Both the position numbers and the translations under genes were made by a program. A stretch of 64,000 nt of DNA from Beggiatoa alba B18LD (GTDB taxonomy: Bacteria > Pseudomonadota > Gammaproteobacteria > Beggiatoales > Beggiatoaceae). Shown here in pieces: positions 1 through 64,000 of the stretch. Location of the stretch: the NCBI RefSeq assembly GCF_000245015.1, contig NZ_JH600070.1:62001-126000 (forward strand), in the 5' to 3' direction. The notes below the pieces were generated by a model. It was given only the letters and a program-made list of their open reading frames with translations, made no database searches and was not told the DNA's origin. Position 1 is the first letter of the stretch, and each line of letters begins with the position of its first letter.

Positions 1-45
1 TAAAAAATATTCATTGAAGTTGTAAATAGCATTGTGTTTATTAAA

Positions 46-1173
46 TCATTGAACACGCGGTAAGGTCAGAATGAACTTTGTTCCTTGATTTTCCTTGCTT
101 TCACAATGAATATCGCCTGCCATTGCCTCGGTGAGTTTTTTTACAATGAATAGACCTAGCCCTGTTGAGTGTTCGTCGCCTGTCGGTTTTGGGGTTAAGC
201 GGGCAAATTTGGTAAATAGTTTGGTTTGGTCGGTATAACTTAAGCCGTAACCTTGATCTTGGATAGAAAAAACAATGTTGTTATCTGTTACTTGTAGTGA
301 TAACTCAATGTTTTTATGAGCGGGGGAGTATTTAATTGCATTGGAAATTAAGTTATCGAGGATTTGTTGTAAGGCGGTTAAGTCTGCCAGTATCATGTAT
401 TCGTTATCATGATGTTTTAATTTAATATTTAAGTCTTTTTTGTGAGCAGGTTCTGCATATTGTTTTAATTGATTGCGTAAAATAGGGAGAAAGTCTAAAG
501 GTTCTAGGGAGAGGTTTAAACGTCCTGATTCTATTTTATCGGCATCGAGTAAATTATTAATTAGTTGAAACATTCTTCTGGCTGTTGCATCAATTTTATG
601 GGCATATTCACTCACTTTGTTAGGGGGTAATTCGTGACAAGATTTGTGTAAAACTTCAGCTAATAATTGAATAGCAGAGAGTGGGTTTTTTAAATCGTGT
701 GCGGTAATGGCGAGTAACTCGCTTTTTTCGACATTCAGTTGTTGTAATAGTGTATTTTGCGTTTGTAAATGTCGTTGTAGCTCGCGAATGGTTAAATGGG
801 TTTGTATGCGTGCAAGTGCTTCTTTTGCTTGAATCGGTTTGGAGAGGTAATCAACCGCACCAACTTCAAACCCCATAATTTTATGGCTGGTTGCTGATAA
901 TGCACTCATAAAAATAATGGGAATATCGGTTGTTTGCGTATCTGCTTTCAGTCGTTGACAGGTTTCAAACCCATTAATACCAGGCATCATGATGTCTAAT
1001 AGGATGATATCAGGCTGTATCTTGCGTGCTTGTTGCAACGCTTCTTCGCCAGAGTTAGCAACTTCAATGTTATAACCCGCTGTCAAAAGGCAATTTAATA
1101 AGACATCAATGTTGGCGGAAACGTCATCAACCAGTAAAACGGTATATTGGAAAGGCAGTAAATTCATTGTCAT
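46..1173 (-). CDS. Response regulator-histidine kinase hybrid
   Basis: This 375-residue cytoplasmic protein has a receiver domain at its N-terminus and a transmitter kinase behind it. The receiver covers about residues 10-125, with the acidic pair D16/D17, the phosphoacceptor D60 in LLDIMMPG, and K112 in YLSKP. A short coiled linker leads to a HisKA domain with H159 in the H-box AHDLKNPL. A HATPase domain follows, with an N-box (DNLISNAIKYS) and G-boxes (DQGYGL, TGLGLFIVKKL). No membrane segment or signal peptide is visible, so the input probably arrives by phosphotransfer onto the receiver from another kinase. No output regulator lies beside it. The stop lies 45 bases from the window edge, so a partner gene outside the window is possible. 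The domain calls are secure; the pathway is unknown. Confidence 0.9.
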   Translation of the reverse strand: MTMNLLPFQYTVLLVDDVSANIDVLLNCLLTAGYNIEVANSGEEALQQARKIQPDIILLDIMMPGINGFETCQRLKADTQTTDIPIIFMSALSATSHKIMGFEVGAVDYLSKPIQAKEALARIQTHLTIRELQRHLQTQNTLLQQLNVEKSELLAITAHDLKNPLSAIQLLAEVLHKSCHELPPNKVSEYAHKIDATARRMFQLINNLLDADKIESGRLNLSLEPLDFLPILRNQLKQYAEPAHKKDLNIKLKHHDNEYMILADLTALQQILDNLISNAIKYSPAHKNIELSLQVTDNNIVFSIQDQGYGLSYTDQTKLFTKFARLTPKPTGDEHSTGLGLFIVKKLTEAMAGDIHCESKENQGTKFILTLPRVQ

Positions 1174-1320
1174 GTGTAAAAAATGGTTAAGAAATATTTG
1201 TTATATTTAGAGGGAGAATTAATACTCAACTAGTGATAAACACAGTGTTTTTTGTCATGCTGTTTATAGTGGATTGAGTATCTATGATTTTTTTCTTAAA
1301 AACAGAGCCTTTATATATCT

Positions 1321-1749
1321 ATGTCTAGAGATAGTTTTTACGCACAATCAGGCGTAATTCCGTTTATTCGTCAAGCAGAGGAATTTCGTATTGTCTTAAT
1401 TACGGCAAGCAATCGACGGCAACGCTGGATTGTTCCTAAAGGAAATGTGGAGAAGTATTTAACCCCGATTGAATCAGCCGCAAAAGAAGCTCGAGAAGAG
1501 GCGGGTGTATTGGGTTATATCTATCCTAAACAGGTTGGTGAGTATCAGTATCCAAAATGGGGGGGAATCTGTCATGTTCAATTATTTCTCCTTGAGGTTG
1601 AGCAACTCTTAACAATTTGGGATGAGCATAAAGCTCGCTCGCGCCGTTTAGTGACCTTAACCGAAGCCTATCATTTACTGGATATTCCTGAGGTAAAAAA
1701 TATCGTTTTGCAGTTGCCTAGCCTTCTTGCTGACATGATAACTCTCTAA
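1321..1749 (+). CDS. Nudix hydrolase, MutT/DIPP-like
   Basis: This is a 142-residue single-domain Nudix protein. It has the RWIVPKG strand that leads into the Nudix box, and the box ends in KEAREEAGV, which supplies the metal-binding glutamates. The usual G-x5-E-x7-REUXEEXGU pattern is altered: the first E position is Leu (in EKYLTP), and the R of REUXEE is Lys. The family cleaves nucleoside diphosphates linked to a second moiety. The WIVPKG lead-in resembles diphosphoinositol polyphosphate or diadenosine polyphosphate hydrolases, but the substrate cannot be read from sequence. The gene stands alone, divergent from the upstream kinase hybrid and 94 bases before rnpB. Its start has only a weak ribosome-binding site, but the next in-frame Met lies too far in to be the start. 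Confidence 0.88.
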   Translation: MSRDSFYAQSGVIPFIRQAEEFRIVLITASNRRQRWIVPKGNVEKYLTPIESAAKEAREEAGVLGYIYPKQVGEYQYPKWGGICHVQLFLLEVEQLLTIWDEHKARSRRLVTLTEAYHLLDIPEVKNIVLQLPSLLADMITL

Positions 1750-1800
1750 ACATGATAGAGAATGCATATTCTTATTAGCTTTCTTTTACATTATCAATTT

Positions 1801-1829
1801 TTTACGTTAGACTCTTGAGCAAATACTTT
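1801..1829 (+). promoter_or_regulatory. Candidate sigma-70 promoter of rnpB
   Basis: TTTACG (1801-1806) and TACTTT (1824-1829) are separated by 17 bases and lie about 13 bases before the first paired base of the RNase P RNA. An upstream alternative is TTTACA at 1785-1790. Spacing and position support the call; the hexamers match the consensus only partly. Confidence 0.35.
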
Positions 1830-1842
1830 AAAAACGGTTTTT

Positions 1843-2256
1843 GAGAGTTGATCAGGCAGTCGCTCTGTTTTGTAACAGGGAGGAAAGTCCGGGCTTCATA
1901 GGACAAGGTGCCAGATAACGTCTGGGAGGCGCGAGCCTACGGAAAGTGCCACAGAAAAGATACCGCCTTTAAGGTGATGTTTGCCTTATTGGTAAGGGTG
2001 AAATGGTGCGGTAAGAGCGCACCGCGTCTCTGGTAACAGGGATGGCAGGGTAAACCCTACCTGAAGCAAGACCAAATAGGGGAACTTTTTAAGTCATTAT
2101 CTACGGATAAGGATTTAAATAACGTGTGGTCCGCACGGTTCTCGGGTAGGTTGCTAGAGGTGTTTGGCGACAAACATCCCAGAGGAATGACTGCTACAGA
2201 TTTGTTTTACTTTGGTAAAACAGGTTTGACAGAACCCGGCTTACCGATCAACTCTC
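1843..2256 (+). ncRNA. rnpB: RNase P RNA (M1 RNA), bacterial type A
   Basis: This is the catalytic RNA of RNase P, which trims the 5' leaders of tRNA precursors. The ends pair as helix P1: GAGAGTTGATC at 1843-1853 with GATCAACTCTC at 2246-2256. The conserved P3/P4 start GGAGGAAAGTCCGGGC lies near 1880. ACAGAAAAGATACCGCC follows near 1950, then the GGTAAGGGTGAAATGGTGCG core, and CAGAGGAATGACTGCTACA near the 3' end, which pairs back to form P4. The 414-base length suits type A. A 64-codon reading frame on the opposite strand over the 3' end is not a gene. Confidence 0.97.
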
Positions 2257-2485
2257 ATCTTTAACTCTTTAAACGTGATAGCTGTTATGGCGATTTTCGG
2301 CAAACTCTGCGCCATAAAACGCTTATAAAAATAGCCATGGGATAAAACACGATTAAGGGTTATCCACTCAGCGTAAACGTTTATCCATGTTTCCAATCTA
2401 TGCAAAGTACTCCACGCTAAACTGCTGATAAGCATATCAGTCGTTTAGCGAGCGGTGTACATCAGTTTTTTAGGAGAGCCTAGGC

Positions 2486-5400
2486 ATGATCGCTTCCAAT
2501 TATCTGAGCAGGTGGACTCTACTTTGTGCGTGGTATTGCACAGTATCCCCTAGAGTCAACTATTTTCTTTCAATTTTCTTGAGCCTTTGGATACTTTGCA
2601 TTGCGCCGTCTGCATCTGCATTAACGTTTATCAATGCACAGGTGGATGGGGCAAGTGTGGATGGTGTAAATGGTCTTGCCCGTCCAAATGGTATTGCTAT
2701 CAGTCCCGATGGTGCATTTCTTTATGCAACGGGTTCTACAGATAACGCGATTAATGTCTTTCAACGTGATACGGTTTCAAGTGCTACAACGGTTGGGCAA
2801 TTAACGTTTGTCCAAACTGTTACCAGTAGTCATATCGCTAATAATGGCTTAATGGGTGCGAACGCTATTGCTGTTAGCCCTGATGGAAAACATGTTTATG
2901 TCACAGGGGTAACGGATAGCAGTTTAACGGTGTTTACCCGAAATACTGCAACAGGCATGTTAAGTCTGGTTGAAGTGCAAAAAGATGGGGTAGGCACTGT
3001 GAGTGCCATGCAAAATGCTAATGTGGTGACTTTAAGCCCTGATGGTACTCGGGTTTATGTGACCTCTCCCACAGATAACGCGCTCAATGTCTTTTCCCGT
3101 GATAGTAATACAGGGTTATTAACCCTATTAGGCGTGCAAATTGATGGCGTGAATGGTGTGAATGGGCTTGCAGGGGCGGCTGATGTAAAAGCGGTGAGTG
3201 ATGGCACGAATACCTTTATTTATGTTGCAAGTACTGTTGACAATGCGGTCAGCGTTTTTGCCAAGCAAGGCAGTAGTGAATTGGTTTTTCTGGGTCTGTA
3301 TCAGGAAGGTGTGAATGATCTTACTGGTTTACAGGGTGCAAATGGTTTGGTCTTTAGCCCGACCAATAATCATTTATATGTTGCCAGTCCTACCAGTAAT
3401 GCAGTCGCCAGTTTTACACGTAATAGCGATGGTACTTTAACGCCGTTAGCGGTTTATACCAATAATGTAAATGGTTTTACAGGATTAGGGGGAGCACGCT
3501 ATTTAGCGACAAACTCAGATGGTTCAAAAGTGTATGTTGCTGGATTTAGCGATAACACCCTTGTTAGTTTAAAACGGGATACCAGTACAGGTCTGTTAAG
3601 TATTGATGATGTTGCTAAACAAGGCACAACGGCAAACACATTGACAGGTGTGTCCGCAATAGCCACCTCAGGCGCGTATATCTATGCAGCGGCTTACTAT
3701 AGCAACGCGGTGAATACCTTCGCAGGTTCTAACGAAAATTTACAAATCACGGCTGTCAGTAGTACCAGTTCTTTATCCGTGAATACGGCATTTACTTATA
3801 CGGCAACTGTCAGCAATACAGGACTTGCCGCTACAAATATCGTTGTTACTAATACCTTACCGAATGGCATTACCCTTAATACCACACAGGCATTACCCAG
3901 TGCATGTGTTGCTCAAACTGCCAGCAGTATTGTATGTAGTGTAAGCACTTTAGCAGAAGGTCAATCGGTTAATTTCGCGCTTCCCCTCACCAGTAGCACC
4001 ACAGAAGGGACATTAACGCTTAAAAGCCAAGTCGTTAGTAGTAAAACAACAACGGCAAAATCTGTTTCTGTTAATGTTGTTGTAGAAACGGTCAAAGTCG
4101 ATTTAGAAATTATTCAAGCCTTTGCCTCACCCTCAACGATTGTTGATATTAATACGAATTTTAGCTATATCATCAGTTTACAAAATAAACAAAACAGTGC
4201 ATCAGGGGTTAAATTAACCGCCACATTACCCAGTGAAGTGAGTTATGTTTCTGGCACACAGGGATGTAATGGTAGTTCTAGCGCAAGTACCGTTACTTGT
4301 AATTTAGGGGTGTTAGATGCATTAGGGAATGCTAGCACCAACGTTACCCTGATTGTTAAAGCAAATAGCCTTTCTACAGGTGCGACAACCAGCTTTAATG
4401 TCTCCAGCAATAATACAGATGCCAGCACAAGCAACAATACAAAAGCAGTGACTGTTAGCATTGTCGGTATCGTTGCAGAGGTTGGGACTAGCATCACTAG
4501 CGACCGCAACAGTGTGTTAGTCGATGAAAATATTACCTACGTTATTACAGCCACGAATAGTGGCCCAAGCAGTACCGCAGCTAATTTGCAGGCAGTCTTG
4601 GCAGGAACGGCAACTATTAGCAGTGTAACTGCCGCGAATGGGACATGTAGCAGTGTTACTAATAACGCATTTACTTGTACCATCGCCGCACTAACTTCAA
4701 CCACAACAGGAAATACAAGCACTGTTACTGTGGTTGCTAAAGCCAATGCATTGGGAACGGCAACGCTACAAGCAACTGTCACCCCGACTGTTTATGACCC
4801 AACAACGGCAAATAATACAGCGACACGTAGCGTTACCGTTACAACACCTGCCGCCGATTTAGGGGTGAGTCTCACAGCCAGCCCAAGCCCTATTTTGGTA
4901 GGGAATAATCTGACTTATACCGCAACAGTTACCAATGCAGGCCCTTCGACCGCAAATACGGTAACGATTACCCAAACCCTCCCAACAGGCACGACAATTG
5001 TCGGAACGCCTAGTATTACAAATGGACAATGCAGCGTTAGTGGTAGCACGGTTACATGTACAGTTAGCAGTTTGAGTAGCAGTGTCAGCCAAAATTCAGT
5101 AGTTTTAACAACTGTCGTAAAAACTAATAATTCTGGTACGTTAAGCAGCACTTTAAACGCGACAGTTGCAACACCGAGTGACAGTAATAGTGCTAATAAC
5201 ACGACCACACTGGCAACAACAGTGACACAATCCAGCGCAGATTTAGCCGTTAGTGCAATCACCGCAACGCCTGACCCTGTCTTAGTCGGTAATTTAATCA
5301 GTTATAACACCACGATTACCAATAACGGCACAGACAGTGCGACTGCTGTTGTTTTAACTCAAACCTTAGAAAGTACAGTTAGCTTTGTATCAACCTCTAA

Positions 5401-8400
5401 TAGCAATTGTGCTCATAATGCGGGTGTCATAACGTGTAATTTAGGCACGATTGCAAACGCTCAAACTCAAACAATCACGATTGTTGCCCAACCCAATGGG
5501 TTAGGGAGTATCGGTTTTACTGCCAAAATCGCCAGTGATTCAGCAGACCCAAATACCGCAAATAATACAAAAACCTTAACCTCACAAGTAACGACACCAA
5601 CAACATTAATTTATGTCGAAAACTTACGCGATGGCAGTAATGCACAGAATTTACAACGGGCAAATGGGGTGACTGTTAGCCCAGATGGTGCTTATGTCTA
5701 TGTCAGCAGTTTTGGAAGTAGTGCCGTCAGTGTTTTCAGTCGCAATGCCAGCAATGCAGGGCGTTTAACCTATCTGAGCAGTGTTATCAATGGAGTCAAT
5801 GGTGTAACAGGTTTATCAGGGGCAAGTAATGCGGTCGTTACGCCTGACGGTAAACATTTATACGCTGCGGGTTATAACGACAATAGTGTTGCTGTCTTTA
5901 GTCGCAATATAACCACAGGGGCATTAAGCTTTATAACCAGTTATAGCGGTTTAGCGGGTGCATTTGCCTTAGTGGCGACAGATAGTTATCTCTATGTTGC
6001 AAATGTCAACGATGATTCCATTACCGTCTTTAGTCGTGATGCAAACACAGGTAATTTAAGCCTTGTTGAAACACAACGTTCAGGCTTACTGGATAATATT
6101 GTTGGCTTAACCTTAAGCCCTGATGGTAAACAATTACTGGCAGCCGCATCCGTCAGCAACAGCATTAATGTTTATAGCCGTGATACCAGTACAGGCAAGT
6201 TAAGCCTCTTACAAACCATCAGCAATAATGCCAACGGGGTAACGGGATTAGGCGGGGTAAGTAGTCTAACAGTAACAACGGATGGTAAGTTTGCCTATGC
6301 CGTGAGTGGCTCAGACAATGCGATTACAACCTTTAGCCGTAATGCAGAAACAGGCGTTTTAAGTTTTATTGAAATGCAACAAGATGGCGTGAATGGCTTA
6401 GATGGATTAAGTGGCGCATTTGCCGTGATTGCCAGCCCTGATGGTAATTATGTCTATGTCACTGCAACCACTGATAACGCCCTTGCTGTTTTTGTCCGCA
6501 ATACCACCACAGGCTTATTAACGTTGCTCAGTGTGCTAACTGACGGGGTTAATAGCGTTGATGGTTTAGCGGGTGCGAGAGGATTAGCCCTAAGCACAGG
6601 CGGTGCTAATATTTACACCACAGGCTTTAATGACAATGCAGTTGCTACATTCCGTATTTCTAGCGCAGATGTTAGCTTAAGCCTACAAGCGAATCCAAGC
6701 GGCTCTTTACTGGTTGGGGCTAATTTAAGTTATATCCTGACCGTGACCAATCGTGGCGCAGATACGGCTACAGGTGTGACCGTGCGAAATACCCTGCCCT
6801 TGGGGGTGAGCTTTGTCAGTGCCAATCCATCACAAGGTGCATGTACACAAGCAAGCAATGTCATCACATGTAACTTAGACAGTTTAGCAACCAATAATGC
6901 AGCGACAATTACGTTGTTAGTGCAAACAGCAAGCGCGGGTAAATTAACCAATACCGCCATTGTCGGGGCTAACCAATTTGACCCAGACAGCACCAATAAC
7001 AGCGCGACGGTAGAAAATACAGCCGCATTAACCGCAGACTTAACGGTCAACATGACTGCAAGCCCTGACCCAGCCAGTCAATATGGTGATTTAACTTACA
7101 CCATTACTCTGACTAATAACGACAGTGTGAACACGGCACAAGGCATTTACATCACCAATGTGTTGCCCGCAACAACAACATTCAACACAGCCCTGATAGG
7201 CACAGATAGCAGTGCGTGTACTTATACCGAAAATTTACACACAGTTACTTGTTATTTAAGCAGTTTACCCGCAGGAAAAACCGCAACCGTCACAATAGTT
7301 GTAACGACCGCAGAAGCAGGAACACTGACTAATACCGTCAATGTCGTTACTGATACCGTTGACCCAACAGCCAATACAGCCACGTTATCCGTAGAAGTCG
7401 TGCTGAATATCATTACTGAAACGGTGGACAATACAGGCAAAACACTCACTAACTACACCATTTCCAGCACAGGCGGTGTACGCAATGGCTCATTTGCAGG
7501 CACGATTGTCAACCAAGGGATAATTTACAGCACAGGGACTAATACGGTTGAAATTCTTGCAGGCGCAGAAGTCCGAGGCGGTGGTAAATTAGGCGGAACT
7601 ATTAATAATTATGGCACTATCCGCAATATGACCTTATTAGCGGGTACAGTCATTAATGGGGGGGTTTTACGTGGCACAATTCACGGCTTCCCCAGTAGTC
7701 CTGCGTTACTACAAGGCGTTATCGTTGGTGCAAACGCACGGTTAGAAAATGTCATTATCAGCCCTAACGTTACCCTCGATTCTAGCGTTGTTTTAGGTGA
7801 AGGCGTGGTCTTCCAAAGTAGCACTAATATTCCTGCAGGCATCGATTTAACCAACTTATATCCAAAGCTGACTGACCCTGTGACGGGTAGCGAAGTTGTA
7901 GATTTAAGCACAGACATTGTGGCAGGAACGGATTTATTATCCGCAATTAATGCCTTACCTGACCTACAAAATTATGGCTTTGTCTTTACCCAAACAGCAA
8001 CAGGCTTAATGATTCTCCCCATAGGCACAGACCATATTGTGGTTATGCCTGTCAGCGTGACACAAGCTAACGCAAACCAAACGGCGGGCATTACCTTAAA
8101 TGTCGATGGCAGTGCCACAATAGTGACTGCAACGCGCCGAGTGATTGTTGTACAACCAGCGGTAGAAGATAGCAGTGCATTACGCACCGCATTAGGACGT
8201 TTAGGGGTAGCAACTTATGAATACCTCATGGACGGCACTTTATACATGCCTATTGATAGCACTGCTTACTTCAAAGCTCGTCCCGCCTTAGTTACTAACT
8301 TAAGCAGTGGTACAACAGGCTTAATTTTCCAAGCCTCCCCCTATGCCAGCAATGTACTAACAACCTTATTTAAATACGGTGCAGTACGGCAACAATACTT

Positions 8401-9439
8401 ATATGGTACACCCGTTGACCGTTCACAACTCAATAACGTGTTACAAGACATTCCTAACGTACAATTAGTACAACTCAATGAAAATGGGACAGGTTTAGTA
8501 CAAATTGGTAGCAGAACCTATATTGTTGTCTTTGATTACATAGTGCGGAAAGGGACTCCAAGCTCTATTACACAATTACAAATTGTCGCTGACCAAAACG
8601 GCGATGGGTCTGATGATGCCTTAGTGGTATATACCAATGGGGATAGACAAATTATTTATGTCATCCCACAACCTGACGTTGCCGAAGATATTCAAGCGAT
8701 TCCTGCGGTTAAAAATGCTAACTACCTTGTCAGCAGTGATGCTGAGGAAAATTTATTACTGGCTCGCAGTAGTAGCCGTTTATACCTCAACCCGACAAAT
8801 ATCGTACAACTTCAATCAGTACTATCACCAAGCATGAGCGTTTATGATGATGGTCACGTGGTCTTTATTACCCCCACCGCACGCCAAGTGACTGCACAAC
8901 CCCTGATTCAAGATATTGATGTCTTTACAACAGGTATCAATGCCTTGGGATTTGATACGGTTATTCAAAATGAAAACGGTAATATTACATTACGCACCAG
9001 TAATCCGTTGGTGAGTAGCGTAGCACGCCCTGCGACAGTCGCAACCGTCCCATTAATCACCATCAGCAATGAGGGAGTCTCTAGCTTAAGCTATATCCTC
9101 CCTAACTTAACCACCCTACGCCTCGTATTCCGCAATGACAATGGCACATTGTGGCAACAATATATCTACCCAGCAGCGAAAGAACCTGACAACTTACGCG
9201 CCTTTTTCCAAGCCATGCCCTCTGTACAAACCGTTACTTTCAATAACGATGGCACATTGACCGTTAAAAATGCGCAGTACAACTTCTCAGGACGGTTTGA
9301 CTATGTTGTGACCGCAACAGGCGTTCCTACCAGTGGCATCCAATTTTCTAGTCAAGCCGATGCGAATGGTGATGGTTTAAGCGACTTTATCGTGACCTAT
9401 GGTAATGGTGACCGACAACTTATCTATCGTTTACCGTAA
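2486..9439 (+). CDS. Giant exported beta-propeller/DUF11 repeat protein
   Basis: This 2317-residue protein begins with a long N-region and a hydrophobic signal ending in PSASA at residue 45. The start has a good ribosome-binding site, AGGAGAG at 2472-2478. Residues about 48-417 form a YVTN/lactonase-like beta-propeller with repeated SPDG..VYV and DNAL.VFSRD blades. Five DUF11-type Ig-like repeats follow (about 420-1035; pattern ADL.VS..ASP.P..VG..L.Y). A second propeller covers about 1040-1390, and two more DUF11 repeats reach about 1640. The last 670 residues start with VDNTGKTLTN, continue through a hexapeptide-like stretch, and hold repeated modules ending in NGDRQIIY or NGDRQLIY after a calcium-type DxNxDGxxD loop. 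The C-terminal part is shared with the next gene, 28 bases downstream, so the two probably form an operon. A surface adhesion or matrix role is inferred. I see no membrane anchor, sortase motif or RTX repeats. Confidence 0.85.
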   Translation: MIASNYLSRWTLLCAWYCTVSPRVNYFLSIFLSLWILCIAPSASALTFINAQVDGASVDGVNGLARPNGIAISPDGAFLYATGSTDNAINVFQRDTVSSATTVGQLTFVQTVTSSHIANNGLMGANAIAVSPDGKHVYVTGVTDSSLTVFTRNTATGMLSLVEVQKDGVGTVSAMQNANVVTLSPDGTRVYVTSPTDNALNVFSRDSNTGLLTLLGVQIDGVNGVNGLAGAADVKAVSDGTNTFIYVASTVDNAVSVFAKQGSSELVFLGLYQEGVNDLTGLQGANGLVFSPTNNHLYVASPTSNAVASFTRNSDGTLTPLAVYTNNVNGFTGLGGARYLATNSDGSKVYVAGFSDNTLVSLKRDTSTGLLSIDDVAKQGTTANTLTGVSAIATSGAYIYAAAYYSNAVNTFAGSNENLQITAVSSTSSLSVNTAFTYTATVSNTGLAATNIVVTNTLPNGITLNTTQALPSACVAQTASSIVCSVSTLAEGQSVNFALPLTSSTTEGTLTLKSQVVSSKTTTAKSVSVNVVVETVKVDLEIIQAFASPSTIVDINTNFSYIISLQNKQNSASGVKLTATLPSEVSYVSGTQGCNGSSSASTVTCNLGVLDALGNASTNVTLIVKANSLSTGATTSFNVSSNNTDASTSNNTKAVTVSIVGIVAEVGTSITSDRNSVLVDENITYVITATNSGPSSTAANLQAVLAGTATISSVTAANGTCSSVTNNAFTCTIAALTSTTTGNTSTVTVVAKANALGTATLQATVTPTVYDPTTANNTATRSVTVTTPAADLGVSLTASPSPILVGNNLTYTATVTNAGPSTANTVTITQTLPTGTTIVGTPSITNGQCSVSGSTVTCTVSSLSSSVSQNSVVLTTVVKTNNSGTLSSTLNATVATPSDSNSANNTTTLATTVTQSSADLAVSAITATPDPVLVGNLISYNTTITNNGTDSATAVVLTQTLESTVSFVSTSNSNCAHNAGVITCNLGTIANAQTQTITIVAQPNGLGSIGFTAKIASDSADPNTANNTKTLTSQVTTPTTLIYVENLRDGSNAQNLQRANGVTVSPDGAYVYVSSFGSSAVSVFSRNASNAGRLTYLSSVINGVNGVTGLSGASNAVVTPDGKHLYAAGYNDNSVAVFSRNITTGALSFITSYSGLAGAFALVATDSYLYVANVNDDSITVFSRDANTGNLSLVETQRSGLLDNIVGLTLSPDGKQLLAAASVSNSINVYSRDTSTGKLSLLQTISNNANGVTGLGGVSSLTVTTDGKFAYAVSGSDNAITTFSRNAETGVLSFIEMQQDGVNGLDGLSGAFAVIASPDGNYVYVTATTDNALAVFVRNTTTGLLTLLSVLTDGVNSVDGLAGARGLALSTGGANIYTTGFNDNAVATFRISSADVSLSLQANPSGSLLVGANLSYILTVTNRGADTATGVTVRNTLPLGVSFVSANPSQGACTQASNVITCNLDSLATNNAATITLLVQTASAGKLTNTAIVGANQFDPDSTNNSATVENTAALTADLTVNMTASPDPASQYGDLTYTITLTNNDSVNTAQGIYITNVLPATTTFNTALIGTDSSACTYTENLHTVTCYLSSLPAGKTATVTIVVTTAEAGTLTNTVNVVTDTVDPTANTATLSVEVVLNIITETVDNTGKTLTNYTISSTGGVRNGSFAGTIVNQGIIYSTGTNTVEILAGAEVRGGGKLGGTINNYGTIRNMTLLAGTVINGGVLRGTIHGFPSSPALLQGVIVGANARLENVIISPNVTLDSSVVLGEGVVFQSSTNIPAGIDLTNLYPKLTDPVTGSEVVDLSTDIVAGTDLLSAINALPDLQNYGFVFTQTATGLMILPIGTDHIVVMPVSVTQANANQTAGITLNVDGSATIVTATRRVIVVQPAVEDSSALRTALGRLGVATYEYLMDGTLYMPIDSTAYFKARPALVTNLSSGTTGLIFQASPYASNVLTTLFKYGAVRQQYLYGTPVDRSQLNNVLQDIPNVQLVQLNENGTGLVQIGSRTYIVVFDYIVRKGTPSSITQLQIVADQNGDGSDDALVVYTNGDRQIIYVIPQPDVAEDIQAIPAVKNANYLVSSDAEENLLLARSSSRLYLNPTNIVQLQSVLSPSMSVYDDGHVVFITPTARQVTAQPLIQDIDVFTTGINALGFDTVIQNENGNITLRTSNPLVSSVARPATVATVPLITISNEGVSSLSYILPNLTTLRLVFRNDNGTLWQQYIYPAAKEPDNLRAFFQAMPSVQTVTFNNDGTLTVKNAQYNFSGRFDYVVTATGVPTSGIQFSSQADANGDGLSDFIVTYGNGDRQLIYRLP

Positions 9440-9467
9440 TTAATGACGGAATACGGGAGTATTTTTT

Positions 9468-12400
9468 ATGCGACAAATTCAGCAATTATTGCTTATTACA
9501 GGCTTATGGCTTGGGATGTTCTCCCTAGCCTATGCACAAGCCAGTTTACAATTTGCCTCTGCTGCTTACGCCGTCAATGAAGCCGATGGCACACTACAAA
9601 TAGTTGTGACACGAGCAGCAGATAGTGTAGGGGCAGTCACCGTAGATTATGCCACTATCGACACAACAGCACTGTCTGGCGTTGATTACACAGGGAAAGG
9701 AGGAACATTGACATGGGCAGATGGCGACTTAACCCATCGAGTGATTGAAATTACTATTCTGACCGACAGCACAACGGAAAATAATGAAAGTTTCGCCGTT
9801 ATTCTGGCAAACCCCAGCGGGAATGCGGTACTAGGAACAAATCTACAAACAGCCATTACCATCGTTGATACCCCTGTCAATGGCGCGGGCAATTTACAAT
9901 TTACAAGCACCACATACACTGCCAAAGAAAATGCAGGGATTGCACAACTTGGCGTTGAACGAATTGGCGGGAGTGTTGGCAATGTTGCTGTGCAATACGC
10001 GATTACAGGCGGAACTGCCGTTGCTAATACCGACTACGTGAATGTACAAGGGACATTAAACTGGAATACAGGCGATGCCCAAGACAAAAATATTGCAATT
10101 CCGCTCCTGCTAGATGACCAACAAGATGGCGATAAAACCCTCGTTTTAAGTCTCAGTACGGCAACAGGTGGGGCAACAGTGGGCGCAAACAATACAACAA
10201 CGCTTACAATTCAAGATGTTTTTGGGACAGTTGTCACCTCCAGCGCAGGTGTTTTAACCTTTAAAACCGCACTAAGCACCGTCAATGAAAACGCAGGCGT
10301 TGCAAACGTAGAAGTCAGCCGACTAGACGGCACACAAGGCAGTGTAACGGTCAGCTATAGCACAATAAATGGAACAGCCATTGCTGGCAGTGATTACACC
10401 CTCACACAAGGCGCGTTAAGCTGGGCAAATGGTGAAAATAACACCAAAACCATCAGCGTGCCCATTCTCACTGATAATAACACCGAAGACGATGAAATAT
10501 TCGCCATTAGCTTAAGTAATCCAACGGGTAACGCTGTATTAGGTATGATTGCCAGCACCAATCTAAAAATTTTAGATGGCACAGGAAATCCAACAACGGT
10601 CGTGATTGGTGATGCAGGAGCTGTACAATTTGAATCAGGTAGCTATACCGTTGATGAAAATCAAGGGAACTTAAACATCAACGTTCTACGTGTATCTGGC
10701 ACTAAAGGAGATGTCCGCGTTAACTACACCATTCAAAATGGAACGGCAACAAATGGACAAGACTTTGTTTTATCCGCAGGGACATTAGTCTGGGCAGACG
10801 GTAACAGCGACGTTAAAACCCTCAACATCACCTTACAAGACGACATCACCGCAGAAGAAAACGAAAACTTTATCATTCAATTATCTAACCCTAGCAATGG
10901 TTTAGTCTTAGGCACACCTGCTGCGGCTAATGTCACCATTCGCGACAATGACGCAACCCGCGTTCAATTCTCCTCCAGTGACTATCTGGTTAACGAAAGC
11001 GGACGCTATGTAAACGTTACCGTTACCCGTCAAGGTAGCAGTCAAGGACGCATCACCGTTAATTATCAAACCAACGCTAATACTGCGATTGATAATAAAG
11101 ATTATATTGGTATTTCTGGATTGATTGTTTGGGAAGATGGTGACGCAAGCAGTAAAGTTTTATCCATCCCCATCAACAACGACACCACCATTGAAGAAAC
11201 CGAAACATTCCGCATTACCCTAAGCAACCTAACAGGAAACGGCACGCTTGGCTCTCCTGCACAAGCAGTCATCACCATTAAAGATGATGATGCCATTGTG
11301 ATTTGCTCCGACCCCCCGCCCAGCGTCATTAACTGCTACTTAGATAACACAGGCAACACCTTAACCAATGTTCGTATTACAAATACAGGCATAGTCTTTG
11401 GTGGACAACTGGCAGGCAAAATTGACAACTTTGGCTCACTAGAAAACGTCACCCTATTAACCAATGCAACACTAAATAACTATGAAGTAGGTGTCGTAAC
11501 TAATCTCTACCTCAATAACTACACCAATGTCACAGGCGGATTTATACAAGGCAGCACCATCGGCATTGGAGAATATCCCGCAACGCTAACCAGCGTCCGC
11601 ATTCTCACTGATAGCTATGTCCAAAATGTCATTATTGAAGGTAACACCATCATAGACACAGAAGTTTCTATGGGAAATCAAGTCCGTTTCCGTCTCAATG
11701 GAAACATTCCGCCCATCGACTTATCCAACCTTCTAGGCTACACCCCCAGCATGGTTTTAGGTCGCTTCGCAATCAACCTCTACACCGACGTGCTAGTCAA
11801 CAGTGTGCGAGGCGGTGTTTTATCCGCACTCAATGGTTTATATGATTTAACAGAAAAAGATTGGTTAATCACCCAAGACAGCGAAAGTGGCTATATTGCC
11901 TTTACCAGCGATAACAAACGCTACAACTTACTACCTACCCGTGTACGTCAAGCCCTAGAAGGTCAAATCATCAATGATATAGACTTAGGTTTAATCATTC
12001 GTGAAGATAACCGCTTTTTAGTAACCACCCATACAGGGCGAGAAGTTACCGCACATCCCGTCATTCAAGATACAACAGGGCTAGAACAAGTTTTAAACAC
12101 ACTTGTCTTACCTGTTTCTAGTATGCAAATGAACGACGAAGGCAATGTAAAGCTAAACTTAGTCAATCAAATCAATGGTATTACTTACTTCAGTATTCGT
12201 GCCGATATCTGCTCTTCCCCAACATCCCGCAGTACATCGCCCGAATTAGGTTTTGACACCTTACCAATCAGCGCAAACTTATACTGCTTAAGCACAGATG
12301 AGAATATGAATGTCTCTGTGAAAAATGCACTAGTTGCTTATTTAGTCTTTAACAATGGACAATCTCGCCAATATCTCTACCCTGCCGCCGCAGATGCCGC

Positions 12401-12644
12401 CGCATTACGTGCACTCTCGCAAGATACCCTGTTATACAAAAATGGCATGGCATTGATACACATGGGCGAAGGCGCAAGTCGTAAAACCTATAAAGGCTGG
12501 CTAACCTACGCCATCACTCAAGGTACTAACCTAAATGGTCATGTTGAAATCTTTGATGTTGATGACATGAACCAAGACGGTTTAAGCGACTACCTTATTG
12601 TTTATCCAAATGGCGATGGACAACTGATGTACAGAGTTAATTAA
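9468..12644 (+). CDS. Exported Calx-beta repeat protein
   Basis: This 1058-residue protein has a clear signal peptide ending in SLAYAQA near residue 25. Five Calx-beta domains run from about 25 to 610. Each opens with a strand such as LQFASAAYAVNE, holds a G.DY...G.L.W.DGD motif, and closes with ENE.F.I.LSNP and a variant of ITI.DDD. Calx-beta domains bind calcium and are common in surface proteins of aquatic bacteria. From about residue 624 (YLDNTGNTLTN) the protein resembles the C-terminal region of the preceding giant protein. It likewise ends in a calcium-like loop (DMNQDGLSD) and NGDGQLMYRVN. GGGAG at 9451-9455 is the likely ribosome-binding site. The two genes are probably co-transcribed and their products may act together at the cell surface, which is inference. 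The A-type palindrome just downstream could end the transcript. Confidence 0.85.
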   Translation: MRQIQQLLLITGLWLGMFSLAYAQASLQFASAAYAVNEADGTLQIVVTRAADSVGAVTVDYATIDTTALSGVDYTGKGGTLTWADGDLTHRVIEITILTDSTTENNESFAVILANPSGNAVLGTNLQTAITIVDTPVNGAGNLQFTSTTYTAKENAGIAQLGVERIGGSVGNVAVQYAITGGTAVANTDYVNVQGTLNWNTGDAQDKNIAIPLLLDDQQDGDKTLVLSLSTATGGATVGANNTTTLTIQDVFGTVVTSSAGVLTFKTALSTVNENAGVANVEVSRLDGTQGSVTVSYSTINGTAIAGSDYTLTQGALSWANGENNTKTISVPILTDNNTEDDEIFAISLSNPTGNAVLGMIASTNLKILDGTGNPTTVVIGDAGAVQFESGSYTVDENQGNLNINVLRVSGTKGDVRVNYTIQNGTATNGQDFVLSAGTLVWADGNSDVKTLNITLQDDITAEENENFIIQLSNPSNGLVLGTPAAANVTIRDNDATRVQFSSSDYLVNESGRYVNVTVTRQGSSQGRITVNYQTNANTAIDNKDYIGISGLIVWEDGDASSKVLSIPINNDTTIEETETFRITLSNLTGNGTLGSPAQAVITIKDDDAIVICSDPPPSVINCYLDNTGNTLTNVRITNTGIVFGGQLAGKIDNFGSLENVTLLTNATLNNYEVGVVTNLYLNNYTNVTGGFIQGSTIGIGEYPATLTSVRILTDSYVQNVIIEGNTIIDTEVSMGNQVRFRLNGNIPPIDLSNLLGYTPSMVLGRFAINLYTDVLVNSVRGGVLSALNGLYDLTEKDWLITQDSESGYIAFTSDNKRYNLLPTRVRQALEGQIINDIDLGLIIREDNRFLVTTHTGREVTAHPVIQDTTGLEQVLNTLVLPVSSMQMNDEGNVKLNLVNQINGITYFSIRADICSSPTSRSTSPELGFDTLPISANLYCLSTDENMNVSVKNALVAYLVFNNGQSRQYLYPAAADAAALRALSQDTLLYKNGMALIHMGEGASRKTYKGWLTYAITQGTNLNGHVEIFDVDDMNQDGLSDYLIVYPNGDGQLMYRVN

Positions 12645-12905
12645 CCTGAAGTTGGCGAATACAATTTAACCTCAGTTTCTCGATATTTATAAAGTAAAAC
12701 AGAGACCTGCTAGCTTTTCAAAACCTAGCAGGTCTTTTTTTGTCTGAATCAGAATTCACAGAATTTTCAGAATTAGCAAAATTAAAAAACGTGAGTTTGG
12801 CGATTTTCTTTTAAAAAGACAACAGCTTGAATGTTGTAGGGTGGGATAGCGAAGCGTATTCCACCTTGAAATTCTGCAAAAACTGAGCAAAAACAGATTA
12901 TATAG
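12645..12905. repeat. Decayed mosaic of family-1 and family-3 repeats
   Basis: It opens with two imperfect copies of the ACCTGAGTTCGGCGAG end (12645 and about 12668). It continues with the A palindrome and part of the B unit (TGTCTGAATCAG), then the segment AAAAGACAACAGCTTG. From about 12833 it holds half of the family-3 element that is complete at 37340-37540 (GTAGGGTGGGATAGCGAAG and its flank). The order suggests repeated insertion and deletion. Confidence 0.75.
12703..12741 (+). terminator. A-unit palindrome with T-run, terminator-like
   Basis: AGACCTGCTAG pairs with CTAGCAGGTCT across a short TTTT/AAAA core and is followed by seven T. It lies 59 bases beyond the stop of the Calx-beta gene. 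The same unit with a T-run recurs at 26981-27017 and 45897-45936, so the repeat family may supply terminators. Confidence 0.55.
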
Positions 12906-12916
12906 CAAACGCATTT

Positions 12917-13267
12917 TAACGCGAGTACGGCGAAAAATGGCTTAAATAAAAAAAGGTTGAGAAGGATTTGGCAAATTAAAGTTCTCATCAAGTTTAGGAT
13001 TAATACGAGACATCAAAGAAGGCTTATGGAGCTTCCAAGTGTAAGCAATAAGCCCCGCAATGACATTGACCATAAATCCCAAGACACTGCGATGGCGCGT
13101 ATGTTCAATCTGAGTGAATGATTTAAGTTGACCGATGACGGTTTCTATCAAGGAGCGTTTTTTTAGCATTATCGTATCAAATTCACTGAGCGGCTCTTTT
13201 TTCATGTTTTTACGGACACCTGTGATTAATTCAATGCCTTGCGTTTTCAAAGTTGCCTTTAATGCTT
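12917..13267 (-). pseudogene. IS982-family transposase, C-terminal fragment
   Basis: The reading frame 12942-13267 encodes about the last 108 residues of an IS982 transposase: GIELITGVRKNMK, then KKRSLIETVIGQLK with the presumed third catalytic acid, then IEHTRHRS and NVIAGLIAYTW, which are hallmarks of the family. The 3' end of the insertion sequence is intact at about 12917 (TAACGCGAGTACGGCGA). The 5' two thirds are missing, and the fragment is cut exactly where a family-1 repeat begins at 13268. It cannot encode an active transposase. A second relic with the matching end and stop region lies at 45569-46406. Confidence 0.85.
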
Positions 13268-13581
13268 TAACCTGAGTTCGGCGAGATTCTTTTAAAAAGA
13301 CAACAGCTTGTCTGAATCAGAATTCACAAAATTTTCAGAATTAGCAGAATTAAAAAGCGTGATTCGCATTAATTTCTTGGTTTAAGGGGTTTAAATTCTG
13401 TTAATTCTGAAAATCCTGATTCAGACAATGTTTTAATCTGGTCTGGTGAATCCAGATGAAAAACAAGAGAATAATCTCTACCAGTCCTTCAAACCTTTTC
13501 GCGTGTTCCGACAGACCTGCTAGGTTTTTAAAACCTAGCAGGTCTCTGTTTTATTTTATAAAACTTGCTGAACTCAGGTTA
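13268..13581. mobile_element. Family-1 MITE, complete 314-bp copy
   Basis: The terminal inverted repeats are ACCTGAGTTCGGCGAG on the left and a diverged CTTGCTGAACTCAGGT on the right. Inside, in order, are a CTTTTAAAAAGACAACAGCTTG arm, the B unit (TTGTCTGAATCAG... to ...CTGATTCAGACAA), a spacer with GATGAAAAACAAGAGA and CCAGTCCTTCAA, and the A palindrome near 13521-13552. No coding capacity is seen. The ends resemble those of the neighbouring IS982 relic, so an IS982 transposase is the likely mobiliser. That is inference. Confidence 0.8.
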
Positions 13582-13646
13582 AATAAGGTGCATTTTCGTA
13601 TAAAAAACGTCTAATGCACCTCTACAAGCTACTATCTAAATTTCTC

Positions 13647-15005
13647 CTACCCCAATGCCTGCCGTAATAATGTCGCTAAATGTATCGGTTGTTGTCCTGT
13701 GCCTGTTTCTAGGATTTGCTGACGACAGGAGAAGCCATTGGCTAAAATAGGCGCATCGGGGTTGGCACGTAAGGCGGGTAATAGAGATTGTTCCGCCATT
13801 TGTAGCGCAATGTCTGCGTGTTCTGCTTCTAGTCCAAAACTGCCCGCCATGCCACAACAGGCGGGGTCTAAAAATTCATATTGAAAATCAGGGATGAGTT
13901 TTAGAATTTTGCGCATGGATTTCATTGCGCCGACAGCGTGTTGATGGCAATGTCCTTGTATTAGCATGGGTTTAGTTTGTCCGCTTAAGGGTTTTAAGGG
14001 CAGTTTTAAGCGTTTTGCCGTGAGTTCGCGGGCGAGAAATTCTTCAAATAAAATGGCGTGTTGTGCGACTTTTTCGGCGGTTTTGCCCAGTCCTAGTGAT
14101 TTGTAGTCGTCGCGTAGGGCTAATAAACAGGGGGGTTCTAAGCCGATAATGGTGCGTCCTGCTTCGGCGTGAGGGAGTAGGATTTTTAGAACTCGTTCGG
14201 CTTCGGCTTTGGCTTCGTTGACCATGCCATGCGCAATGAAGGTGCGACCACAGCATAAGGGGCGGTCGGGTTCTGGGGTGTCGCTGATGGGTTCGGCGAT
14301 GATAACGTGGTATTTCGCGCTTTGTAGAACGTGTACCGCGTCTTGAATGACGCTAGGGTCAAAGTAGCGGGTAAAGGTGTCGACGAATAGGACGACATCG
14401 CCTACTTTGTCAGGAATGGTTTCGGCGGTTTCTGGTTTGATAAAGGGGGCGTTGACGGGTTCAGGGAGGCGACGTTTCGCGCTGATACCGAAAAATTTTT
14501 CGCCGAGTGTTGCAAGCCATGTGTGGCGGTTGCGCCATGCGGGGATTTTTTTAAGCAGGTTGTAGCGGTGTAGCCAGTGGGGTGTGCTGGCAAAAAAGCG
14601 GGTACGCCATGATAATCCTGTGAGGGCATTGCGTTGGGCGAGGTATTCGACTTTTATCATTGCCATGTCGACGGCGTTTTCGCATTCGCGTTTGCAACCT
14701 TTGCAGGCAACGCATAAGTCCATGGCTTCGGCAAGGGTGGGGTCGGTAAACGGGGTGTTGCCTAGTTCACCGTTTAGGGCGGCTTTGAGAAGGCGAACAC
14801 GTCCACCTGTGGAGTTGTTGACGATGTCGCTCACGCGGAAGCTGGGACACATCACGCCCTTGCCTTGTTCTTTGTTTTCGCATTGACGGCTGTTGATGCA
14901 GACGGCGACGGCTTTGGCAAAGTCTCCGCCTGTTTTGGGGATGTCGGCGTAGGCATCGCCCATGCCTGCATTTTCGTAGGCTGACCAGTCTAAATAGGTT
15001 TTCAT
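13647..15005 (-). CDS. Fe-S oxidoreductase subunit, GlpC/LDH-type C-terminal half
   Basis: This 452-residue protein matches the C-terminal half of FAD/Fe-S D-lactate or glycolate-type dehydrogenases. Near the N-terminus is a cysteine motif beginning CINSRQCENKEQ and running to MCPSF. A second is CVACKGCKRECENAVD, which together suggest iron-sulfur clusters. Two CCG domains follow, with CCGRTFIAHGM and HCHQHAVGAM...PACCGMAGSFG, which in relatives bind a further cluster or partner. The usual N-terminal FAD-binding half is absent: only 63 bases separate the start from the divergent queG. Either it is a stand-alone subunit that works with a flavoprotein encoded elsewhere, or it is the remnant of a split fusion. 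The open frame and intact motifs argue for a functional protein. Substrate unknown. Confidence 0.8.
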   Translation of the reverse strand: MKTYLDWSAYENAGMGDAYADIPKTGGDFAKAVAVCINSRQCENKEQGKGVMCPSFRVSDIVNNSTGGRVRLLKAALNGELGNTPFTDPTLAEAMDLCVACKGCKRECENAVDMAMIKVEYLAQRNALTGLSWRTRFFASTPHWLHRYNLLKKIPAWRNRHTWLATLGEKFFGISAKRRLPEPVNAPFIKPETAETIPDKVGDVVLFVDTFTRYFDPSVIQDAVHVLQSAKYHVIIAEPISDTPEPDRPLCCGRTFIAHGMVNEAKAEAERVLKILLPHAEAGRTIIGLEPPCLLALRDDYKSLGLGKTAEKVAQHAILFEEFLARELTAKRLKLPLKPLSGQTKPMLIQGHCHQHAVGAMKSMRKILKLIPDFQYEFLDPACCGMAGSFGLEAEHADIALQMAEQSLLPALRANPDAPILANGFSCRQQILETGTGQQPIHLATLLRQALG

Positions 15006-15068
15006 GGGTGCAGTTTCTCTGATTGTGCGTTTATTCGTGGGGAATGGATTATTTTAAATTATGATGAG

Positions 15069-16133
15069 TTGGTGGCAAATATTAAACGTTGGGGGCAGGC
15101 GTTGGGCTTTCAGCAGGTGGGTATTTGTGATATTGATTTGAGCCTTGCAGAACAGCAGTTAAGTCAGTGGCTTGCGAATGCGTATCAAGGGGATATGTAT
15201 TTTATGGAAAAGCACGGGCTTAAGCGGAGTCGTCCTGATTGGTTAGTGCCGAATACCTTGCGGGTGATTACGGTACGGATGGATTATTTGCCTGAGACGC
15301 AGGGGCAGATGTTGGCGCAGTTGCATCAGCTTGATAAGGCTTATATTGCTCGGTATGCCTTGGGGCGGGATTATCATAAGGTGTTGCGTCAGCGGTTGAA
15401 AGTATTGGCGGATAGGATTCGCGCGGTTGTACAGGGGGAGGAATATCGGGTGTTTGTCGATAGTGCGCCTGTGTTGGAGAAGCCGTTAGCGGAAAAGGCG
15501 GGCTTGGGGTGGATTGGAAAGCATACGAATTTGATTCATCGGCAGGCAGGTTCGTATTTTTTTCTGGGGGAAATTTATGTTGATATTCCTTTGCCTGTGG
15601 ATGCGCCAACAGCGGGACATTGTGGGCGGTGTCAGACGTGTTTGACTGTGTGCCCAACGCGGGCGATTGTCGCGCCGTATCAGTTGGATGCTCGGCGGTG
15701 TATTGCGTATTTAACAATTGAGTATCGGGGGAGTATTCCTGTAGAACTACGTGCTTTAATGGGGAATCGGGTTTATGGGTGTGATGATTGTCAGTTATTT
15801 TGCCCGTGGAATCGGTTCGCGCAGTTGACGCAGGAGCAGGATTTTTTACCGCGTCAGGGTTTAGAACAAGCGTTATTAGTGGATTTATTTCAGTGGACTG
15901 AGGCGGAGTTTTTGCGCAAGACGGAGGGGAGTCCGATTCGGCGGATTGGGTATGAATGTTGGTTGCGCAATCTAGCGGTTGCATTGGGTAATGTGCCGAT
16001 GACATCAGAAATTGTGCGGGTTTTACAGGCGCGTTTGCAGGTTGATTCGCCGTTAGTGCGTGAGCATGTGGTTTGGGCGTTGGCACAACATGATAAAAAA
16101 TTGTCTGAATCAGGATTTTTAGGATTAACCTGA
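15069..16133 (+). CDS. queG: Epoxyqueuosine reductase QueG
   Basis: QueG reduces epoxyqueuosine to queuosine in the wobble position of tRNAs, using cobalamin and two [4Fe-4S] clusters. Family landmarks are WGQALGFQQVGICD at the N-terminus, DSAPVLEKPLAEKAGLGWIG with the catalytic Asp, and CGRCQTCLTVCPTRAI and CDDCQLFCPWN for the clusters. A C-terminal HEAT-like segment follows. No ATG lies in frame at the N-terminus: the start must be TTG (15069) or GTG (15072), and neither has a strong ribosome-binding site. The last eleven residues (KLSESGFLGLT) are encoded by the opening of a B-type repeat that begins at about 16101, so the original stop was probably overwritten. The gene is divergent from the Fe-S subunit gene. 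Confidence 0.93.
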   Translation: MVANIKRWGQALGFQQVGICDIDLSLAEQQLSQWLANAYQGDMYFMEKHGLKRSRPDWLVPNTLRVITVRMDYLPETQGQMLAQLHQLDKAYIARYALGRDYHKVLRQRLKVLADRIRAVVQGEEYRVFVDSAPVLEKPLAEKAGLGWIGKHTNLIHRQAGSYFFLGEIYVDIPLPVDAPTAGHCGRCQTCLTVCPTRAIVAPYQLDARRCIAYLTIEYRGSIPVELRALMGNRVYGCDDCQLFCPWNRFAQLTQEQDFLPRQGLEQALLVDLFQWTEAEFLRKTEGSPIRRIGYECWLRNLAVALGNVPMTSEIVRVLQARLQVDSPLVREHVVWALAQHDKKLSESGFLGLT

Positions 16134-16548
16134 TTAACAGGATTTAAAACCCTCAAATCAAAAACTAACGTGAATGACGCTTTTAAATCTTGCTAATTCA
16201 CCTGAGTTCGGCGAGTTTTATAAAATAAAACAGAGACCTGCTAGGTTTTCAAAACCTAGCAGGTCTGTTGGAACACGCGAAAAGGGTTGACGGACTGGCA
16301 GAGATTATTCTCTTGTTTTTCATCAAAATTCACCAGACAAGATTACAACATTGTCTGAATCAGGATTTTCAGAATTAACAGAATTAGCGGAATTTAAAAC
16401 CCTTAAACCAAAAAGTAAGATGAATCATGCTTTTTAATTCTGCTAATTCTGAAAATTTTGTGAATTCTGATTCAGACAAGCTGTTGTTTCTTTAAAAGAA
16501 ACTCGCCGAACTCAGGTTAATTCTGAAAATCCTGATTCAGACAATTTG
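16101..16548. repeat. B-unit repeat split by a family-1 insertion
   Basis: The left part (16101-16199) begins TTGTCTGAATCAGGATT within the 3' end of queG. The right part (16518-16548) ends CCTGATTCAGACAA. In other copies these halves are continuous. The interruption is the family-1 element at 16200-16517. Confidence 0.8.
16200..16517. mobile_element. Family-1 MITE with target-site duplication
   Basis: This is a complete 318-bp copy: left end ACCTGAGTTCGGCGAG, right end CTCGCCGAACTCAGGT. It holds the A palindrome, the CCAGTC-like spacer and a B unit. The flanks TAATTC at 16194-16199 and 16518-16523 are identical and restore the continuous B unit when one is removed, so this is a true insertion with a duplication of about 6 bases. 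Confidence 0.85.
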
Positions 16549-16566
16549 AATTTGTCTTAACACAAA

Positions 16567-16584
16567 CTGTCATTAAATTGTCAT
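16567..16584 (+). promoter_or_regulatory. Candidate PHO box upstream of the CBS-kinase operon
   Basis: CTGTCAT (16567-16573), TAAA, then TTGTCAT (16578-16584) match the PhoB direct-repeat layout of 7-4-7 bases with one change in the second half-site. A plausible -10 element, TACAAT, lies at 16607-16612. The kinase start is 57 bases beyond the box. No phosphate genes are in the window, so the regulation is only a suggestion. Confidence 0.4.
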
Positions 16585-16641
16585 CAAGGGGTAACAGTCC
16601 GTTGCTTACAATAGCCCGCCTCTGAAAGCCTCGTGTTGTTA

Positions 16642-17964
16642 ATGATGAAACCTGTTACTGATATCAGTGCGCTCACCATTCCGATTAAGCCGATTACGCC
16701 TGACCATACGGTTAATGATGTCGGTGAATTGTTTTTACTCGCTGAATATAAGCCCTTTCTTTCCTTACCGATAGTTGATAATGGTCGCCCTATTGGAATA
16801 ATTAGCCGTTATCAATTAATGGATATTTTTTTAAAGCTCTATGGGCGTGATATTTATGGTAAAAGTCCTATTGAGCGATTTATGAATGCGCAACCACTGC
16901 GTATTAGCCTTAGCCAATCCTTAGAAACGGCAAGCCAATATATTACGGAAAATATTAAATTTCCTATTACTGAAGACTTTGTTGTAATGTTGAATGGCGA
17001 GTATAAAGGCGTGGGCGTTGTCCTCGATTTACTGAAAGCGATGGAAAAGCGCGTAATGCAACGTACTGATGAGTTAAGCAAAGCCTATACAGCCTTGAAA
17101 AACTCTCAAATGCAATTGGTACAATCGGAAAAAATGGCTTCATTGGGGCAAATGGTGGCAGGCATTGCCCACGAGATTAATACGCCATTAGGCTACGTTC
17201 GTAATAATGTGGAAATGATGCAAGGCTTTTTCACACAAAGTCAGGATGGCATACAAGCCTATGCGCATTTGGTTCATTTATTGACCCATGAAGAGCCAGA
17301 CCCCGACGCAATTGCGTCACAAGCGGAACTTGTCGACTCACTCTGTGCAACCTTCCAAGAACCAGAAATGCTTGAGGAAATGCAGAATTTATTTAAAGAT
17401 TCATTATACGGGTTAGACCAGATTTCCGAAATTGTGCTTAACTTAAAAGACTTTAGCCGTTTAGACCAAGCACGTACAACTGTTGCCTGTTTAAACGAGT
17501 GTTTAGAAAGCACACTTATCATTGCAAAGAATTTAATTAAAAATCGCGTCACGATTAAAAAAGATTACGACAGCACATTGCCAAAAATCTATTGTTCGCC
17601 TTCGCAGCTAAACCAAGTCTTTTTAAATCTAATTAGCAATGCAGTACAAGCGATGAGTGAAAAAGGTACGATTTGGCTAAAAACCTTTGCTGATAAAGAG
17701 GCTGTTCATGTGATTATTCAAGATAATGGCAAAGGTATTCCCCCCGATGTGCTCCCTAAAATCTTTGACCCATTTTTTACAACAAAGCCCATCGGCGAAG
17801 GAACTGGCTTAGGATTATCAATTAGCTATCAAATTATTCAACAGCATAATGGAAAAATCCGTGTTAATTCCAAAATGGGGGTAGGAACACGTTTTACGAT
17901 TAGTTTGCCCTATAAGCAAACAAAACAGTCGATTACACAACAATCATCCACAATGGTTGTTTGA
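16642..17964 (+). CDS. CBS-domain sensor histidine kinase
   Basis: This 440-residue soluble kinase uses the ATG at 16642; an upstream GTG at 16633 would add three residues. Residues about 10-150 hold two CBS-like motifs (LPIVDNGRPIGIISR and GEYKGVGVVLDLL), a nucleotide-sensing pair in many proteins. A coiled linker follows, then a HisKA box with SLGQMVAGIAHEINTPLG. The HATPase domain shows NLISNAVQAM, DNGKGIP and GTGLGLSISYQI. The subfamily resembles kinases of the HupT/NtrB-like GHKL group. It overlaps the open frame of the receiver protein by a few codons, and the two are clearly one operon. The likely circuit is phosphotransfer from this kinase to one or both receivers downstream. A PHO-box-like motif precedes it. 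Confidence 0.9.
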   Translation: MMKPVTDISALTIPIKPITPDHTVNDVGELFLLAEYKPFLSLPIVDNGRPIGIISRYQLMDIFLKLYGRDIYGKSPIERFMNAQPLRISLSQSLETASQYITENIKFPITEDFVVMLNGEYKGVGVVLDLLKAMEKRVMQRTDELSKAYTALKNSQMQLVQSEKMASLGQMVAGIAHEINTPLGYVRNNVEMMQGFFTQSQDGIQAYAHLVHLLTHEEPDPDAIASQAELVDSLCATFQEPEMLEEMQNLFKDSLYGLDQISEIVLNLKDFSRLDQARTTVACLNECLESTLIIAKNLIKNRVTIKKDYDSTLPKIYCSPSQLNQVFLNLISNAVQAMSEKGTIWLKTFADKEAVHVIIQDNGKGIPPDVLPKIFDPFFTTKPIGEGTGLGLSISYQIIQQHNGKIRVNSKMGVGTRFTISLPYKQTKQSITQQSSTMVV

Positions 17965-17977
17965 AGGATTAAGTAAG

Positions 17978-18925
17978 ATGTCAAAATCAACGCTGTTATT
18001 AGTAGATGATGAAGAGCGAATTTTGCGTTCGTTAAAAATGTTATTTCTCGCAAAATATCGTGTCTTAAGTACAACTGATGGTAACGAAGCCTTAGAGATT
18101 CTCAAAAAGGAAACCGTTCACGTCATTATTAGCGACCAACGTATGCCGATTATGTTGGGAGTGGATTTATTACGCCAAGCGAAAGAAATTGCGCCAAATA
18201 CGATGCGCTTGTTACTCACAGGATATTCTGATTTACAGGCAATTGTTGGTTCTGTTAATGAAGGGGAAATTTTTCGCTATATTAATAAACCGTGGCAAAC
18301 AGAAGAGCTAAAAGCAACTGTGGATAAAGCAGTAGAAATTGCTTTAAAACTTGAGCAATTACATCAAGCAAAAACCACAGATACCGTTGCAATCATGCCT
18401 ACCCCTGTATTAGGACAAGCACCGCATGTGATGGTTATTGATAATGATGAGGCGATTTATAAAGAAATTCACACGTTGTTAAGCGCGACAAATCCCACAC
18501 ATTGGGCAACTTCTTTAGATGAAGCCTTTAATATTTTGAATAATAAGCCTATCGGTGTTGTGATTTCAGAAATTGAATTGAATGGCGAGGATATTACTGC
18601 CTCGATTAAAACGCTTAAGCAATGCAATCCCAATATTTTAACCGTTGTATTAACGTCTTTTCAGGACACTAAAGCCTTAATTGGGCTAATTAATCACGGT
18701 CAAGTCTATCGCTTTTTACCTAAGCCTATTCATAAGAGTTTATTAGCACGGAGCTTAGAAGCGACTTTAAAGCATTATCAAGTGTTGCATTTAAAACCAC
18801 AGTTGTTAATGCGTCATGCGGTAGAACCAACCAAAACTGAAGAACAACAAAGTTTGTCATCACGGGTTTTAGGATTCATCCGTAAATTACGCAATCGTCC
18901 TGCACAACAACCTACGATTAATTGA
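17978..18925 (+). CDS. Tandem-receiver response regulator
   Basis: The ATG at 17978, preceded by GAAGGA at 17963-17968, is preferred over the upstream frame start at 17957, which overlaps the kinase. The 315-residue product has two receiver domains. The first (about 5-125) is canonical: LLVDDEERI, the phosphoacceptor in VIISDQRMP, and K in NKPWQ, which resembles RpfG-type receivers. The second (about 150-270) has VIDNDEA, but the phosphoacceptor region reads VVISEIELNGE with Glu where Asp is expected. It may be a pseudo-receiver mimicking the phosphorylated state. It keeps LPKPI. No HD-GYP, GGDEF or DNA-binding domain follows, so output must go through protein contacts. It is paired with the CBS kinase directly upstream. 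Confidence 0.88.
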   Translation: MSKSTLLLVDDEERILRSLKMLFLAKYRVLSTTDGNEALEILKKETVHVIISDQRMPIMLGVDLLRQAKEIAPNTMRLLLTGYSDLQAIVGSVNEGEIFRYINKPWQTEELKATVDKAVEIALKLEQLHQAKTTDTVAIMPTPVLGQAPHVMVIDNDEAIYKEIHTLLSATNPTHWATSLDEAFNILNNKPIGVVISEIELNGEDITASIKTLKQCNPNILTVVLTSFQDTKALIGLINHGQVYRFLPKPIHKSLLARSLEATLKHYQVLHLKPQLLMRHAVEPTKTEEQQSLSSRVLGFIRKLRNRPAQQPTIN

Positions 18926-18926
18926 C

Positions 18927-19125
18927 CTAACCTGAGTGTTGCGAGTTTCTTTTAAAAAGGCAAGCATTTGTCTGAATCAGAATTCACAGAATTTTCAGAA
19001 TTAGCAGAATTAAAAAACGTGATTCGCATTAATTTCTTGGTTTAAGGGGTTTAAATCCTGTTAATCCTGAAAATTCTGATTCAGACAAGCCGTTGTCTTT
19101 TTAAAAGAAACTCGCAAAACTCAGG
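18927..19125. mobile_element. Family-1 MITE, short form lacking the A unit
   Basis: It has a slightly diverged left end (CCTGAGTGTTGCGAG), the AGGCAAGCATTTG arm, one B unit, and a right arm ending CTCGCAAAACTCAGG. It abuts the family-2 palindrome at 19126. Confidence 0.75.
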
Positions 19126-19202
19126 TATAGTAACCGTACCATAAAGTGATTTAAATCTAGGACTGCCAGTCCTTCATATCGTTTTATAATACGTTTGCTA
19201 TA
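19126..19202. mobile_element. Family-2 76-bp palindromic MITE
   Basis: Ends TATAGTAACCG and CGTTTGCTATA flank a centre with GGACTGCCAGTCC. Near-identical copies lie at 32041-32114, 40795-40870 and 55105-55180. The TA at each tip suits IS630/Tc1-type transposition, which is inference. Confidence 0.75.
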
Positions 19203-19224
19203 GAATTAAAAAACGTGATTCGCA

Positions 19225-21426
19225 TTAATCCCCTGCCATTTCCCGCACGACCCTTGCGCGGACACATCTTAAAATGCCGTAGTGATATTTACCGTTAAAC
19301 TGTTCAAAAATTGGACGTAATGCAATTTGCCCCTCTGCACTAGATAAACACGCATCCTCAATATCATCAATAGCCTCATCGCTTAATTCTTCTCGTGAAA
19401 AAATTTGACGTAATTGAATCTTGCCTGCCTCAATGCTCATTGCCAAATGCTCATAAACAGTTGATAAAGTTAAATTACGTTGCTCGGCGATTTGTGCAGG
19501 CGTTTTACCCTCTTCTAATAACGCTTTTACGGTATAACTACTTGACATAGAAACCGTATTTGCAATCGGTTCAGTCGTTTTTTGTGGCGGTGGGGTAGAA
19601 ATATCTTGATAAGTGAGCGTATGTTCTTCTAAGACATTTAAAAAAGATTGTCCATAACGTTCTAATTTACGCGCACCAACACCAGAAATACGGCTTAATG
19701 CTTGAAGACTGTCAGGGCGATGTATAACCATATCGCTTAAAGTGCTATCATGGAAAATCACATAAGGCGGGACATTTTGCGCTTGGGCAAAATCTGAACG
19801 TTTCGCTTTTAAGGCTTCCCATAAAATTAAATCTGTGCCTGTAAAAGCCGTATGCTGTTCATTACGGATTAATTTTTTCTCTGCTGTTGCGCGTGGGCTA
19901 TCTTTGCGTAAGCGGATACTGGTTTCACCACGTAATAAAGGGCGAGCTTTTTCGGTTAAAAATAAACCGCCATGCCCTTCAATATCCACGCTTGCAAATC
20001 CGCCTGCAACCAGTTGGCGAAAAACAGACCGCCATTGGTCTGTACTCAATTCAGAACCAATGCCATACGTGCTTAAATACTGGTGTCCATTCTGAATAAT
20101 TCTATCGATACCCTTTCCCTGTAAGACTTCTATTAAATAATTCACGCCAAAGCGTTGCCCCGTGCGGTAAATACACGACAGGGCTTTTTGTGCGACTTCT
20201 AAGCCGTCATATGTCGCTGAAGGCTCTAGGCAAGAATCACAATTGCCACAAGGTTCAACCAAATCATCACCAAAATACGCTAGTAAAACCTGACGACGAC
20301 ATTGCGTCGTTTCACAATAACCTAATAGAGCCTCTAATTTTTGCTGTTCTAGCCGTTTATGCTGTTCATCCGCTTCAGAATTACTTAATAATTTACGCAA
20401 TAAAATCACATCTTCTAAACCATACGCCAGCCATGCGTTAGCGGGTAATCCATCGCGCCCCGCCCGCCCTGTTTCTTGATAATAGGCTTCTAAACTTTTA
20501 GGTAAGTCTAAATGTGCCACAAAACGCACGTTGGGCTTATCAATCCCCATTCCAAAGGCTATCGTTGCAACAATAACGATACCCTCTTCCCGTAAAAAAC
20601 GATTTTGATGTTGTTGGCGTAATTCATTGGATAAACCCGCGTGATAGGGCAAGGCTGTCCAACCATTGACGGTGAGAAATTCCGCAACTTCTTCCACCTT
20701 TTTACGGGATAAACAATAAACAATCCCCGCATCGCCCCGATGTTCCGCATTAAGAAAACTCAATAATTGTTGACGAGCAGGAGGACGTTTTTGTGTGATG
20801 CGGTAACGAATATTTGGACGGTCAAAACCTGTGACGAAAACATGCGCATTTTCTAAGCCTAAACGGCTGATAATTTCTCGACGTGTCGGCTTATCTGCGG
20901 TTGCAGTCAACGCAATACGCGGAATATGGGGAAAACGTTCATGCAAAATAGATAAACGGGCATAATCAGGACGAAAATCGTGCCCCCATTGCGAGACACA
21001 ATGCGCTTCATCAATGGCAAACAATGCTAATGGTAAACTGTCTAAAAACTCTAAAAAGCGGGGATTATTTAAGCGTTCAGGAGCAACGTAGAGTAAATCT
21101 AGCGCGTTTTGTCGCAATTGTTGGACTATCTGCCGTGTTTGTGCAGAATCTTGGCTAGAGTTAAGAAACGCCGCACGAATGCCTAATTGTAACAGGGCAT
21201 CGACTTGGTCTTGCATCAAGGCAATCAGCGGGGAGATAACCACGCCAACCCCTGAACGTAGCAAAGCAGGAATTTGATAACAAAGCGATTTTCCGCCACC
21301 CGTGGGCATTAATACTAACGCATCCCCGCCTGCCATGACATGTTGAATAATGGTTTCTTGATGTCCGCGAAAATGTTCGTAACCAAAGACGCGGCGCAAA
21401 ATATGAGCTGGGGTGTCATCAGACAT
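19225..21426 (-). CDS. recQ: ATP-dependent DNA helicase RecQ
   Basis: RecQ unwinds DNA 3' to 5' in recombination and repair. The 733-residue protein has Walker A at residues 41-48 (PTGGGKSL), the DEAH box followed by [13 protein letters not shown], the motif VI arginines ([10 protein letters not shown]), and a zinc-binding set (CRRQ...CGNCDSC). A winged-helix RQC region and an HRDC domain ([20 protein letters not shown]) follow. It exceeds the roughly 610 residues of E. coli RecQ because of an extra C-terminal region from about 625, with a helix-turn-helix ([20 protein letters not shown]) seen in many RecQ-like proteins. It lies 44 bases after iscX on the same strand, so co-transcription is likely. 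The repeats just downstream include no clear terminator. Confidence 0.95.
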
Positions 21427-21470
21427 GGGCGCAAAAAATCAGGTGTAATATATTCAGTGAATTGTAAGCA

Positions 21471-21674
21471 CTATTCTTGTGCTTCTTCAATCCATAAGGC
21501 TTGAATCGCTTCTAAAATTTTCTCGTTAGATTTTTCTGGGTCATCATCAAACGCTTCTAATTGACAAACCCATTGATGCAAATCCATAAAATTAACATAT
21601 TGTGGGTCAATATCAGCATGTTGTTCTGCTAATTGAATCGCAATTTCTTGAACATCTGTCCATTTAAGGCTCAT
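21471..21674 (-). CDS. iscX: Iron-sulfur assembly protein IscX
   Basis: This 67-residue acidic protein matches IscX/YfhJ over its whole length: SLKWTDVQEIA at the start, FMDLHQWVCQLEAFDDDP in the middle and SNEKILEAIQALWIEEA at the end. IscX binds IscS and iron and tunes cluster assembly. It is usually the last gene of the isc operon, but here it stands alone upstream of recQ. A good GAGGAG ribosome-binding site precedes the ATG on the minus strand (about 21681-21689). Confidence 0.95.
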   Translation of the reverse strand: MSLKWTDVQEIAIQLAEQHADIDPQYVNFMDLHQWVCQLEAFDDDPEKSNEKILEAIQALWIEEAQE

Positions 21675-21820
21675 ATCAAAAACTCCTCAATCATGTGGTG
21701 AATAGGGGGAGCGGTGCAAGCAATTTAAGTGCTGTTCACTTTAACATTCCCCTCGAACCTGTTCTACTGGCATTTTTTCTGCAATCTCTAAAAAAAGACA
21801 TTTTTTAGGGAATTGCTACT

Positions 21821-24142
21821 ATGCGTAATTCTACATATATTCAAAGTACTTATCTTGCTCAAGATACTTTACGGTTAATCGGACGTTATGGGCAAGTGAC
21901 TATTTTCCAGCAATATAGTTCATTAGCTGACAGAAAAACACAAACTCAAAAAGAAACGAATCCTTTCCGTGGCTTATCGACATTCTATGCACAAAATAAT
22001 GCCCAGTTTTTTGGACGTGAATCATTATTAGATAAATTATGGGAGCGATTACTCAGCTTTTATGGCGAGGATGTCAATCCCTTAACCTTACGGGTTTTAC
22101 CTATCATCGGCCCAAGTGGTGTCGGAAAATCGTCACTGATACAAGCGGGCTTATTACCGCAATTGGTTAATCAGCGTTATCTCCCCTTTCGGCGCGTTTG
22201 GACAGCGGTGATGAAGCCGAGCGTTCATCCTTTAAAAAATCTAGCGTCTGCTTTAGCGGGATTATATCAATGTGTTACGACAGAACGCATCGATAAAAAT
22301 ACGCAATTTTTTCAACAATTACAGCATAAACAAGGCTTAAGTAAGTTATTACAGACGTTTCCTGAAGCCGCTACGTCCCCTGTTTTTTTAGTCGTTGAAC
22401 AATTAGAAGAGTTATACACCCATTGTCAGGATGAGAGCGAAAGAAACTTATTTATCGATAATTTATTAATGGCAGCGGCTGACCCTCAATTAAGTTTTAC
22501 CCTTGTTTTAACCCTGAGGACTGATTTTTTAGCGATGACACAACATCATCATTTGCTCTATCAGACCTTAGCAACGCAATCGATATTAGTGCCAATGTTG
22601 ACAAAATCGCAATTATTGCAAGTCATCAATGAACCTTTAGCAGGGAGTAGTACGCAATGGAATGTTGCAACCGTTGAGGAGTTAATTCAGCAAACCCGCC
22701 ACCACGCAGAATCATTGCCCCTTTTGCAATTTACGCTTTACCGTTTATGGCATTACAAGCAACAAGGTATGTCAGAAATACAAGCCTTGAAATTATTGGG
22801 GAATACTTTACAAGATTCTGTGTCGGCAGAGGCTGAACGTTTATATCAATCTTTATCGAATCGTGAAAAATCAACCGCTCGTGCTGTGTTTTTAAAACTC
22901 TTAATTATTGATGAACAAGGAGTTTATCCGCGTCGAGTGTCGCAAGAAAGTTTAATTAATCTCACGGATACCAGTGCAACGGTTGAAGCTGTTTTAACGG
23001 CTTTCACGCAAACAGAAAGCCGTTTATTAACCGTTAATAAAGCTCATGGTCACACATTTGTAGAATTAACACATGCAATTTTATTAACCCATTGGGCGCG
23101 TTTAGTCCGTTGGATTAGTGCTTCACAACGTGATGTCTTTTTTCAGCATCGTTTTGCGGAAGCTGTTAAACAATGGGATAAAGAAAAACGCACAGCAAGC
23201 CTTTTATGGCGGTCGACAGATTTAGCTTTGTTACGCCAATATTATGCGCGGGCAAGTCATGAATTTAGTACGATTCAAGAGGCATTTTTTATCGAATCTG
23301 ACCAACGACAACGTTATTTTAGTCGGTTAAAACGCTGGTTTTTTGCCAGTTTAGCCGTCTTATCTTTATCAGCATTATTAGGCATTTATGAGAAAGGCAA
23401 AACTATTGAAGAAGTTGAAAACCAATTAAGTTTAGCGTGGGAAAATGTGGAGTTAGCACAGGCAGAGCGCGACAAAGCCATTGCAGCAGAACAAAAAGCC
23501 AAAGCGGCACATAATTATTCATTTTTCCCTGACAATATTTATGCACCGCAAACAGGGTTATTATTAGCGGGCAGTGAAACTGCTCAACCTGTGATTGATC
23601 CGACAACGGATAATTGGTTAAGTGATGAACAACTCATGCAAGCCCGTTTAAAAACAGTCGCAAGCGTTGCATTAGAATTGCCATCACCGCCAAAAAACAG
23701 CATAGAAAAAAATTATGTACCTACAACAACGCCTATTATCGTGTTAGAAACGGGTGAAACGATAGATCCATTAAAAGAGTTTCCAACAGATAAATCTTAT
23801 ATTATCGTGCATGCTGATGAGACTAAAAAAACTGCAAAGCCTGAAACGACTCGCCCCAAAAAACCAAAGTTACGCATAGTGCCTAAACCTGTCAATAAGC
23901 CAATAGTCACACTGGCATCTGAAGAAGCTGATTTATTTGGCGCGCCCGTACATTATCAAACAATAAGCCCTAGTAAAGCAGAGAGTCATCAAACAAGCGC
24001 ACCTCAAACAGCAACAACAGCCAGCAATATTCGTCAGAAGCCTATAAAACAAATGACAGTTAGTTCTAATACAGATACAAATGTAGTGAAAAATAAACCG
24101 TCTTTAACTGTACCTAAAAATAAGGAAGGATTTTTATTCTAA
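21821..24142 (+). CDS. Membrane-anchored STAND-type ATPase
   Basis: This 773-residue protein begins with the nSTAND1 signature NPFRGLSTF and FFGRE, then Walker A GPSGVGKS at 97-104. The Walker B region reads FLVVEQLEELYT at about 189-200. In relatives this is usually VVDQFEE, so the first acid is Glu here. A helical winged-helix region reaches about residue 460. A single transmembrane segment (about 506-524, FASLAVLSLSALLGIY) and a short coiled coil (528-565) follow, then roughly 200 residues of low-complexity, Pro/Lys/Thr-rich tail. Relatives usually carry WD40 or TPR sensors at this position; none is seen here. STAND proteins act as signalling or defence switches. It is followed by a small membrane protein gene; nothing else indicates its partner. 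Confidence 0.8.
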   Translation: MRNSTYIQSTYLAQDTLRLIGRYGQVTIFQQYSSLADRKTQTQKETNPFRGLSTFYAQNNAQFFGRESLLDKLWERLLSFYGEDVNPLTLRVLPIIGPSGVGKSSLIQAGLLPQLVNQRYLPFRRVWTAVMKPSVHPLKNLASALAGLYQCVTTERIDKNTQFFQQLQHKQGLSKLLQTFPEAATSPVFLVVEQLEELYTHCQDESERNLFIDNLLMAAADPQLSFTLVLTLRTDFLAMTQHHHLLYQTLATQSILVPMLTKSQLLQVINEPLAGSSTQWNVATVEELIQQTRHHAESLPLLQFTLYRLWHYKQQGMSEIQALKLLGNTLQDSVSAEAERLYQSLSNREKSTARAVFLKLLIIDEQGVYPRRVSQESLINLTDTSATVEAVLTAFTQTESRLLTVNKAHGHTFVELTHAILLTHWARLVRWISASQRDVFFQHRFAEAVKQWDKEKRTASLLWRSTDLALLRQYYARASHEFSTIQEAFFIESDQRQRYFSRLKRWFFASLAVLSLSALLGIYEKGKTIEEVENQLSLAWENVELAQAERDKAIAAEQKAKAAHNYSFFPDNIYAPQTGLLLAGSETAQPVIDPTTDNWLSDEQLMQARLKTVASVALELPSPPKNSIEKNYVPTTTPIIVLETGETIDPLKEFPTDKSYIIVHADETKKTAKPETTRPKKPKLRIVPKPVNKPIVTLASEEADLFGAPVHYQTISPSKAESHQTSAPQTATTASNIRQKPIKQMTVSSNTDTNVVKNKPSLTVPKNKEGFLF

Positions 24143-24271
24143 AAAATGGAGAAACCTTCTTGCATAGTGCATATTTAACAAAGTGTGGCATAATGATATT
24201 GAAAGACTTTTAGTAAGTTTTGGGATGGTTATTTAACAATATCTTTTTACTTAAAACCGCAGGCAATCTTG

Positions 24272-24610
24272 ATGAATATGCACTCATTGCTGTTTTATAA
24301 AAATAAACGTTGGTTACGGACATTACGGTATTTTTTGCAAGCGAGTCGGCATAAACTAAAAATGACAAGTTGGTTACATTCACACGAACAACCCACGCGC
24401 CACATGTTGAGACAAGAAACGATTAAAAGTGCGACCGCTAATTTAAAAACTTTTCTTTATGGCTGGTTTATCTTATTTTTACTCCTCTTTTTATTGATTA
24501 GCTTTAGCCTATTAGTCAGTAAACATTTAGCCCCTCATTTATCCCTAGAGGGATTTTTCTTTTTATATCAAAATCCCTTTGTGACTGAACAACATCTTTT
24601 ATCTAAATGA
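24272..24610 (+). CDS. Small single-pass membrane protein of unknown function
   Basis: The ATG at 24272 (the frame is also open from a TTG three bases earlier) gives 112 residues. The N-terminal half is very basic (FYKNKRWLRTLRYFLQASRH). A strong membrane segment lies at about 66-86 (YGWFILFLLLFLLISFSLLV), and a short tail follows. I recognise no family. It lies 130 bases after the STAND ATPase on the same strand and could be its partner. Translation is supported only by the open frame and the membrane segment. Confidence 0.5.
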   Translation: MNMHSLLFYKNKRWLRTLRYFLQASRHKLKMTSWLHSHEQPTRHMLRQETIKSATANLKTFLYGWFILFLLLFLLISFSLLVSKHLAPHLSLEGFFFLYQNPFVTEQHLLSK

Positions 24611-24705
24611 ACTCATTAGAACCTGTTATAACGCATTCTCATTGAGGAGCGACACCAGCTATACTATAACGTCAAAGTGTGTACCGAGCGATTTTAGAGG
24701 ATATT

Positions 24706-25587
24706 ATGTGTAATACATGCGGATGTAACGTAACAGCAGGCAATGAGCATCTGATTCAAGGAACAGGCAAATTAGCCAAAACGGAAGATGGCAAAGTTGC
24801 TGTTCAAGTGTTACAAAATTTATTATCAGAAAATGATCATCAAGCCTTGCATAATCGTGAGCATTTTGATGAGCATGGCATTTTAGTCATTAATTTAATG
24901 TCTTCTCCCGGTGCGGGAAAAACGGCATTATTAGAAAAAACAATTGAAAGTTTAAAAGATAGTCTCAGAATTGCCGTGATTGAGGGCGATTTAGAAACAG
25001 AAAACGATGCTGAACGTATTAGACAGAAAGGTGTCCCCGCTGTACAAATCGTCACAGGTACTGCCTGCCATTTAGATGCCCATCTCGTTCATCAAGCTGT
25101 GCATCAACTAGACTTAAGCCAACTAGATATATTGTTTATTGAAAATGTAGGAAACCTAGTATGTCCTGCCAGTTTTGACTTAGGACATCATCGCAATGTT
25201 ACCTTGCTGTCTGTTACAGAAGGCGACGACAAACCCGCTAAATATCCCGTTATGTTCCGCGCTGCGGACGTGATGTTGCTCACCAAAGTAGATTTACTCC
25301 CCTTTTTAGACGACTTCGACCCGCAAGCGGCAGAATATCATCTCCGTCACCTCGCTAACCACGCCCCGTTTTTGCCCCTGTCGGCTAAAAAAGGCATTGG
25401 CATACAAGCATGGATTGCATGGCTACAGCATGAACTACACGCACAACGAGAACGTTTAAAAGCAGGTAGAACCGCGCGTCCTGCCATACAACCCGATGGG
25501 TCTAGAATCCACACCCATCATCATGACCATGTCCATACAGGACATCAACATACACATGCAGATGGTACAACCCATACCCATCTTTAA
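24706..25587 (+). CDS. hypB: Hydrogenase/urease nickel GTPase HypB
   Basis: HypB is the GTPase that, with HypA, inserts nickel into [NiFe]-hydrogenase. The product begins MCNTCGCN, the N-terminal nickel-binding CxxCxC motif, so the ATG at 24706, with TTTAGAGG before it, is preferred over the GTG at 24679. The 293 residues include the P-loop SSPGAGKTALLEKT, EGDLETENDAERI, the metal-site Cys/His (GTACHLDAHLV), IENVGNLVCPASFDLG and the base-specificity motif LLTKVDLLPF. The C-terminus is histidine-rich (HTHHHDHVHTGHQHTH), a nickel store that in many HypB proteins lies near the N-terminus instead. No other hyp or hydrogenase structural gene is in the window; the cytochrome b561 gene at 59.1 kb is the only possible link. 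Confidence 0.93.
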   Translation: MCNTCGCNVTAGNEHLIQGTGKLAKTEDGKVAVQVLQNLLSENDHQALHNREHFDEHGILVINLMSSPGAGKTALLEKTIESLKDSLRIAVIEGDLETENDAERIRQKGVPAVQIVTGTACHLDAHLVHQAVHQLDLSQLDILFIENVGNLVCPASFDLGHHRNVTLLSVTEGDDKPAKYPVMFRAADVMLLTKVDLLPFLDDFDPQAAEYHLRHLANHAPFLPLSAKKGIGIQAWIAWLQHELHAQRERLKAGRTARPAIQPDGSRIHTHHHDHVHTGHQHTHADGTTHTHL

Positions 25588-25726
25588 AAACGGGGAATAA
25601 TCCCCCACTATCTGACTCACTATTATTGGGAATAATGAAGGACTTATAATCCTAGATTTTACTCATATTTCGTGACACTACGCTTAACACGATTGTTTTT
25701 TCTACTATCCAATGAGGATTATGATA

Positions 25727-26836
25727 ATGCTAAAGCAGTTTCAACAAAGTTTGTTAGGTATTGCTGTTGCTTGTACGCTTTCTAGCGCAGCATATGCGGC
25801 AGAAGATAAAGTGCTGCATATTTACAACTGGTCAGACTACATTGCTGAAGACACAGTTGCTAATTTTGAAAAAGAAACTGGCATTAAAGTCGTTTATGAT
25901 GTGTTTGATAGTAACGAAGTATTAGAAGCCAAGCTCATGACGGGCAAAACAGGCTTTGATATCGTAGTCCCTTCCGCCGCCCCCTACTTAGGCAGACAAA
26001 TCGTTGCAGGCGTTTATCAACCCTTAGATAAAAGCAAATTAAGCAATTACAAAAACCTCGACCCCGTTGTTCTAAAAAGCCTAGAAGCGGTTGACCCCGA
26101 AAATAAATTTGCAATTCCCTACTTATGGGGAACAACAGGCATAGGCTACAACCCTGAAAAAGTCAAAGCGGCATTAGGCGAAAACGCCCCCGTTGATAGC
26201 TGGGATTTAGTATTTAAACCTGAAAACTTAGAAAAACTCTCCAAATGTGGCGTTTATTTCCTAGACACCCCAACCGAAGTTTTTCCCATTGTCTTAAATT
26301 ACTTGGGTAAAGAGCCATTAAGCGAAAACTCTGACGACTACACCAAAATTGTGCAGCCGTTCATGTTAAAACTGCGTCCCTTTATCACTAATTTCCACTC
26401 TTCTGAATACATCAACGCCTTAGCCAATGGTGATATTTGCGTCGCTGTTGGCTGGTCTGGTGACGTATTACAAGCAGCCGACCGTGCGGCTGAAGCCAAC
26501 AAAGGCGTTAAAGTTGAATACAGCGTTCCCAAAGAAGGGACAATTATGTGGGTTGACATGATGGCAATCCCTAAAGATGCCAAAAACTCTGAAGCAGCCC
26601 TGAAATTCCTAGATTTCATCCTCCGTCCTGAAGTCATTGCAGGCGTTAGCAACTTTGTTCATTACGCTAACCCAAATCCAGCTTCTTTAGAAAAAGTTGC
26701 GGATGAAGTGAAAAACAATAAAGGAGTTTTCCCTGCTGAAGACGTGAAGAAAAAATTATTTATGTTAAAGATTCTGCCCCAAAAAACCGAACGGACTTTA
26801 ACCCGTGTTTGGACGACTATCAAAACGGGCAAATAA
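25727..26836 (+). CDS. Polyamine ABC transporter substrate-binding protein, PotF-like
   Basis: This periplasmic spermidine/putrescine-binding protein has about 369 residues. AGGA at 25715-25718 points to the ATG at 25727; ATGs at 25712 and 25721 are less well placed. The signal peptide ends SSAAYA before AEDK. Family motifs are VLHIYNWSDYIAEDT, FDIVVPSA, YLWGTTGIGYNP, FLDTPTEVFPI, VGWSGDVLQA and a Trp/Asp pair in GTIMWVDMMAIP that lines the polyamine site. The membrane and ATPase subunits are not adjacent: a strong terminator follows immediately, so this is a single-gene unit. PotF (putrescine) or PotD (spermidine) specificity cannot be settled from the sequence; I favour PotF by overall pattern. 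The agmatine deiminase at 46.7 kb belongs to the same metabolism. Confidence 0.9.
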   Translation: MLKQFQQSLLGIAVACTLSSAAYAAEDKVLHIYNWSDYIAEDTVANFEKETGIKVVYDVFDSNEVLEAKLMTGKTGFDIVVPSAAPYLGRQIVAGVYQPLDKSKLSNYKNLDPVVLKSLEAVDPENKFAIPYLWGTTGIGYNPEKVKAALGENAPVDSWDLVFKPENLEKLSKCGVYFLDTPTEVFPIVLNYLGKEPLSENSDDYTKIVQPFMLKLRPFITNFHSSEYINALANGDICVAVGWSGDVLQAADRAAEANKGVKVEYSVPKEGTIMWVDMMAIPKDAKNSEAALKFLDFILRPEVIAGVSNFVHYANPNPASLEKVADEVKNNKGVFPAEDVKKKLFMLKILPQKTERTLTRVWTTIKTGK

Positions 26837-26884
26837 TCGCAACACCTGACACATTTATCAGGTATAGCGAATTATCTGCTTATT

Positions 26885-26913
26885 ATCCCCCCAGCGATGG
26901 GGGGATTTTTTTT
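26885..26913 (+). terminator. Rho-independent terminator of the PotF-like gene
   Basis: ATCCCCCC at 26885-26892 pairs with GGGGGGAT at 26899-26906 around a 6-base loop, followed by seven more T. It lies 49 bases beyond the stop. Confidence 0.92.
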
Positions 26914-26943
26914 GTAAGCGTTTCAAGTAACCTGAATTCTGCG

Positions 26944-27164
26944 AACCTGAGTTCGGCGATATTTATAAAATAAAACAGATACCTGCTAGGTTTTAAAAAC
27001 CTAGCAGGTCTTTTTTTGTCTGAATCAGAATTCACAGAATTTTCAGAATTAGCAGAATTAAAAACATAATTTTTTATTCTTTTAATTTTCTTGTCTTTTT
27101 AATTCTGAAAATTCTGATTCAGACAAGCTGTTGTCTTTTTAAAAGAAACTCGCCGAACTCAGGT
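26944..27164. mobile_element. Family-1 MITE, 221-bp copy
   Basis: Both ends are intact (ACCTGAGTTCGGCGAT and CTCGCCGAACTCAGGT). The A palindrome with a T-run (26981-27017) is joined directly to a B unit, and the CCAGTCC spacer is missing. The B centre differs from other copies (TTTTTATTCTTTTAATTTTC). Confidence 0.8.
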
Positions 27165-27179
27165 TATTTTACAAGGATA

Positions 27180-27256
27180 GGAGGTTTTCTTCCCGCCTCC
27201 TGCTTTACCCCGCTACGTGGGGAAAAGAAAAAAGAGGCAATCGCTTCAGCGATTGC
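27180..27256. other. Cluster of three short hairpins in an intergenic region
   Basis: GGAGG/CCTCC (27180-27200), CCCC/GGGG around GCTACGT (27208-27222) and GCAATCGC-TTCA-GCGATTGC (27237-27256) follow one another. No open frame covers them. A structured RNA or a repeat remnant is possible. Confidence 0.35.
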
Positions 27257-27300
27257 ACTCCGCCTTAATCTTTGCTTGTGCTAAACAAGTCTTAAAGCAT

Positions 27301-27403
27301 TTGCCTGAATCAGAATTTTCAGGATTAGCAGGATTTAAAAGTGTTATTCGTGTTAGCTTTTGGTTTGAGGGTTTTAAATCTTGTTAATCCTGATTTAGAC
27401 AGT
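27301..27403. repeat. Solitary B-unit repeat
   Basis: It begins TTGCCTGAATCAG and ends CTGATTTAGACAG, with the AGGATTAGCAGGATT micro-repeats between them. No family-1 ends are present, so B units also occur alone. A short frame through it is not a gene. The rest of 27404-27642 shows nothing I can name. Confidence 0.7.
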
Positions 27404-27642
27404 TTTTTAATCTTACGGAAAAAAATAATTTATCCAATTAAAATAGCTGAAACTATTTTACACCTAAAAATACAGCAATCCTCTATAACCATCTGTTTTA
27501 ATTTTTTAATTTCGCATAACTGAGATTAGAATAACCTTCATAAAGTAAAACAAACCAATAGTTATGTTTTTAAAATTTGACTCATTTATGCCTAGAATAA
27601 GCACTCCACAATTATTCTTAATTTATTACGTCAGCACTATTT

Positions 27643-27951
27643 ATGAGCAAATCTATTGAAAAAAAAGCGACTTCTCAACAAGTCCGTGTTCGTTATGAGC
27701 AAACAACTGCTATTTATGCATCTCAATTTGTATTGAGTGTGGCAGGGGAAGAGGTGATTATTAATTTTTCTTCGGGCAGTTTGCCTGACCCTGTAACAGG
27801 GGAAGCGCATTTGCCCGTACATACTCGTATCGCGTTATCACCGGAGGGCGCGAAACGCTTGGTTAATTTGCTAAATCAAGCTTTAGCCAGCAATAACAAT
27901 AGTGAAACGGGTTCTAGCGGAGCCGCTCGCCTACCGACTTTAAATAGCTAA
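27643..27951 (+). CDS. DUF3467 protein
   Basis: This 102-residue protein matches the DUF3467 pattern throughout: VRVRYEQTTAIYASQFVLSV, then EEVIINFSSG, then HTRIALSPEGAKRLVNLLNQAL. The family resembles a small beta-rich domain found in bacteria and archaea, and its function is unknown. It has neither signal nor membrane segment. It ends 4 bases before the HlyD-like adaptor gene, so the three genes 27643-31929 form a tight operon. That position suggests a cytoplasmic chaperone or regulator for the membrane pair, or possibly their substrate. This is inference. Confidence 0.85.
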   Translation: MSKSIEKKATSQQVRVRYEQTTAIYASQFVLSVAGEEVIINFSSGSLPDPVTGEAHLPVHTRIALSPEGAKRLVNLLNQALASNNNSETGSSGAARLPTLNS

Positions 27952-27955
27952 TTTT

Positions 27956-29722
27956 ATGCAAGTATCTCCCGTTGACTTATTAACCCTACATACGCAATTA
28001 CAGCAATTACGCGATAAGCAGAACGAGCGCGAAGCGTGGTTGCTGGAGTTGTTACAGTTATTATTAGGTTTAACCAATGCCGCTGGGGCAGCTTATGCCT
28101 TGCCTGATAAAACAACGGGACTATTAGTGCTTGCACCGCGCATTTTGTCGCGTCAAGCCTTAAGCTGGCGGGCGGATTTAGAAAACTTATTATTGCAAGA
28201 GATGCAACAGGCTTGTGAGCAAAACCGCGTCCGCTTAACGCAGTTAGACCAACATCGGCAAATTTGGTTAATCGCTGCTCCCGTACCACAAGCGCAGAAG
28301 CAGGAAGCGATTTCCCTCGTGTTGTTATTGGGCGGTTATCAGTCTTTAGAAACGTTTGTAACGATTTTACAGTTAGTCGCAGGTTATGCAGGTATTGATC
28401 AGTTACAATCCCGCTCGCAACAACAAATTCTACAGTTATTCATAGAGTTGTTACATGTTGGACAGGTCACACAAGCCCAACAGCATTTATTAACGCGCTT
28501 ACAGCATTTATGCAATTGTCAGCGGGTTATTTTAGGGTATCGCCAAGGACATCATTGTCGAATTCAAGCGATGTCAGAAATCGCCGAATTACCCAAACAA
28601 GTCGATTTAGGCTATGCCTTAGAATCCTTAATGGATGAAACCGCAGAGAAGCGACAAGCCATTATTGCCACAACAGGCGATGCCCATCGAATTTCCCCCC
28701 ATGCGCAAAAAATTCTGGGTTTAACCGCAACGCAACAAGTGTGGAGTTTACCGCTAGCGCATCATCAAAAATTGCCAGTGCAATATGTCTTAGTCCTTTT
28801 GTGGGCAAGTCCGCCAGATCCAACGGTTACACCATTATTAATGCAGTTAAGTCACACATTAGGCATTGCTTTAACGACCTTACGGCGGATTAAACAACGG
28901 CGATGGCACGCGACGCTTAACACGTTAAAACGGCGGTTTTTCTGGGGCTTGGGGATAGCCGTGTTGTTATTTGTGCCGTTATGGATTCCTGTCACCCATT
29001 CTATTGCGGGAAAAGTGACGTTACAGCCCGATACCCGTCGTTTTATAACCGCGCCTTTTGCGGGAATTTTAAAAGCAACGCATCATGAAGCGGGCGACGT
29101 GGTGAAAGCGGGCGATGTATTAGCGCAATTAGATGAACGCGAAATTCAATTAGAATTAACCAGCTTAACCGCTGAACGGAATCGTTTAGCAAAACAAAAA
29201 GATGCCAGTGCCGCCGCTAAAGATACTGTTGCGACACAATTAGCACAATTGGAAAAAGAACGCGCAGAATCGCAAATTGCCCTTTTAGAATATCGAATTG
29301 CCAATTTAGACATTAAAAGCCCGATTGATGGTTTAGTAGTCAGCGGTGATTTACAACGGGTACAAGGCAGCCCCGTCGATAAAGGACAAAGCTTATTTGA
29401 AGTCGCGCCTTTAGAAACTATGCGCGTCGAGTTGGCTATTCCTGCGGAAGATATTGCCTATATTCGTCCTGACATGCCTTTAAGCATAGAATTAGATGCT
29501 TACCCGCAACAACAGTGGCAATTAAACGTGCAACGCATTCAACCGCGTGCGACTGTCCGCGATAGTGAAGCCGTGTTTATTGTTGAAACGACTTTAACCA
29601 ATACGGACAATAAATTAAGAGCAGGTATGAAAGGCGATGGCAAAATTGCAGCAGATGCACAACCTTTGGGATGGGTGTTATTTCATAAAGTCTGGGAAAA
29701 GGTTTTACGATGGCTATATTAA
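27956..29722 (+). CDS. Membrane-anchored HlyD-like adaptor with GAF-like N-terminal region
   Basis: In this 588-residue protein the first 320 residues are cytoplasmic and look like two GAF-type folds (about 1-170 and 175-320); that assignment is tentative. A basic stretch and a single transmembrane segment (about 325-345, FWGLGIAVLLFVPLWIPV) follow. The rest is a periplasmic membrane-fusion part: a lipoyl-like half (RRFITAPFAGILKATHHEAGDVVKAGD), a short coiled-coil hairpin (about 400-445), the second half (LDIKSPIDGLVVSGD) and a beta-barrel domain. Adaptors of this kind link an inner-membrane transporter to the outside, but no ABC or RND pump is encoded here. It overlaps the next gene by 13 bases, which implies translational coupling with the M50 protein. 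Confidence 0.8.
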   Translation: MQVSPVDLLTLHTQLQQLRDKQNEREAWLLELLQLLLGLTNAAGAAYALPDKTTGLLVLAPRILSRQALSWRADLENLLLQEMQQACEQNRVRLTQLDQHRQIWLIAAPVPQAQKQEAISLVLLLGGYQSLETFVTILQLVAGYAGIDQLQSRSQQQILQLFIELLHVGQVTQAQQHLLTRLQHLCNCQRVILGYRQGHHCRIQAMSEIAELPKQVDLGYALESLMDETAEKRQAIIATTGDAHRISPHAQKILGLTATQQVWSLPLAHHQKLPVQYVLVLLWASPPDPTVTPLLMQLSHTLGIALTTLRRIKQRRWHATLNTLKRRFFWGLGIAVLLFVPLWIPVTHSIAGKVTLQPDTRRFITAPFAGILKATHHEAGDVVKAGDVLAQLDEREIQLELTSLTAERNRLAKQKDASAAAKDTVATQLAQLEKERAESQIALLEYRIANLDIKSPIDGLVVSGDLQRVQGSPVDKGQSLFEVAPLETMRVELAIPAEDIAYIRPDMPLSIELDAYPQQQWQLNVQRIQPRATVRDSEAVFIVETTLTNTDNKLRAGMKGDGKIAADAQPLGWVLFHKVWEKVLRWLY

Positions 29723-31929
29723 TCGATACATCGCCCGCTACAGCAGAAACGCCCGCCTCTGTTAGCAATGCTCAAGCCGCGCCGCAGGCAATGAATTTAA
29801 AATTACGTCTGCGTGATGACTTAAGTTTTACCTTTCAAAGCTATGGCGAACGTCCCTGCTATCTGATTGAAGACAGTTTATATGGAAACTACTTTCAAAT
29901 TGGTGTTGTCGAATACGCTTTTATTCAACAACTAGATGGCGAACAAAGCGTCGAACAAGCGGTGCAAGTCGCGCCCGAATTAGAGAGCCAACAAATTCAA
30001 CAGATTTGTTACTGGCTCATCCATTCCCAACTGGTTTATGTCTGGAATGCCGAAAAACAAATCTGGTTTTTACCCAAACCGCCTCACGACAAAGTACAAG
30101 CATGGGCAGGGCGATTAAATACCCTTTTCATTAAAATTCCCTTGGGCAGTCCTGACCGCTGGTTAAATCGCTTACTGCCTTATACGCGCTGGCTTTTAGG
30201 CGTGCCCTTCTTCCTACTTTGGCTCTTGATTTGCGGGACAGGGCTTTATCTTGTGATGGCGCAATTTGACCGCTTTGTGCATAGCGCGAGCAGTCTCCTT
30301 CTGCCTCATAATGCCTTTTGGCTACTGATTGCATGGATTATCGTGAAAGTGCTACACGAAACTGCGCACGGACTCGTCTGCAAAAAATACGGCGGTTATA
30401 TTCATAATGCAGGCATCATGCTGATTTTATTCATCCCGATTGGCGCGTATATGAACGCCAACGCCAGCTGGCGACTAACTTCACGCTGGCAACGGATGCA
30501 CGTTTCTGTTGCAGGCATGTACGCTGAACTCTTTATTGCAGGAATTGCCGCATGGATTTGGGCGCAAACAGAAACAGGCGTGCTCAATTACTTAAGCTAC
30601 AACATCGTCATTATTACCAGCATTTCCACCCTACTTTTTAACGCCAACCCCCTGATGCGCTTTGACGGTTACTACATTCTAAGCGACCTCCTGAATATCC
30701 CAAATCTCTACCTATCAGGACAACGCTACATCCGTTACCTCAACCACCGCTATATTCAAGGGCGCACCATTACACCACCACAATGGAAACCTGAACACAC
30801 CCCCCTGATTAAAACCTATGCCATTGCCTCCCTCATTTGGCGATGGGTGGTTATTATTGGCTTACTGGTTGCCGCGAATCACCTTTTTTATGGCGCGGGC
30901 ATTCTCATTGCGACCATGGCAGGTATCAGCGTGCTCATTCTTCCCCTGATTCGTTTTAGCATGAGTTTACACAAAGACCCCCAACGCGGGGCGGTACTAC
31001 GTCACTTAAGCCTACTCTTTCTTTTCGTAAGCCTTGCCAGCCTATTACTACTGACCCAAGTTCACTGGTCGCGCACACTCACCGCCCCCGCTGTGTTTGA
31101 TTACGCCAACGCACAAATTGTCCGCACAGAAACCGCAGGATTTATTAAAAAAATTCACGTTAAAACAGGGGATATTGTCGCAAAAGATGACATACTGCTT
31201 GAACTAGATAACCCTGATTTATATCAAGAAGAAAAAGACTTAGCCCTACAAATTCAACATCGAGAACTACGCCGTCAACACGCCATCACACAAGGACAAC
31301 TAAGCGATGCACAAGGCGAAATTGAAAAACTACAAGATTTACAACATCAATACCAAGAAAAACAACTACAAATTGCCAGTCTAACCCTGAAAGCCAATCA
31401 AGCGGGGACTATTATCGCCCCTGATTTAAGAGATTTACTCGGCGTTTACACCCAACGCGGGACAGAAGTACTAACCCTTGCAAACCCTCAAGCCCTAGAA
31501 CTCAAGGCATCCATTCCCCAAACCGACATCGACGCATTTCGGGCATATGAAGGGCAAACCGTACAAATTTACCGCCATAGCCAACCCTTACACACCTTTA
31601 ACGCAACCTTAAGCCGTGTCAACCCCAGCGCGAGCCAAACCATTCTACACCCTGCGTTAACCGTTTTAGCGGGTGGAGAACTCCCCGTTAAACCTAAAAC
31701 CCAACAAAGCGAACGCGACTCTTCCGCGAAAAAAGACAATAGCGATAACTATGAATACCTCGCCCCCCGCTTTACCGCGACCATCGCATTATCTACAGAC
31801 ATTCCCAAAAATATTTATGCAGGCGAAACTGCGACGATTTATCTCGCCAGCCCACCCCAAAGTTTAGGGGAATTATTATGGATAGGAATAGAACGGTATA
31901 TAAAACGCTTGCAGAGTCAGGCGACGTAA
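29710..31929 (+). CDS. PqqD-like/M50 metallopeptidase/HlyD fusion membrane protein
   Basis: This 739-residue protein starts inside the 3' end of the adaptor gene, with AAAAGG before the ATG. Residues about 30-115 resemble PqqD-type peptide-recognition domains (Y.LIEDSLYGNYFQIG...). Several transmembrane segments follow. One carries the zinc site HETAH near residue 217 and a later one carries NPLMRFDGYYILSD, the second metal-ligand motif of site-2 (M50) proteases. After about residue 460 comes a periplasmic lipoyl/HlyD-like part (TAGFIKKIHVKTGDIVAKDD) with a coiled-coil hairpin (about 500-560). This layout matches the putative peptide zinc metalloprotease family linked to peptide export and maturation. 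Together with the adaptor it probably forms a membrane complex acting on a peptide or protein. Substrate unknown. Confidence 0.85.
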   Translation: MAILIDTSPATAETPASVSNAQAAPQAMNLKLRLRDDLSFTFQSYGERPCYLIEDSLYGNYFQIGVVEYAFIQQLDGEQSVEQAVQVAPELESQQIQQICYWLIHSQLVYVWNAEKQIWFLPKPPHDKVQAWAGRLNTLFIKIPLGSPDRWLNRLLPYTRWLLGVPFFLLWLLICGTGLYLVMAQFDRFVHSASSLLLPHNAFWLLIAWIIVKVLHETAHGLVCKKYGGYIHNAGIMLILFIPIGAYMNANASWRLTSRWQRMHVSVAGMYAELFIAGIAAWIWAQTETGVLNYLSYNIVIITSISTLLFNANPLMRFDGYYILSDLLNIPNLYLSGQRYIRYLNHRYIQGRTITPPQWKPEHTPLIKTYAIASLIWRWVVIIGLLVAANHLFYGAGILIATMAGISVLILPLIRFSMSLHKDPQRGAVLRHLSLLFLFVSLASLLLLTQVHWSRTLTAPAVFDYANAQIVRTETAGFIKKIHVKTGDIVAKDDILLELDNPDLYQEEKDLALQIQHRELRRQHAITQGQLSDAQGEIEKLQDLQHQYQEKQLQIASLTLKANQAGTIIAPDLRDLLGVYTQRGTEVLTLANPQALELKASIPQTDIDAFRAYEGQTVQIYRHSQPLHTFNATLSRVNPSASQTILHPALTVLAGGELPVKPKTQQSERDSSAKKDNSDNYEYLAPRFTATIALSTDIPKNIYAGETATIYLASPPQSLGELLWIGIERYIKRLQSQAT

Positions 31930-32040
31930 TTTTGTGATGAGTGATGCCAATAAGTTGGGTTTTACGGGTTAATATTTAAGTAAAATATTGTCTTTATTTA
32001 AAAAACTGGGTGATTTATAAAATTTTACAAACACAAGATA

Positions 32041-32114
32041 TTAAACGCACTATAAAACGATGTGAAGGACTGCCAGTCCTAAATTTAAATCACTTTATGG
32101 TACGTTTACTATAG
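32041..32114. mobile_element. Family-2 palindromic MITE
   Basis: It runs from AAACGCACTATAAAACGATG through GGACTGCCAGTCC to GGTACGTTTACTATA. Its left tip is slightly degraded, and its right end touches a truncated family-1 element. Confidence 0.75.
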
Positions 32115-32331
32115 GTTTTGAAAACCTAGCAGGTCTGTGGAAACACGTGAAAAGGGTTGACCTTAAAGATTAAAACACTGTCTGAATCAGGATTTTCAGA
32201 ATTAACAGAATTTAAAACACTAAAAACAAAACAATATTAATCTTTTTAATTCTGCTAATCCTGAAAATTCTGTGAATTCTGATTCAGACAGGCTGTTGTC
32301 TTTTTAAAAGAAACTCGCCGAACTCAGGTTA
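32115..32331. mobile_element. Family-1 MITE truncated on the left
   Basis: It begins in the right half of the A palindrome (GGTTTTGAAAACCTAGC), continues with a short spacer and a B unit, and ends in the intact right arm CTCGCCGAACTCAGGT. The left end was lost at the junction with the family-2 element. The remaining bases up to 32452 show nothing I can name. Confidence 0.75.
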
Positions 32332-32452
32332 GTTTATCTACTTTAATATCACCACTTCTTTAGCACTACCCCTATTTTTTCCTATCTTGATTTCTGTCGT
32401 TATCAGAAGCATGTCTTTTATTTCAACATAAATAAAAACGAGGAGAGGGAAC

Positions 32453-35400
32453 ATGTCTTTAAGTCTGGAAACACAAGCAACTGAATTGTTGCAGAAAATC
32501 TTAAATGATTTACAACGAAATTTCCCACCCTACGAATACTCGCAGTTAAAAACATTTATCGAGTATTTCTTCAACTTCTTAACCCCTGAGGATGTTTTAG
32601 AGCGAGGAAGCCTCATTGATTTATATGGGGCAGTGGTTTCTTATTGGCAATTTGCGCGACAACGTCAATGTGATGAAGTAAAAATCCGTGTATTTAATCC
32701 ACAATTTGAACAAGATGGCTGGCAATCACAACACACGATTATCAGTATCTTAGTACGGGATAGACCTTTTTTAGTCGACTCAGTGCAGATGGCATTAAAT
32801 CGAATGGGAATCACGATTTATTTAATTGCTCATCCGATTTTATGCGTAGATAGAGATGATGATGGTAATTTAATTGATGTTTATCCAATCGCGCCTTTTA
32901 ATAGTGAGAGCGAGAAAGAAGACGGGAGCGCGGATTGTTATGAATCGATTATGCATATCGAGATTGACCGACATACGGATGTTGCAACTTTAGCGAAGAT
33001 TCAGCAAGCCTTAACCAGTGTGTTGCAAACCTTACGCGCCGTTGTGGAAGACTGGAAACCCATGTATCTGCAAATGCAACGCATCATCGATGCTTTAGCA
33101 AAAACGCCACCACCTCGCCTTGACTCTGTTGAAGTGAATGAAACAAAAGCCTTTTTAGAGTGGTTACAAGCTGACCATTTCACCTTTTTAGGCTATCGTG
33201 AATATAAATTAGTGAAACGCGACGGCGAGGACGAATTGCGCGTTGTTGCAGGTTCTGGCTTAGGCATTTTACGAGAAGAATCAGCCGTTGAACGGGTTTC
33301 TAAAGGTTTTCATGAATTACCGCCCGCTTTGCGTCAATTAGCCAGTCAAGCGCAATTGTTATTATTGACAAAAGCCAGTTCTCGTTCTGCGATTCATCGC
33401 GCTAGTTATATGGATTATGTCGGCGTGAAGCAATTTAATGAGCAAGGCGATGTGATTGGCGAACGGCGATTTATCGGGCTTTATACAGCAGCCTTGTATC
33501 ATTTAAGCACATTGCACATTCCCTTATTGCATCGCAAAGTGCGCCAAGTGATTGAGCAAGCAGGATTTCGTCCCAATAGTCATCAACAGCGAAAATTATT
33601 AACGATTTTAGAAACCTATCCGCGCGATGAGTTACTACAAATCGATATTGGCGAATTATTACGCATCGCTATGGGCATTCTGCGCTTACAAGAACGTCAA
33701 CGGGTGCGCTTGTTTGTCCGTCCAGATACCTATAAACGCTTTTACGCCTGCTTAGTCTTTGTCCCCCGTGACCGTTATGATTCGAATGTGCGAGAACGGA
33801 TGCAAGCAGTGTTAATGAAAGTGTTTCAAGGGAATAGTATTGATTTTACAGTGAATTTATCAGAATCGGTATTAGCCCAAGTGCATTTAGTCGTACACAC
33901 CAGCGCGACGGTAACGCCAAGCTACGACGTAAAAGAAATAGAAGCGCAATTAGTTGATATTATTCGCGGTTGGGAGGATGTGTTAAATACCACGTTGTTA
34001 GACATGCACGGCGAAGAAAAAGGCACGCAGTTATTCCGTCGTTATCATGCTGCTTTTTCCAGTGCTTATCGAGAAAACTTCCGCCCACGTCATGCTGCTT
34101 ATGACATTGAAAAGTTAGAACGGTTATGCACCGATGAAAACTTGGTGATGCACTTATACAAACCGTTGGAAGCATTAGACAATTCTTTGCGCTTCAAACT
34201 GTTTCATTTAGACAAACATTTACCGTTATCCGATGTCTTGCCTATGCTGGAAAACATGGGCGTGAAAGTTATCAGTGAAGATGCATATGAAATTAATGTA
34301 TCTGAACAGCCTATCATGTGGATTCAGGATTTTGGGCTGACCCACACACAAGCGACAACGCTCGATATTAAACAGTTAAATCAAGCCTTTCAAGAAACCT
34401 TTAAACGGGTTTGGTCGGGCGATATTGAAAACGACGGCTTTAACCGTTTAGTCCTGCATCCTGCATTAACATGGCGCGATATTGTCATGTTCCGCGCTTA
34501 TTACAAATATATACGCCAAGCGGGAACGACTTTCAGCCAAGCGTATATCGAGCAGACTTTATTCAATAATTTACCGATTACCTATCTACTCTCACAGCTA
34601 TTTCATGCCCGCTGTAATCCCGAACAAGTCAATGCAAACCAAGTTGAAACCCTGTTAAAACAACTAGAAACTGCCCTCGATAGCGTTGTCAGCTTGGATG
34701 AAGACCGTATTTTGCGCAAATTCCTTGCGGTGATACAAGCAACGCTCCGTACTAACTTTTTCCAGCAAGACGCAGAAGGCGAGCCTAAACCCTACTTATC
34801 TTTTAAAGTTGACCCGCACAAAATTCCCGATTTGCCAGAACCCCGCCCCCTGTTTGAAATCTTTGTGTATTCCCCCCGTATGGAAGGGATACACCTACGT
34901 GGTGGCAAAGTTGCACGCGGGGGCATTCGCTGGTCAGACCGTTTAGAAGATTTCCGCACCGAAGTGTTAGGCTTAGTCAAAGCACAAATGGTGAAAAACG
35001 CCATTATCGTTCCTGTTGGCTCTAAAGGCGGATTTGTCTGCAAACGTCCCCCCACTGAAGGCGGACGCGAAGCAGTACAAGCGGAGGGTATTGCCTGCTA
35101 TAAAACCTTAATTCGTGGGCTATTAGATTTAACTGATAACTTAGTCGACAATAAAATCGTGCCACCGCCTAACATCATCCGTCACGATGAAGACGACCCT
35201 TATTTAGTTGTTGCAGCCGACAAAGGCACGGCAACCTTCTCCGATATTGCAAACGGACTTTCCAAAGAATACGGCTTTTGGTTAGGTGATGCTTTCGCCT
35301 CGGGTGGCTCTGCGGGATATGACCATAAAAAAATGGGGATTACAGCGCGGGGCGCGTGGGAATCCGTTAAACGTCATTTCCGTGAACTGGGCATTGATAC

Positions 35401-37339
35401 CCAAAGCCAAAATTTTACCGTTATTGGTATTGGCGACATGTCGGGCGATGTCTTTGGCAATGGCATGTTACTATCACGCCATATCCGCCTAGTTGCCGCA
35501 TTTAACCATCAACATATCTTTTTAGACCCAAATCCCGACCCTGAAACCAGCTTTCAAGAACGCGAACGCTTATTTAACCTACCACGCTCCACATGGGGAG
35601 ACTACAACAGCCAACTGATTTCTAAAGGTGGAGGGATACACTCACGCAGTGTTAAATCCATCGTTTTAACCCCCGAAATTCGCAATTTACTGGGCATTCA
35701 AACCTACGCGCTCACCCCCAATGAACTCATTCGCGCCATTTTATGCGCCCCAGTCGACTTACTCTGGAATGGTGGCATTGGTACATATGTAAAAGCAACG
35801 ATTGAACACCACAGCGATGTTGGCGACCGCACCAACGACAACCTACGAGTCAACGGGCAAGACTTACGCTGTAAAGTCGTTGGCGAAGGGGGCAATTTAG
35901 GCTTTACCCAACGTGGACGCATAGAATACGCCCTTGCAGGCGGACGGCTAAACACCGATGCAATTGACAACTCAGGCGGGGTTGACTGCTCCGACCACGA
36001 AGTCAATATAAAAATTCTTCTCAACGCCATCGTCAACAACGGTGACATGACCGCCAAACAACGCGACCAACTTCTTGCAGAAATGACCGAATCTGTTGCA
36101 CAACTCGTCCTCCGCAACAACTATCTACAAACCCAAGCCCGCAGTTTATCGCTACTCCTTGCCCCCTCCTTACTCGACGTACAAGCCCGATTTATCCGCG
36201 ACTTAGAAAGTAAAGGACGACTAGCCCGCGAACTAGAATTTTTACCCAATGACAAAGTCATTAGCGAACGACGGGCGCAAGGCATCGGCTTAACCGCACC
36301 AGAAATTGCCGTTCTACTCGCCTACAGCAAAATTACCCTATACGACGCACTGCTTGCATCCGACGTGCCTGACGACCCCTACTTACACAGCATTCTGCTT
36401 AACTACTTCCCGCCCCAACTGCCAGAACGCTTTGATAAAGAAATTCGGCAACACCGTTTAAAACGCGAAATCATTGCGACTGAACTCACCAATATGCTGG
36501 TTAATCGTGGCAGTAGCGTGTTTGTTTTCCTACTCCAAGAAGGCACAGGCTTTCCCATAGCCGACATCGCCCGCGCTTTTCGCGTTGCATGGGACGTATT
36601 CGACATGAAAAGCCTCTGGGCAGAGATAGAAAGCCTAGACGGCAAAATTACAACCGCCGTGCAATACAGCATGATGCTAGACGCACGCAAACTCATCGAC
36701 CGCTCCGCCCGCTGGTTACTACGCAATCACCGCGTACCGCTCAACATGCAAGAAATGGTGAGCGCGTTACGACCCGGAGTTAAACGCCTTTCCAGCATCT
36801 TATGGGACATCATCACCCCACAAGAACGGCAAAGTCTCAACGAAAAGCACGAACAACTGATTAATTCAGGCGTACCAACAGATACCGCGCAACGGATAAT
36901 CAGCCTAGAAATGCAATTTTCCGCCCTAGACATCGTCGAAGTGACCAATGCCACCTCGATACACTTCACCGACGAAAATGCTTTTCATCAACGCCTTGCC
37001 CATGTTGGACAACTTCACTTTTTACTGGGAACACAACTACAATTGCATTGGCTACGCGACTGCATGACGGCTCTACCACGGGACAACCGCTGGTCATCCC
37101 TATCGCGCTCCTCATTACGCGATGAACTTTTTCGCACCCACCGCGAATTAACCATTGCCGTACTTGCGCAAGAAACCACAGAACTATTAAGTGCTCAAGC
37201 CCTGTATGAACGTTGGAAAACACACAACGAACTGGGGATTAACCGCTGTTTAACCCTGTTAGCAGACTTAAATCATCAAGAAAAAATTGATTTAGCCATG
37301 CTATCCGTCGCATTACGAGAAATTAGAAGTGTTTTATAA
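32453..37339 (+). CDS. gdhB: NAD-specific glutamate dehydrogenase, large type
   Basis: This 1628-residue protein is the roughly 180-kDa class of glutamate dehydrogenase, which oxidatively deaminates glutamate to 2-oxoglutarate with NAD and so runs glutamate catabolism. The N-terminal third holds regulatory ACT-like regions (TIISILVRDRPFLVDSVQMA). The catalytic core lies in the middle: RGGKVARGGIRWSDR, LVKAQMVKNAIIVPVGSKGG with the catalytic lysine, VVAADKGTATFSDIAN, and GIGDMSGDVFGNGML for dinucleotide binding. A long C-terminal helical region (ITAPEIAVLLAYSKI-like) completes it. A strong ribosome-binding site (GAGGAGAGGG) precedes the ATG. The gene is monocistronic: repeats precede it, and a family-3 element starts directly after the stop. 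Polyamine and amino-acid genes nearby fit a nitrogen role but are not linked to it. Confidence 0.96.
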   Translation: MSLSLETQATELLQKILNDLQRNFPPYEYSQLKTFIEYFFNFLTPEDVLERGSLIDLYGAVVSYWQFARQRQCDEVKIRVFNPQFEQDGWQSQHTIISILVRDRPFLVDSVQMALNRMGITIYLIAHPILCVDRDDDGNLIDVYPIAPFNSESEKEDGSADCYESIMHIEIDRHTDVATLAKIQQALTSVLQTLRAVVEDWKPMYLQMQRIIDALAKTPPPRLDSVEVNETKAFLEWLQADHFTFLGYREYKLVKRDGEDELRVVAGSGLGILREESAVERVSKGFHELPPALRQLASQAQLLLLTKASSRSAIHRASYMDYVGVKQFNEQGDVIGERRFIGLYTAALYHLSTLHIPLLHRKVRQVIEQAGFRPNSHQQRKLLTILETYPRDELLQIDIGELLRIAMGILRLQERQRVRLFVRPDTYKRFYACLVFVPRDRYDSNVRERMQAVLMKVFQGNSIDFTVNLSESVLAQVHLVVHTSATVTPSYDVKEIEAQLVDIIRGWEDVLNTTLLDMHGEEKGTQLFRRYHAAFSSAYRENFRPRHAAYDIEKLERLCTDENLVMHLYKPLEALDNSLRFKLFHLDKHLPLSDVLPMLENMGVKVISEDAYEINVSEQPIMWIQDFGLTHTQATTLDIKQLNQAFQETFKRVWSGDIENDGFNRLVLHPALTWRDIVMFRAYYKYIRQAGTTFSQAYIEQTLFNNLPITYLLSQLFHARCNPEQVNANQVETLLKQLETALDSVVSLDEDRILRKFLAVIQATLRTNFFQQDAEGEPKPYLSFKVDPHKIPDLPEPRPLFEIFVYSPRMEGIHLRGGKVARGGIRWSDRLEDFRTEVLGLVKAQMVKNAIIVPVGSKGGFVCKRPPTEGGREAVQAEGIACYKTLIRGLLDLTDNLVDNKIVPPPNIIRHDEDDPYLVVAADKGTATFSDIANGLSKEYGFWLGDAFASGGSAGYDHKKMGITARGAWESVKRHFRELGIDTQSQNFTVIGIGDMSGDVFGNGMLLSRHIRLVAAFNHQHIFLDPNPDPETSFQERERLFNLPRSTWGDYNSQLISKGGGIHSRSVKSIVLTPEIRNLLGIQTYALTPNELIRAILCAPVDLLWNGGIGTYVKATIEHHSDVGDRTNDNLRVNGQDLRCKVVGEGGNLGFTQRGRIEYALAGGRLNTDAIDNSGGVDCSDHEVNIKILLNAIVNNGDMTAKQRDQLLAEMTESVAQLVLRNNYLQTQARSLSLLLAPSLLDVQARFIRDLESKGRLARELEFLPNDKVISERRAQGIGLTAPEIAVLLAYSKITLYDALLASDVPDDPYLHSILLNYFPPQLPERFDKEIRQHRLKREIIATELTNMLVNRGSSVFVFLLQEGTGFPIADIARAFRVAWDVFDMKSLWAEIESLDGKITTAVQYSMMLDARKLIDRSARWLLRNHRVPLNMQEMVSALRPGVKRLSSILWDIITPQERQSLNEKHEQLINSGVPTDTAQRIISLEMQFSALDIVEVTNATSIHFTDENAFHQRLAHVGQLHFLLGTQLQLHWLRDCMTALPRDNRWSSLSRSSLRDELFRTHRELTIAVLAQETTELLSAQALYERWKTHNELGINRCLTLLADLNHQEKIDLAMLSVALREIRSVL

Positions 37340-37540
37340 TTAACGCGAGTGGCGAAAACCTTTTAGAATTTTTCAACTAAAAAATGTAGGGTGGAATAGC
37401 GAAGCGTATTCCACCATACGATTTATAATCTGTTTTTGCTCAGTTTTTGCAGAATTTCAAGGTGGAATACGCTTCGCTATTCCACCCTACAACATTCAAG
37501 CTGTTGTCTTTTTAAAAGAATCTCTCCGTACTCGCGTTAA
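37340..37540. mobile_element. Family-3 200-bp MITE with IS982-like ends
   Basis: The ends are TTAACGCGAG and CTCGCGTTAA. Inside, GTAGGGTGGAATAGCGAAGC faces its inverse near 37462-37491, making a long hairpin. The ends match the tips of the IS982 relics at 12917 and 45569. It begins one base after the gdhB stop codon. The right arm (CTGTTGTCTTTTTAAAAGAA) is also that of family 1. Confidence 0.8.
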
Positions 37541-37595
37541 TCTAAAAAATATTGCGTGATTCAGGTTAATGAGCAATAGGAAAAAAGCAGAAGTG

Positions 37596-39344
37596 TTACA
37601 CCATCCCTTCATCAGTAACACGCAATACTTCCTCAATGCTGGTTATGCCTTGATAGGCTTTGAGCCAGCCATCTTCGCGTAAATTACGGAATCCTTCCCG
37701 CAGGGCTAATCGGCGTAATTCATTAACAGGCGCACGATTTAACACAAGGCTTTGTAATTCAGTGGTGATATACACTAGTTCATAAATCCCGACCCGTCCT
37801 TGATAGCCTGTGCCTTGGCAATGTGTACAGCCGACGGCTTCCATCCATTTAGCGGGTTGTTTAGCGAGATAAGCGGGAATAATTTCTTGCAACCGTTGAT
37901 TAATTGCGGCAAGTGGTTTGCTGGGTTTGGCACAGTGGGGACATAAACGACGGACGAGGCGTTGCGCTTGTACTGCGCGGACAGAGGTAGCAACTAAAAA
38001 CGGTTCAACGCCCATATCGACTAAACGGGTAAATGCGCTGACTGCATCATTGGTGTGTAGTGTAGAAAGCACCATGTGTCCTGTGAGCGAGGCTTGTATC
38101 GCTATTTCAGCGGTTTCACGGTCACGGATTTCACCAAGCATAATAATATCAGGGTCTTGACGCAAAATAGCCCGTAAAGCACTGGCAAATGTATAGCCAA
38201 TGTCGCTGTGCGCTTGAACTTGGGTTACACCTTTTAATTGATATTCGACGGGGTCTTCTACAGTAATGATTTTTTGTGTACGGTCATTGACTTCATCTAA
38301 AGCAGCATAAAGTGTGGTAGATTTCCCTGAACCTGTCGGCCCTGTGACTAAAATAATGCCGTGCGGTTCGCTAATCCAGCGTTTAAACAGTTCTAAATGG
38401 TCGTTAGCAAAACCTAAACGGTCGAGTCGATTGGTTTGTCGTTCTTTAGGCAGTAAGCGCATGACAATCGATTCACCATGCACACCTGGTAAACAGGACA
38501 CCCGAATATCTAAATCTTGCCCGCTCACTCGTGTATTTAATCGTCCGTCTTGTGGTAGCCGTCGTTCGGCGATGTCTAAACCTGAGATTAATTTAATCCG
38601 TGAAGCGATGGGGTTAAAACGTTCTCTGGGTAAATTTAGATGTTCATAAAGTACGCCATCAATCCGATAACGGACGAAAAAAGTATGTTCTTCAGGTTCT
38701 ACATGTACGTCAGAAGCGCGTCGGTCTATGGCTTGTGAAAACATGTTATTGACGAATTCAACAACGGGCGCACCTTCCGCTAATTCGCGCAATAAATTCA
38801 CATCATCCGTATTAGTGAATGCTTCATTCGGGCGGGCTTTAGCAAGTAAATCTAGGAGTTTGTCTAAATCTTGATTGCGGGCTAAAAACCACGTAATCCG
38901 CTCTGGAAAACGGTTGTCTAACACCTCATGTAAGGTATCGGCTAACGGGTCGCGGGCAAGGCAACAAAGTTGCGCATTTTCATCTTCTGCCCAAACAACT
39001 AATTCTTGGTCTAAACACCATTCTTTATCTAAGCCTGTGACTTCTAAACCCGTGAGCAATTGATTAATATCACTGGGTAATTGGGTAGTGAGTAAAACAG
39101 TTAAATTGAGTTGTTCGGCTAACGTGTTTAATAATCCATCTTCTGAAATCGCACCCATGCGGATTAAAATCGCGCCTAACCGCCCCCCGAAGCGTTTTTG
39201 AAAATCAAGCCCGCGCTGAATATCATTTGCACTTGCCAACTGATTAGCAATGAGCATTTCTCCTAAACGCAATGGCATAAAATTGATGGGTAAATGGGGA
39301 GATTCATCAGCCTGAGAGGGTACAGAATGAGACAGATTAGACAT
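37596..39344 (-). CDS. gspE: Type II secretion ATPase GspE
   Basis: This is the cytoplasmic ATPase that powers type II secretion (PilB is its close relative). The 582-residue protein has an N-terminal MshEN-type region (LGEMLIANQLASANDIQRGL), then the core: Walker A GPTGSGKS at 335-342, the Asp box (ITVEDPVEY), Walker B (DPDIIMLGEIRDRETAEIA) and the His box (LTGHMVLSTLHTNDA). The zinc-binding tetracysteine (CPHC...CTHCQGTG) is also present. ERRLPQDGR and RVSCLPGVHGES are typical of GspE. No other secretion gene is adjacent, so it is an orphan relative to the gsp operon. PilB-type pilus assembly cannot be fully excluded, but the general pattern fits GspE. Confidence 0.88.
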   Translation of the reverse strand: MSNLSHSVPSQADESPHLPINFMPLRLGEMLIANQLASANDIQRGLDFQKRFGGRLGAILIRMGAISEDGLLNTLAEQLNLTVLLTTQLPSDINQLLTGLEVTGLDKEWCLDQELVVWAEDENAQLCCLARDPLADTLHEVLDNRFPERITWFLARNQDLDKLLDLLAKARPNEAFTNTDDVNLLRELAEGAPVVEFVNNMFSQAIDRRASDVHVEPEEHTFFVRYRIDGVLYEHLNLPRERFNPIASRIKLISGLDIAERRLPQDGRLNTRVSGQDLDIRVSCLPGVHGESIVMRLLPKERQTNRLDRLGFANDHLELFKRWISEPHGIILVTGPTGSGKSTTLYAALDEVNDRTQKIITVEDPVEYQLKGVTQVQAHSDIGYTFASALRAILRQDPDIIMLGEIRDRETAEIAIQASLTGHMVLSTLHTNDAVSAFTRLVDMGVEPFLVATSVRAVQAQRLVRRLCPHCAKPSKPLAAINQRLQEIIPAYLAKQPAKWMEAVGCTHCQGTGYQGRVGIYELVYITTELQSLVLNRAPVNELRRLALREGFRNLREDGWLKAYQGITSIEEVLRVTDEGMV

Positions 39345-39525
39345 AGGAAAACAACAATCGCTTTAACAGAGAAGAGAGCAATTAAGCAGTATCACAATGA
39401 TGTAATGTAGCAAAACTCATCTGTCTTATCGATGATTTTTACCAAGACAGTCTGTTAATAGGGGTGAAAATTCTTGATTAACAGGTATTTTGCGATATTT
39501 TTTATATTAAACAATTAGTTAAAGT

Positions 39526-39826
39526 ACCAGAGTTCGGCGAGATTTATAAAATAAAACAGAGACCTGCTAGGTTTTCAAAATCTAGCAGGTCTGTCGGAAC
39601 ACGTGAAAAGGGTTGAAGGACTGGCAGAGGTTACTCTCCTGTTTTTCATCGGGATTTACCAGACAAGATTAAAACATTGTCTGAATCAGGATTAACAGGA
39701 TTTAAAACCCTCAAACCAAAAAGTCAGGTGAATCACGCTTTTTAATCCTGCTAATCCTGAAAATCCTGTGAATCCTGATTCAGACAAGCTGTTGTCTTTT
39801 TAAAAGAAAATCGCCGAACTCAAGTT
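39526..39826. mobile_element. Family-1 MITE, near-complete copy
   Basis: The left end is diverged (ACCAGAGTTCGGCGAG) and the right end is ATCGCCGAACTCAAGT. The order inside is A palindrome, spacer with CGGGATTTACCAGACAAGA, then B unit. It is joined directly to the tip of a family-2 element (39827-39858, ...GATACGTTTACTATA). Confidence 0.8.
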
Positions 39827-39858
39827 AAATTTAAATAATTTTATGATACGTTTACTAT
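39827..39858. repeat. Family-2 MITE fragment (right tip)
   Basis: It holds AATTTAAATAATTTTATGAT and then ACGTTTACTATA, i.e. one third of the 76-bp element. The rest was removed at the family-1 junction. Confidence 0.6.
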
Positions 39859-39886
39859 ATCTTCCCAAGCATGAGGAAACATCAAC

Positions 39887-40798
39887 ATGACCGACAAATC
39901 CCTAGGCACATTCATCAACCCCTTCACCGATTTTGGTTTTAAAAAAATCTTCGGCAGTGAAGAAAGTAAACCCCTACTCATCAGCTTTCTTAATGATTTA
40001 TTACCGATAAAACACAAAATTGTCAGCTTAGAATTTAAAAATATCGAAAAACTCGGCATGTTAGAAGAAGACCGCCGTGCCATCTTTGATATTTATTGTC
40101 GGGATGAAAAAAATCAGGAATTCATTGTTGAATTACAACGTGCAAAACAAGAACACTTTCAAGACCGCGCTACCTATTACGCCAGCTTCTTAATTCAAGA
40201 CCAAGCCAAAAAAGGCAAATGGGACTTTGAATTAACCCCAATTTATTTCATTGGGATTTTAGACTTCTCCTTAGCCAGCTTTCCCGATGAGCGTTACTTA
40301 CATTTCGGACAAATTACCGATATTTACAGTAAAGAAGTGATGTTTAAGAAATTGAACTTCATTTACATAGAAATGGCGAAGTTTAAAAAGCAAGAATCTG
40401 AATTAGCGAACCATTTAGAATGGTGGTTATATTTCCTGCGTGAACTAGTGACCTTTGACGATATGCCGAGAGAATTTCAAGGAGATATTATTGAAGAAGC
40501 CTTTGCGTTAGCCAAATTAGCCAACATGAGTTATGAAGACCGTCATGCGTATGAATTAAGTTTGAAATACTACCGCGATTTCATCAATGTACTTGATACG
40601 GCTAAACAGGAAGGAATTGAAATAGGTCTGGAGAAGGGCATTGAGATTGGGATTGAACAAGGTGTTAAAAAAGGGATTGAGCAAGGCATCGAACAAGAAA
40701 GAATAAAAGTCGCAATCGCACTGAAGAAAAACAATGTGCCTCTTGAGCTTATTATGGTTGCAACGGGATTAACACACGAAGAAATTGAACGATTATAG
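39887..40798 (+). CDS. Rpn-family recombination-promoting nuclease/putative transposase
   Basis: This 303-residue protein belongs to the PD-(D/E)XK nuclease family formerly listed as putative transposases (Rpn/PDDEXK_2). Signatures are NPFTDFGFKKIFG at the N-terminus, then the nuclease core FDIYCRDEKNQEFIVELQRAK, with Asp, Glu and a nearby Gln/Lys as expected. YYASFLIQDQ follows. The C-terminus is a run of EIG/GIEQG repeats typical of the family, then a helical end (LIMVATGLTHEEIERL). GAGGAAAC precedes the ATG. Its TAG stop lies in the tip of a family-2 repeat (40795-40870), and a family-1 element lies upstream, so the gene is enclosed by mobile repeats. E. coli relatives raise recombination; a role in moving these repeats is unproven. 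Confidence 0.9.
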   Translation: MTDKSLGTFINPFTDFGFKKIFGSEESKPLLISFLNDLLPIKHKIVSLEFKNIEKLGMLEEDRRAIFDIYCRDEKNQEFIVELQRAKQEHFQDRATYYASFLIQDQAKKGKWDFELTPIYFIGILDFSLASFPDERYLHFGQITDIYSKEVMFKKLNFIYIEMAKFKKQESELANHLEWWLYFLRELVTFDDMPREFQGDIIEEAFALAKLANMSYEDRHAYELSLKYYRDFINVLDTAKQEGIEIGLEKGIEIGIEQGVKKGIEQGIEQERIKVAIALKKNNVPLELIMVATGLTHEEIERL

Positions 40799-40870
40799 TA
40801 AACACACTATAAAGCGATGCGGAGGACTGCCAGTCCTAAATTTAAATCACTTTATGGTACGTTTACTATA
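40795..40870. mobile_element. Family-2 MITE between the Rpn gene and bioF
   Basis: The ends are TATAGTAAACAC and CGTTTACTATA, with the centre GGACTGCCAGTCC. The left tip supplies the TAG stop of the Rpn gene, and the right tip is 14 bases before the bioF ATG, so it occupies the bioF leader. Confidence 0.8.
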
Positions 40871-40884
40871 AACTCATTAAAATA

Positions 40885-42036
40885 ATGCAAACCTTCTTAC
40901 AACAACGTTTAGCGCAACGCGAACAAGCGCATTTATATCGCCGTCGTCTTGTCCATGCTGGTGTGCAATCTCCGCTTTTAACCATTGAAGGACGTACCTA
41001 TTTAGCTTTTTGTAGCAATGATTACTTGGGGTTAGCAAGTCATCCTGATTTAATCCGTTGCCTGCAACAAGCTGCAAATCAGTACGCAGTGGGGGCGGGG
41101 GCATCGCATTTAATCAATGGTCACACTCAAGCACATCATGCGTTAGAAGAGGAATTAGCCGCTTTTACAGGACGTGAACGTGCGCTGCTATTTTCCACAG
41201 GCTACATGGCAAACATGGGCACTGTTACCGCACTTGTAGAACGTCAAGATGCTATTTTTGCAGATAAATTAAATCATGCCTCCTTAGTCGATGCCGCACA
41301 ATTATCCCGTGCGCATCATCACCGTTATGCACACAATGATATGTCTATGCTAGCGCGGTTACTGTCGCAAACGATGACACGACATCAATTAATTGTGACT
41401 GATGGGGTGTTTAGTATGGATGGAGACCTTGCCGACTTACCGCAGATTGTCGCCCTTGCCAAACAACATCAAGCATGGGTGATGGTGGATGATGCGCATG
41501 GATTTGGGGTATTAGGTACAACAGGCGGGGGAACGGTTGCACATTATCAATTATCCGCAACCGATGTTCCCATTCTGATGGGCACGTTAGGCAAAGCCTT
41601 TGGTGTGACAGGTGCATTTGTTGCGGGCAGTGCGTTACTGATTGAAAACTTAATTCAGTACGCACGGAGCTATATTTATACAACCGCCTTACCGCCTGCA
41701 CTTGCGGAAACACTACGTACCAGTCTGAAATTAGTACAGGCAGGTTCAGAACAACGGGAAAAGTTACAGGCATTGATTCAACAATTTCGACGCGGTGCAA
41801 CGCAATTAGGATTACCCCTCCTGCCTTCTATGACACCGATACAAGGCATTTTATTAGGAGAAGCAGAGAAAGCCCTACAACTTAGTCAAGCACTGTACCA
41901 ACAGGGTATTTTAGTCACTGCTATCCGTCCGCCAACAGTTCCCCCACACACGGCACGTTTACGTATTACATTTTCTGCTTTACACACCCCTGAACAAGTA
42001 GATAAATTACTCCTCGCATTAGCACAACATTATTAG
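40885..42036 (+). CDS. bioF: 8-amino-7-oxononanoate synthase BioF
   Basis: BioF condenses pimeloyl-ACP with alanine, the first step of the biotin ring pathway, using pyridoxal phosphate. The 383 residues match the alpha-oxoamine synthase family: FCSNDYLGLASHPDL, GAGASHLINGHTQAHHALEE, H131 in LNHAS, the phosphate-binding DDAHGFGVLG (202-211), and K237 in MGTLGKAFG, which forms the Schiff base. Length and motifs suit BioF better than KBL or ALAS. No other bio gene is adjacent. The leader is mostly a family-2 repeat and the ribosome-binding site is weak. Confidence 0.9.
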   Translation: MQTFLQQRLAQREQAHLYRRRLVHAGVQSPLLTIEGRTYLAFCSNDYLGLASHPDLIRCLQQAANQYAVGAGASHLINGHTQAHHALEEELAAFTGRERALLFSTGYMANMGTVTALVERQDAIFADKLNHASLVDAAQLSRAHHHRYAHNDMSMLARLLSQTMTRHQLIVTDGVFSMDGDLADLPQIVALAKQHQAWVMVDDAHGFGVLGTTGGGTVAHYQLSATDVPILMGTLGKAFGVTGAFVAGSALLIENLIQYARSYIYTTALPPALAETLRTSLKLVQAGSEQREKLQALIQQFRRGATQLGLPLLPSMTPIQGILLGEAEKALQLSQALYQQGILVTAIRPPTVPPHTARLRITFSALHTPEQVDKLLLALAQHY

Positions 42037-42194
42037 AAGAACATCGGCAATAAGGACATTACCTATGATATTTATACTTCCCCTCACGCTGCATCCACCC
42101 CAGTTGTCATACATCTTTTAAGCAACATTGCGTAAGCTCATCACAACACAAATAATGCTTGTCTCTTTCAATCACTGATATAACCCTAAAAATA

Positions 42195-43058
42195 ATGTCT
42201 ATTACGCCCGCCCAACGTTTAAGAAACTTATTACAACAACCGAATATTTTATTAATTCCAGCTTGTTTTGATGCGCTCTCTGCAAAATTAATTGAAAAAG
42301 CGGGATTCTCTGCCATTTTTATGAGTGGCTTTGCCGTTTCTGCTAGCCGTTTAGGATTGCCTGATACGGGACTCATTTCCTATGGTGAAATGCTCAACCA
42401 AGGGCAAAATATCTGTTCAGCCGTCACAACGCCTGTGATTGGCGATGGTGATACAGGCTATGGCAATGCCATTAATATTAAACGCACGGTAAAAGGCTAT
42501 GCTCAAGCTGGCTTTGCCTGCATCATGCTAGAAGACCAACTAGCCCCCAAACGCTGTGGACATACAAAAGGAAAACAAGTTGTCAGTCGTGATGAAGCAT
42601 TTACCCGCATTCGTGCGGCCGTTGATGCCCGTGAGGAAGGACACGACATTTTAATCATGGCAAGAACAGACGCAAGAGAGACTGAAGGATTGGAAGAAGC
42701 CATTTTCCGCACTCAAACTTTCGTCGAACTAGGGGCAGACATCACTTTTTTAGAAGCCCCGCGCTCAATTGCCGAAATGCAACATTACTGTCAACAAGTA
42801 CAGGGCTATAAAATGGCAAACATGGTCGAACAAGGAAAAACCCCTATTCTCTCCCCTGCTGAATTACAAAACATCGGTTATCATCTTGTTGCCTATCCAC
42901 TAACCCTGCTCAATACCGCGATGCAGGCAATGCAACAAGCACTGCAACAGCTAAAAAATGGACAGCAACCACAACAACTGTTAAGTTTTTCAACACTTAA
43001 AGAACAAGTTGGTTTTGACGACTATTATCGTGAAGAAGAACGCTATAGCTCAAGCTAA
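42195..43058 (+). CDS. Isocitrate lyase/PEP mutase superfamily enzyme
   Basis: The ATG at 42195 (the frame is open from a TTG at 42159) gives 287 residues. The fold is that of 2-methylisocitrate lyase, carboxyphosphonoenolpyruvate mutase and oxaloacetate decarboxylase. Motifs are IPACFDALSAKLIEKAGF, MSGFAVSASRLGLPDTG, the metal-binding GDGDTGYGN, LEDQLAPKRCGHTKGKQV with the isocitrate-lyase-type KRCGH, and IMARTDARETEGLEEAI. The catalytic Cys in KRCGH favours a lyase over a mutase. PrpB, methylisocitrate lyase, is the closest by motif, but no prpC or prpD is present, so the substrate stays open. It is a single-gene unit between bioF and the sensor kinase. Confidence 0.88.
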   Translation: MSITPAQRLRNLLQQPNILLIPACFDALSAKLIEKAGFSAIFMSGFAVSASRLGLPDTGLISYGEMLNQGQNICSAVTTPVIGDGDTGYGNAINIKRTVKGYAQAGFACIMLEDQLAPKRCGHTKGKQVVSRDEAFTRIRAAVDAREEGHDILIMARTDARETEGLEEAIFRTQTFVELGADITFLEAPRSIAEMQHYCQQVQGYKMANMVEQGKTPILSPAELQNIGYHLVAYPLTLLNTAMQAMQQALQQLKNGQQPQQLLSFSTLKEQVGFDDYYREEERYSSS

Positions 43059-43305
43059 ATGTACCGCATAAAGTGGACTGACTCTTGCTATGATTCGGAT
43101 AAAAAAACAACATCATGCATCTCACGAATACCTATCCATTTATGGACAACGACCCACTGATAAACACGCTTAGTATAAAATTCCAAGATAGTTTAGAATT
43201 TGAAACGAAGCAGAAAGCATTAAACACTACTGTTGTTATGTACCTACCCACCCGCCCCTCTGGCTTATTGCATCACATAAAGCCATGCTATTGAGGAACC
43301 CGTGC

Positions 43306-45474
43306 ATGACTTATAGTGCATTGAGTATTAAAACCATCACCATTGTTTTTCTAACGATGGTCGCATTGATTTTAACAGCCGCCACAGGATTGACAATCTA
43401 TCGCCATACCCTGTTACAACAACAACTGGCGTATGCGGATTTAAAAACCTCGGTTGTTGCCTTTGCCAACCGTTTAGACCGACACATCGAAACCGCAAAA
43501 AATAGCGTCGGACGACTCCGTGGCTATACCACCATCTTGACTAAAACAGCCCCTGTTCCCCCCGAAAATGTGGACATGCTTAAACAAATCATGATGGAAA
43601 ATCTTCAATACGAACCCAGTCACTACAGCAATTTTTTTGCGCTAGAACCCGATAATGCAAAAGCTAATTTTCAACAAGACGGGCAACTGATTCTTGTTCA
43701 CAAAGACACTGCACAATTCAATACCCCCCGTTACAACCGTCCTCAAAACATGCAAGTAGAAATCTGGGCAGATGCAAACTACGCCACAGACCCCCGTCGT
43801 GCATGGTATTACAACGCCAAACGTAGCCAAGATATTCAAGTCATCCCCAACTTTACCGACAAAGACTACATGGGACAACAACTTGTTGGCATTGTTCAAG
43901 GGATTTATACCCATCGTACCTTTGAAGGCATGGTCGGTGTCGCCCTACTGCTCGACAGCTTTTATCAAGAAGTAGAAAACGAAATGTTTGGACGTACAGG
44001 CGGGCTATTCCTTGTCGACTACCAATCAGGCGCGCTACTCACCCTCATCGGCTCACGCAACCGCGCCCAACTTGACTTTTTAAACATCATAGAACGCAAC
44101 AAATACAACTTTTACAACAACCCGCAACAGCAAGAACTCTGGCGTAAAGTTTTTAATCAAGACATTGCTTATCAAGAAGTCAGCATTGATGGTCGTCCCA
44201 GCTATGTGATTTCATCCAAACGTTTCAGCAATCTACCTTGGACACTGGTCGGCTACCAACGCACCGATGAATTTACAAACAACGACATGTTAGAACTGAA
44301 CGACAGCTTTCTACTCGTTATAACACTGTTTTTCCTGCTGATTCTTTTTGGTGCTACGATTTACTTCTATTTTATCAACCCGTTTCACCGCTTGATTGGC
44401 TCTGCACAACAACTCCTAAGCAATAGCGACATGCAACTTGCCCCCCTGTCTCAAGGCTTGCAATTGCGCGAATTATTAAACTTACGCCAACTATTTGCCC
44501 AATACAGCACCCGCTTACACGACCTCATGCAATCAAAAACAGATTGCACAAAACGCCTACAAGAATTAAACGCAGAACAAATAAAACACCGCGCCGAAGT
44601 AGAAAAATATCAAGCTGAAATCGACAAAGCCAATACACAAACCCAAAGCGTGCGCAACGAAGCACAAAAAGCACGGCTACAAATCCAAAAAGCTCGCGTC
44701 GAAATCCAAAAATACAAACTCGCCTCACAACGCGCCAAAGTACAAGCAGAAGCCGCCAATCAGGCAAAAGCACAATTTTTGGCAAACATGAGCCATGAAC
44801 TCCGTACCCCCATGAATGCCATTATCGGCTACACCGAAATTTTACAAGAAGATGCCCGCGACCACGGACAAGAAGACTTTATTCCCGACTTACAAAAAAT
44901 TCACGGAGCTAGTTACCACCTATTAGACCTTATCAATAACCTCTTTGATATGTCTAAAATTGAATCCAGCCGTATGGATTTATACATAGAAACTTTTGAC
45001 TTAACCCCTGTTATTCAAGACGTTTCCACCACCATTGCCCCGCTACTGGAAAAACAACAAAACATCCTGAAAGTTGACTGTGACAGCGCGTTAGGAACAA
45101 TGTCGGCAGACCTGACCAAGATTCGCCAAAACCTGATGAACCTCCTCAGCAATGCCAACAAATTTTCCAAACAAAGCACCATTATTTTAAGTGTCAGCCG
45201 CGAAGTACACGACGACGATATCGACTGGATAGTCTTTAAAGTGATAGACCAAGGTATCGGCATGACCCCTGAACAAATGCAACGCCTTTTTCAAGCCTTC
45301 GTACAAGGCGATAGCTCGCCTACTCGTCGCTATGGCGGTAGCGGTTTAGGGCTTGCGATTACAAAACAATTCTGCCAACTCATGGGCGGTGACATCACCG
45401 CAGAAAGCGAATTCGGCAAAGGTAGCGTTTTTATCATGCGTTTACCCGCAGAGGTCAATACAGGGGATAATTAA
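43306..45474 (+). CDS. Membrane sensor histidine kinase with Cache-like periplasmic domain
   Basis: GAGGA at 43293-43297 supports the ATG at 43306 over that at 43285, giving 722 residues. A membrane segment (about 8-30) is followed by a periplasmic domain of about 280 residues with Cache/PDC character ([45 protein letters not shown]). A second membrane segment (about 340-365) leads to a HAMP-like turn and a long coiled coil (about 410-490) of E/K/A/Q repeats. HisKA has [19 protein letters not shown]; HATPase has [16 protein letters not shown] and [12 protein letters not shown]. No receiver domain is fused and no regulator gene is adjacent, so this is an orphan kinase. The ligand is unknown; small organic acids or amino acids are common for this domain type. 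Confidence 0.9.
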
Positions 45475-45492
45475 TCTCTATCTACTCTGAGT

Positions 45493-45529
45493 CAGGACTG
45501 CCAGTCCTTCAAGGACTGGCAGTCCTTTT
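45493..45529 (+). terminator. Perfect hairpin with short T-run after the sensor kinase gene
   Basis: AGGACTGCCAGTCCT and AGGACTGGCAGTCCT, separated by TCA, are exact inverse complements, followed by TTTTG. It lies 19 bases past the stop. Each arm is itself almost a palindrome and is also the core of family-2 repeats, so the terminator may be recruited from a repeat. Confidence 0.65.
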
Positions 45530-45568
45530 GTCTCCAAATTCACTTAATCCACACAATCTCCTTAATTT

Positions 45569-45654
45569 TAACGCGAGTACGGCGAAAAAGGGCTTAAATA
45601 AAAAGAGGTTGAGAAGGATTTAACAAATTAAAGCCATCATCAAGTTTAGGATTA
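45569..45654 (-). pseudogene. IS982 3' end: transposase stop region and terminal repeat
   Basis: TAACGCGAGTACGGCGA (45569) marks the insertion-sequence tip. The minus strand encodes NPKLDDGFNLLNPSQPLFI and a stop at 45594-45596, which matches the end of the transposase fragment at 12942. The element is broken at 45655 by family-1 repeats, and its other end lies at 46087-46406. Confidence 0.8.
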
Positions 45655-46086
45655 ACCTGAGTTCGGCGAGATTCTTTTAAAAAGACAACAGCTTGTCTGA
45701 ATCAGGATTCACAGGATTTTCAGGATTAGCAGGATTAAAAAGCGTGATTCACCTGACTTTTTGGTTTGAGGGTTTTAAATCCTGTTAATCCTGCTAATCC
45801 TGATTCAGACAATGTTTTAATCTTGTCTGGTGAATTTCGATGAAAAACAAGAGAGTAATCTCTGCCAGTCCTTCAACCCTTTTCGCGTGTTCCGACAGAC
45901 CTGCTAGGTTTTGAAAACCTAGCAGGTCTTTTTTTGTCTGAATCAGAATTCACAGAATTTTCAGAATTAAAAAACGTGATTCGCGTTAATTTCTTGGTTT
46001 AAGGGGGGTTTAAATTCTATTAATTCTGTTAATTCTGATTCAGACAATCTCTTGTCTTTTTAAAAGAATCTCGCCGAACTCAGGTT
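45655..46086. mobile_element. Compound family-1 MITE inside an IS982 relic
   Basis: Left end ACCTGAGTTCGGCGAG, then a B unit, the CCAGTCC spacer, an A palindrome with T-run (45897-45936), a second B unit, and right end CTCGCCGAACTCAGGT. Two B units flank the rest, so this 432-bp copy is the largest here. It looks like two elements fused at a shared A unit. Confidence 0.8.
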
Positions 46087-46406
46087 TGATTAGATTGATG
46101 AAACAACACGAGTAAGGTCATCACTTCCGACGGGGACATTGTCCCATCTCGCTGACTTTTCTTGAGATTTCCTTCTTCTAACAACATTTGTTCCCATAAA
46201 GGCATGAACCATTTACAAAAGTCGTCGATTGCGCAGAACAGGATTGTTATCATATCCATGGTTGTACCTTTGGAAAGTGGAGGTGGGCGTTTAGTGATGT
46301 TCCATTATTCCTACTTTTCCTTTAGGTACAACTTTTTATTTCTTCCATTCCGCTTTTATCATTAATCCTCTGTTTTATATCTATTATCTCGCCGTACTCG
46401 CGTTAT
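46087..46406 (-). pseudogene. IS982-family transposase, N-terminal fragment and 5' end
   Basis: From the ATG at 46257-46259 the minus strand encodes MDMITILFCAIDDFCKWF..., then SPSEVMTLLVLFHQSN. This is the N-terminal signature of IS982 transposases, including the first catalytic Asp region. The frame breaks after about 57 codons where the family-1 repeat begins. The element tip, CTCGCCGTACTCGCGTTA, ends at about 46405. Together with 45569-45654, this is one insertion sequence that lost its central part. Confidence 0.85.
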
Positions 46407-46470
46407 CATAAAATTATTTAAATTTAGGATTGGCAGTCTTTCGCATCGTTTTATAGTACGTTTGCTATAT
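46407..46470. repeat. Family-2 MITE fragment next to the IS982 tip
   Basis: AAATTATTTAAATTTAGGAT, GGCAGTCTTTCGCATCG and TAGTACGTTTGCTATA form most of the 76-bp element; the first tip is missing at the IS982 junction. The following 46471-46685 holds GTTTTTCTA/TAGAAAAAC (about 46474-46499), a possible hairpin, but nothing else I can name. Confidence 0.6.
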
Positions 46471-46685
46471 CATGTTTTTCTAGAGATTCGTAGAAAAACG
46501 CGAAAAAATGGGAGATTAACGGCACTGAACCGCTGTTTTGCCAGTGATGAATACGATAAATTTTATCGTGATGACACGGTCTAAGTTGTCTTTTACAGGT
46601 CACAATAGGCTGTCAGTTACAAGTCACATAAGTATGTCATAATTCCCTATTCCTTTTCCTCAGGCTTAATTTTATAGGAGTCAGC

Positions 46686-47699
46686 ATGACCACCCCGAAA
46701 AAAGAAGGTTTTTTTATGCCCGCAGAATGGCATCCGCATAGCCGTTGCTGGATGGCTTATCCTTGCCGTGTTGGTGTTTGGGATGATTTAGACGTTGCTC
46801 GTCGTGCTTATGCGCAAGTGGCTCAAGCAATTGCGCGTTTTGAACCTGTCACCATGTTAACGCCTGCTGAATTCATCGCGGATGCGCAAAAAGTTTGCGG
46901 TTCAACGGTATCCGTTATGGAAATGGGACTAGATGACTCTTGGACGCGCGACATGGCACCGACGTTTGTGATTCATCCTGACGGTAAATTGGCTGGGGTG
47001 GATTGGGAATTTAACGCATGGGGTCGTAAATATGAAACTTATGATACAGATGCGTTAGTGGCTGAAAAATTATTAGCTCAAACCAATATCCAGCGTTTTA
47101 TCGCTCCGTTGATTTTAGAAGGTGGCTCTATCCATGTAGATGGCGAAGGCACTGTTTTAACGACTGAAGAATGCTTATTAAATCCAAATCGTAACCCGCA
47201 ATTAAGCAAAGCTGAGATTGAAAGTTACTTATGTGAGTATTTAAACGTCACTAAAGTGATTTGGCTGGAAAAAGGCTTAAAGTATGATGAAACCGATGGG
47301 CATATTGATGAAGTTGCTTGTTTTGTCCGTCCAGGTGTGGTTATGGCAATTACAACCAACGACCCAACAGATGAAAACTACGCGATTTTACAAGCCAACT
47401 TGAAAAAATTACGGAGTTCAACTGATGCGAAAGGTCGCCCCTTAGAAGTTATCGAAATTGAACAACCAAGCCCGCAATACCATCGGGGCGCACGTTTAAC
47501 GCTGTCTTACATTAATTTTTATATAGCCAATGGTGGCATTGTGATGGCAGCGTTTAACGATGCTAAGTATGATGCACTGGCTTATGAAGCCATGCGTAAA
47601 GCATTCCCAAGCCATGAAATTGTACAAATTCCTGCCCTAGATATTTTTAAAGGCGGTGGCGGGATTCATTGCATTACCCAACAACAACCTGTGCCATAG
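46686..47699 (+). CDS. aguA: Agmatine deiminase
   Basis: The enzyme converts agmatine to N-carbamoylputrescine and ammonia on the arginine-to-putrescine route. The 337-residue protein shows the guanidino-modifying fold: MPAEWHPHSRCWMAYP, DDSWTRDMAPTFV, WEFNAWGRKY, LEGGSIHVDGEGT with TEECLLNPNRNP, DGHIDEVACFV and the catalytic Cys at about 329 in GGGGIHCITQQ. ATAGGAG precedes the ATG. N-carbamoylputrescine amidase (aguB), usually next to it, is absent, so it is probably elsewhere in the genome. The PotF-like binding protein at 25.7 kb is functionally related. A degraded family-1 repeat follows directly. Confidence 0.95.
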   Translation: MTTPKKEGFFMPAEWHPHSRCWMAYPCRVGVWDDLDVARRAYAQVAQAIARFEPVTMLTPAEFIADAQKVCGSTVSVMEMGLDDSWTRDMAPTFVIHPDGKLAGVDWEFNAWGRKYETYDTDALVAEKLLAQTNIQRFIAPLILEGGSIHVDGEGTVLTTEECLLNPNRNPQLSKAEIESYLCEYLNVTKVIWLEKGLKYDETDGHIDEVACFVRPGVVMAITTNDPTDENYAILQANLKKLRSSTDAKGRPLEVIEIEQPSPQYHRGARLTLSYINFYIANGGIVMAAFNDAKYDALAYEAMRKAFPSHEIVQIPALDIFKGGGGIHCITQQQPVP

Positions 47700-47705
47700 A
47701 TTTTA

Positions 47706-47838
47706 ACCCACCTGTTTTGCGAGATTTTAAAATAAAACAAATACCTGCTAGGTTTTCAAAATCTAGCAGGTTTGTCGGAACGCGCGAAAAGAATTCATCA
47801 GACAAGATTAAAACATTGTCTGAATCAGGATTTTTAAC
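47706..47838. repeat. Degraded family-1 MITE
   Basis: It has a weak left end (CACCTGTTTTGCGAGATT), an A palindrome with one mismatch (47743-47770), the spacer TTCATCAGACAAGATTA, and the first half of a B unit (TTGTCTGAATCAGGATT) that stops at 47838, five bases before the yggU stop. Confidence 0.7.
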
Positions 47839-47842
47839 TGCG

Positions 47843-48130
47843 CTACTCATTTTTTTCAATAAAGGGCGGTAATTGACGGGGAGATTGAATTTTAAAGCGT
47901 TTTTCACGGCTGGTATCCCCTTGTAACAAGGTGATGTGCGATTTTGCAACCCCGAAGGTTTTCGCTAAGAGTTTAATAAGTTCCGCATTAGCTTGACCAT
48001 CAACGGGCGTGGCGGTTGTGCGAATTTTTAAGCGGTCTTGATGAACACCAACAATATTGGTTTGACTCGCGCGGGGTTGAACGTGGACGGAGAGAATTAA
48101 ATCTGCGCCGTCCCAGCGATAAAACGTCAT
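47843..48130 (-). CDS. yggU: YggU/DUF167 family protein
   Basis: This 95-residue protein matches the YggU fold: LILSVHVQPRASQTNIVGVH at the start, then LKIRTTATPVDGQANAELIKLLAKTFGVAKSHI and LLQGDTSREKRFKI. Its function is unknown; it is a small alpha/beta protein conserved in bacteria and eukaryotes. It is the last gene of a proC-yggT-yggU operon, starting 4 bases after yggT, which is the usual gammaproteobacterial order. A family-1 repeat remnant lies just beyond its stop. Confidence 0.9.
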   Translation of the reverse strand: MTFYRWDGADLILSVHVQPRASQTNIVGVHQDRLKIRTTATPVDGQANAELIKLLAKTFGVAKSHITLLQGDTSREKRFKIQSPRQLPPFIEKNE

Positions 48131-48134
48131 TGTA

Positions 48135-48689
48135 TTACCAACTTAATAATAAAATCCCTGCATATAGCAAAATACCGACTAATAGTGGGGAAAGGTCAAT
48201 ACCCCCCGTTGCAGGTAAAAGACGGCGCACAGGTTGGAGTAATGGCTCTGTGAGGCTGTGTAATAAGCGACTGATAGGGGTGTGGTATAACGGTTGTTGT
48301 GTGAGAAGTTCAACCCAACTCAGGATAGCCCGTAAAATAATCGCCCAGAAAAAGACATTTAACACTAATGAAAGCGTATCAAGTACGGTGTAGAGTACTA
48401 ACATGCTAAAACTGGCGCGTTGGTCAAATAAATAAACCGTTAAAATTAACTTGATGAATGTCAGTAATAGCATGAGTACGATGGCAGCAATATCTACATT
48501 GCGCCAGCGTGGAATAAAGAGATATAGCGGTTTTAAAGGTGGGTCAGTGACTTGTAGTAAAAACTGGCTGATTTCATCATGAAAACGTACCCGTAACAGG
48601 GTCAGTAAAAAACGTAACATGATGAGCAGGATGTATAAGCCAAAAAGTGCGTTAACGAGAAACGCGAAAGCGTTGGCAACTGGACTCAT
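48135..48689 (-). CDS. yggT: YggT family integral membrane protein
   Basis: This 184-residue protein has two YGGT domains, each with paired membrane segments (ALFGLYILLIMLRFLLTLLR and IILRAILSWVELL). The sequence QPVRRLLPATGGIDLSPLLVG is typical. The family has been linked to osmotic stress and to cell-envelope or chloroplast functions; the molecular role is unknown. Its ATG overlaps the proC stop by four bases (ATGA), so the genes are translationally coupled. Confidence 0.92.
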   Translation of the reverse strand: MSPVANAFAFLVNALFGLYILLIMLRFLLTLLRVRFHDEISQFLLQVTDPPLKPLYLFIPRWRNVDIAAIVLMLLLTFIKLILTVYLFDQRASFSMLVLYTVLDTLSLVLNVFFWAIILRAILSWVELLTQQPLYHTPISRLLHSLTEPLLQPVRRLLPATGGIDLSPLLVGILLYAGILLLSW

Positions 48690-49510
48690 GCTTGTTCCCC
48701 ATATTCATTAGCCATTTGAGTAGCGCGTTTTTGTGCTGCTTGTAAAGCACGGTCGAACATCGCCTGAATATTCCCTGCTTGTAGGGATTTAATTGCTTGT
48801 TCCGTTGTCCCCCCCTTAGAAGTCACCCGCTCGCGCAATAGTGCCGCGTCCTCATTACTTTCTAACGCCATTTTTGCCGCACCGAAAGCCGTTTGTAAGG
48901 TTAATAAACGAGCTGTTTCTTGTGGCAATCCTAACTGTATGCCTGCTTTTTCTAACACTTCCATTAATAAGAAAAAGTAAGCAGGACCACTGCCTGATAG
49001 GGCGGTGACAACATCAATCAGATTTTCATCCGTTAGCCAAACGGTTAAGCCAACAGCCCGCAAAATACTTTCTGCTAACTCGTGTTGTTCTTTACGCACA
49101 TGTTCGCTGGCATAGAGTGCAGACGCGCCACTTTGTACTAAAGCGGGGGTGTTAGGCATCACGCGCACGATAGGAATTGCGCCATCGCCTAACCAACGGT
49201 TTAAATCGGCAACTCGAATCCCTGCCGCAATACTGATAAACAATGGGTTACGCTCAGGCAACGCGGTTGCAATGGTTTTTGCAACTTCAGCCATGATTTG
49301 AGGCTTTACGGCAAGCACAATAACGTCTGCGTCTTGAATCGCTTCTAAGTTATCGCTAAAGCATTGAATGGGAAAACGGCTAGCGAGCGAATGTGGATTA
49401 ATATCTGAAACTCGTAAATTTTTCGCAGGCACGCCTGTTTGTAGCAACCCACCGATTAGGCTAGTTGCCATATTCCCGCCACCAATAAAACTAATGATTG
49501 ATTCTTTCAT
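48686..49510 (-). CDS. proC: Pyrroline-5-carboxylate reductase ProC
   Basis: ProC makes the last step of proline synthesis, reducing pyrroline-5-carboxylate with NAD(P)H. The ATG at 49510, with GGAG before it, gives 274 residues; a TTG at 49525 would add five. The Rossmann start ISFIGGGNMATSLIGGL, VLAVKPQIM, RVMPNTPALVQSGASALY and the signature VTALSGSGPAYFFLLMEVLEKAG...TARLLTLQTAFGAAKM and TSKGGTTEQAI are all present. It heads the proC-yggT-yggU operon. The yggS gene that often precedes it is not here; the upstream 290 bases hold no gene I can see. Confidence 0.96.
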   Translation of the reverse strand: MKESIISFIGGGNMATSLIGGLLQTGVPAKNLRVSDINPHSLASRFPIQCFSDNLEAIQDADVIVLAVKPQIMAEVAKTIATALPERNPLFISIAAGIRVADLNRWLGDGAIPIVRVMPNTPALVQSGASALYASEHVRKEQHELAESILRAVGLTVWLTDENLIDVVTALSGSGPAYFFLLMEVLEKAGIQLGLPQETARLLTLQTAFGAAKMALESNEDAALLRERVTSKGGTTEQAIKSLQAGNIQAMFDRALQAAQKRATQMANEYGEQA

Positions 49511-49802
49511 GCAAGGGCTCTCCAAATCTCCATGAGTTGCGCTTGTTGTTCAGTTTGATGCGTAAACTATCGCGTTTAATCAGTTGTTGCAAGGGGATGC
49601 CCTTGTTAAGCAACGTCACTATAGGTCGATAACCGCGTGCTTTATTTCGACAGCTCACTCAGAGTGTCAGCGACCCTGTACAGGCGGATAAACCAGTACA
49701 GGTTGTCGTTTTTTCTAAAAAACTGTATCTGTTTTGTTTTCTAAGGCTTCACTATTGTTATGACAACATAATGAAATAACGTTTGTCATGAGGGAAACAA
49801 AC

Positions 49803-50750
49803 ATGTTTATCAGACAATCAATGAGGCTATTAGGTTTTTTATGGGCTTTCGTATTTTTATCGGGCTGTCAGGCGGAACAATCTGCACAGACAGAGCAACC
49901 ATTTTACCCGATTAGTGTGGCTTATTGGGCAGCGCAAGATGTTTTCTTAGTGGGGAGCTATGCCGATGCATCTATCCAATTCGTCGAAGCTAATGGCACA
50001 AAACACAGACAATTCCAACCTGCATATAGTGACGGGCGACAACATGCATTACGGTTAAGTGTGGATAATACTCGACAGCGTTTGTGGGTCTTAGATCAAG
50101 ACAATGTGAGCTTATATGCATTGAATAATCAGCAATTACTGCAAAAAATCGCTTTGCCAAGTCAAGCACAATGCCAACCGCCTTTAACAGCTTTAGTGCT
50201 AGACAATACGGGGGCTGCTTATTTAAGCGGGGTGAATTGCACACAAATTTATCGAGTTGACCCAAATAGTATGCAAGTGCTTGCATGGGGCAACGTTCCA
50301 AAGCCATTAAATGCCTTAATTTTAAATAAATCTGCACAATATTTATTTGGCATTGCGCATGATGGTAGCTTGTGGCGTATTGCCTTAGCGAATCCGCAAA
50401 ACGTTATGACTGTTCAATTAAATAGCCCTTTACCAAAAGAACAAACTACTGTTTTAAATAGTAATTGGTTAATCTGGAATTTGGTTTCTGTCCAAGCCAT
50501 GAGCTGGCAAGCGGGTTCTGTTTTATATTTATTACATGGCACAATGCCACAATTGGTTAAAGTGGAATTAACCCTAGATGAACACTATGCCAATGTTAAA
50601 CCCTTAGCGCATACAGGATTTGATAGTTTAATGGCTGGCGTTTATCAAAACGGATTTGCCTATACCCCTCAAGCAGATACCCATGTCGCATGGTATCGTG
50701 ATAACCCACCATTCTCCCCCGTTTGGGTGCGTAGAGTGGCAACAAATTAA
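49803..50750 (+). CDS. Putative lipoprotein with propeller-like repeats
   Basis: GAGGGAAAC before the ATG at 49803 favours it over the ATG at 49788. The 315-residue product has a lipoprotein signal, FVFLSGC, with Cys at about residue 22. The following residues QAEQ place no Asp at +2, so outer-membrane sorting is expected. The body contains repeated short beta strands (RQRLWVLDQDNVSLYALN, AAYLSGVNCTQIYRVD, YLFGIAHDGSLWRI), suggestive of a beta-propeller, which is inference. I recognise no family and no catalytic motif. It stands alone, about 240 bases before the RND adaptor. Confidence 0.7.
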   Translation: MFIRQSMRLLGFLWAFVFLSGCQAEQSAQTEQPFYPISVAYWAAQDVFLVGSYADASIQFVEANGTKHRQFQPAYSDGRQHALRLSVDNTRQRLWVLDQDNVSLYALNNQQLLQKIALPSQAQCQPPLTALVLDNTGAAYLSGVNCTQIYRVDPNSMQVLAWGNVPKPLNALILNKSAQYLFGIAHDGSLWRIALANPQNVMTVQLNSPLPKEQTTVLNSNWLIWNLVSVQAMSWQAGSVLYLLHGTMPQLVKVELTLDEHYANVKPLAHTGFDSLMAGVYQNGFAYTPQADTHVAWYRDNPPFSPVWVRRVATN

Positions 50751-50900
50751 TACAGTTGTCACTTTAACTTTAGGCTAGTGCTTAAAAGCATTAGCCTTAC
50801 CTTGTTCTTTCTAACCTGTTTGTCTCATTTCCTAAACGGTCATTTGAATATTTTATTTTTTCTATTCGCACAGCTTGACAAAAAAATACCTACAGCTAAA

Positions 50901-50917
50901 ATTTGACTAAGAGTCAA
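50901..50917. promoter_or_regulatory. Palindrome TTTGACT-AAG-AGTCAAA, candidate operator
   Basis: This is a perfect 7-base inverted repeat with a 3-base spacer, 73 bases before the RND adaptor ATG. Operators of TetR-type efflux regulators often have this form. On the opposite strand it is preceded by A-rich sequence, so a terminator for leftward transcription is a weaker alternative. Confidence 0.35.
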
Positions 50918-50990
50918 AAAAAGAACAATCGTATTTTTTAATCAAATCGTCACCTTCATTCATTTCAGTGCCGTTGTACGGAGAAAAACC

Positions 50991-52085
50991 ATGTTTATCA
51001 AAACTGTTTCATGGAAACCTGTTGTACTGCTTATCGGTTTTATTGGCATAGCAGGCTGTGATATTCAAGCAGAAGAAAAAGTAACAACAGCAGAAGAAAT
51101 TCGCCCCGTACGAGCATTACAAGTACAGTTTCAACAAGTTGAAGAAATCAATGTTTATGCAGGCGAAGTGAAAGCCCGTTATGTCACTGATTTAGGGTTT
51201 CGCGTTTCAGGGAAGGTCGTTGAACGCAAAGTCGACGTTGGCGATAGCGTGAAAAAAGGACAATTATTAGCCCGTATAGACCCTACCGATTACAAATTAA
51301 ATGTTTTAAGCAGTCGTGCAGAAGTCAATTCAGCTCAAGCCGATGTGACAAAAGCCCAAGCAGATTTAAAACGTTATCAAAGTCTGGTGGAAAAAGGCGT
51401 TGTCAGCCGTAATGACTATGATGCAATTGTGAATAAATACAACACCGCATCCGCCCGCTTAAAACAAGTCAAAGCAGGTTTAGAAGTCAACGAGAATCAA
51501 AGTAACTACACAGATTTATATGCAGATAGAGACGGTATTGTCATGCAAGTCTCTGCGGAAGCAGGGGAAGTTGTGAATGCAGGACAAAGCATTGTCAGCA
51601 TTGCCCGTTTACAAGAAAAAGAAGTCGATATTAGTGTTCCTGAAAACCACTTAGCCCAATTAAAAGCAAATCCCACAATTAATATTGCCTTATGGGCTTA
51701 TCCTAACAAGCAATGGCAAGGCACAATACGGGAAATTGCCCCGAATGCCGATGCAAGCACCAGAACCTATGCGGTACGTATCAGCATTATTGATGCCGAT
51801 GACAGTATTCACTTAGGGATGACTGCGAATGTTGCTGTACAACGTCAAACGGATGAACAAGTCGTGTTATTACCGATTTCAGCCTTATATGCACAAGGGG
51901 AACAAGCCAGCGTTTGGGTGGTAGATTCACAAAATAATACGGTTAAGCAAATCCCTGTTAAATTAGGTGATTACCACAATAATCAAGTGCGTGTGATAGA
52001 AGGCTTAAGTGGTGGGCAATGGGTCGTGACTGCTGGAACACATAAGCTCTATGCAGGACAACGGGTTAAGTTATTAACGCTATAG
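50991..52085 (+). CDS. RND efflux periplasmic adaptor subunit (membrane-fusion protein)
   Basis: This 364-residue lipoprotein (IGIAGC, Cys about 23) belongs to the AcrA/MdtA family. Regions in order: the first barrel strand and lipoyl half (LGFRVSGKVVERKVDVGDSV), a coiled-coil hairpin (about 100-165, AEVNSAQADVTKAQADLKRY), the second lipoyl half (YTDLYADRDGIVMQVSAEAGEVV), the beta-barrel (ALWAYPNKQWQGTIREIAPNADASTRTY) and the membrane-proximal domain (LPISALYAQGEQASVWVV). In most genomes the RND pump gene follows directly; here a terminator and repeats follow, so the adaptor is an orphan. The palindrome upstream may bind its repressor. Confidence 0.9.
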   Translation: MFIKTVSWKPVVLLIGFIGIAGCDIQAEEKVTTAEEIRPVRALQVQFQQVEEINVYAGEVKARYVTDLGFRVSGKVVERKVDVGDSVKKGQLLARIDPTDYKLNVLSSRAEVNSAQADVTKAQADLKRYQSLVEKGVVSRNDYDAIVNKYNTASARLKQVKAGLEVNENQSNYTDLYADRDGIVMQVSAEAGEVVNAGQSIVSIARLQEKEVDISVPENHLAQLKANPTINIALWAYPNKQWQGTIREIAPNADASTRTYAVRISIIDADDSIHLGMTANVAVQRQTDEQVVLLPISALYAQGEQASVWVVDSQNNTVKQIPVKLGDYHNNQVRVIEGLSGGQWVVTAGTHKLYAGQRVKLLTL

Positions 52086-52182
52086 TTTTCGTTGTAAAGT
52101 TGTACAGAAGTAAATTGTAGGTAGTTTGTTTGCGCTTAAAACTCCTGAGCAATTTTTTCCCGCAAGCCTAGTATCTGGGAAT

Positions 52183-52220
52183 ACGACGTATTAATGAGAG
52201 ATAATACGTCGTTTTTTTTT
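52183..52220 (+). terminator. Rho-independent terminator of the RND adaptor gene
   Basis: ACGACGTATTA (52183-52193) pairs with TAATACGTCGT (52202-52212) around an 8-base loop, followed by eight T. Confidence 0.9.
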
Positions 52221-52244
52221 GTATTGCCGCTTACGCTATTCTAG

Positions 52245-52534
52245 CCTGAGTTTTACGAGTTTCTTTTAAAAAAACAACAGCTTGTCTGAATCAGAATTAG
52301 CAGAATTAAAAAGCGTGATTCACCTGACTTTTTGGTTTAAGGGTTTTAAATCCTGTTAATCCTGAAAATCCTGATTCAGACAAGGTTTTAATCTTGTCTG
52401 GAGAATCCCGATGAAAAACAAGAGAATAATCTCTGCCAGTCCTTCAACCCTTTTCGCGTGTTCCGACAGACCTGTTAGGTTTTCAAAACCTAGCAGGTCT
52501 CTGTTTTATTTTATAAATATCGCCAAACTCAGGT
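52245..52534. mobile_element. Family-1 MITE with 8-bp target duplication
   Basis: Left end CCTGAGTTTTACGAG and right end ATCGCCAAACTCAGGT are both slightly diverged. Inside are a B unit, the spacer with GATGAAAAACAAGAGA and CCAGTCC, and an A palindrome. TATTCTAG flanks the element at 52237-52244 and 52535-52542, marking a clean insertion. The flanking 52543-52797 shows nothing I can name. Confidence 0.85.
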
Positions 52535-52797
52535 TATTCTAGCCTTCCACAACAGCCTATATTATTACTGGAGTTGTCAAGCATGGCTTGCTATGCTGTT
52601 CCTCATGTAATTTTCCCAACAAACCTTTATCAACCTCTTGTAAAGCTCACTCAGGCAACACTATAAAAGGTAAAACAAACAACTGTTCGAGATAAATATC
52701 CATTATCAGATAACTCATCTAGTTGATTAACTTATTATTAACACATGATTGTCTGAATTATTAAAACCTTTCTCATTGCACTAAAGGAGTAGTCATC

Positions 52798-53592
52798 ATG
52801 GACTTTGGTATTCGTCATAAAGTCGCTTTAGTCACAGGCGCGTCGACAGGTTTAGGATTTGCAACCGCGCAAGTATTACTACAAGAAGGGGCAAAAGTTG
52901 CTATTTGTGCACGTACCCCTGAAAAGGTTAAACAAGCCGTTGCTAAATTGGCAGAAACCACAGACCCCGCCAACATCGTTGGCATGGTAGCAGACTATAC
53001 AAATCGACAAACCGTCGATACCTTATTCAGCCATGTACAAGAAAAATTAGGCATGGTCGATATCCTTGTCTGTAGTTCAGGCGGACCCGCCGTAGGGAAT
53101 GCTTTAGCCTTTGAAACGACAGATTATTTAAACGCCATAGAAAATAACTTGCTTTCCATGATCGCATTATCCTCAAGGGTTTTGCCCAGTATGCAAAATC
53201 GTAAATGGGGACGCATTGTCTATATTACCTCATCCGCTGCTGTGCAACCGCTGCCAAATTTAGCCCTATCCAATGTCGCTCGTAGCGGACTCCATGCTTA
53301 TGCGAAAAGCCTAGCGACAGAAGTCGCAAAAGATAATATAACCGTCAATTGTGTGATGCCTGGTCGGATTAATACCGATAGAATTATGAATTTAGTTCGT
53401 ATTCGTGCCGAACAACATCAACGTCATTTAAATGAAGAAATGGCACGCGATTTTGAAGCCATTCCCGCAGGGCGTTACGGTCAACCGCAAGAATTAGCTA
53501 ACTTGGTCGGCTTTCTCTGTTCAGATTGCGCTTCTTACATCACAGGCAGTGCCATTGCGGTAGATGGTGGCGCGATTGCGGGATTACGTTAA
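52798..53592 (+). CDS. Atypical short-chain dehydrogenase/reductase
   Basis: AAAGGAG precedes the ATG of this 264-residue SDR. The nucleotide fold is conserved: TGASTGLG at 14-21, SSGGP (a variant of NNAG) and the C-terminal YITGSAIAVDGG. The active-site region differs from classical SDRs: where YxxxK is expected, the sequence reads PNLALSNVARSGLHAYAKSLA, so the catalytic Tyr is Leu and the Lys position is not conserved. This matches a known SDR branch, often annotated as 3-oxoacyl-ACP reductase-like, with an altered tetrad. The catalytic Ser equivalent (ITSSAAV) is present. Its reaction is unknown, and chemistry of the usual ketoreductase type is doubtful. Single-gene unit. Confidence 0.85.
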   Translation: MDFGIRHKVALVTGASTGLGFATAQVLLQEGAKVAICARTPEKVKQAVAKLAETTDPANIVGMVADYTNRQTVDTLFSHVQEKLGMVDILVCSSGGPAVGNALAFETTDYLNAIENNLLSMIALSSRVLPSMQNRKWGRIVYITSSAAVQPLPNLALSNVARSGLHAYAKSLATEVAKDNITVNCVMPGRINTDRIMNLVRIRAEQHQRHLNEEMARDFEAIPAGRYGQPQELANLVGFLCSDCASYITGSAIAVDGGAIAGLR

Positions 53593-53763
53593 ATACCAAT
53601 AACATTGCAAACACACATAATTATTTGTTTTTACAATAGAAAAAACCATAAACCCCTATTTCACCAATAATACAAATCGTTTTTTTATCCTGTTCGCTAA
53701 CTTTCACGATACACACGTACAATAATCACCCAATCGACTGCATCATCATTTAAAACAGGTCTT

Positions 53764-55059
53764 ATGAATTACTTTATTCAACAACTCGTTGATGATTTAA
53801 AAGCTTTTTCTGTCGAGTTACTTGACCCTGGACTGCATACAGGTCAACAAATTTCTGCGGGATTAGGCACTGTTGCCAGTACGGCGGCATTACTCAAATC
53901 TATTGATTTTCTAACGGGATTAGTCCCCAAACTCGTCAACGAACTACGCACAACAGATGCAACCCGTAAAGTAAACGTGCATTACACACCCGTACCCAAA
54001 TATGGCACTTTTTCCCCACGGGCGAGCGATTATCAACAAGATACCCAAAAACGCCTATTACCTGCGCGTTGGCTGACAACAGTCCCCATTGCTGAATTAG
54101 ATATACGCCCCTTACGCTGGTTACTCTACCTATTAGAGCTACAACAATCCGCGTTAAAAAACCTAGAAACTCGTACCAATAAATACATCGATAATTCCCT
54201 ACTCAGTCAAAAGGGTGATTCAGCTTATGCACAAAACGACCGCGCTACCTTACTCAGTATGCGTTCTCGCCTAACCGAAGCTGAAGTTAAATTAACCAGT
54301 GCCGCCACGCTTCTACTGCGCACGGTACAAATTCGCTTTATGCCCTCACCGAATTTACCCGCACCCTACCCACGGTCGGCATCATGGTTGCATTTAAGAC
54401 GATACGCTCAACAATTGCTAGACCCCTCTGAATTTTTACCTGGTTTTTTATACAACTTACTGAATGGGGTGGTAGAAATGGCAGATACCCCCTATTTATA
54501 TCAACGTTGGTGCGGGGTAAAACTGCTACAAATTTTTGAATCATTAGGCTGGCGATGCTATGACGACCCTGTTGGTGCTTTATTTCTAGGAGGAGAAATT
54601 CGCTTGATTAAAGCCGATGTGAGTATCAGCCTTTGGGTAGAACCCCGATTTGCGAAACGCACCCCCCATCGTAGCGGTTTTATCAATCGGACAGCATTAG
54701 AACTCCATCCCGATTACATGATAGTCACGCCAGGTCCAACAGGGGTAGATGCGTTTATTCTTGACCCAACCACCACCACAAACTATGAAATTCGCCACAG
54801 CAAATCCAGATATCTAAATAGTTTAGAAGCAATGGGGATGGCAAAAGTAGCGGGAAATCCTGTGGTACGTAATCCCTTGAGGGCATGGTCAGCATCCCCC
54901 ATGCACACGCCCCACTGTGAATTAGATGATTCAGAAGGACGCACAGGGACAGTACCGATGCACCCATTAGACTGGTCTGAAATCCCATTAAAAGCATGGG
55001 TAAAAGACATTAATGACTATGCACTCGCTTGGGGACGTTTAAACGGACTGTCTGCATAG
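53764..55059 (+). CDS. Protein of unknown function, possibly PD-(D/E)XK-like
   Basis: This 431-residue protein has neither signal peptide nor convincing membrane segment. It starts with an acidic amphipathic region (FIQQLVDDLKAFSVELLD) and includes a helical middle. From about residue 240 there is a segment reminiscent of the DUF2357/PDDEXK_7 nuclease neighbourhood: LYQRWCGVKLLQIFESLGWRC, then HPDYMIVTP at about 316 and AFILDPTTT at about 331. In true members the last motif reads D-x-K, and here no Lys follows the Asp, so any nuclease activity would be doubtful. I do not recognise a family with confidence. It lies between the SDR and a family-2 repeat and seems monocistronic, with a weak ribosome-binding site. 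Base composition resembles its neighbours. Confidence 0.6.
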   Translation: MNYFIQQLVDDLKAFSVELLDPGLHTGQQISAGLGTVASTAALLKSIDFLTGLVPKLVNELRTTDATRKVNVHYTPVPKYGTFSPRASDYQQDTQKRLLPARWLTTVPIAELDIRPLRWLLYLLELQQSALKNLETRTNKYIDNSLLSQKGDSAYAQNDRATLLSMRSRLTEAEVKLTSAATLLLRTVQIRFMPSPNLPAPYPRSASWLHLRRYAQQLLDPSEFLPGFLYNLLNGVVEMADTPYLYQRWCGVKLLQIFESLGWRCYDDPVGALFLGGEIRLIKADVSISLWVEPRFAKRTPHRSGFINRTALELHPDYMIVTPGPTGVDAFILDPTTTTNYEIRHSKSRYLNSLEAMGMAKVAGNPVVRNPLRAWSASPMHTPHCELDDSEGRTGTVPMHPLDWSEIPLKAWVKDINDYALAWGRLNGLSA

Positions 55060-55104
55060 TAGATAAATAACAACTATCCTGTTATCACGCATACAATTAA
55101 ACAC

Positions 55105-55180
55105 TATAGTAAACGCACTATAAAACGATGCGAAGGACTGCCAGTCCTAAACTTAAATCACTTTGTGGTACGTTTACTAC
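55105..55180. mobile_element. Family-2 MITE upstream of hisD
   Basis: TATAGTAAACGCACTATAAA runs through GGACTGCCAGTCC to GGTACGTTTACTAC. It is a complete 76-bp copy, ending 23 bases before the hisD ATG, so it makes up most of the hisD leader. Confidence 0.8.
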
Positions 55181-55203
55181 AATAACCGAACCATTGGACT
55201 ATT

Positions 55204-56526
55204 ATGCTATCAATCCGTCGTTTAAATACCAATGACAGCCAGTTCTGGACAGACTTAAAAGCCTTACTCGCATGGGAAAGTGTTGCCGATGAACAAATTA
55301 CTCAAACAGTACGCGACATTATCCGCGATGTACGCAATCGTGGCGATAATGCCTTACTAGACTACACCAATCGATTTGATAGACGCACACTGCAAAACAG
55401 CGACGAGCTACGAGTTCCCGACACACGCCTACAACAATCCCTAGCAACCCTAGAAAAAAATCAACGCAAAGCCCTAGAAAAAGCAGCCGAACGAGTACGC
55501 GCCTATCATCAACGTCAACTACAAGACTCTTGGCACTATACCGAACCTGATGGCACAATATTAGGTCAACAAATCACCCCGTTAGACCGTGTCGGCATTT
55601 ATGTACCCGGTGGCAAAGCTGCCTACCCCTCATCCGTTCTGATGAATGCCTTACCCGCCAAAGTTGCGGGAGTTAAAGAAATTATCATGGTCGTGCCTGC
55701 CCCTGATAACATCCTCAATAACATGGTATTAGCAGCAGCCGCTATTGCAGGCGTTGACAAAGTCTATAGCGTTGGCGGTGCGCAAGCCGTGGCAGCCTTA
55801 GCCTATGGCACAGAAAAAATTGCCAAAGTCGATAAAATTGTCGGACCTGGAAATATTTATGTCGCAACCGCAAAAAGCATGGTATTTGGTGCAGTCGGCA
55901 TTGATATGATTGCAGGCCCCTCCGAAATTCTGGTTGTGTGTGATGGACAAACCGACCCCGATTGGATTGCCATGGACTTATTTTCACAAGCGGAACATGA
56001 TGAACAAGCACAATCGATACTTGTTAGCCCTGATGCTGAGTTTTTAGAAGCCGTACAAAATAGTATCAACGTATTAGTTGAACAAATGCCCCGCGCGACC
56101 ATTATCAGCACCTCTATGCAAAATCGTGGCGCGTTGATTCACGTCAAAGATTTAAACGAAGCCGCCGAAGTTGCAAACTTCATTGCCCCTGAACACTTAG
56201 AATTATCTGTTGCAGAACCACAAGAACTAGTGAAAAAAATCCGCCATGCGGGTGCTATTTTTATGGGACGCTACACTGCTGAAGCGTTAGGCGATTATTG
56301 CGCAGGCCCTAACCATGTATTGCCCACATCAGGCACGGCGCGTTTTTCCTCCCCGCTTGGGGTTTACGACTTTCAAAAACGTTCCTCTATCATCTTCTGT
56401 TCAGAAGAAGGGGCGCACCAACTCGGACAAATTGCGACAACCTTAGCCCAAGGCGAAGGACTCGCCGCACACGCCCGCTCGGCAGAATATCGAATTTTGC
56501 AAAATATGCTGGAAGGAAAAAAGTAA
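55204..56526 (+). CDS. hisD: Histidinol dehydrogenase HisD
   Basis: HisD oxidises histidinol to histidine in two NAD-dependent steps with a zinc site. The 440 residues carry the family pattern: [111 protein letters not shown] with the zinc-binding Gln/His, and the signature [19 protein letters not shown]. The length suits the family (about 430). It is separated from other his genes in this window, and a strong terminator follows, so it is transcribed on its own. Its promoter region is occupied by a family-2 repeat. Confidence 0.96.
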
Positions 56527-56566
56527 GTACAGGATTTTAATTTAAATTCAGCAAAATTTTTCCAAT

Positions 56567-56620
56567 AAACAAGGGGTTTCTTCTATTATTTAGATTGTAG
56601 AAGAAACCCCTTGTTTTTTT
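56567..56620 (+). terminator. Strong Rho-independent terminator after hisD
   Basis: AAACAAGGGGTTTCTTCTA (56567-56585) and its exact inverse complement (56598-56616) form a 19-bp stem with a 12-base loop, and the T-run extends to 56620. The stem also has A-tracts on its other side, so it could work in both directions. Confidence 0.93.
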
Positions 56621-56636
56621 GGTTGTACTATATATA

Positions 56637-56816
56637 ACCTGAGTTCGGCGAGTTTCTTTTAAAAAGACAACAGCTTGTCTGGTGAATCCAGATGAAAAAC
56701 AAGAGAGTAAGCTCTGTTAGTCCTTCAACCCTTTTCACGTGTTCCGACAGACCTGCTAGGTTTTGAAAACCTAGCAGCTCTCTGTTTTGTTTTATAAAAC
56801 TCGCCGAACTCAAGTT
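56637..56816. mobile_element. Family-1 MITE, 180-bp form lacking the B unit
   Basis: The left end ACCTGAGTTCGGCGAG is followed by the arm with GACAACAGCTTGTCTG, the spacer GATGAAAAACAAGAGA and GTCCTTCAA, the A palindrome, and the right end CTCGCCGAACTCAAGT. A second B-less copy lies within 58758-59016. A short minus-strand frame through it is not a gene. Confidence 0.8.
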
Positions 56817-56836
56817 AATAGCAAAAAAATAAAAAA

Positions 56837-57604
56837 TTAAAAAGCATAATCAATCAATAAAGGCGCGTGGTCTGAAAAACGCTGAGTCGTATAAATCTCA
56901 GCCTGTTTAACATGAGCCTGCAAATTATCGCTAATAATCTGATAATCAATTCGCCAACCAACATTTTTTGCCCACGCCTGACCACGATTAGACCACCAAG
57001 TATATTGCTCTGCGGACGGATTCACCACACGAAAGGCATCGCTATAACCTGTTTCCGTTAATAATTTATCCATCCATGCCCGTTCTTCTGGCAAAAATCC
57101 CGAATTTTTAACATTACCTTTCCAATTTTTTAAATCAATCGGCTTATGCGCAATATTCCAGTCGCCACAAATTACAACATGTTGATATTTATTTCTAAGC
57201 TCCTGCAAATGTGGGAGAAAACGCGCCATAAAACTAAATTTTAACGCTTGGCGTTCCTCACCAGATGACCCTGAATGCATATACAAAGAAATCACGCATA
57301 AATCGCCAAACTGCGCCTGTAAATAACGCCCCTCACAATCAATATCCACCCAACCGATGCCCATTTGCAACGCATCAGGCTGACGACGCGCATATAATGC
57401 AACACCGCTATACCCTTTTTTCTCTGCCTCATGGTAATAACAATGATACGGTTGAGGATAAAATAAACTATCAGTTAATTGCGCCGATTGTGCTTTGATT
57501 TCCTGCAAACAAACAATATCAGCCTGTTGTAACGCCAGCCAATCAAAAAAACCTTTCTTTGCCGCAGAGCGGATACCATTCAAATTTAAAGTAATAATAC
57601 GCAT
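56837..57604 (-). CDS. xthA: Exodeoxyribonuclease III
   Basis: This is a 3'-5' exonuclease and AP endonuclease of base-excision repair. The ATG at 57604 gives 255 residues; a TTG at 57631 would add nine residues with no family match. Motifs: ITLNLNGIRSAAKKGFFDWL, the metal ligand in DIVCLQEIKAQ, GYSGVALYAR, CVISLYMHSG, VICGDWNIAHKPIDLKN, GFLPEERAWMD, YTWWSNRGQAWAKNVGWRIDY and the catalytic His in RFSDHAPLLIDY. It runs leftward with no operon partner and converges on hisD, the terminator and a family-1 repeat lying between them. Confidence 0.95.
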   Translation of the reverse strand: MRIITLNLNGIRSAAKKGFFDWLALQQADIVCLQEIKAQSAQLTDSLFYPQPYHCYYHEAEKKGYSGVALYARRQPDALQMGIGWVDIDCEGRYLQAQFGDLCVISLYMHSGSSGEERQALKFSFMARFLPHLQELRNKYQHVVICGDWNIAHKPIDLKNWKGNVKNSGFLPEERAWMDKLLTETGYSDAFRVVNPSAEQYTWWSNRGQAWAKNVGWRIDYQIISDNLQAHVKQAEIYTTQRFSDHAPLLIDYAF

Positions 57605-57711
57605 ACAGTCATGATTGCCGAATGAGAACAAAACCCTAAAATAGGGAACATAAAACCCCGCATTACATCACCTCTTTTTTACGCTATCAAGCATTCATTA
57701 AACGACAAACT

Positions 57712-58755
57712 ATGGATATTCGTACACAACAACGCCTAGACTTCTTAACTCAACATAACTGGCAATCCGCACAAATAACCGCCTTACCCTTTGATGCCTC
57801 ATTTCGGCGTTATTTTCGTTTACAACGCGCTGACGACGAAAGCATCCTACTAATGGATGCCCCACCAGAGCGCGAAAATGTACGCCCCTTTATACAAATC
57901 GCCCAACACTTACAACATTTACAACTCAGTGCTCCCCGCATATTTGCGACAGATATCAATACAGGCTTTGTACTCCTAGAAGATTTTGGCGATGCCACCT
58001 TTACCCGTTTACTCAATCAAAGAGCCGACCCGTTACCGCTCTACTTATCCGCCGTTGACGCACTCATTGCTTTACACCAACACCCCCAAGCAACCGCTAT
58101 CGACTTACCACCTTACGATATCGAACGGCTACTGACAGAAGCTGTTTTATTAGTTGATTGGCTATTACCCGTTATTACAGGCGTAGAAACGCCTAAAATA
58201 GCCCGCGACAGTTATCTACACTGTTGGCAAGACATCCTGACACAACTGCCCGCCATACCGACAACCCTTGTACTGCGCGACTATCACGTTGATAACCTCA
58301 TGCAACTTACTGGACGTGACGGGGCAAAAGCCTGCGGATTACTAGATTTTCAAGATGGATTACTCGGCGCAAGTCCCTACGATTTAGTCTCCCTTTTAGA
58401 AGACGCACGGCGCGATGTGCCAGACACCCTGAGCGAAACACTACGCAACCATTACTATCAAGCCTTTCCACAACTAGACCGTGATGCTTTTGATACATGG
58501 TACACCGTGCTTGGTGTACAACGGCATTGCAAAGTGTTAGGTATTTTTGTGCGCCTGTTTAAACGAGATGGAAAAGCGCAATATTTACAACATTTACCGC
58601 GTTTACTGCGCTTATTAACACGGGGTTTATCCCATCCCGTTTTAGCACCATTAAAACAGTGGCTTATTCAACACAAAATTGAAGAAAATCTACTGACAAA
58701 TCCAAATTTCCTTGCCTTATTACAACAAGGGAAACAAACATATACGCTTAACTAA
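57712..58755 (+). CDS. amgK: Aminoglycoside phosphotransferase-family kinase, AmgK-like
   Basis: This 347-residue kinase fits AmgK, which phosphorylates N-acetylmuramate/N-acetylglucosamine at the anomeric position in cell-wall sugar recycling. Sequence features: ALPFDASFRRYFRLQ, LMDAPPERENVRPF, GFVLLEDFGDATFTRLL, the catalytic loop LRDYHVDNLM, and the metal-binding LLDFQDGLLGASPYDLVSLLEDARRD. The length is close to known AmgK. The partner nucleotidyltransferase murU, usually the next gene, is absent here; a repeat cluster follows instead. Other kinases of the superfamily use similar motifs, so the substrate is inferred. Confidence 0.8.
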   Translation: MDIRTQQRLDFLTQHNWQSAQITALPFDASFRRYFRLQRADDESILLMDAPPERENVRPFIQIAQHLQHLQLSAPRIFATDINTGFVLLEDFGDATFTRLLNQRADPLPLYLSAVDALIALHQHPQATAIDLPPYDIERLLTEAVLLVDWLLPVITGVETPKIARDSYLHCWQDILTQLPAIPTTLVLRDYHVDNLMQLTGRDGAKACGLLDFQDGLLGASPYDLVSLLEDARRDVPDTLSETLRNHYYQAFPQLDRDAFDTWYTVLGVQRHCKVLGIFVRLFKRDGKAQYLQHLPRLLRLLTRGLSHPVLAPLKQWLIQHKIEENLLTNPNFLALLQQGKQTYTLN

Positions 58756-58757
58756 TT

Positions 58758-59016
58758 TAACCTGAGTTCCACAAGATTATTTTAAAAAATATAGTAAATG
58801 CACTATAAAACGATGCGAAGGACTGGCAGTCCTAGATTTTGAGTTCGGCGAGTTTCTTTTAAAAAGACAACAGCTTGTCTGATGAATCACGATGAAAAAC
58901 AAGAGAGTAGTCTCTGCCAGTCCTTCAAACCTTTTCGCCTGTTCCGACAGACCTACTAGGTTTTTAAAACCTAGCAGGTCTCTGTTTTATTTTATAAAAC
59001 TCGCCGAACTCAGGTT
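58758..59016. mobile_element. Compound repeat: family-1 tip, family-2 half and B-less family-1 copy
   Basis: A lone ACCTGAGTTCCACAAGA tip (58760) is followed by the left half of a family-2 element (58789-58840, ATATAGTAAATGCACTATAA to GGACTGGCAGTCC). A family-1 element without B unit runs to CTCGCCGAACTCAGGT. Order and truncation indicate successive insertions. The remaining bases up to 59131 show nothing I can name. Confidence 0.75.
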
Positions 59017-59131
59017 ATTAGAAATTTATTGCCTTGTCTTAATGGCTTTTAATATTGTTTTTCTATGAGTTTGTTACCATGTCGTCAATTGTTTTGATTC
59101 GTACTATTCACAACATTGTTAGGGTATTTAT

Positions 59132-59830
59132 ATGGAAACAGAACGTCATACGACTGAGTTAAAAGCGATTCCTGTCTGGGACTTGCCTGTGCGCTTGTTT
59201 CACTGGGTTTTAGTGTTATTAATTATTGGGTTATGGGTAACAGCTGAGGAAGATATTTATTATAATATGACCTTGCATACTTATTTTGGTTATAGCGTGC
59301 TGGCATTGGTGCTATTTCGCATTGTATGGGGGTTTGTTGGCAGTAAACATGCGCGTTTCAGTGATTTTATTTATGGTATTTCCGCAACGCTGGATTATTT
59401 AAAACACTTACCCAGTCGCCAAGCAAGTCCTTATGTGGGACATAATCCTGTGGGTGGGTGGTCTGTGATTTTATTGTTGTGCGCACTCTTAGTGCAAACA
59501 GGAACAGGCTTATTTGCGGATGATGATATTTTTACGACGGGTGCATTTGCGAAATTCGTTTCTAGTGATACCCGTGGCTTATTAACCGCTATTCATGAAA
59601 TTAATTTTAATATTTTGATGTTATTGGTGGTTTTACATGTTGCGGCAATTGTTTTTTATCGAGTTTACAAACGGGTAAACCTTGTTAAACCCATGATTAT
59701 CGGTACAAAGCTGGTTGAGCCTGAACAAGCAAGCGTGGCAAAGAAATTTGCAAGCACTTGGTTAGCTTTGGTTTTAATGGCAGTTATTGGTGCGGGGGTT
59801 TACTGGGCAGTATTTATTTTTGCGAAGTAA
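59132..59830 (+). CDS. Cytochrome b561/Ni-Fe hydrogenase-type b cytochrome
   Basis: This 232-residue membrane protein belongs to the bacterial cytochrome b561 family (COG3658-like). It starts with IPVWDLPVRLFHWVLVLLII, including the first haem-ligand His. TLHTYFGYSVLALVLFRIVWGFVG follows, then VGHNPVGGWSVILLLCALLVQTGTGLFADDD, and later AIHEINFNILMLLVVLHVAAIVFYRVYK with two further His residues. A C-terminal membrane segment ends the protein. Four or five membrane helices carry two b-type haems; relatives hand electrons between the quinone pool and periplasmic c cytochromes or hydrogenase. No partner gene is adjacent. A link to hypB is possible but unproven. Confidence 0.88.
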   Translation: METERHTTELKAIPVWDLPVRLFHWVLVLLIIGLWVTAEEDIYYNMTLHTYFGYSVLALVLFRIVWGFVGSKHARFSDFIYGISATLDYLKHLPSRQASPYVGHNPVGGWSVILLLCALLVQTGTGLFADDDIFTTGAFAKFVSSDTRGLLTAIHEINFNILMLLVVLHVAAIVFYRVYKRVNLVKPMIIGTKLVEPEQASVAKKFASTWLALVLMAVIGAGVYWAVFIFAK

Positions 59831-60338
59831 CATAAACGTCGTAGGGGGAAATTTGTTTTCCCCTTATTCAGCGTTTCATTACTTTTTTAAGACAAGCACA
59901 TAAAAAAATCGCGCTAAACATAGATAGTCAGCCTACCTACATTTAGCGCAAATCTCCATGCATTACAAACGCGGTACAAAAGTCTTGTAGAAACGGGCAC
60001 TACAAAACAAAATTCAGGAAAAAGCACGTTTTTTTGTGTATCTGCTTAATTGGCATATTCAATGCTTATTTTCGGATAAGCAGGATGCTGTCAGTAGATA
60101 ATTTGTCTGCACTGATTGCATGACAAGGATAATATTCACTACAATAGTAGGCTTTCCCTTATGTTCTATAAGGGTTATTAAACGCTTACCCTGTGAAATC
60201 GTAGAGAATAGTTATATTTACTACTTTTTATCGTACTACAGCATTTTTTGTTGAGGTAAATAATAATCGCTCAAGAAATACTCGACAAACGATTGTTTCT
60301 CAACCACCCGTTGAATTTTTTTCATCTTAAAGACCATT
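59831..60338. other. 508-base intergenic region with two inverted repeats
   Basis: GGGGAAA/TTTTCCCC at 59845-59863 is a weak terminator-like hairpin without a T-run. GCGCTAAA (59911-59918) pairs with TTTAGCGC (59942-59949) over a 23-base loop. No open frame, tRNA or repeat-family member is visible. The second half should hold the lysR promoter, but I cannot place it with confidence. Confidence 0.4.
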
Positions 60339-61256
60339 ATGCGCCGTTTACCGCCTTTAAATTCTATTCGTGCTTTTGAAGCCGCCGCCCGCCATCTCAG
60401 TTTTAATACGGCTGCTGATGAGCTGAATGTCACCCCTTCCGCTATTAGTCATCAAATTCGATTATTGGAAGATTTTTTAGGCGTTAAATTATTCCGCCGT
60501 TTAAATCGTCAAGTTGTATTAACGCCTGAAGGACAAACTTATTTACCGACTGTTAGTGCTGTTTTTGAGCAGTTACACGCCGCAACAGACCGTATTGCGT
60601 CTAATCGGACAACGGGGCCTTTAAACATGAGTGTAACGCCTTCGTTTGCAATTCGGTGGTTAGTACCGCGTTTAACGCGATTTCAAATTGCCTATCCTGA
60701 AATTGAAGTGCGTTTAGTCACTGCTGTAGAGTTCGTCGATTTTTCCCGCTCGGATATTGATTTGATGATTCATTTTGAGCGTAATACGGAGCAGATGGAT
60801 TTATGTTATTACCCGTTAATGGCTGAGGAACTTGTCCCCGTTTGTAGTCCTGAGTATCAAAAGAATCTGCCTTTACGGCAGTTAAACGATTTACAACAGG
60901 CAACGTTATTACAGGTCTCTGTGCGGATTGATGATTGGCGATTGTGGTTAAATGCGGCAGATGTTGACGTGGGCGACCCACAACGCGGCCCTAAATTTAA
61001 TACGATTTCGTTGGCATTAGAGGCGGCAATTGCAGGTTTAGGGGTTGCGATTACTGACCGTAAATTAGTCACGCATGATTTAAACGCCGGTAAATTGATT
61101 ATTCCGTTTGAGATTCAATTGCCGAATGTGTATTACTATTACATGGCGTATCCTAAAGATTATGAAAATAATGTAAAAATTATCGCTTTTCGGGATTGGC
61201 TACTGGCAGAAGTGGCAGCCGTGGAGGATGCATCAACATTGACGGTGATGAGTTAA
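60339..61256 (+). CDS. LysR-family regulator, GcvA-like
   Basis: This 305-residue protein has an N-terminal winged helix (about 5-65: LPPLNSIRAFEAAARHLSFNTAADELNVTPSAISHQIRLLE), closely like GcvA, the regulator of glycine cleavage. A linker helix and a periplasmic-binding-fold effector domain follow (GPLNMSVTPSFAIRWLVPRLTRFQIAYPEIEVRL, LVPVCSPEY, LALEAAIAGLGVAITDRKLV). GcvA-like LysR proteins control many different genes, so the target is not fixed. The gene it would classically regulate is not next to it. Its 3' end overlaps the convergent phosphatase gene by four bases. Confidence 0.88.
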   Translation: MRRLPPLNSIRAFEAAARHLSFNTAADELNVTPSAISHQIRLLEDFLGVKLFRRLNRQVVLTPEGQTYLPTVSAVFEQLHAATDRIASNRTTGPLNMSVTPSFAIRWLVPRLTRFQIAYPEIEVRLVTAVEFVDFSRSDIDLMIHFERNTEQMDLCYYPLMAEELVPVCSPEYQKNLPLRQLNDLQQATLLQVSVRIDDWRLWLNAADVDVGDPQRGPKFNTISLALEAAIAGLGVAITDRKLVTHDLNAGKLIIPFEIQLPNVYYYYMAYPKDYENNVKIIAFRDWLLAEVAAVEDASTLTVMS

Positions 61257-62722
61257 ATTTTTTTTAAAACCAGTAGGGTAATGTCATCAAATACTCGATG
61301 TTGTCCGATATGTTTACGGACATCTTTAATCACTGCGCTACGAATATCGTTTGCAGAACCTTGCCAGTGTTCGCTAATAGTTTGGCATAAACGTTCTAAG
61401 CCATATTGTTCTTTTTCGTGATTTTCTGCTTCTGTAATTCCATCGGTGTATAGCACAACGACATCCCCTGTATATAAGGTTACTTGCGTTTGTGCGACAT
61501 AATTTGCGATATTTTCTTCTAATCCGATGGGAAATCCTAAGTCGATAGTATCTATTCGTTCGATACCACCGCCTGCTCGAACAACAATCATTTCTTCATG
61601 TTGCCCACTGAGAAAGAGCTTACCTGCTTGATAATCAACTAATGCCAGCGTCAGATTTTTATCTGAATTCATCCGTTGAATATTGTGGTAAATAGTTCGA
61701 TTTAGGGTATCTAAAAATTTAACGGGGTCACTTTCTTGATGGTTGAGTAGCGTGCAAACAGCGGTTTGTACCATTAACATTAAGACGCTACTTTCTAAGC
61801 CGTGTCCTGTCACATCGCCAATTGCGCAAACAACTCGTTCATTATGTTTGAGAACGTCGTAATAGTCTCCGCCTACTTCTGCCGCAGGTTCCATAAATCC
61901 TGCAATGTCTAATCCTGTGACTGCTTGTAATTCATGTTCTTTGGGTAAGAGCATTTGCTGTAATTGACGGGTAACTGCAAGCTCTGTCCCCATACGGTGA
62001 TTGTCTGCTTGTAATAAGTCGTTTAATACGGAGATTTCGCGGAAGGCTTGGGCAAGACGAGATTCTTGTTGATTAATGCGTTTTACAACAAACCACATGA
62101 TAAGACTTGATAATACAAGCGCAATACAGCCTAGTATCAGCATTTGTATGAGGGTTGCGTGATAGGCGTGGCTTGCTTCCTCTGCTGATTTTTTAGCTTC
62201 AAGTTCGCGGGCGGTGCGGATAGTTTGCAATTCATCCATGACTTGATTGCTCATAGATTGCGCTTGTAAAACGAGCAGACGGGCTTTGTCGGATGAGCCT
62301 ATTCGTGATAATTCAACGACTTGATTAAGAATCGTTTGCCCTTTTTCTAATAGGTTTTTTTGTGAGTCTAGCAATTGTCTTTCAAGTGGGGAAATATCCA
62401 GTTGATAAAGTTGCGTTTTTGCCTCAATAAATAGCCCAGCATACGCGCTGTAACGTTCCCATTCTGCTTCTATCTCAAAAGGGTCTGTTAAGTTTGTAAT
62501 GGTATGAACGCTTAACATTCGCTCTCGCACCATATCGCGCATTTGTGTGATTAATTGGGATTTAACATTGTTATTTCTCACTAATTTTTCTAGCTCTGTA
62601 TTTAAAGCGGTTAGGTTTTTAATACCGATTAAGGTTGCAAGGCTTAAAATCAATAGAACACCCATAAATCCTAAAAGCACAAGTGCTGCCTGTCTGCGAG
62701 AAAGTACGTTATGGTGTGTCAT
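61253..62722 (-). CDS. Membrane SpoIIE-type (PPM) serine/threonine phosphatase
   Basis: This 489-residue protein has two membrane segments (about 13-34 and 192-212) enclosing a helical periplasmic sensor of the four-helix-bundle type. After them comes a coiled coil (about 215-255), then a SpoIIE/RsbU-like phosphatase domain: AAEVGGDYYDVLKHNERVVCAIGDVTGHGLES, LNRTIYHNI, YTGDVVVLYTDGITEAEN and FDDITLLVLKKI, which supply the metal-binding aspartates. Such phosphatases act on anti-sigma-antagonist or similar regulators. No STAS or anti-sigma gene is adjacent. The gene is convergent with the LysR gene, overlapping by four bases. Confidence 0.9.
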   Translation of the reverse strand: MTHHNVLSRRQAALVLLGFMGVLLILSLATLIGIKNLTALNTELEKLVRNNNVKSQLITQMRDMVRERMLSVHTITNLTDPFEIEAEWERYSAYAGLFIEAKTQLYQLDISPLERQLLDSQKNLLEKGQTILNQVVELSRIGSSDKARLLVLQAQSMSNQVMDELQTIRTARELEAKKSAEEASHAYHATLIQMLILGCIALVLSSLIMWFVVKRINQQESRLAQAFREISVLNDLLQADNHRMGTELAVTRQLQQMLLPKEHELQAVTGLDIAGFMEPAAEVGGDYYDVLKHNERVVCAIGDVTGHGLESSVLMLMVQTAVCTLLNHQESDPVKFLDTLNRTIYHNIQRMNSDKNLTLALVDYQAGKLFLSGQHEEMIVVRAGGGIERIDTIDLGFPIGLEENIANYVAQTQVTLYTGDVVVLYTDGITEAENHEKEQYGLERLCQTISEHWQGSANDIRSAVIKDVRKHIGQHRVFDDITLLVLKKI

Positions 62723-62849
62723 GAGCGTCTATATATAATGAATTAGGGTGTATGCATGGATAGGGAGATAGGGTTAACTCACCTTTTTTTGATAAGGTTA
62801 TATCAATATTTAATTATTATAAATAAAACGAATACCTTTATAGATTTTT

Positions 62850-64000
62850 TTAATAGTTTTTTTCTATGGTTTCAACCCGTTGTGTGGGTATATTTTGACC
62901 ATTCACATTTAACCTATTATTTTTCCAAGTAATCTCTGTTTTATACTGTTGATTTGTTTGTGTCGCAATTAATAAACCTTGTTTTTCCCAATGTTGCAAG
63001 CGTGCTTCGATTATCGTAGCGGATACTGCCTCTGGTGTTAGCCAATAGTATGTGATTGTTTGTATTAGTTTATTTAAAAATGGTTTAGGGGCTTCTAATG
63101 AGAATTCATAGATAAAGTTTGTGGGGAGTGTGTTTAGGGTGAAAATGGATACAGAAGGTAAGTTATCTATATGAACCTTCAATTGCGCATTCACCGTGCC
63201 TGCATCAGTCAGTGCGCTTAGTTCGCTAATATTGACAGTAGGATTATGTTTTAAAAGTGGAATTCCATCTCTCATCATTATTCCCAAAAGCCAAAAATTC
63301 AGTTGTGTTGGCGAGGTAAATTGTAAATTTTGTAATTGATTTAGTTGAACAATAATATTTTGCAAACTTTCTTTATGTATTTGATTTAAATCTAAAACAA
63401 TTTTTACATTTTGATAGTTATGCGTGTTTAATTGTAATTGTTTGCTGGTTATCAAAAATTGTAGATTTAAGTAGGTATCATTCGGTACATTATAACTATT
63501 GATAGTTAATTCACTTAGTTGAATTTTTCCTATGAATGGATTAGTTAGCGTTAATGTGCCAATTTGTAAATGACCATGTCCTAGTAATAGATGGGCAATG
63601 CTTTCTTCTACTGTTGCTTGTAATTGTAAGTCTTGGATTGTTAATTCGCCTAACTTGGATTGGCTGTGTAATGCGGGTAATTTCAAGGTTGTACTGGCAA
63701 GATGTCCCGTTTGGCTTAAATTAACTTCACCTGTTAGCCCTTGCCATTGCATTGCATTATCTGCTTGTTGCAAGCGTAATCGTTCCATGTTCAACGTATT
63801 GTTGACATCACCATTGGCTTGTAATTCGGTACGAATAAAAAACGGGCTTGCTTGTCCTGTGAGTTGATTAGGTGGGGTATTATTGGATAAATCTGCTTGA
63901 ATATAGGTATAAATTACGGCGGGTTTTAGCGGTAAAAATCCATGTTCGATTTGATGTGTTAGCGTAATTGTTTGTACTGTGTCGTTTGCTTCGCGTAGTA
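62850..64000 (-). CDS. DUF945/YdgA-family protein, 5' end outside the window
   Basis: The frame on the minus strand is open from 62850 to the window edge, so the gene is truncated at its N-terminus. The internal TTG/ATG codons near 63785-63794 are not starts. Visible are about 380 residues of mixed beta structure. FLPLKPAVIYTYIQADLS near the upper edge resembles the DUF945 strand pattern, and the middle (GELTIQDLQLQATVEESIAHLLLGHGHLQIGTL) also fits. The C-terminal part, FLNKLIQTITYYWLTPEAV...LQHWEKQGLL, matches the end of YdgA-like proteins. These are envelope proteins of unknown function; the expected N-terminal membrane anchor lies outside. The call is moderately sure. Confidence 0.7.
   Translation of the reverse strand, partial: LREANDTVQTITLTHQIEHGFLPLKPAVIYTYIQADLSNNTPPNQLTGQASPFFIRTELQANGDVNNTLNMERLRLQQADNAMQWQGLTGEVNLSQTGHLASTTLKLPALHSQSKLGELTIQDLQLQATVEESIAHLLLGHGHLQIGTLTLTNPFIGKIQLSELTINSYNVPNDTYLNLQFLITSKQLQLNTHNYQNVKIVLDLNQIHKESLQNIIVQLNQLQNLQFTSPTQLNFWLLGIMMRDGIPLLKHNPTVNISELSALTDAGTVNAQLKVHIDNLPSVSIFTLNTLPTNFIYEFSLEAPKPFLNKLIQTITYYWLTPEAVSATIIEARLQHWEKQGLLIATQTNQQYKTEITWKNNRLNVNGQNIPTQRVETIEKNY

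Follow-up and report, generated by a model that had tools for sequence, protein, structure and literature searches.

The closest described counterpart of the operon analysed here is the locus reported by Kamneva et al. in 2015 (PMC4452313), which combines SecA_DEAD, GAF-HlyD, M50-HlyD and HlyD proteins, in some cases with OEP, and whose biological role was given as 'completely unknown'. The sections of that paper on which we draw propose that the M50 protein is the pore and SecA the ATPase, regard the GAF protein as possibly regulatory and name no substrate; in its main text, the words DUF3467, LEPR, DUF4347 and PqqD do not occur. The paper also reports the locus, SecA included, for Methylobacterium extorquens AM1. 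Thus, the statement in the preliminary description of this DNA that the function of such a gene set had not been described has to be withdrawn as far as the locus itself is concerned. As presented in those sections, the 2015 locus resembles ours in the GAF-HlyD, Peptidase_M50-HlyD and HlyD/biotin_lipoyl proteins, the occasional presence of OEP and the phyla concerned, whereas no secondary SecA was detected in the branch to which our locus belongs, and our locus includes DUF3467. The M50 leader proteases of daptide and epipeptide systems (NF041824, NF058609) share the M50 fold, and the daptide profile extends over the PqqD-like region of our protein as well, but this protein scores far below the cut-offs of these models, is fused to HlyD and is associated with giant proteins rather than with short precursors. 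Type I secretion systems (HlyB-HlyD-TolC) likewise use HlyD and TolC parts, and their secretion signal is C-terminal. The likeness to our locus comprises the HlyD-type adaptors, a TolC-type channel and a giant repeat protein as the likely cargo; in contrast, here no ABC gene is seen with the operon, the candidate signal is N-terminal, and the protease is fused to an adaptor. Finally, LEPR-XLL proteins (NCBIfam NF012209, a model 24 residues long), whose name refers to the motif only, are mentioned just in passing in the open-licence papers that we found, none of which links the motif to the locus. Another planctomycete N-terminal surface signal, according to the passage of PMC8567305 that cites Studholme 2004, is PF07595; a Pfam scan of 8 LEPR-type N-termini gave no match to it.

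The window, that is, the whole stretch of 64,000 nucleotides of Beggiatoa alba B18LD DNA that was analysed, contains three coupled plus-strand open reading frames, with a 4-base gap followed by a 13-base overlap (Table 1). The main labels of the preliminary description hold for all three: the coupled trio itself; the small DUF3467 protein, recognised by Pfam; the single-pass adaptor with a large GAF-like part, which is supported by the Pfam matches of relatives and by the predicted fold; and the membrane metallopeptidase with a HlyD-like part, in which both the HETAH and NPLMRFDGY motifs are present and which matches HlyD_D23 (5.7e-15) and Peptidase_M50 (9.5e-9). Its PqqD-like label finds support in the family, with PF05402 found in 11 of 45 relatives (E <= 0.1), and not by the Pfam scan of the window's own protein, which gave no PqqD match. 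In our view, the likely role of this operon is to supply the inner-membrane core of a secretion apparatus dedicated to a giant surface protein that carries an N-terminal tag.

Table 1. Features of the operon and copies of a repeat in the window (positions are those of the window).
Feature	Position	Strand	Basis
DUF3467 gene, 102 aa	27643..27951	+	PF11950 1e-8; no hydrophobic (transmembrane) segment
GAF-HlyD adaptor gene, 588 aa (protein 2)	27956..29722	+	HlyD_3 2.2e-21; predicted structure, mean pLDDT 91.2
First GAF-fold domain, residues 6-150, predicted cytoplasmic side	27971..28405	+	4g3v_A Z 14.9, rmsd 2.3, 132 aligned, residues 4-151
Second GAF-fold domain, residues 148-320	28397..28915	+	3ci6_A Z 15.1, rmsd 2.7, 146 aligned, residues 148-314
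Single transmembrane segment, residues 327-352	28934..29011	+	hydropathy 2.17
HlyD-type periplasmic adaptor part, residues 345-572	28988..29671	+	MacA in 9qgy_G Z 18.8, rmsd 3.6, 220 aligned
PqqD-like/M50/HlyD gene, 739 aa (protein 3)	29710..31929	+	Pfam, NCBIfam profile, alignment; predicted structure, mean pLDDT 88.4
PqqD-like N-terminal part, about residues 24-120	29779..30069	+	PF05402 in relatives, best 9.8e-7; NF041824 alignment
Site-2-protease core, residues 197-332	30298..30705	+	RseP orthologue 7w6y Z 10.4, rmsd 3.5, 134 aligned
HETAH motif	30355-30369	+	within site-2-protease core
NPLMRFDGY motif	30646-30672	+	within site-2-protease core
HlyD-type adaptor part, residues 451-724	31060..31881	+	MacA in 9qgy_G Z 16.9, rmsd 3.6, 218 aligned
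Copies of palindrome ACCTGCTAGGTTTTNAAAACCTAGCAGGT	12705, 13515, 16236, 26981, 39562, 45899, 47743, 52470, 56751, 58951		

Based on the structure matches, protein 2 combines two GAF-fold domains with a single membrane segment and a HlyD part. The Pfam scan of the window's own protein gave no GAF match, and PF01590 is recognised in 23 of 40 family members (E <= 0.1); the GAF plus HlyD protein of the 2015 locus is thus found here by fold and through relatives. In protein 3, no PqqD fold appears among the structure matches, which carries no meaning because the list is filled by matches of the HlyD part. The protease part has the hallmarks of site-2 proteases, an HExxH motif and a distal aspartate in an NPxxxxD-type motif, within membrane helices. 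Residues H216, E217, H220 and D319 are invariant in 20/20 aligned relatives (alignment A1), leaving the active site intact; a second alignment (A2; D319 in 45/45, H220 in 44/45) was set aside for judging the conservation of D319, since its loci had been fetched with a pattern containing that residue. Residues 53-414 align with the NF041824 daptide metalloprotease profile (2.8e-42), and the epipeptide YydH/LiaK model is also matched (2.2e-6). Together with the PqqD-like part, these matches would suit a RiPP-like reading, in which the M50 protein would be the protease, and the HlyD parts the exporter, of a small modified peptide. We regard this as highly improbable: the daptide match reaches 145.2 bits against a curated cut-off of 300, none of the neighbouring genes that were scanned is annotated as encoding a modifying enzyme (precursor frames below about 45-80 aa were covered unsystematically), and the strong association, described below, is with giant proteins.

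A full-type M50-HlyD protein is present in 20 of the 57 related genomes searched, ten of them at 43-100% identity (own genome included) and ten divergent at 27-33%; at the divergent loci L041-L044, some of the neighbours are a SecA-like protein and giant RTX-repeat proteins. The nine Thiotrichaceae rows of the M50 tree group in a single clade (100/100), and a linked SecA-like gene is absent from all of them. Beyond these relatives, a scan of one genome per species yielded at least 585 relatives, from which the best 80 loci, belonging to Pseudomonadota, Planctomycetota, Verrucomicrobiota, Thermodesulfobacteriota and others, were surveyed up to 10 kb on each side with simple ORF calling. Genes for GAF-HlyD were found in 60, M50-HlyD in 67 and DUF3467 in 8 of the best 80 loci; SecA-like, short HlyD and OEP genes were found in 32, 41 and 26, respectively.

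The proposal that the three genes belong together is borne out by the recurrence of the parts together; as to gene order, the trio does recur in some genomes, but is adjacent and in the same order at only 3 of the 20 relative loci examined (L032, L033 and the divergent L044). At L043, DUF3467 was found through the Pfam model and the GAF-HlyD reading frame is broken. DUF3467 and GAF-HlyD are paired away from the M50 gene in genomes G005, G015 and G019, and other close relatives carry the pair, or GAF-HlyD alone, elsewhere in the same genome. Among the best 80 loci, four have the trio in the same order (L074, L079, L083 and L084), L074 being the contig of G025 again. DUF3467 exceeds the Pfam cut-off in 11 of the 57 relatives, and each of these 11 belongs to the 20 that have M50-HlyD, but it is also present in 3/14 control genomes and is therefore not specific to the system.

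Several observations on individual loci accompany this survey. The M50-HlyD proteins of L046-L050 (G009, G026, G012, G002 and G035) form a separate, long-branched group of the same family (tree, three rows), in which GAF-HlyD usually does not adjoin M50-HlyD. A Desulfobulbaceae locus has a YdbH-like, not SecA-like, gene after M50-HlyD (L083:12193-14202), and in a Pseudomaricurvus locus a SapC family protein (PF07277, 1.9e-73; L116:5560-6303) is encoded between the giant and OEP genes. A PDB sequence search with DUF3467 returned short, low-quality stretches in RecA fusion entries, none passing on its own, and these were ignored.

Regulatory functions are common among GAF domains and site-2 proteases. 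The two proteins might accordingly be read as an S2P-type protease and a GAF sensor with a regulatory or envelope-stress role, which control adhesin expression and take no part in transport, a reading that agrees with the regulatory role suggested for the GAF protein in the consulted sections of PMC4452313. However, both proteins end in HlyD adaptor domains, and the linked OEP and third HlyD genes of the best 80 loci point to a conduit, so that we judge a purely regulatory function unlikely.

Evidence for a secretion apparatus comes from giant proteins that begin with the LEPR-XLL motif. Three of four giant neighbours scanned pass the NF012209 cut-off, and the motif pattern lies within the first 120 residues of 21/658 open reading frames, against a mean of 0.05 and a maximum of 1 in 200 shuffles. 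On the other side, a LEPR-type N-terminus occurs at only 21 of the best 80 loci, many of which are cut by contig ends. Among the 57 relatives, NF012209 is matched above the cut-off in 16, namely 15 of the 20 genomes with M50-HlyD and one of the 37 others (a frame of 178 aa in G042). Five M50-positive genomes lack a match (G009, G012, G015, G033 and G043), some of them perhaps owing to assembly breaks; of these, G015 has all three operon genes. At the phylum scale, 398 genomes contain an M50 alignment in 93 cases, NF012209 in 54 and both in 52. Only 2 of the 305 genomes without M50-HlyD have the motif, G332 in a 64-aa frame and G265 in an assembly that is 86% complete. The Fisher p of 8e-37 for this co-occurrence, uncorrected for relatedness, overstates the evidence, as the genomes are related. 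Of the 14 control genomes, 7 gave an NF012209 match at E <= 1, 1 gave one above the cut-off and 0 gave one at E <= 0.01.

The association depends on the strength of the M50 match. Genomes with strong matches (>= 370 bits) have LEPR-XLL in 35/37 cases, whereas those with weaker matches only have it in 17/56 and lack it in 39, which suggests that the weaker M50-HlyD proteins often serve something else; the genomes with M50-HlyD and no LEPR-XLL match (41/93) mostly fall among the weak ones. Physical linkage points in the same direction: 38 of the 82 LEPR-XLL genes are on the same contig as a listed M50 gene, and for at least 33 of the 82 the distance to a listed M50-HlyD gene is 10 kb or less (chance about 0.8% per gene), a lower bound because the M50 list used was incomplete. 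Collectively, the association of LEPR-XLL with M50-HlyD is well supported, and the substrate is likely a giant protein with an N-terminal LEPR-XLL motif. The leader consists of a basic tail followed by about L(L/F)ExLE(P/D)R(V/I)L(L/F)SA.P, and the consensus extends beyond the search pattern, with E at -2 in 25/31 and P at +10 in 20/31. A hydrophobic stretch of the signal-peptide kind (above 1.6) is found in the first 70 residues of 1/31 LEPR-XLL N-termini and in 83% of 69 short-HlyD/OEP proteins.

Our genome has one LEPR-XLL gene, starting at G000:C2:2719274. This candidate substrate gene, where the preliminary description saw no obvious one, lies 2.6 Mb from the operon, a distance that counts against the proposed link. 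Two assembly gaps of 100 N interrupt it (L185:18211-18310 and L186:2679-2778); its frame runs without a stop for about 7,445 codons before the first of them, and the figure is therefore not the full length of the gene. The protein scores 30.1 bits against the NF012209 cut-off of 17 (residues about 12-33) and contains DUF4347 (5e-47), DUF11 and many SdrD_B repeats. A short, exported HlyD protein of 265 aa is encoded upstream on the opposite strand, and the gene directly downstream codes for a 749-aa OmpA+OEP protein, a TolC-type lipoprotein channel; the further HlyD/biotin_lipoyl and OEP genes of the 2015 locus are thus present, but at the giant locus 2.6 Mb away. The same layout is found on one contig of G001, with a 9,219-aa frame. 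In this genome, the complete set comprises DUF3467, GAF-HlyD and M50-HlyD, plus the unlinked short HlyD, the TolC-type lipoprotein and the giant LEPR-XLL/DUF4347/SdrD_B-repeat protein. Of the preliminary proposal of a peptide maturation-export system, export with leader processing is retained, whereas the likeliest substrate is the giant LEPR-XLL protein and not a small peptide.

What drives such export appears to differ between branches. In line with the remark that the operon comes without a pump, no ABC exporter was recognised among the window frames scanned, but the SecA-like protein at 32 of the best 80 related loci is a candidate motor; 25/33 SecA-like frames keep Walker A and DEAD under a strict pattern. 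Our genome encodes one SecA of 929 aa, its nine close M50 relatives likewise have one ordinary SecA each, and a search with an intact SecA-like protein found no extra SecA in these ten genomes, although a strongly diverged copy could be missed, since the degenerate copies of G027 and G032 escaped the search. The secondary SecA_DEAD protein of the 2015 locus is thus without a detected counterpart here. The same query found an extra SecA only in G043 and G044, and G010 and G016 gave additional helicase-like matches below 20 bits. Thus, the Thiotrichaceae branch of the window seems to lack a dedicated motor. As a separate observation, two SecA-like proteins of about 500 aa beside GAF-HlyD/M50-HlyD/DUF3467 have neither Walker A nor DEAD (L043:7365-8864, L044:1005-2540) and are apparently pseudo-ATPases. 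DUF3467 was considered as a stand-in for SecA and rejected for want of loci: among the best 80 with both GAF and M50 found, those with DUF3467 number 5 without and 1 with an intact SecA, and those lacking DUF3467 number 33 and 18.

Since the scans around the operon turned up no energy source, the window branch could instead use an unlinked ABC (type I) transporter, with the operon proteins as accessory adaptors only. Type I systems, after all, also rely on HlyD and TolC components. Pfam recognised no ABC exporter among the window frames scanned, nor was one recognised at the operon or beside the giant gene among those examined, and related loci have the SecA-like protein instead; on this survey of linked genes, we consider the alternative very unlikely.

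We return to the secretion of the giant protein by the operon proteins themselves, which would receive the tagged chain at the inner membrane, likely recognise its leader and feed it into a HlyD-TolC conduit. The likeness of M50-HlyD to the daptide leader protease model and the PqqD matches of its relatives speak for this reading. The PqqD-like domain of M50-HlyD may bind the LEPR-XLL leader in the cytoplasm, and the site-2 protease probably cuts within this leader or close by. Together, the TolC-type protein and the three HlyD parts would provide the path from the periplasm to the outside, and a hetero-oligomeric HlyD tube is consistent with these parts, the third HlyD protein included. The tandem GAF part could sense a cytoplasmic signal and gate export. 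In many relatives, the SecA-like ATPase would push the chain, whereas the window branch would have to depend on ordinary SecA or on some other energy source that is unlinked. A more specific version, which we put forward as doubtful, makes M50-HlyD the inner-membrane gate, with its PqqD-like part reading the leader, its M50 part cutting it and a chain of many thousand residues passing into the mixed HlyD tube with no dedicated ATPase, powered by ordinary SecA or by its folding on the outside. The idea of an M50 pore is that of Kamneva et al. (PMC4452313); the reading of the leader, the substrate and the branch without an extra SecA are new here.

Apparently, a secretion module described in 2015 without a known cargo and a giant-protein motif without a known exporter are two halves of one system. 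Both are open to experiment, with a candidate signal of about 20 residues and a candidate protease whose active-site residues are defined. If this is right, some of the largest bacterial proteins are exported without an ABC exporter across Pseudomonadota, Planctomycetota, Verrucomicrobiota and others, in one branch seemingly with no dedicated motor.

Two further features of the window deserve mention. The adjoining genes at 2486-12644 encode a DUF11/beta-propeller protein of 2,317 aa and a Calx-beta protein of 1,058 aa, whose secretion signals look ordinary; both (2486-9439 and 9468-12644) were considered as substrates and rejected, as they have the look of ordinary secreted proteins, with hydrophobic N-termini (by eye) and no LEPR-type start. 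In addition, the 29-base near-perfect palindrome ACCTGCTAGGTTTTNAAAACCTAGCAGGT occurs in 10 copies with up to 3 mismatches, against 0 expected from shuffles, and looks like an intergenic repeat family.
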